Of a stretch of DNA of 30,563 bases, positions 1 through 30,563 are shown piece by piece. The position numbers and the translations under genes are program-made. How positions within the stretch are numbered: position 1 is the first letter of the stretch; each line of letters opens with the position of its first letter. The stretch lies in IMG/VR virus record IMGVR_UViG_3300047455_000148, positions 1-30,563 of that record; one strand, given 5' to 3'. The notes beneath the pieces are model-generated. The model saw nothing but the letters and a program-made list of their open reading frames with translations. It was not told the origin of the DNA and ran no database searches. The stretch is from a virus.

Positions 1-888
1 AAAGTTCCAGTCACCTCCGTCATTCACATAGTCATCGAAGTATTCCTCTAGTCGAGAGTTCTTACTAATGAGTTGTGACCGATAGTCGTCTTTGATTCCA
101 TAGGTGAATTTCTCACCCGTTGGAAGCTCAAATACCAAACCATCAAAGTCTTTTACCTCAGCAGTCATTGTTCTCACCCAGTCTTCAGTAATAGGAGATT
201 GCACTTCCGTGTCTCCGTTCTCATCAACAGGAAGCTGATAAGCGTCCCTGAGTTCGGAGATAGACTTCCGTGCGGATTCCGCATCCATCTTGAGTTGAAG
301 TTTCGCTAGGTTGACATCGCCCTCTTCAAAACGGTCGGCATCCAGTTTGTATTTACTGGCCATCAACAAAGACACCTCATCTGTTGTGAGATTGCCGTGT
401 TCAATAACCATCTGGTTTCGTACAGCTGTAAGGTCATCCATTTCGGATGGGTTCAACTGCTGATACTTATACCAGTCTTCTGGACTACGACCCGTCTTGC
501 GGACGAAATCATTGATAGCGGAAACGCGCTCGTCGATTTCAACGGGTTTATTTGAAATCACGTCGGACAAGTAGTCGTAACCAGAGACCTCTGTCCCAAG
601 CTTTTCGCTTAGATACTTGAGGACTTCGGAATCGACATCCAAGCCTTCGAATGATTCAGATTCTTTTACAGCTTCCTGAAGAGACTCTGAAGGTTGAGCT
701 TCAGGCTCTGCAACAGGTTGCGTATTTTCAGTAGCAGCTGGTTCAGCCACGACTTCATTTTGGACAGGCTCCACTGGAGCATCTGCCACGGTTTCTTCCA
801 CAGCATTTTGTGTAGGTTCTTGTACTGGCGGTGTGTCGCTAATTGCAAACCCAGCCTCCGCCATTGCGGTTTCTAAATCTTTACTCAT
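1..888 (-). CDS. Acidic virion-assembly protein, scaffold-like (3' end outside window)
   Basis: This frame is open for 296 codons from the ATG at 888 to the window edge, so its C-terminus is missing. The first ~80 residues are low-complexity and rich in Glu, Pro, Val and Ala (repeated PVAEPEAQP-type segments). A more ordered part follows, with EVLKYLSEKLG near residues 93-103 and a helical segment LAKLQLKMDAESARKS around 195-210. It is the last visible gene of the minus-strand structural block, 6 nt after the stop of the preceding gene. An acidic, disordered N-terminus plus helices in a virion block suits a scaffold or prohead-core protein, and a capsid gene would be expected just beyond the left edge. 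That role is inferred from composition and position; I recognise no family. Coding status is firm. Confidence 0.8.
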   Translation of the reverse strand, partial: MSKDLETAMAEAGFAISDTPPVQEPTQNAVEETVADAPVEPVQNEVVAEPAATENTQPVAEPEAQPSESLQEAVKESESFEGLDVDSEVLKYLSEKLGTEVSGYDYLSDVISNKPVEIDERVSAINDFVRKTGRSPEDWYKYQQLNPSEMDDLTAVRNQMVIEHGNLTTDEVSLLMASKYKLDADRFEEGDVNLAKLQLKMDAESARKSISELRDAYQLPVDENGDTEVQSPITEDWVRTMTAEVKDFDGLVFELPTGEKFTYGIKDDYRSQLISKNSRLEEYFDDYVNDGGDWNF

Positions 889-894
889 ATTGAA

Positions 895-1215
895 TTATTT
901 GTAAGTTTTCTTTTGGCTTTTTGGTGGTGTCTTACTGTGACCACCCTTGCTCCAAAGGAATCGGTTTGCCCAGTATGCAGCACTACCTTTCCTCTTAATG
1001 TTTTTTGCGTGTCTGCTTCTGAATGCAGCTCTAGCTTTTGAGCTGTAGTTATTGCCCATGCTCTGGTCGCCAAACCTAACAAGCACACCGCTCTCTTGAC
1101 CGGGGCCAAGTGTACTAACCACAGCTGCTTTTTTTGTTGCATGCCCTTTAGTCAACTTTGGTTTGTTGACTCCCTTAAAACCTAGCTTCTTGGCTTTGTC
1201 TGCGGCACTGGACAT
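895..1215 (-). CDS. Small basic phage protein with SAAYWAN motif
   Basis: A 106-aa, Lys/Arg-rich protein of unknown function. The middle and C-terminus carry VRFGDQ (46-51), FRSRHAKNIKRKG and SAAYWANRFLW. This pattern (RFG, then FxxRHxxNI, then SAAYWA) is one I recall from short conserved proteins of marine podoviruses and myoviruses, but I cannot name the family with certainty. No membrane segment or signal peptide is visible. The start is supported by a TATCTTTG box 4 nt upstream of the ATG, and the scaffold-like gene follows after 6 nt. High charge and position suggest a minor virion or DNA-contacting protein; this is inference. Confidence 0.8.
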   Translation of the reverse strand: MSSAADKAKKLGFKGVNKPKLTKGHATKKAAVVSTLGPGQESGVLVRFGDQSMGNNYSSKARAAFRSRHAKNIKRKGSAAYWANRFLWSKGGHSKTPPKSQKKTYK

Positions 1216-1219
1216 TCAG

Positions 1220-1227
1220 CAAAGATA
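1220..1227 (-). promoter_or_regulatory. Bacteroidota-type -7 box, TATCTTTG
   Basis: On the minus strand the sequence reads TATCTTTG-CTGA-ATG, an exact match to the TAnnTTTG -7 consensus of Bacteroidota housekeeping promoters. The 4-nt gap to the start codon would put transcription initiation at or next to the ATG, giving a nearly leaderless mRNA. The same box and 4-nt spacing recur before the genes starting at 17230, 18120 and 18633. Confidence 0.55.
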
Positions 1228-1249
1228 ATAAAAAGAAGAGGTGGGATTT

Positions 1250-1429
1250 TTAGGGCATTAAAGACGTTATCATCTCCTTGTCTGACTCTGATAGAACACC
1301 CTGTTGGTCGTGACTAATCTGCATAGCTATAGCAACAGCATCACAATACTCTTCACCTGTTACGTGAAGAACAAAGCACATTGCGCTAGTTGCGTCTATA
1401 GCAGCATTAATTGATTTCTTAGTGTACAT
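1250..1429 (-). CDS. Small hypothetical protein, 59 aa
   Basis: This short gene fills what would otherwise be a 210-bp gap. It starts at an ATG whose first base is the last base of the TGA stop of the preceding gene (TGATG), the arrangement expected for translational coupling. The protein begins MYTKKSINAAIDATSAMCFV, contains two cysteines, has a mixed helical character and ends KEMITSLMP. No family is recognised and there is no signal peptide. Its function is unknown; its place at the end of the fibre gene array suggests a small accessory of that module. Confidence 0.6.
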   Translation of the reverse strand: MYTKKSINAAIDATSAMCFVLHVTGEEYCDAVAIAMQISHDQQGVLSESDKEMITSLMP

Positions 1430-2283
1430 CAGCCAAAGTTTAAATAGGTGTTTTCGGCGGATATTGTAAACACTCCGTAATCCGTCTCCTCTCCTGTAAA
1501 CGCTCCTGTATCACTTCCCTGAAGTTTAAAATGGCTGGCATCGCATTGGGAGTGAAACTTAATCCTCGCGCTTTTAATTGTCGGAATGGTTGAATATGTT
1601 CCTCGCTCCCATTCTATTTGCCACCAATTATTTGCAGCGTTCGTACCCAAAAGCCAAGATAGGGAGCTAGAACTATCTACAGCCTTGAACGCCGCGTAAG
1701 TATTACTATACACATGACCTTGAGAGACCGCAATCCCAGTCTCTGAGGTGTTGCTAGTCATATTTGTAGTAGGATATTCCGTTCCGCCTTGACCCTGAGA
1801 AGTATAAAAACTTAAGTCAGTCATTGCTAATCTATTGTTGGAGTCTGACCCGTCTGAACTAACACCCCTAATCCGCAGGTATCTACTTTGAATAAACGAA
1901 ACATCATAGGTCGCTGTCACCGCTGCGCTTTGAACATTATCCCCAAACTCCTGAGCCCTTACGCTCACGGTTCTGGTTCCTGTCGTTGTATTTGTGTCGT
2001 TAAAATTCATGGAAGCACCTACAGAGCGTTTACCAGTATCTAACGTGCGGTCTACTACTGAATCAATAACCGTAGTTGTGCCGCCCACCACCGCAGTCAC
2101 AGAATAGTTTGGGTTTGTGTATGCGGTTGAATGGTTCGTCACCGTCACATTAACTGCCCCGAACGTACCGCCACTAACCGAGATAGTCGGTGTAGCTGTA
2201 GCTGTGCCGCCTCCGCTTTGCGTGACAAAAAAACCGCTGATGCTTGAAATGTCGTCTGTTGATACTCCTGAAATTTCCCCCAT
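1429..2283 (-). CDS. Fibre/appendage protein with possible discoidin (F5/8C)-like C-terminal domain
   Basis: A 284-aa Ser/Thr/Gly-rich protein. Residues ~30-125 look like a beta-sandwich of repeated Val/Thr strands (VSGGTFGAVNVTVTNHS type), similar to Ig-like or BACON-like domains of appendages. From ~130 on the pattern changes: SRYLRIRGV, then AAFKAVDSSSSLSWLLGT, NNWWQIEWE, IKSARIKFHSQ and HFKLQGSDTG. This order (Ala-Phe-x-Ala-Val-Asp, aromatic Trp-x-Ile-x-Trp, Phe-x-Leu-x-Gly-Ser) resembles carbohydrate-binding discoidin/F5-8C domains. The gene lies 2 nt downstream of another fibre gene. A glycan-binding receptor role is an inference; it could equally be an unrelated jelly-roll tip domain. 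Confidence 0.75.
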   Translation of the reverse strand: MGEISGVSTDDISSISGFFVTQSGGGTATATPTISVSGGTFGAVNVTVTNHSTAYTNPNYSVTAVVGGTTTVIDSVVDRTLDTGKRSVGASMNFNDTNTTTGTRTVSVRAQEFGDNVQSAAVTATYDVSFIQSRYLRIRGVSSDGSDSNNRLAMTDLSFYTSQGQGGTEYPTTNMTSNTSETGIAVSQGHVYSNTYAAFKAVDSSSSLSWLLGTNAANNWWQIEWERGTYSTIPTIKSARIKFHSQCDASHFKLQGSDTGAFTGEETDYGVFTISAENTYLNFG

Positions 2284-2285
2284 GA

Positions 2286-3620
2286 TTAGCTGATTTTAAT
2301 CCACTCTTGTGACGGGCTGAAGTAGATTAGTGCACTACTTGCGTTGATAACGTATCCAACAATTCTTGAGTAGTAGTTCTGAGTGGTAGGAGGTGATGCT
2401 TGGACATGGCCACTAGTAGACCCTAAGTAGAGTGGGGTTCCCTGTGCAGCATTATTCCAGCCCTGATTGCTTGACATCTTTATGATACCATTAAGCAATA
2501 ACTCTTGAGCATCTGCCGCGTCAGTAGTACAAAACAACATTGTCGTTGCGCCAGCCGAGGTTGTGTGGTCAGCTGTAGTGATGGGATTGGTGCCCTGACC
2601 CTGAGAGTATCTCATAATTCGTCCAGCAGTCAGAGTCCCTGTAAATGAACCTCCTTTCTTCAATAACCTAGAGCCCGTTCCAAACAAACCAGCTGACGTA
2701 GTAGCAGCAAAACCAACATTTATTTCTTGGGCTTGAAGTGCTTTAGTGGTAACTATTCCGCTAAATGCATTACCCGAAATCTCGGAAGCTGTGAATGACC
2801 CTGCTTCGATTCTGTGACCGGTGGCGTTGTAGGTTATCTCAGAGTCAGAGGTAAGAGTATCTGAATCGCTCCAGATGGCGATGCGGTTTGAGCCACCGCT
2901 ACCATCAATCGTTCCTCCTGACACCGTAGAAAATGAGAGTGTGCCAGAACCGTTGGTGGTAAGTGCCTGACCGGTAGTTCCGTCAGAGTCAGGATACACT
3001 ATGGAGTTAATAGACATACCATTAGCGACGGTCTTTATGTGTACCTGACCCTGACCAACTGCAAATTCAGGTGAAACAGGAGAGCCAGTAGAGTCACTAA
3101 TTTCAAACTGACCTCCGTTAGGGTCTATGGTTAAGTCGTTTCCATCGCAGTCATAAGTCCTGCTGTCGTCTGCTGTTAAGTTGGTATTGCCGAGATGTGT
3201 GTCAGATGAGGACGAAGCAGCAAAGGATAGATTGCCACTGCCGTCTGTCTGAAGTACATCTCCAGAATTACCGAGAGACGTAGGTAGCTTTAACTCATAA
3301 TCTTGTGTAAGGTTAGGAGCTGAAAGACCAACCTTATAACTGCCATTATCGGTTGCCTCAAATAGTGCAATTCTACCGGGAAGACTACCAGATGAACCTT
3401 GGAATCGAGCTTCGTTAGACTTAACAACAAGAAGGTCGCCGCCCGCGTTTGTAATCCCGGTAATTAATTGCAGTACGGTGTTTGAGTTTCCAGAAACAAA
3501 ATTGAGGTTACTCCCTCCGTTACTAGCTAGAGTGTAGCTTCTACCCGCATCCGACTGAGTTAGGTTTGTGGTGGCTAGATTACCGTCATCCTCAGTAAGT
3601 ACTTTTTTCCAATTCGCCAT
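2286..3620 (-). CDS. Tail fibre-like structural protein with MANWKKVL N-terminus
   Basis: A 444-aa Gly/Ser/Thr/Asn-rich protein of the kind that forms trimeric beta-structured phage fibres. The first residues, MANWKKVLTEDD, closely match the start of the protein at 5303 (MADWKRVLLETD), suggesting a shared virion-attachment tag. The body contains the repeated form GDVLQTDGSGNLSF (~118-131) and GQALTTNGSGTLSFS (~217-231), a marine phage fibre repeat. The last ~120 residues are more hydrophobic (MLFCTTDAADAQELLLNGIIK) and end in a compact domain, YYSRIVGYVINASSALIYFS. It sits in the fibre array 9 nt after a small gene's stop. Host-receptor specificity cannot be read from the sequence. Confidence 0.8.
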   Translation of the reverse strand: MANWKKVLTEDDGNLATTNLTQSDAGRSYTLASNGGSNLNFVSGNSNTVLQLITGITNAGGDLLVVKSNEARFQGSSGSLPGRIALFEATDNGSYKVGLSAPNLTQDYELKLPTSLGNSGDVLQTDGSGNLSFAASSSSDTHLGNTNLTADDSRTYDCDGNDLTIDPNGGQFEISDSTGSPVSPEFAVGQGQVHIKTVANGMSINSIVYPDSDGTTGQALTTNGSGTLSFSTVSGGTIDGSGGSNRIAIWSDSDTLTSDSEITYNATGHRIEAGSFTASEISGNAFSGIVTTKALQAQEINVGFAATTSAGLFGTGSRLLKKGGSFTGTLTAGRIMRYSQGQGTNPITTADHTTSAGATTMLFCTTDAADAQELLLNGIIKMSSNQGWNNAAQGTPLYLGSTSGHVQASPPTTQNYYSRIVGYVINASSALIYFSPSQEWIKIS

Positions 3621-3629
3621 GAGGTTGCA

Positions 3630-3812
3630 TTACTTTGCAGCCTCCATAACGCTACCGGAAGGCTGCTTCTTTTGTTCTAGTTTTTGCACCCTCTCAAATT
3701 CCTTTCCAATCTTATCCAAAAGAGCACTAACAGTGTGAGAGTCAGACGCTTTGATTGTTTGATTTTCAACGGAGGTCTTCACCAAATAAAGTTCACTTAA
3801 TTCTAATTTCAT
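3630..3812 (-). CDS. Small helical protein in fibre array, 60 aa
   Basis: A 60-aa, Lys/Glu-rich, probably mostly helical protein (KIGKEFERVQKLEQKKQ near the C-terminus). No family is recognised. It begins 16 nt after the stop of the 58-aa gene and ends 9 nt before the next fibre gene, so it belongs to the same transcription unit. Short helical proteins between fibre genes sometimes act as assembly chaperones or connectors; nothing in the sequence proves that here. Confidence 0.65.
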   Translation of the reverse strand: MKLELSELYLVKTSVENQTIKASDSHTVSALLDKIGKEFERVQKLEQKKQPSGSVMEAAK

Positions 3813-3828
3813 TGTAATCGCCTTTAAT

Positions 3829-4005
3829 TTATTGTGACTTCAAAAAACTATGCAGCTTGTTCACTACATCTGCCAGCAAAAGTACATCCTTACCCTCGAA
3901 CGTGCAAGTGTGCAACGTCTTTAAGATAAAGGTTACCTCCTGCTGAGAGAGAGGTTCATTGGGGTTAAAACCAGTAACCTCTTTCTTCCTTCCTAGTAAA
4001 CCCAT
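3829..4005 (-). CDS. Small hypothetical protein, 58 aa
   Basis: This short gene fills the interval between two listed fibre-module genes. Its ATG shares a base with the upstream stop codon (TAATG), the same coupling seen at 12659, 27072 and 27836. The protein reads MGLLGRKKEVTGFNPNEPLS, then QQEVTFILKTLHTCTFEGKD and LLLADVVNKLHSFLKSQ, giving a predicted two-helix C-terminal half. The QQEVTFILKxL...GKDVLLLxxVxxKL pattern is one I associate with small phage proteins next to fibre genes, but I cannot name a family. Function unknown. Confidence 0.65.
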   Translation of the reverse strand: MGLLGRKKEVTGFNPNEPLSQQEVTFILKTLHTCTFEGKDVLLLADVVNKLHSFLKSQ

Positions 4006-5303
4006 TAATCAAGGTATAGATAAAGTCCTTTAGTTCCTGAGCCGCCGCCAGTATTGTAAAACATAGCACCAGTAGGCATGATGGCCGAGTCAGGCTCTGC
4101 GGTTCCTTTAGTCAAAGCAGCAACACCCATTGGAGCACTACCAGCAGAGGCTGCGGCCCCGTGGTCTTTGAACTGCCATCCAGCAACACCAAGGTTGGTG
4201 TCTTTCCAAATAAAGTTAGGATGGTTTGCGGGGGTAGCCGTAACCGTGTCTACGGTAAGTCCAGCACCGTCAGCGGCTCCAACGCTGTTTGCTCCATCGG
4301 CAACCAAAATCGTCTTGTCTTCAACAGTCAGAGTCTGTACATCAATAGATGATGAGGTACCATTAACAACGAGGTCACCATAGATTGTAACAACTGAGTC
4401 ACCTCCAGCGGTTGTTGGTGCTGCAATCTTCATGGTTGTCTCAACCGCGTTGGCAACCATGTTGGAGCTTCCATTAACTCCTGATGCCTTGAAGAAGATA
4501 TCACCACCGATTGCCGTACCAGTACTGATACCACCAGTGAACGTAAGGTCTCCACCCGACAAGTCGGTATCACCACTGGTCGCACCATTGACACCGCTCA
4601 TGGATACCATAGAGAGCAAGTTCTGGTCGAGGTTTAGAGTGATAGTGCCACTGGTCGTAATTGGACCGCCAGTATCAGTAATGTTGGCACCACCATCAAC
4701 CGTAACCGAAGTTACAGTACCGTCAGCACCTGAAAGGTTATCGGTGATTCCAGTAACGAAATCGTAAATCTGGTCGCCCGTGGCTAGAGCTGTTTCGCCG
4801 TCGGCTACAGCTGCTGTGACAATACTCAGTGTCGGCGTACCCTGCGCTGCACCATCGGCAACAGTGAGCTGGTTGGTCGTTCCTGAATCAACCGCACCCG
4901 TGTATCCTTGAGCGATAACGAAATCATAAATCTGGTCACCAGTTGCAAGGGCTGCGCTGCCGTCGGCTACAGTTGCTGTCTTTGCTCGAACTGCACCAGA
5001 ACCATTGGACGCTGACAGCTCGATAGTAGTACCATCAACGGTTACTTCAATCTCGTCAGCATTGGCAGTAATACCATCACCGCCAACTACGTTGAGGGTT
5101 GGGTCAACAGTGCTAGTACCACTCTGAGTCATACCATCACCTGCGGTGACCGATGTTACAGTACCAACATTCGATGTCAGTCCGTTGACAGCAGTGGCAA
5201 TCGCCGCTTCAACTGCATCTTCTGACGGAACAGTGGTTGTGTTTCCATCCGTTACTGTTTGCGTGATGTCTGTTTCTAACAGAACTCTTTTCCAATCTGC
5301 CAT
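4005..5303 (-). CDS. Tail fibre-like structural protein with internal repeats
   Basis: A 432-aa protein dominated by Gly, Thr, Ala, Val and Asp, with GTVTSVTxGDGM and TSGTITLNLDQNLLS segments typical of marine phage fibres. The N-terminus MADWKRVLLETD resembles that of the gene starting at 3620. A unit ADGxxALATGDQIYDFV occurs twice, around residues 115-131 and 169-185 (54-residue spacing). The C-terminal third (residues ~320-432, VQTLTVEDKTILVADGANS onward) looks like a separate domain ending in GTKGLYLYLD. It overlaps the next gene by one base (TAATG). Role as a trimeric fibre or spike shaft is inferred from composition and position. Confidence 0.8.
   Translation of the reverse strand: MADWKRVLLETDITQTVTDGNTTTVPSEDAVEAAIATAVNGLTSNVGTVTSVTAGDGMTQSGTSTVDPTLNVVGGDGITANADEIEVTVDGTTIELSASNGSGAVRAKTATVADGSAALATGDQIYDFVIAQGYTGAVDSGTTNQLTVADGAAQGTPTLSIVTAAVADGETALATGDQIYDFVTGITDNLSGADGTVTSVTVDGGANITDTGGPITTSGTITLNLDQNLLSMVSMSGVNGATSGDTDLSGGDLTFTGGISTGTAIGGDIFFKASGVNGSSNMVANAVETTMKIAAPTTAGGDSVVTIYGDLVVNGTSSSIDVQTLTVEDKTILVADGANSVGAADGAGLTVDTVTATPANHPNFIWKDTNLGVAGWQFKDHGAAASAGSAPMGVAALTKGTAEPDSAIMPTGAMFYNTGGGSGTKGLYLYLD
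4754..4980 (-). repeat. Two-copy in-gene direct repeat, 162-bp spacing
   Basis: Positions 4754-4818 and 4916-4980 are imperfect copies of a ~65-bp unit encoding ADGxxALATGDQIYDFV. Differences are mostly at third codon positions, which indicates an old duplication kept at protein level rather than a recent slippage event. Confidence 0.7.
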
Positions 5304-5348
5304 GAGAATATGGGGTTGTAATTTTTTGCTAAGATAAGATGTTTTACG

Positions 5349-5885
5349 TTACTCCGAAGTAACTCCGAAGTAAAGGTTGTCGTTCTCATCAGCGTACATG
5401 CCTCCAAGAAAAGCTTCTGGCTCTGAGCCGCTTGAGAACCTCTTGAACTCTACAACGCCATCTAAGTTAACATGACCAGTCCCGTTAGGAGTAAAGGTTA
5501 TGTCTCTGTTACTGCTAGATACTATAGAGTGAGCAAGAACATCTAGGTTTCCACCAAGCTCAGGCGAAGTGTCCTCAACAACATTGTCAATCCCACTACC
5601 CGAACCCACCTCTTTCCAGTTGGAGGTGTTTGTCCAATCCGAATCACCTACCGACTGGAACTTATCGTCGAGACCCGCTGTGGATTCCCTAGGTCCATCA
5701 TACACATATAGCTTGTCGTCATTGCACATGTAGGCCAAATAGGGTGATGACCTATTGGCGGAAGACAACGAGTTTCTTTCAGCTACAGTATCGAATAAAC
5801 CAATACCCCTAGTTTGATGAAGGGCAAGTTCAAGGAGCTTCGCAGAGTCAGATGAATGTGATAATGGTCCGTTAAACTCTGGCAT
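5349..5885 (-). CDS. Fibre-module structural protein, 178 aa
   Basis: The N-terminal half (PYLAYMCNDDKLYVYDG, then DSDWTNTSNWKEVGSGSG) and the centre (DTSPELGGNLDVLAHSI, then PNGTGHVNLDGVVEF) match a wording I know from marine phage fibre proteins, in which DTSPxLGGxLDxxxxxI marks a recurrent shaft module. The C-terminus (AFLGGMYADENDNLYFGV) is short and has no separate receptor domain. It lies 1 nt downstream of the collagen-like fibre gene and about 45 nt upstream of the next fibre gene. Probably a short fibre or connector; the exact location in the virion is not visible from sequence. Confidence 0.75.
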   Translation of the reverse strand: MPEFNGPLSHSSDSAKLLELALHQTRGIGLFDTVAERNSLSSANRSSPYLAYMCNDDKLYVYDGPRESTAGLDDKFQSVGDSDWTNTSNWKEVGSGSGIDNVVEDTSPELGGNLDVLAHSIVSSSNRDITFTPNGTGHVNLDGVVEFKRFSSGSEPEAFLGGMYADENDNLYFGVTSE

Positions 5886-5886
5886 C

Positions 5887-7641
5887 TCAAGATTCCGTAT
5901 TTCTTATTAGGTAATAGCTCCCTCTCAAACCAACGTTAGCCAATGGTTCATAGAGCCTCAAGACATGAAATGGAATTTTATTGCTGGCTGTGCCAAATTG
6001 AATTTGCAAATTTAACGCTTCTTTCAGGAGCCAGAAGTCACCCGTTGTTTGTGGGGGGTTCTCTATTCTTTGCGTGTAGTTGTTACCTCCAAAGTCCTCA
6101 AAGAAATCTTGATTGACATTACCCCCTCCTGTTAAATCCTGATAACCCCCACTACCATTTGAAAAATAGTATGAAGGAACAAAGACGTAAACGTAATCTC
6201 CTGTCTGCTGAGAAGTATTTACAAGCATACTGACACTCAACTGAGACGTATTAGCGTCAAGTAAGTCACCAGTAGAAGTTATGTTTTCAGGGTAGCACGA
6301 AACACCGTTGTTGGAAGTGTCTCCATCGTACATATCCTGAAAATTTGAGTCAGTACTTGAGGTGGTTAGAGCAGTAGAGCTTAGAACCAGTTTAACAGGA
6401 ACCCTATTTACTGAGTAGGAGGCAGATTCAAAGTCACACTCAGTAGAACTCAAGCTAGAGTAAGGTCTTACACTATCCCAAATCTTTACCTTGTATGTAT
6501 TAGAATCGCCAATAGCGACATCGCCATCATCTATAGCAATACTAAACGTGCTGGTTCTTCCGTTAGAGTCAAGACTTTCACCAGATATGTCTACTATACT
6601 TCCAACGAGAGCATTGTTAGAATCTAAAACCGCGTAGCTATCCAGAGCTACGCCGCTCGTTTCAACCTCAACCTTAAACTTGAGATTACTTTCACCGTTG
6701 TATAGCTGACGATTGGAGTCGGTCTCGTCTGATGAAACCGTAGCTAATGCATTGGACTTTCTCTGAAGCTCAATACCGTTTGTGTTGTTGGTCTTTATTA
6801 ATCTTGGTGAGATATACACGGGGTCGTAGTCTACCTCCGAGCTAAACACCTCACCCTGACCGTTATCAGGTTCCTCTGCACTTACTTTCCAAGTGATGTG
6901 CTCATTAGTTGGGTTCTCTGTAGCGAAGGCAAAGCTGTAGGTCTCACTGTGGGTGTAACTCGCTGATGCTCCAGTAACACCAGTTTGAGTGTGAATCAAA
7001 CTAAACGCACCACTACCAATCTTTTTGTAAAACTTGAAAGTAATCGTAGAGCCCTGAGAGCTATTGGGGTTTGTTACAGAAGCTTGTATCTGCGCTGTAG
7101 CATTACTAATAGGCGTGTCGTTAAAGCCCACACTATTAGGTGTGACATTTATCGTAGGAGCTTGGATTTGCCCTAACTGAACAAGAGCCTCTCTAATTAT
7201 GTCGATGGCAGTCTTATTACCATCACCTACTACTATCTGGTCAGTGTGAGAAAACTTTCCGAAGTTACCGCCGTCTGGTAAGAATACAGTAATTGCAGAG
7301 TCTAGGGTTTCAGTTGTTGCATCACTACCGTCGGCACCGTCGGCACCATCCGCGCCATCCGCGCCATCCGCGCCATCGGCACCGTCAGCTCCGTCCGCTC
7401 CGGGAGCACCATCGGCACCATCGGCACCCGCTGGTCCTTGTGGACCTTGCGGTCCTTGTGGACCTGTAGCACCAGCTGGACCAGCACCAATGGCACCAGC
7501 AATAGAGATGGAGTTGTCCGCTACCTGATTTAAAGTAACGACTTTAATGTCCGGGCCATCTTTAACAATAGACACCTTAATGATGTCACCGTGCTGGCTG
7601 GATACTTTTACATTTTTAGGCTGGTTTACACTTACAGGCAT
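5887..7641 (-). CDS. Large tail fibre with collagen-like Gly-X-Y stalk
   Basis: A 584-aa fibre protein. Residues 1-50 form a non-collagenous beta-rich head (VKVSSQHGDIIKVSIVKDG). Residues ~54-107 are about 18 uninterrupted Gly-X-Y triplets, first GPQGPQ-type, then GAD repeats, which fold as a collagen triple helix and imply a trimer. The following ADxxIDIIREALVQLGQ-type helix probably registers the trimer. Residues ~170-280 look like an Ig-like domain (ITFKFYKKIGSGAF, then SYTHSETYSFAF), and the rest is a long Ser/Asp/Asn-rich beta region ending YEPLANVGLRGSYYLIRN. It follows the 132-aa beta-sandwich gene by 9 nt. Function as a host-contact appendage is inferred from this architecture. Confidence 0.85.
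   Translation of the reverse strand: MPVSVNQPKNVKVSSQHGDIIKVSIVKDGPDIKVVTLNQVADNSISIAGAIGAGPAGATGPQGPQGPQGPAGADGADGAPGADGADGADGADGADGADGADGADGSDATTETLDSAITVFLPDGGNFGKFSHTDQIVVGDGNKTAIDIIREALVQLGQIQAPTINVTPNSVGFNDTPISNATAQIQASVTNPNSSQGSTITFKFYKKIGSGAFSLIHTQTGVTGASASYTHSETYSFAFATENPTNEHITWKVSAEEPDNGQGEVFSSEVDYDPVYISPRLIKTNNTNGIELQRKSNALATVSSDETDSNRQLYNGESNLKFKVEVETSGVALDSYAVLDSNNALVGSIVDISGESLDSNGRTSTFSIAIDDGDVAIGDSNTYKVKIWDSVRPYSSLSSTECDFESASYSVNRVPVKLVLSSTALTTSSTDSNFQDMYDGDTSNNGVSCYPENITSTGDLLDANTSQLSVSMLVNTSQQTGDYVYVFVPSYYFSNGSGGYQDLTGGGNVNQDFFEDFGGNNYTQRIENPPQTTGDFWLLKEALNLQIQFGTASNKIPFHVLRLYEPLANVGLRGSYYLIRNTES
7321..7482 (-). repeat. Collagen-like triplet-coding repeat
   Basis: Short tandem units of 9 bp encode Gly-Ala-Asp and Gly-Pro-Gln triplets. 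Such tracts vary in length by slippage, so the stalk length of the fibre may differ between related phages. Confidence 0.75.
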
Positions 7642-7650
7642 GGTGCTTCA

Positions 7651-8049
7651 TTACGCGGTTATTGAAACATCTTCATTGACTTTCAGTGTGCCAAAAATTA
7701 AAGTAGTAACTGCATTGTCGATGCCCGCCTTTTGCTCCACATCATAAACGTAAAGTCCTGAAGGCATGGTCTTCATTACAGTAGCTGCCAAAGTAACATC
7801 AATGTACTTATTTGCGAAGTCATCTGAATCAGCTGTAACGGTGGCCGCAAAGTTTACGTCGGCTGCATTTTTCACATAGTCACCCGTGTCAGAATGCCTA
7901 ACCTCAAAGAGGAATATGTCTCCAACTTTAAAACCAGCAGTACCGTCAGGCTTAGTCACGGTCAGCCGAAGAGAGAAAGTATCTCCCTTTCTGCAAGTCA
8001 CATCGACTCTCGATGAGGTATCTAGATTAATCTTTGTTGCGTTACTCAT
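7651..8049 (-). CDS. Beta-sandwich appendage/baseplate protein (BppU_N-like)
   Basis: I place the start at the ATG at 8049 (MSNATKINLDT), overlapping the portal gene by 8 nt; an in-frame ATG at 8055 is also possible. The 132-aa protein is strand-rich: CRKGDTFSLRLTVTKPDG (residues ~20-37), IFLFEVRHSDTGDYV, then ATVMKTMPSGLYVYDVEQ and TLIFGTLKVNEDVSIT. The string KGDTFxLxLxVTxPDGxxxD, followed by FxFEVR and a GxYxYDxE strand, resembles the N-terminal domain of phage upper-baseplate and fibre-anchoring proteins. Its position between the portal and the first long fibre fits an adaptor that docks fibres on the virion. Family match is from memory; the role is inferred. Confidence 0.7.
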   Translation of the reverse strand: MSNATKINLDTSSRVDVTCRKGDTFSLRLTVTKPDGTAGFKVGDIFLFEVRHSDTGDYVKNAADVNFAATVTADSDDFANKYIDVTLAATVMKTMPSGLYVYDVEQKAGIDNAVTTLIFGTLKVNEDVSITA

Positions 8050-10495
8050 CTCCAAAAATCTCGTTGATTACTTCTTGATTAACTCCAGCCTGCTGACCTT
8101 CAAGTTCACCCCGATTGCCTTGTCGTTGAGAGATAAGCTTTGATTGCTCAACAGCCTGTTTCTCTACTCTAGCATCCTTGCGGTCTTCTTTCAAGGTTTC
8201 AATCTTTTGTCTAAACTCTTTGTCATCAGCCTTAAACCCAAGGCTTGCCTGAGCTCTAATCATCTCAAGCTCCTTTCTCATTTGATGCAGAGCAGCAGCA
8301 ACCTGAACCTCGACCTGACCTTTGAGCTGAATTTTCTGAACCTCCACCTGAGCCTCCACCTGCATTTTTTGCATCTCAGTCTGCGCGGCTACTTGGGAAG
8401 CTTGTGCATTTGCCTGAGCTTGAGCCTGCATGTTCTGTTGCTGTTGACGCTGAAGCATCTGCATGCGCTTCTTTCTCTTTACGGCAAGTAGTCTTTGAGC
8501 TTGGTCAATATCCTTAACCTGTCTGATTGCCATAGCATCTTCAAGGTCAATCTCTTTTTGCGCTAAGGTGGCTTGAACATTTTGCTCAAGGAAGATGCGG
8601 TCGTCATCAGACATTTCTTGAACGACCATAACACCAAAGTTGTACATGGGTAGATTCTCAAAACTTTGGAGTACGCCCATGCTCTTCTCACCCACGGCCT
8701 TCTCATAAACCCTATACAGAACTGAGTCCGGCGGGATAACCTGCAAGCACTTAACAATATCCTCACATACTCTACGATACAAAAACATACCCGCGTTTGT
8801 GATGTCATACAAAGCGTTGTTGCCTGCGGCAAGAGCCTGCTGTCTCACTCCAACCAAAGCATCGCCCTTCGGTGTACTCGCATCCATAACCTCGTTGATT
8901 CCTGTCGCATCACGAATCATACGCAAGTAGTGGTTGTATAGATTGATGTACTCGTTGATGTTTCGAATGTTGTTCTCTATTGAACGGATAGGAGGATTTT
9001 GAAATCCACCCTCTGGGTTCTTACTCCTGTAATAAAACACACCAGTCTGCTCGTAGATGTCTTGAATCTCCAATGGCTGCAAATCACCTCCTCTTCCAAG
9101 CTGAACATTCTCAAGTCCTTCAACGTCAACCAAGATTCCGTCCGGCTTAGCCTTAGCTACAGCTTGTTGAATCTTCAGGTGTGTGAGCTGTAATTGGTCA
9201 GCGAATCCGATAACGCTACCGACAATAGACTTGGGTCGCATGCGCCGTATGTTTGTACAAGCAACGCTGTAAGAAAGCCTAGCCTTCGTAAGGTCGTGTA
9301 CATTCTTAGGCACATTCTTCTTCATGCCGTATCCGAAAATCATACTGGTCCCGACGACGTAGCATCCGCCATAGATGGTTTGGTTCTCCATCTTGTATGG
9401 CTTCCTGTCATACACAGAGCCAGCTGCCTCCTTGTACTCGCCCCCTTTAAAGTAGAAGCCAGTGTTTCCAAACTGAGACTCTTTACTCTCGTAATACACG
9501 CAATCAACAGACAAGAACTCAAAGTCCATAATGTCTATTAGGTAGTCATCGTACCCATGGGTGTAGCCCCCAGCCCCTCTGTCGTAGCTCTTTACACCGA
9601 ACAAACTTTTGTCGTTGTAATTCTTCCCCATCACTCCTCTAGCAATCTCCTCATACTGACCTTCAGTAAGTTCATCGCCAGCCATTCGCTTCAACTCCTG
9701 AATGCTGATTCTTTTAATGTGACCACCGTACACAATATCAGACATGGTGGGGTCTTCTGTGTAGCTATGTAGGAATGTAGATGGGTCTACATACTTCGTG
9801 GTTATACCGTAGTTCGGGTCATTCTCTCTTTTGATGACACCCATTCCACACACCACCAAATCCTCCACAGCTCTGCGATAAACAGTTTGGTCAAAGTCAT
9901 TCCAATCCAACGTGAGTGAAGTAGCTAACTGAGCAGCAATCTCCGCATTCGTTTTCATGTTTTGCTCCATGAATATCTCAGCCTCCTCCGTTGTATCCGG
10001 AAGGATGTCTGGGTCAATATTAGGTTGAAGACCCATAGCCTTTGCTTCCTTGAGAAGCTCTTTGTCCTCGATTGATGATTCGATAGCAGCGCGTGCCTCG
10101 TCCTTTTCGCCCTTACTTACGGGGTCGATAGCATCAATAGATGGGTACGGTTTTCTAGATAGAATCCTATTGACAACCACCTTAACAAACTTAGGCACGA
10201 TAGGAACCGGACTCCAGTCAAGATTAAGTAGTGTCCCGTCCCCGTTATTAGGGTCGAGTGAATTTAGAATCTGCTTATAAACAGAGGTGTCTTGCGTGCC
10301 GTTTGCGTAGTCCCGATTCTTTTCAAAATCATGCAGGCGTTGCCTTAGTAAGGAACCTGAGTTGTCGCTTTTACCCCATTGGCTTTCAATAGCTTTCGCA
10401 TACCTTAATCCGTAAGAACGGTCTGATTTCTCTAGCGGTGACGCAAAGGGGTCAGGGAAATTACCGTATTTGTTATTTTTGCTCCCTTGGGTCAT
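8042..10495 (-). CDS. Portal protein
   Basis: An 817-aa portal, which forms the dodecameric channel at the capsid vertex for DNA entry and tail attachment. The ATG at 10495 (MTQGSKNNKYG) is preferred; a TTG further upstream is only an open-frame extension and lies on the TATATTTG promoter box. Residues ~80-400 contain the portal core (FVKVVVNRIL, then VYRRAVEDLVVCGMGVIKRE and YVDPSTFLHSY), and ~500-600 carry IRSIENNIRNINEYINLYNHYLRM-type helices. The last ~170 residues are a Gln/Ala/Lys-rich coiled coil (many QxQAQA and VEVQKIQ units), the usual crown or tail-side helical region in large portals. It is immediately downstream of the large terminase, the classic packaging order. Confidence 0.88.
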   Translation of the reverse strand: MTQGSKNNKYGNFPDPFASPLEKSDRSYGLRYAKAIESQWGKSDNSGSLLRQRLHDFEKNRDYANGTQDTSVYKQILNSLDPNNGDGTLLNLDWSPVPIVPKFVKVVVNRILSRKPYPSIDAIDPVSKGEKDEARAAIESSIEDKELLKEAKAMGLQPNIDPDILPDTTEEAEIFMEQNMKTNAEIAAQLATSLTLDWNDFDQTVYRRAVEDLVVCGMGVIKRENDPNYGITTKYVDPSTFLHSYTEDPTMSDIVYGGHIKRISIQELKRMAGDELTEGQYEEIARGVMGKNYNDKSLFGVKSYDRGAGGYTHGYDDYLIDIMDFEFLSVDCVYYESKESQFGNTGFYFKGGEYKEAAGSVYDRKPYKMENQTIYGGCYVVGTSMIFGYGMKKNVPKNVHDLTKARLSYSVACTNIRRMRPKSIVGSVIGFADQLQLTHLKIQQAVAKAKPDGILVDVEGLENVQLGRGGDLQPLEIQDIYEQTGVFYYRSKNPEGGFQNPPIRSIENNIRNINEYINLYNHYLRMIRDATGINEVMDASTPKGDALVGVRQQALAAGNNALYDITNAGMFLYRRVCEDIVKCLQVIPPDSVLYRVYEKAVGEKSMGVLQSFENLPMYNFGVMVVQEMSDDDRIFLEQNVQATLAQKEIDLEDAMAIRQVKDIDQAQRLLAVKRKKRMQMLQRQQQQNMQAQAQANAQASQVAAQTEMQKMQVEAQVEVQKIQLKGQVEVQVAAALHQMRKELEMIRAQASLGFKADDKEFRQKIETLKEDRKDARVEKQAVEQSKLISQRQGNRGELEGQQAGVNQEVINEIFGDE

Positions 10496-10519
10496 GAAAT
10501 AGTTTGTTGGACTCAAGTG

Positions 10520-10527
10520 CAAATATA
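10520..10527 (-). promoter_or_regulatory. Bacteroidota-type -7 box before portal, TATATTTG
   Basis: TATATTTG lies on the minus strand between the terminase stop (10545) and the portal start (10495), with a 24-nt gap to the ATG. It is an exact TAnnTTTG match and would give a normal short leader. It suggests the portal and fibre genes can be transcribed separately from the terminase operon. Confidence 0.5.
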
Positions 10528-10544
10528 GTGATATGCGGCAAGCC

Positions 10545-12659
10545 TTAGGTCAGCTTGTATCTTCTAAAGAAAACCTTATCCTCAAACTTAGGTACTGCTT
10601 TCTTTTGCTTGACTTTTTGAGCCGCTAATAGCGCAAGACCAGAGCTAATTGATAGGTCGTACTTTGTTCTCTTGTCAATCTTAAATCCAATCCAGTCTTC
10701 CAGAGTCCTATTGAAGTACATGCGACCGGGCTCACCCATCTCATTCAAACCAACATGTTTATGTATGTAGTCTTCTATCGCTGATGCGTGTGCTTGAATT
10801 ACATCCTGTGAATTAGAGGGGATGCCCTTAGTCTTTACGTTAGTAGATGATGACGTTGACCTTAGGTGTTCTGGCCTGTCCATCACATATCCATCGTAGC
10901 CCCTTGCTTCAAAGTGTCTTACGATACCATACTTGTTATTCTCTATCAGTAATGGGTAACCGTAAAACACAGCAGCCATAAGTACATCCTCGTAGAAGAT
11001 TTTTGCCATTGGCGGGCGGCTTGCGTACTCAGCGACAAACATGTTACTGGCGGCATCCATGTTGAACTTGTTGTAGATGTGACATGCACCTTTCGACGAC
11101 CTGCTATCTACTGTAGCATCTAGGTCGTAAGAGTCAACACCACCACAACCCATATCGCTATTTGGTGGAACCCTCTTATTCCTATCCATTGACATGACAC
11201 TTCTTTTGCCTTGTTCTGGCATCCATGACACATACCACCTTCCTTGGTGGTTTGGTAGGAAAACAACCTCAGTATCAGGCACCCCGCCTTTCCATTGAAA
11301 GTTTCCCCTTACTACCGGGTTTGGATATAGCGATTCGTTATGTTCTACCTGCTCGTAAATCTTTCCAATGTTAAACAAGCTACCCTCCACGCTATCCCTG
11401 AAGGCTTCATCTGGAGTAAATGGAAACTGCCTAATGGTTTCGTTCAGCTCCTTAGCGTCGTTCTTCAGAGCATCTCTTTCGTTCTTGAGGAATGTCTTAG
11501 AACCAAAGGTCATAAAGTCTCCATCGAGTGTTTTAATCTCGGAGCTTGGGTCTTCGACAATGGGATTACCATGCATATCAAAAAACCCCTCTAACGATTC
11601 GTATGCCGGAATAAAGAGCCTGTAAAGTCCAGAGGCAGTTCTGCCATTGGCATTCCTCTTCGCGGGGTCTGAGTCTTTCCAAATCTGCTTGTACTGGGAA
11701 CCGCCTTTATCCATAGGGTTTACGGTGCTACCAACAAGTGCCTTGCCTACAATACGACGACCAACAATAAGACAAGTCCTTTCAATGCGCCAAGCTTCGC
11801 GGATGTCAGAAGGTTTTTCCCATTTGCCCGCCTCATCCATATACAGCATGTGAAGCTTCTCACCATCGTAAGCATTGTTGGTAGTGTTCTTCCAGTTAAG
11901 CACTGTATTGAGCGCGTCACCAACATACGATGTTTTATTGTTCTTGGTTATCCTTTTAGATGGCTCGCGGAACGCAAGCTCCATGCGCGGGTTTGTGGTG
12001 CCGTCTTGAATGGGCTTGAAGAAAAATGGGTAGTGCCGAAACATCGACACCACTTTTTTCATGAAGATGTTTTCCTGAGCGTCCTTACCAGTCTTCGACT
12101 GTATGCCAAGAAGCTTGTCTTTAACTTGAGTAGCCTCGTCAAGAAGAACAGAAGAGCAGATATTAGTGTAACCAGAGCGGCGACACTTAGTGTAAAGCTG
12201 GCCAATACAGCGCGGGTCAGCTTCGCACGCAGCCATGTGAAGGAAGATATCTCTTTGGAATCCCAGATATGAGGGGTAGCCAATGTCAATCTTCGTCCAC
12301 TGGAGGAGCATGTAGTGCCGCCCCGTGATAAACGTAGGCTCACCCTTATTGTAAAACCAAAAACCTTCCCTACGCCTTCTAAACTCTTCCTCGATAAATG
12401 GACGAAACTTTTCTCGAAACTCTTTGGGCGTTTCGGCCCACTCATCCATGCTTCGAATACGGGACAGTTCTGCTGGCATAGGTAGCCTTTCCCACATCTG
12501 CATACTTGCCTCCAGACCTTCTCCTTTGATTCCTTTTGATGGGGCTTCAGGAAGACCAATGAGAATCCCACCAAGCTCCACGATATCTCCGAGCGTACCG
12601 TTGGGACAAATCTTAACAATCGGTTCTTCATAATCATCTATTTTAAATAGGACGTCCAT
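10545..12659 (-). CDS. terL: Terminase large subunit (packaging ATPase and nuclease)
   Basis: A 704-aa terminase that pumps DNA into the prohead and cuts the concatemer. The ATPase P-loop is non-canonical: K158-C-R-R-S-G-Y-T165, with the lysine at the front of the loop and Tyr where the usual Lys stands, much like lambda gpA (KSARVGYS). Walker B is MLYMDEAGKW (D275-E276), followed by GSTVNP (~310-315), the likely coupling motif. The C-terminal RNase H-like nuclease has GVDSYDLD (508-514), AEYASRPP and a YGYPLLIENNKYG segment whose acidic residue is probably catalytic. Its ATG shares a base with the zinc-ribbon gene's stop (TAATG). The TKIDIGYPSY region (132-141) resembles large terminases of Bacteroidota phages. 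Confidence 0.92.
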   Translation of the reverse strand: MDVLFKIDDYEEPIVKICPNGTLGDIVELGGILIGLPEAPSKGIKGEGLEASMQMWERLPMPAELSRIRSMDEWAETPKEFREKFRPFIEEEFRRRREGFWFYNKGEPTFITGRHYMLLQWTKIDIGYPSYLGFQRDIFLHMAACEADPRCIGQLYTKCRRSGYTNICSSVLLDEATQVKDKLLGIQSKTGKDAQENIFMKKVVSMFRHYPFFFKPIQDGTTNPRMELAFREPSKRITKNNKTSYVGDALNTVLNWKNTTNNAYDGEKLHMLYMDEAGKWEKPSDIREAWRIERTCLIVGRRIVGKALVGSTVNPMDKGGSQYKQIWKDSDPAKRNANGRTASGLYRLFIPAYESLEGFFDMHGNPIVEDPSSEIKTLDGDFMTFGSKTFLKNERDALKNDAKELNETIRQFPFTPDEAFRDSVEGSLFNIGKIYEQVEHNESLYPNPVVRGNFQWKGGVPDTEVVFLPNHQGRWYVSWMPEQGKRSVMSMDRNKRVPPNSDMGCGGVDSYDLDATVDSRSSKGACHIYNKFNMDAASNMFVAEYASRPPMAKIFYEDVLMAAVFYGYPLLIENNKYGIVRHFEARGYDGYVMDRPEHLRSTSSSTNVKTKGIPSNSQDVIQAHASAIEDYIHKHVGLNEMGEPGRMYFNRTLEDWIGFKIDKRTKYDLSISSGLALLAAQKVKQKKAVPKFEDKVFFRRYKLT

Positions 12660-12844
12660 TACATCACCTGACCCCAGTGGTTAGACTTAAAGCTAGGCAT
12701 GCCTGACTTAGGCTCCTTTAATTCCATGTAACTCCCACACTTATCGCACATGACATCATGACGAGCCTTCCCCTCTATAATCCTAATCGAGGTATTGGTT
12801 GCTTCTTGTTCGTGGCTACAATCGCTACAGATAAACTTTGCCAT
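12659..12844 (-). CDS. Small zinc-ribbon protein
   Basis: A 61-aa protein with four cysteines in two CxxC knuckles, C6-x2-C9 (FICSDCSH) and C33-x2-C36 (VMCDKCGS), spaced as in a zinc ribbon. The C-terminal tail (MPSFKSNHWGQVM) is short. It is translationally coupled to the large terminase by TAATG and follows the coiled-coil gene by 2 nt. Small zinc ribbons next to terminase genes occur in other phages and may help bind DNA or the packaging complex; the exact role here is unknown. Confidence 0.75.
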   Translation of the reverse strand: MAKFICSDCSHEQEATNTSIRIIEGKARHDVMCDKCGSYMELKEPKSGMPSFKSNHWGQVM

Positions 12845-12846
12845 AT

Positions 12847-13137
12847 CTATTTACTAAATTTTTCAGCAAATCCGCCAGAGTAATCCTTTTCTTGCTCAAT
12901 GCTTCCGTTTGACTTCAGGTCTTTTACCATTTGCTCAAGCCGCTGTCTTTCAACCAGCAACTCCTTGCAATCAATAGCTGTTTGTTTGATAGACTGTAGT
13001 TCGGCTTTACGCGCAGAGCCACCAGCCTCGGGGTCAACAGGACGCTTTACCTCATCAATCATATTGTCTATAGCCATCTCCATAGACTTCATTAGCCTTT
13101 GAGCGGCACCAATGGTTGTGAATTTACTTGACGACAT
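12847..13137 (-). CDS. Coiled-coil protein, candidate terminase small subunit
   Basis: The ATG at 13137 (MSSSKFTTIG) is preferred, overlapping the GroES-like gene by 14 nt; upstream in-frame ATGs at 13149 and 13152 are alternatives. The ~96-aa protein is almost entirely helical: a front helix (AAQRLMKSMEMAIDNMIDEV) and a long charged coiled coil (ELLVERQRLEQMVKDLKSNG). No clear helix-turn-helix is visible. Its size and place two genes before the large terminase make it the best candidate in this window for a small terminase subunit, but this rests on position only. A packaging accessory or chaperone is equally possible. Confidence 0.65.
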   Translation of the reverse strand: MSSSKFTTIGAAQRLMKSMEMAIDNMIDEVKRPVDPEAGGSARKAELQSIKQTAIDCKELLVERQRLEQMVKDLKSNGSIEQEKDYSGGFAEKFSK

Positions 13138-13705
13138 AGAGGATATCATCATCTGTCATACGATACACAATACTATCGTCATCCAGTGTCATTTTGTAAT
13201 CACGGTCTGGCAAGAAGCCAACTACGTCTCCTTTCTTTACACCTTGTTCGAGCATCCGTTTCGATGGGGTAACGACCCTAGCCTCTGCCTCTTTTTTCTC
13301 TTCATGAGAAACTATGATTACACCACCCTCGGTAACCTCCTCTTCGTTAGAGGATTCTACAGGCTCAAGAAAAACCCAGTCGGCGAGCATGCGCAACTCA
13401 CCATCTGAATTTCTATACGCAATAGCATGACTACCTCTAGGGTTTGAGTAATTCAACACAGCCATGTACACACCATCATCTATCCGTAGATTGTCACTGA
13501 TAGTTACATGATGGTGAAAGAACAGGGTGTCTCCTTTCTTTACTCCGGTCTCAAAAGAATTAGGGGCGGATAGGACTTTCCCATGACAAACACGATGCTC
13601 AAATTCATTGAACCTTGTGTCGATGTAAAGCTCTTTGCCTCCTACCGTTATAGTGCCTGTAGTTTTTTCGGGCACCTCAACGAAGAAGTGTCTTAATGAT
13701 TTCAT
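13124..13705 (-). CDS. Tandem GroES-like co-chaperonin
   Basis: A 193-aa protein that looks like two GroES domains in one chain. The second half is the clearer: LRMLADWVFLEPVE (104-117) aligns with the first GroES strand, GGVIIV (127-132) with the mobile-loop GGIVL that docks on GroEL, GVKKGDVVGF (145-154) with VKVGDxVxF, and YRMTDDDILYVV (181-192) with the terminal strand (xxxSDILAI). The first half repeats the order more loosely: RHFFVEVPE, then ELYIDTRFNEF, then GKVLSAPNS and GVKKGDTLFF (54-63). Phage co-chaperonins such as T4 gp31 help the host GroEL fold capsid proteins. It sits just before the packaging genes and overlaps both neighbours. Confidence 0.75.
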   Translation of the reverse strand: MKSLRHFFVEVPEKTTGTITVGGKELYIDTRFNEFEHRVCHGKVLSAPNSFETGVKKGDTLFFHHHVTISDNLRIDDGVYMAVLNYSNPRGSHAIAYRNSDGELRMLADWVFLEPVESSNEEEVTEGGVIIVSHEEKKEAEARVVTPSKRMLEQGVKKGDVVGFLPDRDYKMTLDDDSIVYRMTDDDILYVVK

Positions 13706-13938
13706 TCAAAATTACAATCGTACTCAATTAAAATAGGTTGGTTCTCAACCGTCTTCCAAATATACGTTGAATCTTTGTCCTCTAGATAAACATGGTACCT
13801 TCTTACGTTGTACCTGTATAGTGCTGCATCGTCTTCCTTGATTGCGCAAACCTTAGCTTGCCCCGCTTTCATCCCGACATAATACGCCATTGCGTCCTTG
13901 GGGTTTGGCCCAACGACAATCTTTCTAATAAGTTGCAT
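13702..13938 (-). CDS. Hypothetical protein, 78 aa
   Basis: A 78-aa strand-rich protein (IRKIVVGPNPKDAMAYYVGM, then YRYNVRRYHVYLED and ILIEYDCNF). The stop overlaps the start of the GroES-like gene in an ATGA arrangement. The pattern IVVGPNPKDAMAYxVG is one I have seen in short phage proteins, but I cannot name a family. No membrane segment or signal peptide is visible. Its position suggests a small accessory of the morphogenesis operon. Confidence 0.65.
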   Translation of the reverse strand: MQLIRKIVVGPNPKDAMAYYVGMKAGQAKVCAIKEDDAALYRYNVRRYHVYLEDKDSTYIWKTVENQPILIEYDCNFE

Positions 13939-13942
13939 GATT

Positions 13943-14230
13943 TTAGTTTAGGTAGAAACCCATAAAGCCGTCGTCGTCTTCATCCTCTTCAGCACCTTGA
14001 AACGCTTGAAACTGAAGTGTCATGAACTCCTCGAACTCTCCTGAATCTCTACAGTTGTTTCCGTAAGTTAAGCTCCAACGGTTTTCCTCCTCGCCTTCTT
14101 CTTCAAGAAACCCAAAGGCAGCCGTGTAAACTAAATCCCCGGAGTGATTGTACTTCTTGGTAATCTCCTCTATTGTCTCCATCACACCTGCGATTTCAGA
14201 GAACATTGCTTTCTTTAGAATATCGTCCAT
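13943..14230 (-). CDS. Acidic hypothetical protein, 95 aa
   Basis: I choose the ATG at 14230 (MDDILKKAMFSEI), 4 nt after the stop of the upstream fibre-like gene; earlier in-frame ATGs (14254 and 14293) would run back into that gene. The protein has a front amphipathic helix (AMFSEIAGVMETIEEITKKYN), a short strand region (DLVYTAAFGFLE) and a very acidic tail (FQGAEEDEDDDGFMGFYL). No family is recognised. The acidic tail ending in aromatic residues could be a protein-docking element; function unknown. Confidence 0.6.
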   Translation of the reverse strand: MDDILKKAMFSEIAGVMETIEEITKKYNHSGDLVYTAAFGFLEEEGEEENRWSLTYGNNCRDSGEFEEFMTLQFQAFQGAEEDEDDDGFMGFYLN

Positions 14231-14234
14231 AGTA

Positions 14235-15092
14235 TTAAGTGGTTGAGAAGACATCACAGCTAGTCGCGGCACCAGTTGTTGTGAGGTTAGCATTTACAAG
14301 CCAGAACTCTGTATCAACAGCGATACACTCAATAACATCCCCAGCTTTTCCTCCACTGCTTGCGCTGGTTGCCGCAAGAGTAATTGTGTTGTTTGAGCCA
14401 GACTTGACATTATTTTGAATCGCCCTAGAGCTACCATCGCTTTTGTCAAGAGTGACCTTCCCGAAGAACTTGTCACCACTAGCGGACTTGATTGTCATGG
14501 CGGTAGACTTCTCTGTTGAGACAACGAACTTTAAATTATCACCAGCAGCACTGATTGAAGGCAGGCTAATAGTACCACCGTTAATTGAGTTAACATCCAA
14601 GAGGTAAACCACACTGCCGTCACTGGCCTGAACGCCTGCGGTGGTCGTAAGGGTAGACATGGTGGGAACGGCGGAATCCGCAGCAATGGTAATCGTGTCT
14701 GTTGCTGAATTTCTAGAAAGAGTAATTCCACCTCCTGAATTGAACGTCACAGTCTTGCTTGACCCAGTGGACTGGGCTACAGTAATCTGTGGACTGGCAG
14801 TTCCTGATGTACTAGTCGTTACGGTTGAAGCTGAAGGGAATGCCCTCTTCTTGATAGTACCATCACTAGCAATAATCAAGACATCTGTTTCGGTTCCGGT
14901 AGCTAAGCTAGTTGGCCCACTGCCAATCTTCAGTCCAGCAACTTTTACTTCCGTAGTAGAAAGTGAGAGTGCGGAAGAGTTTCCGCTCCCGTCTTCAATT
15001 ACCTTTAGACTGGATGTAAGGTTCGCGGCATCTGTTGTTTTCAGAAGGCCTTGATACGTTGACTTAATCCTATTTCCACTAAGTGTTCCCAT
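14235..15092 (-). CDS. Fibre-like virion protein, 285 aa
   Basis: A 285-aa Ser/Thr/Gly-rich protein. Its start, MGTLSGNRIKSTYQGLLKTTD, is a form I recall from marine phage structural proteins. The body has alternating strand segments (ALSLSTTEVKVAGLKIGSG, then GGGITLSRNSATDTITIAAD and MKIKSASGD-like strands) and ends with a more hydrophobic stretch, GDVIECIAVDTEFWLVNA, typical of a fibre tip or a domain that ends a trimeric shaft. It heads a minus-strand unit that runs toward the GroES-like and packaging genes, with a TATATTTG box 16 nt before its ATG. The exact virion role is unknown. Confidence 0.75.
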   Translation of the reverse strand: MGTLSGNRIKSTYQGLLKTTDAANLTSSLKVIEDGSGNSSALSLSTTEVKVAGLKIGSGPTSLATGTETDVLIIASDGTIKKRAFPSASTVTTSTSGTASPQITVAQSTGSSKTVTFNSGGGITLSRNSATDTITIAADSAVPTMSTLTTTAGVQASDGSVVYLLDVNSINGGTISLPSISAAGDNLKFVVSTEKSTAMTIKSASGDKFFGKVTLDKSDGSSRAIQNNVKSGSNNTITLAATSASSGGKAGDVIECIAVDTEFWLVNANLTTTGAATSCDVFSTT

Positions 15093-15108
15093 GCTATTAA
15101 CTTTACAG

Positions 15109-15116
15109 CAAATATA
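15109..15116 (-). promoter_or_regulatory. Bacteroidota-type -7 box, TATATTTG
   Basis: An exact TAnnTTTG match on the minus strand, 16 nt before the ATG at 15092. The whole divergent gap is only 30 bp, so the regulator gene on the other strand (start 15123) begins 6 nt away. Binding of that regulator near its own start could block this promoter. Confidence 0.5.
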
Positions 15117-15122
15117 CTACTA

Positions 15123-15557
15123 ATGAGTAGACACCATCCGTCACGCAGAAGGCGTGAATTTAGCAAATTGAATAAACGATATGTAAAGCGTAACGACCTC
15201 AAGAAACTATCGTTAGTACTAAGAGATGTAAAGCTTAACTTCGATATAGGGCTGGCCGAAGTCGAGGCACTTTTGTTCTGTTACGACTACGAGTTTTTCA
15301 CCATCAACCATCTCTCGAAGGCCATGGGCAAAAGCAGGAAGAAGCTGTATGAAAGGACCGTGTTGCCCTTGAAGCAAAAAGGGTACATAGAAGTAATACA
15401 TCATGGCAAGGAGATTGATTCTTACATCAATGCCTTATTCCATGAGAAATCAGGTAACGAGCACAGACTCGGTTTGTCTCAATCGGGGCGGATGCTTGTG
15501 CAACGAATATACAGGAAGCTGGAGGGCGGAGAGCCTATTAATCTTCAGACCTCTTGA
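15123..15557 (+). CDS. Winged-helix (MarR-like) DNA-binding regulator
   Basis: A 144-aa basic protein. The first ~35 residues are highly Arg/Lys-rich (RHHPSRRRREFSKLNKRYVK). Residues ~42-95 look like a winged helix-turn-helix: LAEVEALLFCYDYEFF, then INHLSKAMGKSRKKLYERTV with the recognition helix around SRKKLYERTVLPLKQKG, and a wing YIEVIHHGKEID. The last helix, LSQSGRMLVQRIYRKLEG, matches the MarR dimerisation pattern. It is one of two plus-strand genes inside the minus-strand virion block, divergent from the 285-aa gene by 30 bp and overlapping the transglycosylase tail to tail by 20 bp. A role in switching late genes is plausible but inferred. Confidence 0.7.
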   Translation: MSRHHPSRRRREFSKLNKRYVKRNDLKKLSLVLRDVKLNFDIGLAEVEALLFCYDYEFFTINHLSKAMGKSRKKLYERTVLPLKQKGYIEVIHHGKEIDSYINALFHEKSGNEHRLGLSQSGRMLVQRIYRKLEGGEPINLQTS

Positions 15558-16092
15558 GGGATGAATCTGAATACTCTGACTCGAACCTTTCGTTGTAACC
15601 TAGAATCTTAGAGACGTAATCTCTAGTCTCAAGAGGAAGTCTTTCCAACCAGTCTAATGAGTCGTAGATGTCTACCCCATCTTCTCTCGCTTTGTTCAAA
15701 GTACGGACCACAGCCGTAGGTCCAAAGTTGTATGCAGCGAGAGCCTTTGCAATCTTGACTTCCTCGCTACCCTTATTCCAGCTCCTGTCCAAAAGGGATT
15801 CCATGTATGCACGTTGAGCCAACCTCGAATCATCCGGGTTGAACGCATCGAAACCTTCGGGAATCATTCCCTTCTCCTTCATGTAGCTTTCGGTGCCCGG
15901 CATAATCTGAGCTAGTCCACGAGCTCCCGCAGGTGACTCAGCTAAAGGGTTAAACCTAGACTCCTTAAAGATTTGTCTTTCAAGAATGTCATTAAAACTC
16001 TTAGCACCAGACGGTGGCCAATCAACTGAACCGCCCTCTCTCATGCTTACTCTGGCTACCCTTTGAAATTTTTTTTCTCGTTTTACAAGCAT
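15538..16092 (-). CDS. SLT-type lytic transglycosylase
   Basis: A 184-aa peptidoglycan hydrolase from the ATG at 16092 (MLVKREKKFQRV); an in-frame GTG 6 nt upstream is less likely. The fold of soluble lytic transglycosylases is clear: FKESRFNPLAESPAGARGLAQ, where the Glu of KES is the catalytic acid, followed by GLAQIMP, then IAKALAAYNFGP, the AYNxGP substrate-groove motif. The C-terminus (ETRDYVSKILGYNERF) matches the end of this domain family. No signal peptide or membrane segment is present, so it may be a virion-associated enzyme that opens the wall at entry, or it may need a holin for lysis. The gene is divergent from the secreted-protein gene by about 60 bp. Confidence 0.88.
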   Translation of the reverse strand: MLVKREKKFQRVARVSMREGGSVDWPPSGAKSFNDILERQIFKESRFNPLAESPAGARGLAQIMPGTESYMKEKGMIPEGFDAFNPDDSRLAQRAYMESLLDRSWNKGSEEVKIAKALAAYNFGPTAVVRTLNKAREDGVDIYDSLDWLERLPLETRDYVSKILGYNERFESEYSDSSLKRSED

Positions 16093-16095
16093 GGG

Positions 16096-16137
16096 CACAA
16101 TATACGGAATCTAATAGCGTTAAGGATGTAGACAAAC
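16096..16137 (+). promoter_or_regulatory. Early-type promoter element before secreted protein
   Basis: CACAATA (16096-16102), 15 nt, CGTT (16118-16121), 5 nt, TGTAG (16127-16131), then ACAAAC. Box order and spacing are those of the plus-strand early elements at 20.7-25.3 kb, with one change in TATAG. It lies 22 nt before the ATG at 16154 and reads against the surrounding virion genes. Confidence 0.6.
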
Positions 16138-16153
16138 CCCCAAACACAATGTC

Positions 16154-16645
16154 ATGAAGAACATCATTTTCATCCTAGCCATCGCATTGGCAACCGTGAG
16201 CAACGCTCAATCCCTTAATAGTATCCTCGACGGTGTGTACGCACCAACAGAGAAGAACGCACTTAGCACACCCCTACTACTAAGTATGAAACCACAGAAC
16301 GGAATACCGCACGAGGTTCTCGTAATCCGGGTCGTGGGCATGAATCCAGACTCAATCTTTGGAGACGTACTAGACCCGAACTTGGGTACCTCGCTGGAAA
16401 CGTACACCGTATTCCACGGAGCAGACGTATTAGCCTTACCTCTTTTTGAGAAAGGTATCTACACCATCCTTTGCTTAGACGAGGATGGAAACAACGTAGG
16501 AGAGGGAGTACATATCGTCGTGAACGAAAACTTCATTCAGGGAGTCATAGATACAGGATACGCAGAAAAAAGAAGCAGCCTAATCGTATCGACTAGACCG
16601 CTTCGTATTGGTCGGGATAGAACCGAGTTCGTTTCCTTCAACTGA
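16154..16645 (+). CDS. Secreted or periplasmic protein of unknown function
   Basis: A 163-aa protein with a clear Sec signal peptide: a basic start (MKN), a hydrophobic core (IIFILAIALATV) and a likely cut after SNA before QSLN. The mature part is strand-rich, with HEVLVIRVVGMNPDSIFGDV (~55-74), YTVFHGADVLALPLFEKGIY and a tail SLIVSTRPLRIGRDRTEFV. No enzyme motif is visible. It is on the plus strand inside the minus-strand virion block, has its own early-type promoter element, and its stop directly abuts the stop of the converging gene. Exported phage proteins expressed early can modify the cell surface or block superinfection; that role is inferred only. Confidence 0.75.
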   Translation: MKNIIFILAIALATVSNAQSLNSILDGVYAPTEKNALSTPLLLSMKPQNGIPHEVLVIRVVGMNPDSIFGDVLDPNLGTSLETYTVFHGADVLALPLFEKGIYTILCLDEDGNNVGEGVHIVVNENFIQGVIDTGYAEKRSSLIVSTRPLRIGRDRTEFVSFN

Positions 16646-17230
16646 TTACATTCCACCTCGAAGACCGGGAACGAGCTTAGGGAGGTCTCTTTCCCTATCG
16701 TACTTAACGGGGGCGATGTTGAGTTTAGCTCTGAGGCCGTCCATGTCTTCGGCACCAAACTCTTCGAACAACGATTTGGTGTAAGAGCCTTGTTTCATCT
16801 CAGGGAAAGTGACACCTTTGTCACCGGCCTCCACAGCGATACCAGCCATACGATATGCCTGCATCATGTTCTCCGCGTCAGGGAAGATTTCCATGAGGTC
16901 TCCCGGATTGATTTGCTTTACTCCATCTTCTGTTCTCATGAAGACTGCTGCAATCTGTTTACCCGATGGGTCGTCACCGCGATTGTCAAACCCAGAAGCT
17001 ACGAAAAACTTTCTAGGTGGGTCTCCCACTTCTCCGCCTTCGTCGTACTGCTTGACGAGACCACCGCTCATCATCTCGTACATCTTACCGCCACCACCCA
17101 TCTCGACCTTGGTGCCGTGAGCAGCCCTATTCATCTTCATGCCGTACATGGCTTTCTTGAGGTCATTACCTCCCTTGCCGTCGGCTGCAAAAAACGGGAC
17201 GCTCTTGCCCCCAACTTTAACCATTTTCAT
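16646..17230 (-). CDS. Gly/Met-rich virion-block protein, 194 aa
   Basis: The first ~70 residues are glycine- and methionine-rich (KMVKVGGKSVPFFAADGKGG, then GGGGKMYEMMSGGLVKQYDEGG), a low-complexity style I know from small marine phage virion proteins. From ~75 on there is a compact region (PRKFFVASGFDNRGDDPSGK, then FPDAENMMQAYRMAGIAVEA) ending LPKLVPGLRGGM. No family is named with confidence. It starts at ATG 17230, or at the second ATG at 17224, directly after a TATATTTG box with a 4-nt gap. It ends against the secreted-protein gene with no spacer. Function unknown. Confidence 0.75.
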   Translation of the reverse strand: MKMVKVGGKSVPFFAADGKGGNDLKKAMYGMKMNRAAHGTKVEMGGGGKMYEMMSGGLVKQYDEGGEVGDPPRKFFVASGFDNRGDDPSGKQIAAVFMRTEDGVKQINPGDLMEIFPDAENMMQAYRMAGIAVEAGDKGVTFPEMKQGSYTKSLFEEFGAEDMDGLRAKLNIAPVKYDRERDLPKLVPGLRGGM

Positions 17231-17234
17231 ATCG

Positions 17235-17242
17235 CAAATATA
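17235..17242 (-). promoter_or_regulatory. Bacteroidota-type -7 box, TATATTTG, 4 nt from ATG
   Basis: TATATTTG-CGAT-ATG on the minus strand. Initiation about 7 nt after the box would fall within the first codons, so the mRNA would be leaderless or translation would start at the second ATG (17224). Confidence 0.55.
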
Positions 17243-17250
17243 ACTGTTGT

Positions 17251-17673
17251 TTATCTTCTCAAATCTGTATCGTGCTTCTTAGAGCCACGGATGTAACTGT
17301 TGACTCTACCCATAGCCCATGCAGCCATGGATGCTCCTCGACGAGAGCCAGACGAAAGCCAAGCACCTTGACCCCTTCTGTAAACTTTCTTTAAGGTTCC
17401 GAAAGAAATTCCGGAACTCTTGGCTTTCTTTTGTAGTGTTGTTATTGTAGAGCTACTCAAGGGTTTGGCTTTTACTTTAGCCCCCTTCTTAGCCTCTACC
17501 CTCTTCTTGAATAGGGATAGCTTAATGCGCTTGCCAGACTTGTAGTCCTCCGACATCTTCTTCTTGTTGTCGGCATCCTCCTCTACAGTGGCCTTGATTT
17601 CTTTACCCTGTCCGGGGTCGGTGTATCTAGTCGGGAGTCCGAGTCTATACGGTTGTTTCCTCTTACTTGCCAT
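17251..17673 (-). CDS. Basic protein with DUF5824-like C-terminal domain
   Basis: A 140-aa, strongly basic protein. The N-terminal ~90 residues are Lys-rich and poorly ordered. The C-terminal ~50 residues (GISFGTLKKVYRRGQGAWLS, then MAAWAMGRVNSYIRGSKKHD) match a conserved phage domain, with a Lys-Val-Tyr-x-Arg-Gly-x-x-Ala-Trp core and a Trp-Ala-Met-x-Arg-Val-x-Ser helix, that I recall as DUF5824 in marine phages. It overlaps the upstream gene by 11 nt. The high positive charge and late position suggest a virion-internal or DNA-associated protein; no activity is known to me. Confidence 0.75.
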   Translation of the reverse strand: MASKRKQPYRLGLPTRYTDPGQGKEIKATVEEDADNKKKMSEDYKSGKRIKLSLFKKRVEAKKGAKVKAKPLSSSTITTLQKKAKSSGISFGTLKKVYRRGQGAWLSSGSRRGASMAAWAMGRVNSYIRGSKKHDTDLRR

Positions 17674-17851
17674 GGTCAGCCACTTTAAACGATGCCTTCT
17701 CTACAGCTCCGGGATGCGGTTTGTACTCACCTTTCATAAGGTAGTATCTACCCTGCTCCTCCATCCAGTGATATCCAGAAGGGGGAGAGACTGAAACCTT
17801 CTTAGAAGAAACCTTCAGCTTTGCGCGTTCTGATTTCTTAGCCGTCTTCAT
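17663..17851 (-). CDS. Small basic protein, 62 aa
   Basis: A 62-aa Lys/Ser-rich protein. The conserved-looking centre, SGYHWMEEQGRYYLMKGEYK, is followed by PHPGAVEKASFKV. The GYHWM...G.YYLM...YKPHPGA arrangement recurs in short proteins next to DUF5824-type genes in other phages as I remember them, so the two genes may work together. It overlaps the upstream stop by ATGA and the downstream start by 11 nt, so the trio 18120-17251 is tightly coupled. Function unknown. Confidence 0.7.
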   Translation of the reverse strand: MKTAKKSERAKLKVSSKKVSVSPPSGYHWMEEQGRYYLMKGEYKPHPGAVEKASFKVADHGK

Positions 17852-18120
17852 GATTTCATCTTAGGTTTTGGCAAACCCTTAGACTGTCGCTCCTTCTCTT
17901 TGGAGATGATGTCCTTCAATGCCTCGTCTCTTCTTCCGGTAAGGAGCCAAGTCATGGCGTATCCTTTCATTACCTTATCAGGGATTGACACATCGGGAAA
18001 AGCATCACCCATGTGTTTAGCCATGTCCTTTAGATTAGACTCTTTTGTTATCGGCTTTTTAGTTGGGTCACCATTTATCTTGGCACCCTTTGCGGCTTTC
18101 TTTTTGCGCTTGTATAGCAT
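17848..18120 (-). CDS. Small basic protein, 90 aa
   Basis: The frame opens at 18189, but the ATG at 18120 (MLYKRKKKAAKG) is chosen because a TATATTTG box stands 4 nt before it, as at three other genes. The 90-aa product has a Lys-rich front, a helical middle (NLKDMAKHMGDAFPDVSIPD, then VMKGYAMTWLLTGRRDEA) and a Lys-rich tail. No family is recognised. It heads the three-gene coupled unit that ends at 17251. Probably a minor virion or assembly protein, from position only. Confidence 0.65.
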   Translation of the reverse strand: MLYKRKKKAAKGAKINGDPTKKPITKESNLKDMAKHMGDAFPDVSIPDKVMKGYAMTWLLTGRRDEALKDIISKEKERQSKGLPKPKMKS

Positions 18121-18124
18121 AACG

Positions 18125-18132
18125 CAAATATA
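18125..18132 (-). promoter_or_regulatory. Bacteroidota-type -7 box, TATATTTG, 4 nt from ATG
   Basis: TATATTTG-CGTT-ATG on the minus strand, nearly identical to the site at 17235-17242. It fixes the preferred start of the 90-aa gene at 18120. Confidence 0.55.
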
Positions 18133-18133
18133 G

Positions 18134-18400
18134 TCATTTGGTGAGACCCCATTTGTGATTGCTGTATCCAACATGAACCTTGAAGTCAATGGACTTTACG
18201 CTCAGTCTTAAGTTATCTTTCTGCTTCTTAATTCTAGCAGGACTCTTGAACGCGAGCTGTATTAGTCTATCTCGGTGTACGTCACTTCCCCAGATGAGAC
18301 TTTTATCGTTGCCAGAAAGAACCACATCATTTATGCGGTAATCTTTTTTGGTTTTGCCGTCGTGAAGAACAACGTCGCAGAGGTGTATAGGGTCTTTCAT
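18134..18400 (-). CDS. Hypothetical protein, 88 aa
   Basis: An 88-aa protein, strand-rich at the front (IHLCDVVLHDGKTKKDYRIN, then DVVLSGNDKSLIWGSDVH) and basic toward the end (FKSPARIKKQKDNLRLSVKS). No membrane segment, signal peptide or known motif is seen. It follows the coiled-coil membrane protein by 26 nt and ends close to the TATATTTG box of the next gene. An early-type element is recognisable upstream on the same strand (18401-18434). Function unknown. Confidence 0.65.
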   Translation of the reverse strand: MKDPIHLCDVVLHDGKTKKDYRINDVVLSGNDKSLIWGSDVHRDRLIQLAFKSPARIKKQKDNLRLSVKSIDFKVHVGYSNHKWGLTK

Positions 18401-18434
18401 AGACCTATAACGCTATTAGCTGTAGGTTATTGTA
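18401..18434 (-). promoter_or_regulatory. Early-type promoter half-match on the minus strand
   Basis: Reading the minus strand: ACAATA (18433-18428), a 14-nt gap, GCGTT, 5 nt, then TCTATG, whose ATG is the start codon at 18400. ACAATA and GCGTT match the plus-strand early elements at the same spacing, and CTAATAGCGTTA is also found in the element at 16096-16137. The TATAG box is poor, so activity is doubtful. The CAATAA is also the Gln-stop end of the upstream gene. Confidence 0.35.
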
Positions 18435-18633
18435 GTTGGTTTTTGGCCAACAAAACCTTTAGTTCTTGGACTTCTTTGAGCAGTTGCTTCACGTCATCCT
18501 TCATTTCCCCGTTATCATTCTCAAGTGCAATCACTCTCCCCTTCAGGTGCGCGTAATCTGAATTGTGTTTAATCCACGTTCCAATTATCGAACCCGCAAT
18601 GATAATCATCTCAAATTGCGTCAATGTGTCCAT
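18427..18633 (-). CDS. Small membrane-anchored coiled-coil protein, possible lysis protein
   Basis: A 68-aa protein with one short hydrophobic segment near the N-terminus (FEMIIIAGSIIGTWI, ~8-22) and then a coiled coil with heptad Leu/Val spacing (LKGRVIALENDNGEMKDDVK, then LLKEVQELKVLLAK). One N-terminal anchor plus a soluble coiled coil is the plan of many phage lysis accessories (inner-membrane spanins, XhlA-like proteins). The gene shares the strand and neighbourhood of the lytic transglycosylase, though 2.5 kb apart. The lysis role is inferred; a virion membrane-contact protein is an alternative. Confidence 0.65.
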   Translation of the reverse strand: MDTLTQFEMIIIAGSIIGTWIKHNSDYAHLKGRVIALENDNGEMKDDVKQLLKEVQELKVLLAKNQLQ

Positions 18634-18637
18634 GCTA

Positions 18638-18645
18638 CAAAAGTA
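18638..18645 (-). promoter_or_regulatory. Bacteroidota-type -7 box, TACTTTTG, 4 nt from ATG
   Basis: TACTTTTG-TAGC-ATG on the minus strand. It lies in the 34-nt gap between the protease stop (18668) and the membrane-protein start (18633), so the small-protein block can be transcribed without the protease. Confidence 0.5.
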
Positions 18646-18667
18646 GTAAAATGAATACTACATTAAC

Positions 18668-19789
18668 TCAAAACCTTCTTTCTGACTTCCTCCTTACTTG
18701 CTCTTCTCTATAGAAGGGGTCGAGCTCCGAACCGAAACAAATCTGCCCCCAGTTAGCTAGTACAATTTGAAGGTCGCTAACTGTAAAGAAGCCATCTCCG
18801 TTTAGGTCTCCCTCAATCCAATTAAAGTCACCCCAATGGCTGAGCATAAGCATTAAGTCGTTAGTACCTACAACTAAATCGCCGCTGATGTCACCTGCGC
18901 AATACGGGTCTCCCGTCGTCATGCCCGGCCTAGTAATCTCAATCATGCTATGCATCCGCTCAATCTGACCTTCAGTAAAGTGTTGCCGGCATGAATCTAC
19001 ATAGTAGTCCATGTGATTGTCCGGTGTGTAGCTGTACAGGGCAGGGGGGCATATTGGGTTCTCGCAACTCCAGTTCAGTTTAGTTGGCGGGGTATCGCAA
19101 ACAAAGTCTCCTGTCTCCTCGCAATCACCGAGGTTTTGTCCGCAGTTGTCTACGTTCCGAAAGACGTGATGCAAACTTAGGAAGTGACCGACCTCATGGA
19201 TAAGTGTTTTGTTCTCATCTCTATTATCCAATAGGTGGTCTCCTAGCCTTCCGAATACACTTGTCTTGACCCACACTCCGTCTAGTGTTGTTTGAGGTGT
19301 GTACGCTGTCCATGCAAAACCTAGTATGCCTTGACAAAGAGCTGGGAATACATGTACGTTCATTACCGTTTCTCTGTCCCATACGATATCCTCTAAGTAG
19401 TCATTCATAGAGTTAAAAGCAAACCCATTGTAAGGAATGCAATTAGTGTTGAGCAACGCATAGGAATCTTCGTACTCATCAAAGTCATGATACTCTATGG
19501 CCAATAAATCAAACTCATACATCGCCTCCTCGAACTCCTCATTCAGATGAGCAGCTGCATCGTTAACGATATAGAGCGGTAGATTGCTGTGAGAGATGCT
19601 GTCAGTGTAGTAAATGTGAACGACGTAGTTGACCGTCTTCCATTCTGGTTCATCTGGGAAGAACCCCATTGTTCTTACAGCTAAATCCTCTGGCTCACCG
19701 AATGTGACACACTGAGAGTTGGCCTTGCTTACAAGCAGGAGGGTTAGCATCCATAGGACAAAGATTGCATGGAACTTATAGCGTGACAT
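18668..19789 (-). CDS. Secreted M43-family metalloprotease with dockerin-like repeats
   Basis: I take the ATG at 19789 (MSRYKFHAIFVLWML), which gives a normal Sec signal peptide with a cut near SKANS-QC; ATG 19813 or GTG 19825 would add a polar tail. The 373-aa protein has the zinc site H178-EVGH-FLSLH-H188, the metzincin HExxHxxxxxH form with Ser in place of the usual Gly, then CDTPP (~211-215) and a Met-turn NHMDYY (M240) followed by DSCRQHFTEGQIERM. These are hallmarks of M43 (cytophagalysin/pappalysin) peptidases. Residues ~278-322 hold two dockerin/EF-hand-like calcium loops (GDISGDLVVGTNDLM and GDLNGDGFFTVSDLQ). It would be exported and calcium-stabilised. It may act on host or biofilm protein, as a virion protein or lysis product. 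Confidence 0.85.
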   Translation of the reverse strand: MSRYKFHAIFVLWMLTLLLVSKANSQCVTFGEPEDLAVRTMGFFPDEPEWKTVNYVVHIYYTDSISHSNLPLYIVNDAAAHLNEEFEEAMYEFDLLAIEYHDFDEYEDSYALLNTNCIPYNGFAFNSMNDYLEDIVWDRETVMNVHVFPALCQGILGFAWTAYTPQTTLDGVWVKTSVFGRLGDHLLDNRDENKTLIHEVGHFLSLHHVFRNVDNCGQNLGDCEETGDFVCDTPPTKLNWSCENPICPPALYSYTPDNHMDYYVDSCRQHFTEGQIERMHSMIEITRPGMTTGDPYCAGDISGDLVVGTNDLMLMLSHWGDFNWIEGDLNGDGFFTVSDLQIVLANWGQICFGSELDPFYREEQVRRKSERRF

Positions 19790-19852
19790 GTGGTTGGATT
19801 TAGGGTAAAGCATTCCCCCGCACACTATTAGTATTCAACAAGAACGATAGCC

Positions 19853-20011
19853 ATGTTTCCAGAAATGCTGGATGCTGTCGTAGCTATACGTGAGTGCTCT
19901 ACTAGCACTCTACGTGAAGCGTCCGTTGCTAAGCTTATGCGAAGGTACACGAAAAAATTTAGAAAGTCAAGTGCCTTTATGAGATTGAAAACGATTGCCC
20001 GACAAAAGTAG
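19853..20011 (+). CDS. Possible small basic protein, 52 aa
   Basis: A 53-codon frame from ATG 19853 to TAG 20011, the only reasonable small ORF in the divergent region. The product (MFPEMLDAVVAIRE, then SVAKLMRRYTKKFRKSSAFM) is basic and helical, compatible with a nucleic-acid-binding peptide. No promoter element of either class stands directly before it, and no family is recognised. A stem-loop follows 24 nt after its stop. Could be chance. Confidence 0.4.
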   Translation: MFPEMLDAVVAIRECSTSTLREASVAKLMRRYTKKFRKSSAFMRLKTIARQK

Positions 20012-20034
20012 TATTTAAAACCCTCATGCTGATA

Positions 20035-20056
20035 CGCTTTTCAGGTGAAAAAAGCG
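20035..20056 (+). terminator. Stem-loop after the small ORF
   Basis: CGCTTTT (20035-20041) pairs with AAAAGCG (20050-20056) around an 8-nt loop. The run of A/T in the stem could support termination in either direction, but there is no long U tract after it. Confidence 0.4.
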
Positions 20057-20443
20057 ATGAGTAATGTATGCCCGGGGGATTATACATACACACAGACGCT
20101 ACGCTGCGCAAACCGAAACGCAATCGCTGACCCCACCCCCTGCAAACGTGTCGGGTTGCCGCCAAACATTCTAGCTTTTTGCTTGCGTGCTCTGCTGGTC
20201 TGGTCGATGGCCTGCTCCATCCATGGTCTGAGACGTGAGCTACAGACAACCGATTGGTGGACGAGAACCAAAGACCCAAGGCACAATCACCACCCCTGCA
20301 TTCGGTTGCTCCTATACGCTACCCACAAATGGGGCATTAACATCTGTTGGCAATTAGCTCATACTAGAACAAGATTGATATCCGTTATACACTCAACAAC
20401 GCGATAGCTAAATAGATAACATAAACCACATAACACACTGATT
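20057..20443. other. Non-coding control region between divergent blocks
   Basis: About 390 bp without a convincing gene; the long plus-strand frame across it has poor composition (many Cys, Trp, Arg and His). The region holds a weak early-type element (20283-20317) and, at 20336, ATTAACATCTGTTGG followed 46 nt later by CCGTTATACAC, which keeps the position of the TTAAC and CGTT boxes of the better elements but lacks ACAATA and TATAG. The opposite strand points to the virion block. A replication origin or a small RNA is possible, but I see no iterons or AT-rich unwinding tract. Confidence 0.5.
20283..20317 (+). promoter_or_regulatory. Degenerate early-type promoter element
   Basis: ACAATC (20283-20288), 15 nt, GGTT (20304-20307), 5 nt, TATAC (20313-20317). 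Each box has one mismatch to the early element but the spacing is exact. It would give a ~125-nt leader for the gene at 20444. Confidence 0.35.
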
Positions 20444-20761
20444 ATGAACGAGATAACCAACAAAAACAACGGATTGCAAGCGACTATCGAAATGGTTGAG
20501 ATGCACTTGAAGAGTGCCAGAGTCCTTGCTGAGACTGCATTCGGGATGGCTAAGTTCAGCCTTGAATCCATCGAAAGTGAGTTGCGAACCGCTGAAGCCT
20601 TGTGCTTGTGCGACCAGACTAAGCGCAATATCCAAGAGCGTGAGGCAGTAGCCCTAGACGAGCTAGTAGCCGCAAGGAGCACGATGAACGATATCAGGAG
20701 AACGCACATCAATCTCAAGTCCAGTATCGGCATGGGAGATTTCTCAGCACTTGCACAATAA
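20444..20761 (+). CDS. Helical hypothetical protein, first gene of the early block
   Basis: A 105-aa, almost entirely helical protein (TIEMVEMHLKSARVLAETAF, then SLESIESELRTAEALCLC and NIQEREAVALDELVAARSTM), probably a coiled coil. The leader is AT-rich and has no Shine-Dalgarno. Its last codons, CAA TAA, are at the same time the ACAATA box of the next promoter element, so the coding end and the downstream promoter overlap. No family is recognised. As the first gene after the control region it is a candidate immediate-early host-takeover protein, by position only. Confidence 0.7.
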   Translation: MNEITNKNNGLQATIEMVEMHLKSARVLAETAFGMAKFSLESIESELRTAEALCLCDQTKRNIQEREAVALDELVAARSTMNDIRRTHINLKSSIGMGDFSALAQ

Positions 20762-20794
20762 GCAGAAACCGAGATACGTTAACACTATAGAAAC
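20755..20794 (+). promoter_or_regulatory. Early promoter element A
   Basis: ACAATA (20755-20760), 16 nt, CGTT (20777-20780), AACAC, TATAG (20786-20790), AAAC. Around TATAG it reads GTTAACACTATAGAA, strikingly like the initiation half of the SP6 RNA polymerase promoter. It is 41 nt before the ArdC-like start at 20832. Confidence 0.65.
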
Positions 20795-20795
20795 A

Positions 20796-20817
20796 GGGGA
20801 GGCAATCCAGTCTCCCC
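20796..20817 (+). promoter_or_regulatory. 5'-leader hairpin before the ArdC-like gene
   Basis: GGGGAG (20796-20801) pairs with CTCCCC (20812-20817) around a 10-nt loop, starting 5 nt after the likely transcription start. No other early leader has this hairpin; it might stabilise the mRNA or tune translation. Confidence 0.4.
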
Positions 20818-20831
20818 ACAAATTGAAAGCC

Positions 20832-21758
20832 ATGAGCAAAGCGAAGAAAGACGTCTACCAGCAGGTCACCGACCGCATCATCGAAGGTCTCCAGACCAAG
20901 GGTCTCCAGTGGTTCAAGCCTTGGAACGCAGGTGACGGCATGGGTGCTTTGATGCCCATCAATAACACCACGGGGAAAGCCTATCGTGGTCTCAACCAGC
21001 TGTTCCTCTGCATCGAGCAGACGGCCAATGGCTACGAGCACAACGAATGGTTGACCTACAAGCAGGCGGCTAAGGCTGGCGGCAATGTGGTTAAGGGTTC
21101 TACAGGAACTGAGATTGTGTTCTGGAACATCAGCTACAAGGGTGAGGACGGCAAGTTCTACCGCAAGATTCAGGACATCCCTGTAGGCATGGCGTTCGAC
21201 AAGCTTTTCAGCCCACGCCTCTGGAACGTGTTCAACATCGCCCAGTGCGAAGGCATCGAGCCACGCCGCAAGCCCATGACTCCGGTCGAGCCAGCGGAGC
21301 AGTTCAATCCAATCGGTGAGGCTGAGAAGGTGTACGCAGAGCTGTACCCCACCAAGCACAAGCCCACGTTGGGTCACGGCGGAGCCAGCGCGTTCTACGC
21401 TCCAATGCGCCACCACGTCCAGATGCCCAAGCCTGAGACCTTCGTCACCAACGATGACTACTACAAGACTCTGTTTCATGAGTTGGTGCACAGCACTGGT
21501 CACGAGGATATCTTGAATCGCCTGAACAAGGTGGCTGCCTTCGGGTCTGAGGACTACAGCAAAGAGGAGCTGGTGGCTGAGATTGGTGCGCAGTTCCTCG
21601 TGGGTCTCACAGGCATCAAGCCAAAGGATGACCACGTGAACAGCCAAGCCTACGTCAACAACTGGGTCAAGCAGTTGAAGGACAAGCCGAAGATGGCTCT
21701 GTCTGCCGCGAACAAGGCAATGAAGGCTGTGGACTTCATCATGGGGGGAGAGGCGTGA
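20832..21758 (+). CDS. ArdC-like antirestriction protein (DUF1738 domain and metallopeptidase)
   Basis: A 308-aa protein from the ATG at 20832 (MSKAKKDVYQQVTDRII); the frame opens earlier but that part overlaps the promoter. The N-terminal ArdC domain (DUF1738, ssDNA-binding) shows VYQQVTDRIIEGLQTKGLQW, FKPW, YRGLNQLFL, WLTYKQAAKAGGNVVKG and a KLFSPRLWNVFNIAQCEG strand. The C-terminal half is a zinc metallopeptidase-like domain with YYKTLFHELVHSTGHEDIL (HExxH) and EELVAEIGAQFLVGLTG, as in plasmid ArdC and phage polyvalent proteins. ArdC-type proteins shield incoming DNA from restriction enzymes, which fits an early gene. Its G+C is visibly higher (several stretches at 55-70%) than the rest of the window. 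Confidence 0.85.
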   Translation: MSKAKKDVYQQVTDRIIEGLQTKGLQWFKPWNAGDGMGALMPINNTTGKAYRGLNQLFLCIEQTANGYEHNEWLTYKQAAKAGGNVVKGSTGTEIVFWNISYKGEDGKFYRKIQDIPVGMAFDKLFSPRLWNVFNIAQCEGIEPRRKPMTPVEPAEQFNPIGEAEKVYAELYPTKHKPTLGHGGASAFYAPMRHHVQMPKPETFVTNDDYYKTLFHELVHSTGHEDILNRLNKVAAFGSEDYSKEELVAEIGAQFLVGLTGIKPKDDHVNSQAYVNNWVKQLKDKPKMALSAANKAMKAVDFIMGGEA

Positions 21759-21768
21759 GCCTCCCCTC

Positions 21769-21784
21769 CGCCCTTCGGGGCGTT
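21769..21784 (+). terminator. Terminator hairpin after the ArdC-like gene
   Basis: CGCCC-TTCG-GGGCG (21769-21782), a five-pair GC stem with an extra-stable UUCG loop, then TT. An imperfect GC hairpin (GGGGAGAGGC with GCCTCCCC) lies just before it across the stop codon. The T run is short, so this may be a weak terminator or an mRNA 3'-end stabiliser. Confidence 0.6.
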
Positions 21785-21846
21785 AACATTAATTCACAAG
21801 TAGCGCACAATAAAACGAATACATCCAGCGTTACTACTATAGAAAC
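21782..21846 (+). promoter_or_regulatory. Early promoter element B
   Basis: GTTAACATT (21782-21790), then ACAATA (21807-21812), 16 nt, CGTT (21829-21832), ACTAC, TATAG (21838-21842), AAAC. It starts in the foot of the terminator hairpin and ends 10 nt before the ATG at 21856, the shortest leader of the family. Confidence 0.65.
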
Positions 21847-21855
21847 GAGAGAAAC

Positions 21856-22191
21856 ATGAAAAAATACGACTCAACACCGATTGCCTACGCAAGCTACCCA
21901 GAGACTGGAGTAGTCCGAACCGACCGCAAGTTCCGCGCCACCATCCAGTTCTACACTGGTAGTGCATGGGGGAAGGGCACATGGGCATGCTCCAAGACGT
22001 TCAACAACGAGAGCCACGTGGACAACTTCATTGCATACATGGAGAGGACTAAGGGCTGGAACGTCGATGAGGTTTGGTATGGAAAGAACCTGACTCCGCT
22101 TGAGGACTCTTGGGCGTATCAAGGTGAGGCTGTAAAGACCAAGTTTCACAAGCCTAATGGATGGAAGGCTAGACGCGCCGCCGGACACTAA
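21856..22191 (+). CDS. Hypothetical early protein, 111 aa
   Basis: A 111-aa mixed alpha/beta protein, rich in aromatic residues (KFRATIQFYTGSAWGKGTWA, then CSKTFNNESHVDNFIAYMER and NVDEVWYG). The C-terminus is basic (FHKPNGWKARRAAGH). No known motif, membrane segment or signal peptide is seen. It has its own early promoter element and is followed by the next gene after 12 nt. Function unknown; small early phage proteins of this type often bind and inhibit host enzymes. Confidence 0.7.
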   Translation: MKKYDSTPIAYASYPETGVVRTDRKFRATIQFYTGSAWGKGTWACSKTFNNESHVDNFIAYMERTKGWNVDEVWYGKNLTPLEDSWAYQGEAVKTKFHKPNGWKARRAAGH

Positions 22192-22203
22192 ACAGAAAAT
22201 AGT

Positions 22204-22497
22204 ATGGGACAGAAAATGATTAAGATAGACACCATGACTTGCGGCAAGCACTTCCTTCCTGCAATCTTCAACGGAGACTTCGAGGGTCTCAACGCAAACG
22301 AGGAGTTCCTCCTTGAGCGTGAGGTGGGTTGGTATAACGCGACGGCTGAGGAGGACTACCCAGACTTTGTTAGCATCGAGTTCGAGTGCACGTCAAGTGA
22401 GCGATACATCTGTGGATGTGACCTGACAGGACTATTCGGCGAATGCGTGGAGGTAAAGGTCTTCGTGACCTTAGACGAGAACTACGTGAAGGATTAA
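22204..22497 (+). CDS. Hypothetical early protein, 97 aa
   Basis: A 97-aa acidic protein; the second in-frame ATG at 22219 (MIKIDTMTCGKHFLPA) is an alternative start. The body has LPAIFNGDFEGLNANEEFLL, then SIEFECTSSERYICGCDLTG and a strand end VEVKVFVTLDENYVKD. Four cysteines (TMTCGKH, EFECTSS, YICGCDL) plus one near the end could bind metal, though the spacing fits no known zinc fold. Its TAA stop is part of the TTAAC box of promoter element C. Function unknown. Confidence 0.65.
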   Translation: MGQKMIKIDTMTCGKHFLPAIFNGDFEGLNANEEFLLEREVGWYNATAEEDYPDFVSIEFECTSSERYICGCDLTGLFGECVEVKVFVTLDENYVKD

Positions 22498-22556
22498 CAT
22501 CCGTTAACATACTGCGCACAATAACAGCAAACTTGCCGCGTTATTACTACAGAAGA
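22493..22556 (+). promoter_or_regulatory. Early promoter element C
   Basis: ATTAACATCCGTTAAC (22493-22508), ACAATA (22518-22523), 15 nt, CGTT (22539-22542), ATTAC, TACAG (22548-22552), AAGAC. The paired TTAAC boxes are 10 bp apart, one helical turn. The AAAAACAATTCA leader (22564-22575) follows. Confidence 0.65.
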
Positions 22557-22577
22557 CATCATTAAAAACAATTCAAT

Positions 22578-23783
22578 ATGAGAGTTACCAAGAAAAACGA
22601 CATTGCCTTCACGCCTGATTCCAAGTCAGCCATCATCGCACTTGTAAGACTACGCAAAGATTCGTTTGCAAACATCTACAAGATTGAGCGAGCAATCCGA
22701 GACGAGTACATCAAGCTTACAGCTAACAGCTTCGGCCTCATCCCAGCAGATTACTATCAGCTCCAAAAACCGGAGAACGCCAAGGCTATGGCAAAGGCTA
22801 GGTTGTCTGTAATTAGTGGGGATGATGTGGCTATATGCAAGCGGTTCGTTGAAGTCGTACCAAACAAGTCTGACTACACGATATCGCTATGTGAGGAAGG
22901 TGAGGCTGTATTGGAGGAGGCGAACGGCAATGGGTCAAGCCATTCATCATACAGCAGTCGTGTTAGTGAGTACGACATAAACCGAGTTTTAGAATTTGTC
23001 TTAGGCAAAAAGAGCATTGACAACCAAGAGCTACTAGACCACAACGAAGACGTTAAAAGGTCTATCAAGAGAGGCAAATATCTCAAGGCAGTACGCAAGG
23101 GTAATCCGCTACGCGCTGGACTTGAAGATGGGCGGGTGTGCTACGAGTTCACCGATGCTGTGTTCGATGACCACATTGACATGTTTACTCGTGTACTCTT
23201 CATTGGTCACCAACTACGTGTCGTAAAAGATACTGACTCCCCTGTGTATGTCGTAGAAAAACTGACTACCAATTCAGTCAATCCATGGAGGATAGTGGCG
23301 TTCGAGGACAAGCTGTACGACGTTATCGTGGGGCTGTCTTATAAGCTACACGACCGAGAACTGCGGGCAGTAGAGTCAGCGATTCGACAATGCGAGCGAG
23401 GTATGCCATTGATTCAAGACCTGTTCACACAGGACGAGATTCGACAGCTGGCCGATGCCCAGTGCGTGGAACTGCCAGAGCAGACTACGTTCTCTGTAGT
23501 GAAAGTTGGCTCAGAGTCTTTCGGGTGCGTTGAGTGCTCTAAGGTCAAGCCAGAGGCGAACGTGATTGCATCTGGACTCAAGTATGAGGATGCTGATAAG
23601 TTGCGAGGGCTATCAGACAGAGATGCTACAGCAAAGCGACGAGTGGAGAACAAAGTCAATCGCATCAACAACATGAGAGAACAGCTCGTTCAAGAAAGGG
23701 CTGAGTTGGTTAAGCTGGAGGAGGAGCAAGAGCAGGCTGAAAGCAACTTGACTAATCACCAGAACCAAATACATGCGGCATGA
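22578..23783 (+). CDS. Large early protein of unknown function, 401 aa
   Basis: The longest unknown gene of the early block. Residues ~1-100 are helical and mixed (IIALVRLRKDSFANIYKIER, then LTANSFGLIPADYYQLQKPE). A Ser-rich linker (NGNGSSHSSYSSRVSEYD) stands around 115-132. The middle (~135-300) has VLEFVLGKKSIDNQELLDHN and RVLFIGHQLRVVKDTDSPVY. The last ~55 residues are a charged coiled coil (RRVENKVNRINNMREQLVQE, then LVKLEEEQEQAESN). A CVEC pair lies near residue 315. I recognise no family. It has its own promoter element and standard leader and overlaps the next gene by 4 nt. Confidence 0.75.
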   Translation: MRVTKKNDIAFTPDSKSAIIALVRLRKDSFANIYKIERAIRDEYIKLTANSFGLIPADYYQLQKPENAKAMAKARLSVISGDDVAICKRFVEVVPNKSDYTISLCEEGEAVLEEANGNGSSHSSYSSRVSEYDINRVLEFVLGKKSIDNQELLDHNEDVKRSIKRGKYLKAVRKGNPLRAGLEDGRVCYEFTDAVFDDHIDMFTRVLFIGHQLRVVKDTDSPVYVVEKLTTNSVNPWRIVAFEDKLYDVIVGLSYKLHDRELRAVESAIRQCERGMPLIQDLFTQDEIRQLADAQCVELPEQTTFSVVKVGSESFGCVECSKVKPEANVIASGLKYEDADKLRGLSDRDATAKRRVENKVNRINNMREQLVQERAELVKLEEEQEQAESNLTNHQNQIHAA

Positions 23784-23947
23784 TGTTCGATAACGCACAC
23801 AACCCATTCATCGAGCTTAACCTATCGAAGGAAGAGCTGGTGGAAGCATACAACTTCTTCCAAGGAGTTGACCTAGAATCCCAGATGCTAGTAGCTGATG
23901 CACTTGATGCTAAGTACAGCTTGATGGAGTTAATTAACATCCGTTAA
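23780..23947 (+). CDS. Small early protein, 55 aa
   Basis: A 56-codon frame coupled to the large early gene: ATG 23780 overlaps its TGA (ATGA), and a second ATG at 23783 shares one base. The product (MMFDNAHNPFIELNLSKEEL, then VEAYNFFQGVDLESQMLVAD) is acidic and helical, and the codons look genuinely coding. The final codons (Leu-Ile-Asn-Ile-Arg-stop) are encoded by the TTAAC boxes of promoter element D, so the promoter overlaps the gene end. Function unknown. Confidence 0.6.
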   Translation: MMFDNAHNPFIELNLSKEELVEAYNFFQGVDLESQMLVADALDAKYSLMELINIR

Positions 23948-23996
23948 CAAACGACGGACAATATCTCAGAACAAGGTGCGTTCTAACTATAGAAAC
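23933..23996 (+). promoter_or_regulatory. Early promoter element D
   Basis: ATTAACATCCGTTAAC (23933-23948), ACAATA (23958-23963), 15 nt, CGTT (23979-23982), CTAAC, TATAG (23988-23992), AAAC. AAAAACAATTCA follows at 24002-24013 and the ATG at 24016. Confidence 0.7.
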
Positions 23997-24015
23997 ACCA
24001 CAAAAACAATTCACC

Positions 24016-24267
24016 ATGAGTAAAATCATTAAGACAACAGAAGACGGATGGGACTGCGCTCCCGCCATCATGGAGGTATCCGAGCTACTACCACATGCTC
24101 GTGAGATGCACTACGAGATTCAGTGTTGCACGCGAAGCATGAGCGCAAAGGAAATGCTCAGTGACCTCAAGGATTTTGTCACCGAACTGCATGACAGGAT
24201 AGATGGCGCAATCGAAGAGTACACGGGAGTTGAATTTGAAACCATTGAGGAAGATGATGAAGAGTAA
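24016..24267 (+). CDS. Acidic early protein, 83 aa
   Basis: An 83-aa helical protein with a very acidic tail (EFETIEEDDEE). The centre (AIMEVSELLPHAREMHYEIQ, then MSAKEMLSDLKDFVTELHDR) forms amphipathic helices. It has two adjacent cysteines (IQCCTRS). No family is recognised. Headed by promoter element D and the AAAAACAATTCA leader, it overlaps the next gene by 11-14 nt. The acidic tail could mimic DNA or bind a basic host protein, as in several phage inhibitors; speculative. Confidence 0.7.
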   Translation: MSKIIKTTEDGWDCAPAIMEVSELLPHAREMHYEIQCCTRSMSAKEMLSDLKDFVTELHDRIDGAIEEYTGVEFETIEEDDEE

Positions 24268-24487
24268 AGCCGCAATCCCAGAGAGAGGTCAGTTGACCGA
24301 CATGATTATCAGCTTCGAGGAGCGACAATCTACAGTTGAAGAAGTATTGGAGTTGTTCTCCGTGCTCATCCAAACTGGCATGGCTTGGTCACTTCAAGGT
24401 AGCTATGGTCGTACTGCTCGTCACCTCATCGACCAAGGAAGTTTATCCGAGGATGGCACAATAACTCACGAGTTTCTGCCGTTCTAA
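24254..24487 (+). CDS. Early protein with SYGRTARxLI motif, 77 aa
   Basis: The frame opens earlier, but ATG 24254 (or 24257) at the end of the preceding gene is the sensible start. The 76-77-aa protein reads AIPERGQLTDMIISFEERQS, then VLELFSVLIQTGMAWSLQGS and YGRTARHLIDQGSLSEDG. The helix plus WxLQGxYGRTAxxLIxxGxL pattern is one I recall in many small phage proteins of unknown function. Its last codons overlap promoter element E, whose CTAAC contains the stop. Function unknown. Confidence 0.7.
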   Translation: MMKSKAAIPERGQLTDMIISFEERQSTVEEVLELFSVLIQTGMAWSLQGSYGRTARHLIDQGSLSEDGTITHEFLPF

Positions 24488-24497
24488 CTATAGAAAC
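24458..24497 (+). promoter_or_regulatory. Early promoter element E
   Basis: ACAATA (24458-24463), 16 nt, CGTT (24480-24483), CTAAC, TATAG (24489-24493), AAAC. No TTAAC pair is present upstream; the element lies within the end of the 77-aa gene. AAAAACAATTCA follows at 24500-24511. Confidence 0.65.
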
Positions 24498-24513
24498 CAA
24501 AAAACAATTCAAT

Positions 24514-24747
24514 ATGAGTATGTTCGATAAAACCCCACGTCACTTCAGCGTGACACAAAACAAGGCCACCGAAGCCGGAGTCATGAAGATTCAAATCGGA
24601 AAGCTTGAGCTGTCAATCACAACGCTCAACGGAATCAATGAAGCTGTAGTGTTCTCAGAGAGCGGAGACCAAGTTTCTGAGACCAAGTTCACAGACTTCA
24701 ACGATGTCATATCGTTATTCTGGAAGCTAGAATCACTGGACATTTAA
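24514..24747 (+). CDS. Small early protein, 77 aa
   Basis: A 77-aa protein, strand-rich in the middle (GVMKIQIGKLELSITTLNGI, then AVVFSESGDQVSETKFTDFN) with a terminal helix (VISLFWKLESL). No family or motif is recognised. It has promoter element E and the AAAAACAATTCA leader in front. Directly after its stop stands a GTTAAC box joined to another AAAAACAATTCA leader, so the next gene probably shares its transcript. Function unknown. Confidence 0.7.
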   Translation: MSMFDKTPRHFSVTQNKATEAGVMKIQIGKLELSITTLNGINEAVVFSESGDQVSETKFTDFNDVISLFWKLESLDI

Positions 24748-24772
24748 GTTAACCCCCCAAAAACAATTCACC
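24748..24772 (+). promoter_or_regulatory. Promoter cassette remnant: TTAAC box fused to leader
   Basis: GTTAAC (24748-24753), then CCCCCC and AAAAACAATTCA (24759-24770), directly before the ATG at 24773. The ACAATA, CGTT and TATAG boxes are missing, as if the core had been deleted between the distal box and the leader. Confidence 0.45.
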
Positions 24773-25252
24773 ATGGGATTAGATATGTACCTGACTCGGA
24801 ATCACTATGTGAGGAACTGGAGTCACCGACCAGACAGAGACTACAAGGTCTCTGCTAAGATGAACAACAAGAGCGTACCCTTCCTCGGAAGCGTGGGCGA
24901 AGTGACCAGCATCCGCGAGGAGGTGCTGTGCTGGAGAAAGGCCAACGCCATCCATAAGTGGTTCGTTGATAACGTACAGGACGGAGATGATGACTGCGGG
25001 AAGTACTACGTAGGTATCGAGCAACTACAAGAGTTGCGACACGCATGCCTTGCCGTCATCGCATCGCCAGAGCGAGCCGAGGAACTACTTCCCACACAAG
25101 GTGGGATGTTCTACGGGAGCACAGAGTTTGATGAGTACTACTTAGAAGACTTGCGCATGACCGCAAAGGTTATAGAGAAGCTTGTGCAACAGCAAATCCA
25201 AGCCAAGGATATGAAGCACTCGATGGACTTCGAGTACAGCTCATCTTGGTAA
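24773..25252 (+). CDS. Conserved phage protein with MGLDMYL start, 159 aa
   Basis: A 159-aa protein of a type I recall as widespread in phages without known function. Its marks are the start MGLDMYLTRNHYVRNW, WRKANAIHKWFVDNVQDG (~54-71), DDCGKYYVGIEQLQELRHAC and LLPTQGGMFYGSTEFDEYYL, then a long terminal helix (LRMTAKVIEKLVQQQI). Charged and aromatic residues are clustered in a way that suggests a binding pocket, but no catalytic motif is established. Some annotations of such proteins name a kinase; the sequence gives no support for it. It shares the previous gene's transcript. Confidence 0.75.
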   Translation: MGLDMYLTRNHYVRNWSHRPDRDYKVSAKMNNKSVPFLGSVGEVTSIREEVLCWRKANAIHKWFVDNVQDGDDDCGKYYVGIEQLQELRHACLAVIASPERAEELLPTQGGMFYGSTEFDEYYLEDLRMTAKVIEKLVQQQIQAKDMKHSMDFEYSSSW

Positions 25253-25315
25253 TTAACATCCGTTAACAAACGGAGTGCAATAACCCAGATACTCTGGCGT
25301 TATAGATATAGAAAC
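25252..25315 (+). promoter_or_regulatory. Early promoter element F
   Basis: ATTAACATCCGTTAAC (25252-25267), then GCAATA in place of ACAATA (ending at 25282), 15 nt, CGTT (25298-25301), ATAGA, TATAG (25307-25311), AAAC. The leader AAAAACATTTCA (25318-25329) follows. This is the last copy I find in the early block. Confidence 0.7.
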
Positions 25316-25331
25316 CTAAAAACATTTCATC

Positions 25332-25736
25332 ATGAGTAAAGTAAATAGTAATATCGAGTGGACAGACGAGGCAATGATGGCCTTCTGTCAAGTGTACGCA
25401 GGCAACACCAACTCATCGAGAGTGCCAATGCAAGTCAGCTACAAGAAGTATCACAAGCTGAAGATTAATGAGAAGCTGGAGGCATTCAAGCAAGACTGGT
25501 CAGAGTACCAGCGTAGGCTCAAGTTTCCCTTCAGCGAGGGAGATGAGTACTGGGTTTATGGTGATGATGGAGTTCTGCGCTACAGCGTATGGGACGATGT
25601 GTCCGAGGAAGACCACATGGAAGAACCCGACCGCAAGTACTTCACCTACGAGCAAGGCATGGATATGGCTCGTCGCAACGGAATCCTGAGCGACTATCAC
25701 CGGTTGACTGGTATTCTTAAAGCACCAACACCATGA
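25332..25736 (+). CDS. Hypothetical early protein, 134 aa
   Basis: A 134-aa protein with many aromatic and acidic residues. Segments include EWTDEAMMAFCQVYAGNTNS, then KLEAFKQDWSEYQRRLKFPF, GDEYWVYGDDGVLRYSVWDD and a terminal helix region (YFTYEQGMDMARRNGILSDY). The central EGDEYWVYGDDGxxRxSVWD strand pair looks like a small beta-hairpin domain. No family is named. It is headed by promoter element F and overlaps the next gene by ATGA. Function unknown. Confidence 0.7.
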   Translation: MSKVNSNIEWTDEAMMAFCQVYAGNTNSSRVPMQVSYKKYHKLKINEKLEAFKQDWSEYQRRLKFPFSEGDEYWVYGDDGVLRYSVWDDVSEEDHMEEPDRKYFTYEQGMDMARRNGILSDYHRLTGILKAPTP

Positions 25737-26020
25737 GTTACGAATCATTCCGCAACAGAGAGACGTGGTTGGTCAACGTCTGGGGTTTTGTTGATGGTCT
25801 AGCAGAGACCTACATCGACACCGAGAATCCGAAAGACCTAACGGGAGCAAGTCCCCAGTGGTGTAGAGATTGCTTCGATATGATGGTCGAGGATACCTAC
25901 AGCAAACTACCTAACGGAATCCTCAAGGACTTCGTTGATGGATGCCTTCAGACAATAGATTGGCACGAGCTGTCAATTACGGTGAAGGACACAATAAAAG
26001 AGCAACGCGAAACGTTGTAG
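25733..26020 (+). CDS. Small protein with NRETWLVNVW motif, 95 aa
   Basis: A 95-aa protein starting MSYESFRNRETWLVNVWGFV. The pattern Asn-x-Glu-Thr-Trp-x-Val-Asn near the N-terminus recurs in small proteins of many phages and mobile elements (NYxTW-type), of unknown function. The rest is helical (ASPQWCRDCFDMMVEDTYSK, then FVDGCLQTIDWHELSITVKD) with three cysteines. The start overlaps the upstream stop (ATGA), so translation is coupled. It is likely part of the same transcript that runs on to the recombination genes. Confidence 0.7.
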   Translation: MSYESFRNRETWLVNVWGFVDGLAETYIDTENPKDLTGASPQWCRDCFDMMVEDTYSKLPNGILKDFVDGCLQTIDWHELSITVKDTIKEQRETL

Positions 26021-26046
26021 ATGTATAAACCATAACCCCTTTTACA

Positions 26047-26265
26047 ATGAGTAAGACAACAGAAGATATGAGCCGTGTGGAGATGTTGACAATGCACTTC
26101 GACCTTCACGATAGTAAGACAGTGTGCCGGATGTTCCTTGATGCTTGCCGCAGGTACGACCAAGGCAGGATAGACCAGAGTCAGATGGTGCAGGCATGCA
26201 TGCTGGCCGCAGACGAAGCAGAAAACCTTGGGTTGCGAGACCCTTTAAAAGAATGGGACTCATGA
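26047..26265 (+). CDS. Small helical protein, 72 aa
   Basis: A 72-aa helical protein (MSRVEMLTMHFDLHDSKTVC, then RMFLDACRRYDQGRIDQSQM and ACMLAADEAENLGL). No known motif. It follows the previous gene by 26 nt with an AT-rich leader lacking Shine-Dalgarno, and its stop overlaps the next start (ATGA). Unknown function; helical proteins of this size between early genes and recombination genes are often regulatory. Confidence 0.65.
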   Translation: MSKTTEDMSRVEMLTMHFDLHDSKTVCRMFLDACRRYDQGRIDQSQMVQACMLAADEAENLGLRDPLKEWDS

Positions 26266-26534
26266 ATGAAGCAATCAACATGTGGAAAAAAATGTGCGGT
26301 AATCTGTTGAAAATGTCACGGAAAACATCGAACTTTGCAAAAGCGGTTCACGTCGAGAGGGAAGCTTACAACAACTTGATACGACAACAGAGTGTACTAC
26401 TTGATGAATACGAAGATTTAGTTAAAGCCTATGATGAGAGCAATCAAGATGCTAATAGCATCACCCCTACTCCTCCTGTCAATCCTACTACACCCAGTAG
26501 TGATACTACAAGGATGGATAATGAAAGAAGTTGA
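26262..26534 (+). CDS. Small coiled-coil protein with Pro/Thr-rich tail, 90 aa
   Basis: The start is the ATG at 26262 overlapping the upstream TGA; a longer open frame before it runs inside the previous gene. The ~55-residue N-terminal part is a Lys-rich coiled coil (INMWKKMCGNLLKMSRKTSN, then EAYNNLIRQQSVLLDEYEDL). The tail is disordered, rich in Pro, Thr, Ser and Asn (SITPTPPVNPTTPSSDTTRM). No family is recognised. Function unknown. Confidence 0.6.
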   Translation: MNEAINMWKKMCGNLLKMSRKTSNFAKAVHVEREAYNNLIRQQSVLLDEYEDLVKAYDESNQDANSITPTPPVNPTTPSSDTTRMDNERS

Positions 26535-26553
26535 ATCCTTTATTAAATAGAAT

Positions 26554-27072
26554 ATGTCACAACACAAATTCAAGACCACGAACATCCGTGGCAAACAATA
26601 CGTCGAAGTAAACGAGCGTATCAAATTCTTCCGACAGGAAGACCAGTACAAGAACTGGACAATCTCAACCGACTGCTCCTTGTCTGATGATGGGACGGAG
26701 GTTTTATGTAAGACCATCGTAGCAGACACTGAACAACGTGTCATTGCCACAGGAACTGCTCACGAAGAGAAATCCTCAAGCAACATCAACAAGACATCCT
26801 TTGTTGAGAACTGTGAGACCTCAGCCATTGGTCGTGCACTTGCGGTGATGGGCATTGGAATAGATGCCAGCATTGCCTCGGCTAATGAGGTCAAAGAGGC
26901 TATCGCAAAACAGGACAAGCCGGAAGATGTTGAGCAGGACTACCAAAAGGCGGTGACCTACCTCAAGAACGCTAAAGACCGGAAGGACGCTTGGGGTAAG
27001 ATTGAAAAGCAATCCAAGACCAAGTTCAGTAAGGCTCAGTACAGCAAACTAGTGGAATACTCCGAAGCCTAA
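26554..27072 (+). CDS. ssDNA-annealing protein candidate (Rad52/ERF-like)
   Basis: A 172-aa protein. Residues ~1-115 have GKQYVEVNERIKFFRQED, then CKTIVADTEQRVIATGTAHE and KTSFVENCETSAIGRALAVM-GIGIDASIASANEV. The strand-rich core ending in a NCETSAIGRALxxxGI helix is shared by phage recombinases of the Rad52 type (ERF/Sak-like) in my recollection. The C-terminal part (~125-172) is a Lys-rich helical tail (KAVTYLKNAKDRKDAWGKIE). It is directly coupled (TAATG) to a RecE-like exonuclease, the classic exonuclease/annealase pair that makes and anneals single strands. Family name is tentative; the pairing supports the role. Confidence 0.65.
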   Translation: MSQHKFKTTNIRGKQYVEVNERIKFFRQEDQYKNWTISTDCSLSDDGTEVLCKTIVADTEQRVIATGTAHEEKSSSNINKTSFVENCETSAIGRALAVMGIGIDASIASANEVKEAIAKQDKPEDVEQDYQKAVTYLKNAKDRKDAWGKIEKQSKTKFSKAQYSKLVEYSEA

Positions 27073-27836
27073 TGCTGTCAGTTCAATTAGCAGAAGCCGT
27101 AGGTAAGGGTCACTTATCATACAGCTCAGTGAAGTACGCACTGCAAGACATGCGCTTGTGGGAGATGTACATGAGGGGACAGCTCTTCAAGGAGAGCGAA
27201 GCCCTAACGTTTGGAAGTATGTACGACTGCCTTCTGTTTACACCAGAGGATTTCGATAAACAATTCTTAGTGCTTAATGACAGCGCAAAGTGTGAAGAGA
27301 TTGGTGGTCGTGCACCACGCATGACTAACAAGTACAAGGCTTGGGTTAAGGACTTCCAAGAGGAGGCCGAAGAGAAGAAAGTCAAGCTGATTGGTCAGGA
27401 CGATTTCAAGAAGGCTCAAGAAATGATTGAGAGATTGAAGGTGACTGGTGTCATGGAGGAGTACCTCATCGGTGATTACCAACACGAGTTCAATAAAGAA
27501 ATCTCAGGCGTTCCTGTACGTGGATTCTTGGACTGCTTGAACAAGGACTACATCAGCGACCACAAGACTACTCGTAGCCTATCGGCATTCCGTTACGCAG
27601 TACGGGACTACGGGTACGACATCCAAGCCTACATCTACTGTAGTGTGCTTGGTCTGGATAAGTTCTACTGGGTGGCGCAAGAGAAGGCGTATCCCTACGT
27701 CATCGGTGTGTACCAAGCCAGTGACGAAACCATTGAGAATGGCAAGGTGAAGTTTGACAAAGCAGTAGAAAGAATTACTCGATACTTGGACAACAACCTT
27801 GAGACAGAGACGTTCTACATCAAAGGATTAATCTAA
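27072..27836 (+). CDS. RecE-like PD-(D/E)XK exonuclease
   Basis: A 254-aa nuclease. Near the N-terminus FGSMYDCLLFTPEDFDKQFL (47-66) matches the LGxxxHxLLxxPExF segment of the RecE/DUF3799 (PDDEXK_12) family. The catalytic core is VRGFLDCLNKDY-ISDHKTT: D154, then D163-x-K165. Q185 in YDIQAYIYC (the QAxxY helix) completes the active site, and E139 in YQHEF is the likely upstream acid. Such enzymes digest one strand of duplex ends 5' to 3' to expose single strands. It starts one base into the annealase stop codon and ends in the same way on the next gene, so the three form one translational unit. Confidence 0.82.
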   Translation: MLSVQLAEAVGKGHLSYSSVKYALQDMRLWEMYMRGQLFKESEALTFGSMYDCLLFTPEDFDKQFLVLNDSAKCEEIGGRAPRMTNKYKAWVKDFQEEAEEKKVKLIGQDDFKKAQEMIERLKVTGVMEEYLIGDYQHEFNKEISGVPVRGFLDCLNKDYISDHKTTRSLSAFRYAVRDYGYDIQAYIYCSVLGLDKFYWVAQEKAYPYVIGVYQASDETIENGKVKFDKAVERITRYLDNNLETETFYIKGLI

Positions 27837-28105
27837 TGAAGGCACAAGAGTTAATCAACCGAGCAAACCTGCACTTTGGTATCGACGTTACCAAGTGTAA
27901 GGACTTTGGCAAGGACGGTTTCACCGACCGATGCTTTACAGCATACTATGCCATCACTGAATTGAAGATGCCCTACAAGGAACTGGCTGATGCCATGGAC
28001 GAGCAGGACAGAACTAAGCTACGCCTAATGTGGCTGTACGCTGAAGGACTTATGGGAGTTGTACAATCCCGCAACCGGTACAAGCAGTTTACATTAACCT
28101 TTTAA
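27836..28105 (+). CDS. Hypothetical protein in recombination operon, 89 aa
   Basis: An 89-aa helical protein coupled to the exonuclease (TAATG). DRCFTAYYAITELKMPYKEL, then ADAMDEQDRTKLRLMWLYAE looks loosely like the helices of a DnaA-type C-terminal helix-turn-helix (xxRxxAxYxxxxLxxxYxEIxxxMxxxDRTxxxH), but the conserved His/Thr signature is incomplete, so the match is weak. Function is unknown; its location suggests a helper in replication or recombination, possibly DNA-binding. Confidence 0.65.
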   Translation: MKAQELINRANLHFGIDVTKCKDFGKDGFTDRCFTAYYAITELKMPYKELADAMDEQDRTKLRLMWLYAEGLMGVVQSRNRYKQFTLTF

Positions 28106-28115
28106 TTTTTTAGAC

Positions 28116-28376
28116 ATGGCTGATAACAGCAACGTGTATGTGGGATACACTGAATCCCCACGAGTAAACCAGCGAGTATCATTTACGCTGGAGGAGTTGG
28201 ACAACTTGAAGCAGTACGCAACTGCAAAGGGTAGAGTTTACATTGATGTAGTCTCTGTACCAGACCGAGAAGACAATCGAAAGATGAAAGCCTTCTGCTC
28301 TGTGTATGACCCTAATAGTCAAGGTGAACAGCAACGCAAGGTAGATAAGCAAAGCACTTCTGAAGTGCCATTCTAA
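28116..28376 (+). CDS. Small protein with SSB-like C-terminal tip, 86 aa
   Basis: An 86-aa protein. The N-terminal ~65 residues are mixed beta (NVYVGYTESPRVNQRVSFTL, then EELDNLKQYATAKGRVYIDV and FCSVYDPN), the last ~20 are disordered and end TSEVPF. A flexible tail closing in an acidic-hydrophobic tip with final Pro-Phe is the feature by which SSB (DDDIPF) recruits partners. There is not enough here for a full OB fold that I can confirm. With the exonuclease and annealase upstream, a single-strand DNA or partner-binding accessory is a plausible role. Confidence 0.65.
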   Translation: MADNSNVYVGYTESPRVNQRVSFTLEELDNLKQYATAKGRVYIDVVSVPDREDNRKMKAFCSVYDPNSQGEQQRKVDKQSTSEVPF

Positions 28377-28406
28377 TTAGTGGTCAAGACCATCGTGACC
28401 GCAAGG

Positions 28407-28440
28407 GGGGAGTCAGTTTCGTGAATTGTTCTGGCTCCCC
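28407..28440 (+). terminator. Strong stem-loop before the tRNA gene
   Basis: GGGGAGTCAG (28407-28416) pairs with CTGGCTCCCC (28431-28440) over ten pairs (one G-U) around a 14-nt loop, 7 nt before the tRNA. There is no U tract, so it may be a processing or stability element, or a weak terminator, rather than a standard terminator. Confidence 0.5.
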
Positions 28441-28447
28441 TCGCTAT

Positions 28448-28521
28448 GCTCTCGTAGCTCAACTGGATAGAGCATCACCCTTCTAAGGTGAATGTTGCAG
28501 GTTCGAGTCCTGCCGGGAGTA
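28448..28521 (+). tRNA. tRNA-Arg (anticodon UCU)
   Basis: A full cloverleaf. The acceptor stem GCTCTCG (28448-28454) pairs with CGGGAGT (28514-28520) including two G-U pairs; the discriminator is A28521. The D arm is GCTC-AACTGGATA-GAGC. The anticodon stem is TCACC/GGTGA with loop CTTCTAA, so the anticodon is TCT at 28482-28484. The T arm is GCAGG-TTCGAGT-CCTGC (28497-28513). The 3' CCA is not encoded, so it must be added by the host enzyme. It reads AGA (and AGG) arginine codons and probably matches phage codon use. It lies inside the early operon, between the SSB-tail gene and the next ORF. Confidence 0.9.
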
Positions 28522-28536
28522 CAAAATTTTATTTCA

Positions 28537-29148
28537 ATGGACATCTTCAGACAAACATACCAAGCCTACATCGAGGCTATCGGTGCAGAACCAAACAACT
28601 CAAGAACACGACAGCAGGTAGAGATAAGGGCAGCTTTTGCCAATGCTACATCAGCCTTCTTTCACCACAGCGTGTGTTCAAACCTGTTCAATAAAGACAG
28701 GACAACTATCTATCATTACAAGCAGAGTCATGAGATGTATTTTGTCTCAAGCCCTGAATACAGAACGTACTTCGAAACAGCCTCTCGAATCGTGCTGGAA
28801 AAGCTAGACTCCTTTAAGAAGGAGGACTTAAATTTAGAGGCTCAAAACTTTCTTTCTCCTCATGAGCAAATTGATACAATCAAAGGCATCATCGAAACTC
28901 TCGAAGCCTTCAAAGACCGAATCCAAATCAGACTTAGACGCTATAAACCCAGAACACTACAAGAAGGGGGGCAAGCAAGTGTGGCAGATGATGATAGATA
29001 TCTGGGGCAAAGACTCATACATCGCGTTCTGCGAGATGAACGCCTTCAAGTACCGCATGCGGGCAGGGAACAAGCCGGGGAACAGCACGGAACAGGACAT
29101 GGAGAAAGCGAAGTGGTACGAGAACCAGATACAACAGCTGCGCGATGA
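28537..29148 (+). CDS. ORF with coding first half, overlapping DUF3310 gene
   Basis: The frame opens earlier within the tRNA, but the first sensible start is ATG 28537 (MDIFRQTYQAYIEAIGAEPN). Residues ~1-140 look genuine: TRQQVEIRAAFANATSAFFH, then SNLFNKDRTTIYHYKQSHEM and a helix EQIDTIKGIIETLEAFKDRI. DRTTIYHYKxxHExxxxSxxYRxxF recalls the DnaA-like DNA-binding signature (RDHSTVxHAxK). From ~142 the composition turns to Arg/Gly/Glu/His, typical of a shadow reading of the DUF3310 gene, which lies in the +1 frame. The stop at 29146-29148 overlaps the primase-helicase ATG at 29145. The gene either lost its stop, or uses the overlap for coupling. Confidence 0.6.
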   Translation: MDIFRQTYQAYIEAIGAEPNNSRTRQQVEIRAAFANATSAFFHHSVCSNLFNKDRTTIYHYKQSHEMYFVSSPEYRTYFETASRIVLEKLDSFKKEDLNLEAQNFLSPHEQIDTIKGIIETLEAFKDRIQIRLRRYKPRTLQEGGQASVADDDRYLGQRLIHRVLRDERLQVPHAGREQAGEQHGTGHGESEVVREPDTTAAR

Positions 29149-29236
29149 ACAATCAAAAGGTAACCATCTATCCGACAATCTATCGCACACAGGAGGCAGT
29201 AATAACATCGTTAGATACAGTTCTAACGAGGATTAA
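28862..29236 (+). CDS. DUF3310-family protein (T7 gp1.7-like)
   Basis: The recognisable part begins at INPEHYKKGGKQVWQMMIDI (~28-47), followed by FCEMNAFKYRMRAG-NKPG and QDMEKAKWYENQIQQLRD. This is the DUF3310 pattern (HYxxG, NAxKYxxRxGxK, DxxKAxxY) found in many phages; T7 gp1.7 of this family is a nucleotide kinase. The only in-frame ATG upstream is 28862, and its first ~25 residues (Ser/Lys-rich) read like an out-of-frame copy of the preceding gene, so the true start or a +1 frameshift needs checking. The 3' end runs 92 nt into the primase-helicase gene. Confidence 0.75.
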   Translation: MSKLIQSKASSKLSKPSKTESKSDLDAINPEHYKKGGKQVWQMMIDIWGKDSYIAFCEMNAFKYRMRAGNKPGNSTEQDMEKAKWYENQIQQLRDEQSKGNHLSDNLSHTGGSNNIVRYSSNED

Positions 29237-30563
29237 GGAAGGCAAGAGCCAACCAAAGGTTGAGCTAATAAGGGAAGGTGATAAGTCTATTAAGCAAGAA
29301 CTACCTGCGGTATGTTTTAGCGGAGTCTTTGAGAAGAACAAGCGAAGCGATGACAGCTTAAAGTTTCACAGTGGCTTGGTAGTCCTAGACTTTGACCATG
29401 TTGACGTAACAAGAACTAAGTCTGCCTTAGCTGGAGACAAGTACATCATGTCGTGCTGGGCATCACCCAGTGGTGAGGGAGTTAAGGGTCTAGTAGAGAT
29501 AACAAACACGGAGAGACATCGTGACCACTACCGCTCACTGATTAAATACTTCGATGAGCAGTACGGCCTTGAGTTAGACAGCACCGGAGAGAATGAAAGC
29601 CGAGCGTGCTTTGAGTCATACGACCCAGACATCGTTGTCAAGGCTGAGTACGAGAGGTATGGTGGCATGATGTCGGAGCATTCTCAGAATCAGGTTGTTA
29701 AAGACTTGTCTGGGAGGACTGACTTCAATAAGATAAACATAGCAGCAGCTATGATACGCAAGGCGGAGGAAGGAGAGAAGCACAACGTTCTTGTCAAAGC
29801 CTCTAGTTTGATGGGTGGGTACATTGCCAGTGGTATTGTTGAAGAAGATGTTGCTCGTTGGATACTCGAAAGAGAGATTCAGAAGCGGGACATTGACAAT
29901 TTGGAAGGGGCTTTGTTAACCATCAGCGACGGTATAGCGAACGGAAAGAAGCTACCGATTAGCGAGGTCATTAACAGCGAGGAGAAGATTAAGAGGGACA
30001 TGAAGCTGAACGATGGGGACATGTCCTTTATCAGCAGTGACGACATCGACTACGATTGGATTGAGCAGTATGTGGACGGTAAGATACCCTTGGGTCTTAG
30101 CACAGGCAATCAGTTCATGGATGAGAGCTTCGTATTCAAGAAGGAGTTTGTCATGATTAATGGACACAGCAACATAGGAAAGACAACCTTTGCTTTGTGG
30201 ATGATGGTGGCAAGTTCAATGCATCACAACTGGAGGTGGGTAATCTACAGCTCAGAGAATCGTTCTGCTGCTGTGAAGATGAAGCTGGTTCAGTTTGCGC
30301 TCAATAAGAAAATTGGTAGCACCACACACATCGAACGTAAGAAGGCTAGGGACTGGGTTGAGAAGCACTTCGTTGTTATTGACAACAGCAAGACCTACAG
30401 TTACATGGACATCATCTTGTTTTGTGAAAAGGTGCACAGACAGAATCCGATTGACGGGTTGTTTGTTGACCCATACAACAGCCTTAAGATTGAGATGAGT
30501 GCTAACCGTGGGGTCGGCCCTCACGAGTATCACTATGAGGCAGCGTCAGAGTTTCTGACATTC
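29145..30563 (+). CDS. Primase-helicase: BT4734/VirE_N-type primase plus DnaB-like helicase (3' end outside window)
   Basis: The frame is open for 473 codons from ATG 29145 to the window edge, so the C-terminus is missing. The N-terminal domain matches the BT4734/VirE_N primase-like family of Bacteroidota mobile elements: VCFSGVFEKN, HSGLVVLDFDHVD (D82 and D84, the likely metal-binding acids), SPSGEGVKGLVEI and RACFESYDPDIVV. From ~300 on is a RecA-fold helicase domain with Walker A G340-HSNIGKTT, then VIYSSENRSAAVKMKL and a Walker B-like PIDGLFVDPYNSL. One polypeptide could thus prime and unwind at the phage replication fork. Its ATG overlaps an upstream stop (ATGA) and 92 nt of DUF3310. Confidence 0.85.
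   Translation, partial: MNNQKVTIYPTIYRTQEAVITSLDTVLTRIKEGKSQPKVELIREGDKSIKQELPAVCFSGVFEKNKRSDDSLKFHSGLVVLDFDHVDVTRTKSALAGDKYIMSCWASPSGEGVKGLVEITNTERHRDHYRSLIKYFDEQYGLELDSTGENESRACFESYDPDIVVKAEYERYGGMMSEHSQNQVVKDLSGRTDFNKINIAAAMIRKAEEGEKHNVLVKASSLMGGYIASGIVEEDVARWILEREIQKRDIDNLEGALLTISDGIANGKKLPISEVINSEEKIKRDMKLNDGDMSFISSDDIDYDWIEQYVDGKIPLGLSTGNQFMDESFVFKKEFVMINGHSNIGKTTFALWMMVASSMHHNWRWVIYSSENRSAAVKMKLVQFALNKKIGSTTHIERKKARDWVEKHFVVIDNSKTYSYMDIILFCEKVHRQNPIDGLFVDPYNSLKIEMSANRGVGPHEYHYEAASEFLTF

Follow-up and report, generated by a model that had tools for sequence, protein, structure and literature searches.

A conserved CAATA/CGTT element, very probably a promoter class, precedes the early genes of marine relatives of crAss-like phages

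The rightward genes of the viral record IMGVR_UViG_3300047455_000148 are preceded by repeated copies of a long bipartite element, which raises the question of what this element does and which polymerase reads it. The whole stretch of 30,563 nucleotides (positions 1 to 30,563 of the record) is referred to here as the window. A sequence-only reading had reported six copies, A to F, and a rescan of the window confirmed all of them, with the spacing exactly as given (15 or 16 nt from the upstream box to CGTT, then 5 nt to TATAG) and a start codon 13–41 nt away. The coordinates given earlier hold for copies A and E, while for B, C, D and F they point to where a TTAACA repeat begins, 25 nt ahead of CAATA; that reading had not named the repeat. 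The upstream box is ACAATA in copies A to E, as described, and GCAATA in F; the TACAG reported for copy C is present, although it is followed by AAGAC instead of the AAAC that had been noted after the last box.

All six copies lie on the plus strand. Copies A, B and E have the form ACAATA-N16-CGTT-N5-TATAG. Copy A (20755..20790; CAATA from 20756) has its predicted start, an A, at 20789 and precedes an ArdC anti-restriction gene with its ATG at 20832. Copy B (21807..21842; CAATA from 21808; predicted start 21841) precedes an ORF at 21856, and copy E (24458..24493; CAATA from 24459; predicted start 24492) precedes an ORF at 24514 and overlaps the end of ORF 24203-24487. The spacer is one base shorter in the others: copy C (ACAATA-N15-CGTT-N5-TACAG, 22518..22552; CAATA from 22519; predicted start 22551; ORF 22578), copy D (ACAATA-N15-CGTT-N5-TATAG, 23958..23992; CAATA from 23959; predicted start 23991; ORF 24016) and copy F (GCAATA-N15-CGTT-N5-TATAG, 25277..25311; CAATA from 25278; predicted start 25310; ORF 25332). 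The strict pattern CAATA-N15/16-CGTT-N5-TAYAG occurs six times in the window and in none of 1000 dinucleotide shuffles.

The CAATA/CGTT dyad alone was found eight times rightward and once leftward in the window, against 0.39 expected for both strands together, which adds three copies to the six strict ones, two of them weaker and rightward and the third leftward. The first weaker copy (CAATA-N15-CGTT-N5-TGTAG, 16098..16131, plus strand) stands before an isolated rightward ORF at 16154 and has equivalents in both clades of relatives. The second (CAATA-N16-CGTT-N5-TGTAT, 25992..26026, plus strand) precedes an ORF at 26047 and is the last one ahead of a long run of replication genes. The leftward copy (CAATA-N15-CGTT-N8-ATG, 18400..18432, minus strand, CAATA from 18432) ends in the ATG of ORF 18134-18400.

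The phages in question form a marine group that is related to the crAss-like phages and has a Bacteroidota-type host. A motif search across these relatives bore out the proposal of a family of promoter-like elements distinct from the host consensus that precedes the early block, and showed it to be conserved. The dyad is enriched on the rightward strand, and at the 15/16-nt spacing only, in 10 related genomes that fall into two clades. The sister clade keeps CAATA and CGTT, whereas the last box differs, being TATAG in one clade and ACTAG in the other. Unbiased dyad counting recovered CAATA-N15-CGTT in genome G003 and a CAATA-anchored dyad in the clade-2 genome G024. The literature searched contained no earlier description of the element.

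The distribution of the element was compared with that of the host-type box. The housekeeping promoter of Bacteroidota consists of TTTG at -33 and TAnnTTTG at -7 (PMC2483708). As the sequence-only reading had stated, TAnnTTTG is missing before the rightward ORFs of the window (0/21), while it lies upstream of 7 of the 30 leftward ORFs (1.3 expected). Five minus-strand boxes illustrate the late class: TACTTTTG at 18638..18645, 12 nt before a late-ORF ATG; TATATTTG at 17235..17242 (12 nt before ATG), at 15109..15116 (24 nt before ATG) and at 10520..10527, upstream of the portal gene; and TATCTTTG at 1220..1227, 12 nt before ATG. In eight motif-bearing genomes the element precedes 49 of 233 rightward ORFs, which we infer to be the early genes, and TAnnTTTG occurs there at chance; the leftward (late) ORFs lack the element, and 84 of 310 follow TAnnTTTG (11 expected). 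The two classes are divided by strand (Fisher p 4e-20 and 2e-16, with sites in related genomes that are not independent), implying one promoter class for early genes and another for late genes. In these phages the Bacteroidota -7 box is present at the late genes, which are presumably read by the host polymerase with its housekeeping sigma, and is missing from the early elements.

Judged from its sequence pattern, the element is very probably a real promoter class. Its core is (A)CAATA, 15 or 16 nt, CGTT, 8 nt and an A. The A nine bases after CGTT, found at 57 of 67 sites that were counted without selecting for A, is likely the start site, and this placement puts the two boxes at -35 and -10. 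Leaders counted from it would mostly be about 22–26 nt long. In the leftward copy the A of the start codon falls exactly on the predicted start base in 10/10 motif-bearing genomes. It is hardly credible, by comparison, that the sequences act instead at the RNA level, as a processing site or leader, or bind a protein in replication. Some spacers do contain inverted repeats of 4–5 bp, in part with compensating changes, as an RNA-level element might; the exact end of the leftward copy at the start codon, the -35/-10 geometry and the fact that the conserved sites precede genes, nearly all of them on the early strand, argue against it.

Many copies carry tandem TTAACA repeats upstream, which begin 24–26 or 16 nt before CAATA and are mostly one helical turn apart. 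On the plus strand of the window, a TTAACA-type repeat with a 10-bp period occupies 21783..21798, 25 nt 5' of the CAATA of copy B, and TTAACATCCGTTAACA is found at the same distance before copies C (22494..22509), D (23934..23949) and F (25253..25268). The phasing of these repeats on one helix face would suit an activator that binds CAATA/TTAACA, like MotA of T4, and recruits the host polymerase with the housekeeping sigma to a poor core, CGTT...TATAG; the late genes indicate that the host uses a sigma of the TAnnTTTG type. Such an arrangement is nevertheless very improbable, as TAnnTTTG is missing at the expected place, CGTT is the strictly spaced box and no -10-like variant of TAnnTTTG is kept across the clades.

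The sequence-only reading had also pointed to the resemblance between the last part of copy A and the promoters of SP6/T7 single-subunit RNA polymerases, and the likeness consists of CACTATAG(A) around the start of this copy. T7/SP6 promoters are contiguous, extend over about 20 bp up to +1 and have fixed spacing. Here, by contrast, the CAATA box lies 15/16 nt away and TATAG is exchanged for ACTAG in the sister clade. The one-base variation in spacing, as in sigma-type promoters, argues further against this proposal. SP6/T7 systems encode their single-subunit polymerase, whereas the T7-type polymerase domain PF00940 is absent in nine relatives, in a search that detected the N4 positive control. 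Nor was any other phage RNA polymerase of a known type recognised in near-complete relatives.

A phage-encoded or virion-packaged polymerase had likewise been suggested, and N4 and crAss-like phages offer models for it. The phages encode a single giant virion-type protein of 3244–3880 aa that is placed like the vRNAPs of N4 and phi14:2, and a first profile of six sequences weakly matched N4 vRNAP in its N-terminal part (E 6e-5); this match weakened with more sequences (E 0.0035). Profile comparison gave no match to the N4 polymerase core, to phi14:2 gp66 or to any PDB profile, nor was PF00940 matched while N4 was detected. The virion RNA polymerase of crAss-like phages is a giant protein with a DxDxD double-barrel core, and no conserved DxDxD was found in the protein here. 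Residues 1875-2965 were modelled as nearly entirely helical and matched no PDB fold, residues 965-1880 modelled poorly, and residues 1-965 were assessed by sequence only. The promoters of N4 vRNAP have a hairpin at a fixed place in each. The spacer inverted repeats recall this arrangement, but they occur in some sites only, and copies A, B and D show no hairpin. As the giant protein shows no polymerase signature by profile comparison or, in the part that modelled well, by fold, reading of the elements by such an enzyme is decidedly unlikely.

The geometry fits the further suggestion of a phage sigma factor or activator, although no sigma-like protein was recognised by Pfam or profile comparison. 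Phage sigmas of the 7-11 class read promoters that are bipartite, specific to the phage and placed ahead of a coherent set of genes, and the element shares these properties. The sigma of Salmonella phage 7-11 (SaPh711_gp47), from a phiEco32-like phage, recognizes GTAAtg-16-aCTA, and its promoters are similarly bipartite and phage-specific, with a spacer of 16 and a start a few bases past the downstream box (PMC8948821). They differ in their boxes and serve late genes, whereas the early block carries the element here. Phage 7-11 encodes a recognizable sigma, while Sigma70_r2 (PF04542; Pfam) was found in none of the present phages, including near-complete relatives. When all G003 protein families below 1000 aa were compared as profiles with Flavobacterium ECF sigmas, the best probability was 4.7 (positive control 99.9). 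A 178-aa HTH protein was considered as a sigma candidate and set aside, since by eye it looks like DnaA domain IV.

A close correspondence is also seen with ECF promoters. Their spacer is about 16 nt, and at all sites here CGTT lies 15–16 nt from the -35 box, with the start downstream, as for ECF (group IV) sigmas such as EcfG. The -35 box of ECF promoters contains AAC and the -10 box CGT, extended to CGTT for EcfG (PMC8103513). The element differs in having CAATA at -35, a conserved TATAG/ACTAG at the start and upstream TTAACA repeats, and no cognate sigma was recognised in the phages by Sigma70_r2 or profile comparison.

This resemblance (PMC8103513) raises the possibility that an alternative ECF sigma of the host reads the early promoters and that the phage exploits an existing regulon. 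Availability at time zero would be explained, the phages lack a recognizable sigma, and two Flavobacterium genomes contain 24 and 29 sigma70 region-2 matches, mostly of ECF size. We consider this unlikely. The -35 box is not AAC, and a scan of 84,980 bacterial and archaeal genomes (257 Gb) with the long form of the strict element, including ACTATAGAAAC, gave no plausible match; the two matches obtained, which lie within one coding gene shared by two Flavobacterium strains, were dismissed as chance. In relatives that lack the element, TAnnTTTG is modestly overrepresented ahead of rightward genes (16 vs 6 expected), which also speaks against a host ECF sigma.

The reading we favour, which is somewhat likelier to be right than wrong, is that the host core RNA polymerase reads the early class with a non-housekeeping, ECF-sigma-like specificity factor. 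Its probable source is the phage, perhaps by way of the virion, and it would be too diverged to recognize. Two proteins that all motif-bearing genomes share and all motif-lacking ones are missing would be the leading candidates: the 88-aa product of ORF 18134-18400 and the 116-aa product of ORF 13943-14293. A single promoter class would then comprise the -35 box (A)CAATA, a spacer of 15–16 nt and the -10 box CGTT, with transcription beginning at the A nine bases after CGTT and often assisted by TTAACA repeats at about -57 and -47, spaced by one helical turn. Under its control would be the rightward genes (early and replication), together with a single isolated rightward gene and a single leftward one, and the late genes with TAnnTTTG would be left to the host polymerase and its housekeeping sigma. 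A bolder version, possible but on the doubtful side, is a new kind of specificity factor or polymerase, unlike known sigmas and phage RNA polymerases. It would be delivered by the virion, because no housekeeping-type box precedes the early genes above chance, and early expression as a whole would rely on it right from the first minute.

For these marine Bacteroidota-type phages, which have so far not been cultured, the elements amount to a promoter set that is defined and can be tested. Phages usually use host promoters first; the clean split between non-host early and host-type late promoters is the reverse of that order. If this is confirmed, identifying the reader would bring to light a phage sigma or activator that has diverged, an ECF sigma hijacked from the host or an RNA polymerase of a new kind, and the elements could serve as orthogonal promoters for Bacteroidota genetics.

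All six rightward copies of the element (A–F) claimed by the sequence-only reading were found, and their description holds with small corrections. The comparison with shuffled sequence that it had named favors the pattern, as the strict element, CAATA-N15/16-CGTT-N5-TAYAG, has six copies in the window, whereas 1000 dinucleotide shuffles yielded none. For the dyad CAATA-N15/16-CGTT, the window gives 8 + 1 occurrences (0.39 expected). The motif search proposed for relatives was carried out on six clade-1 relatives fetched whole (last box TATAG) and four genomes of the sister clade 2, and the dyad is enriched across both sets on the rightward strand, and only when the gap is 15 or 16, with typically 3–9 copies per gap against ~0.2 expected. 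An unbiased count of 5-mer/4-mer dyads upstream of ORFs yields CAATA-N15-CGTT in G003, a near-identical record, and a CAATA-anchored dyad in G024, a clade-2 genome. A scan of IMG/VR with CAATA-N15-18-CGTT-N5-TATAGAAAC matched 38 stretches, of which several lie on contigs bearing 3–8 copies of a looser pattern; single-copy matches on unrelated contigs are probably due to chance.

The window is an entire IMG/VR record, 30,563 bases long. G003 comprises 56,985 bases (G003 coordinate = window position + 12,329), and gene order at both ends suggests a circularly permuted, near-complete genome. Terminase comparison gives as relatives Flavobacterium elemo phages, Cellulophaga phages and crAss-like Bacteroides phages, and one encoded protein, of the muzzle type, has the Pfam domain crAss_MUZ_C. 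The rightward gene block carries early and replication genes (ArdC, exonuclease, primase-helicase) and the leftward block the terminase, portal, tail and a giant ejection-type protein, the labels early and late being inferred from this gene content. The rightward run also holds a tRNA-Arg gene (anticodon TCT, 28448–28522, plus strand) overlapped by predicted ORF starts. Two proteins, encoded at 28492–29148 (plus strand) and in the sequence stretch L131 (11905–12441, minus strand), display a DnaA domain IV-like helix-turn-helix by eye, the latter with a weak Pfam match, and are possibly replication initiators. A protein that looks secreted and has an HEVGH zinc motif is encoded at 18668–19825 (minus strand); its counterpart in the relative G005 (L135:15447–16631) matches the Pfam M43 metallopeptidase family and, weakly, dockerin.

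Two promoter classes are separated by strand. The Bacteroidota -7 box TAnnTTTG (PMC2483708) precedes 84 of 310 leftward ORFs (11.4 expected) in eight motif-bearing genomes, a strong enrichment, and 6 of 233 rightward ORFs (5.6 expected), a chance level. The CAATA/CGTT element precedes 49 of 233 rightward ORFs and none of the 310 leftward ones, in a scan that requires +1 to lie upstream of the ATG and thereby leaves out a leaderless leftward copy. The corresponding p values (4e-20 and 2e-16) overstate independence because the genomes are related. In seven element-free relatives, TAnnTTTG is modestly above chance on the rightward strand as well (16, with 6 expected). Late boxes at 18645, 17242, 15116, 10527 and 1227 of the minus strand have equivalents in all relatives; a -33 TTG is missing from most, and the boxes often start 12 nt ahead of the ATG, so that late messages would be leaderless.

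The four clade-2 genomes (G024, G025, G026 and G040; terminase identity about 78–79%) mostly have ACTAG where clade 1 has TATAG, a variant for which a scan gave 8 stretches on 6 contigs. Common to both clades are CAATA, CGTT and an A nine bases past CGTT, the latter at 57 of 67 sites counted without selection for A. With this A as +1, CGTT would span -12 to -9 and CAATA would fall near -32, the usual arrangement of -35 and -10 boxes, and leader lengths cluster at 22–26 nt. A leftward copy at 18432 (minus strand) is present in all ten motif-bearing genomes, with a spacer that is not the same in all of them, and in each the ATG of the next gene has its A exactly on the presumed +1. Of the internal evidence for a start site, this copy is the strongest piece, and it also argues for a leaderless message at that place.

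The direct repeat TTAACA-N4-TTAACA, whose period is 10 bp, is almost confined in G003 to regions upstream of elements, where it starts 25 nt ahead of CAATA; in clade 2 it starts 24–26 or 16 nt ahead, for the most part at an interval of one helical turn. Taken with the 15/16 variation in spacing, these repeats lead us to prefer a multi-subunit polymerase that makes a contact, or has an activator, upstream, which would fit better than a single-subunit enzyme. Several -35/-10 spacers contain a 4–5-bp inverted repeat (copies C and F; 19547 in G001 and 8254 in G002, both related genomes), whose arms co-vary between homologous sites (GCAA/TTGC versus GACA/TGTC). Of 26 site clusters, 4.1 carry such a stem versus 1.1 in shuffles, and the figures are 2.7 versus 1.6 when the same window is moved upstream. 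Copies A, B and D have no such repeat, which is therefore no general requirement. Directly past the presumed start of the ArdC message lies a GC-rich stem-loop (GGGGAGGC...GTCTCCCC, 20796–20817, plus strand); the leader has a folding energy of -16 kcal/mol (z -3.1), and relatives have a similar sequence. The clade-2 genomes also have an inverted repeat of the GGGGAGG...CTCCCC type that extends across the CAATA box (oriented coordinates G024 16620, G025 800, G026 59138 and G040 21276).

The proposed SP6/T7-like single-subunit polymerase is not borne out, as the T7-type domain is absent from nine relatives in a search that detected that of N4. The giant protein occupies the position where N4 and phi14:2 carry virion polymerases, yet profile comparison gives no more than a weak N-terminal resemblance to the N4 enzyme, its E value of 6e-5 weakening to 0.0035 once clade 2 was added. 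Neither a polymerase core, a conserved DxDxD nor a PDB profile match was found by these searches. The model of residues 1875–2965 is almost entirely helical (mean pLDDT 68) and has no PDB match, and that of residues 965–1880 is poor (mean pLDDT 46). The models, which covered residues 965–2965, and the profiles make a hidden polymerase, and with it the suggested virion-packaged enzyme, unlikely. The protein (L131:65–9799, plus strand; 3244 aa) has a HEAFH metallopeptidase-like motif and, by eye, regions resembling polyvalent-protein domains; the homologue in G033, a motif-lacking relative, misses family-profile residues about 985–1884. Every motif-bearing genome, but no motif-lacking relative, has two small proteins of 88 and 116 aa (18134–18400 and 13943–14293, minus strand); the gene for the 88-aa protein has an element copy of its own.

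A sigma factor was likewise sought. Sigma70 region 2 had no match in nine phage records, and profile comparison revealed no ECF sigma likeness among G003 protein families below 1000 aa (best probability 4.7; control 99.9) or in the giant protein. In ECF promoters the -35 box has AAC and the -10 box CGT, or CGTT for EcfG (PMC8103513), and a Salmonella phage sigma recognizes GTAAtg-16-aCTA (PMC8948821). The element works like both, but lacks the AAC core of ECF promoters; because of this, and as no cognate sigma was found, we do not assign it to either group. A search of 257 Gb of contigs from bacteria and archaea gave two matches to the strict element, with no plausible host use: both fall within one coding gene that two Flavobacterium strains share, and were dismissed as chance. 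As this search covered the strict element and not the short dyad, the host may have an ECF regulon whose promoters are looser. As judged from sequence, the element is real and conserved and very probably represents a phage-specific promoter class of early genes beside host-type late promoters, and the early class is most likely read by a redirected host polymerase.
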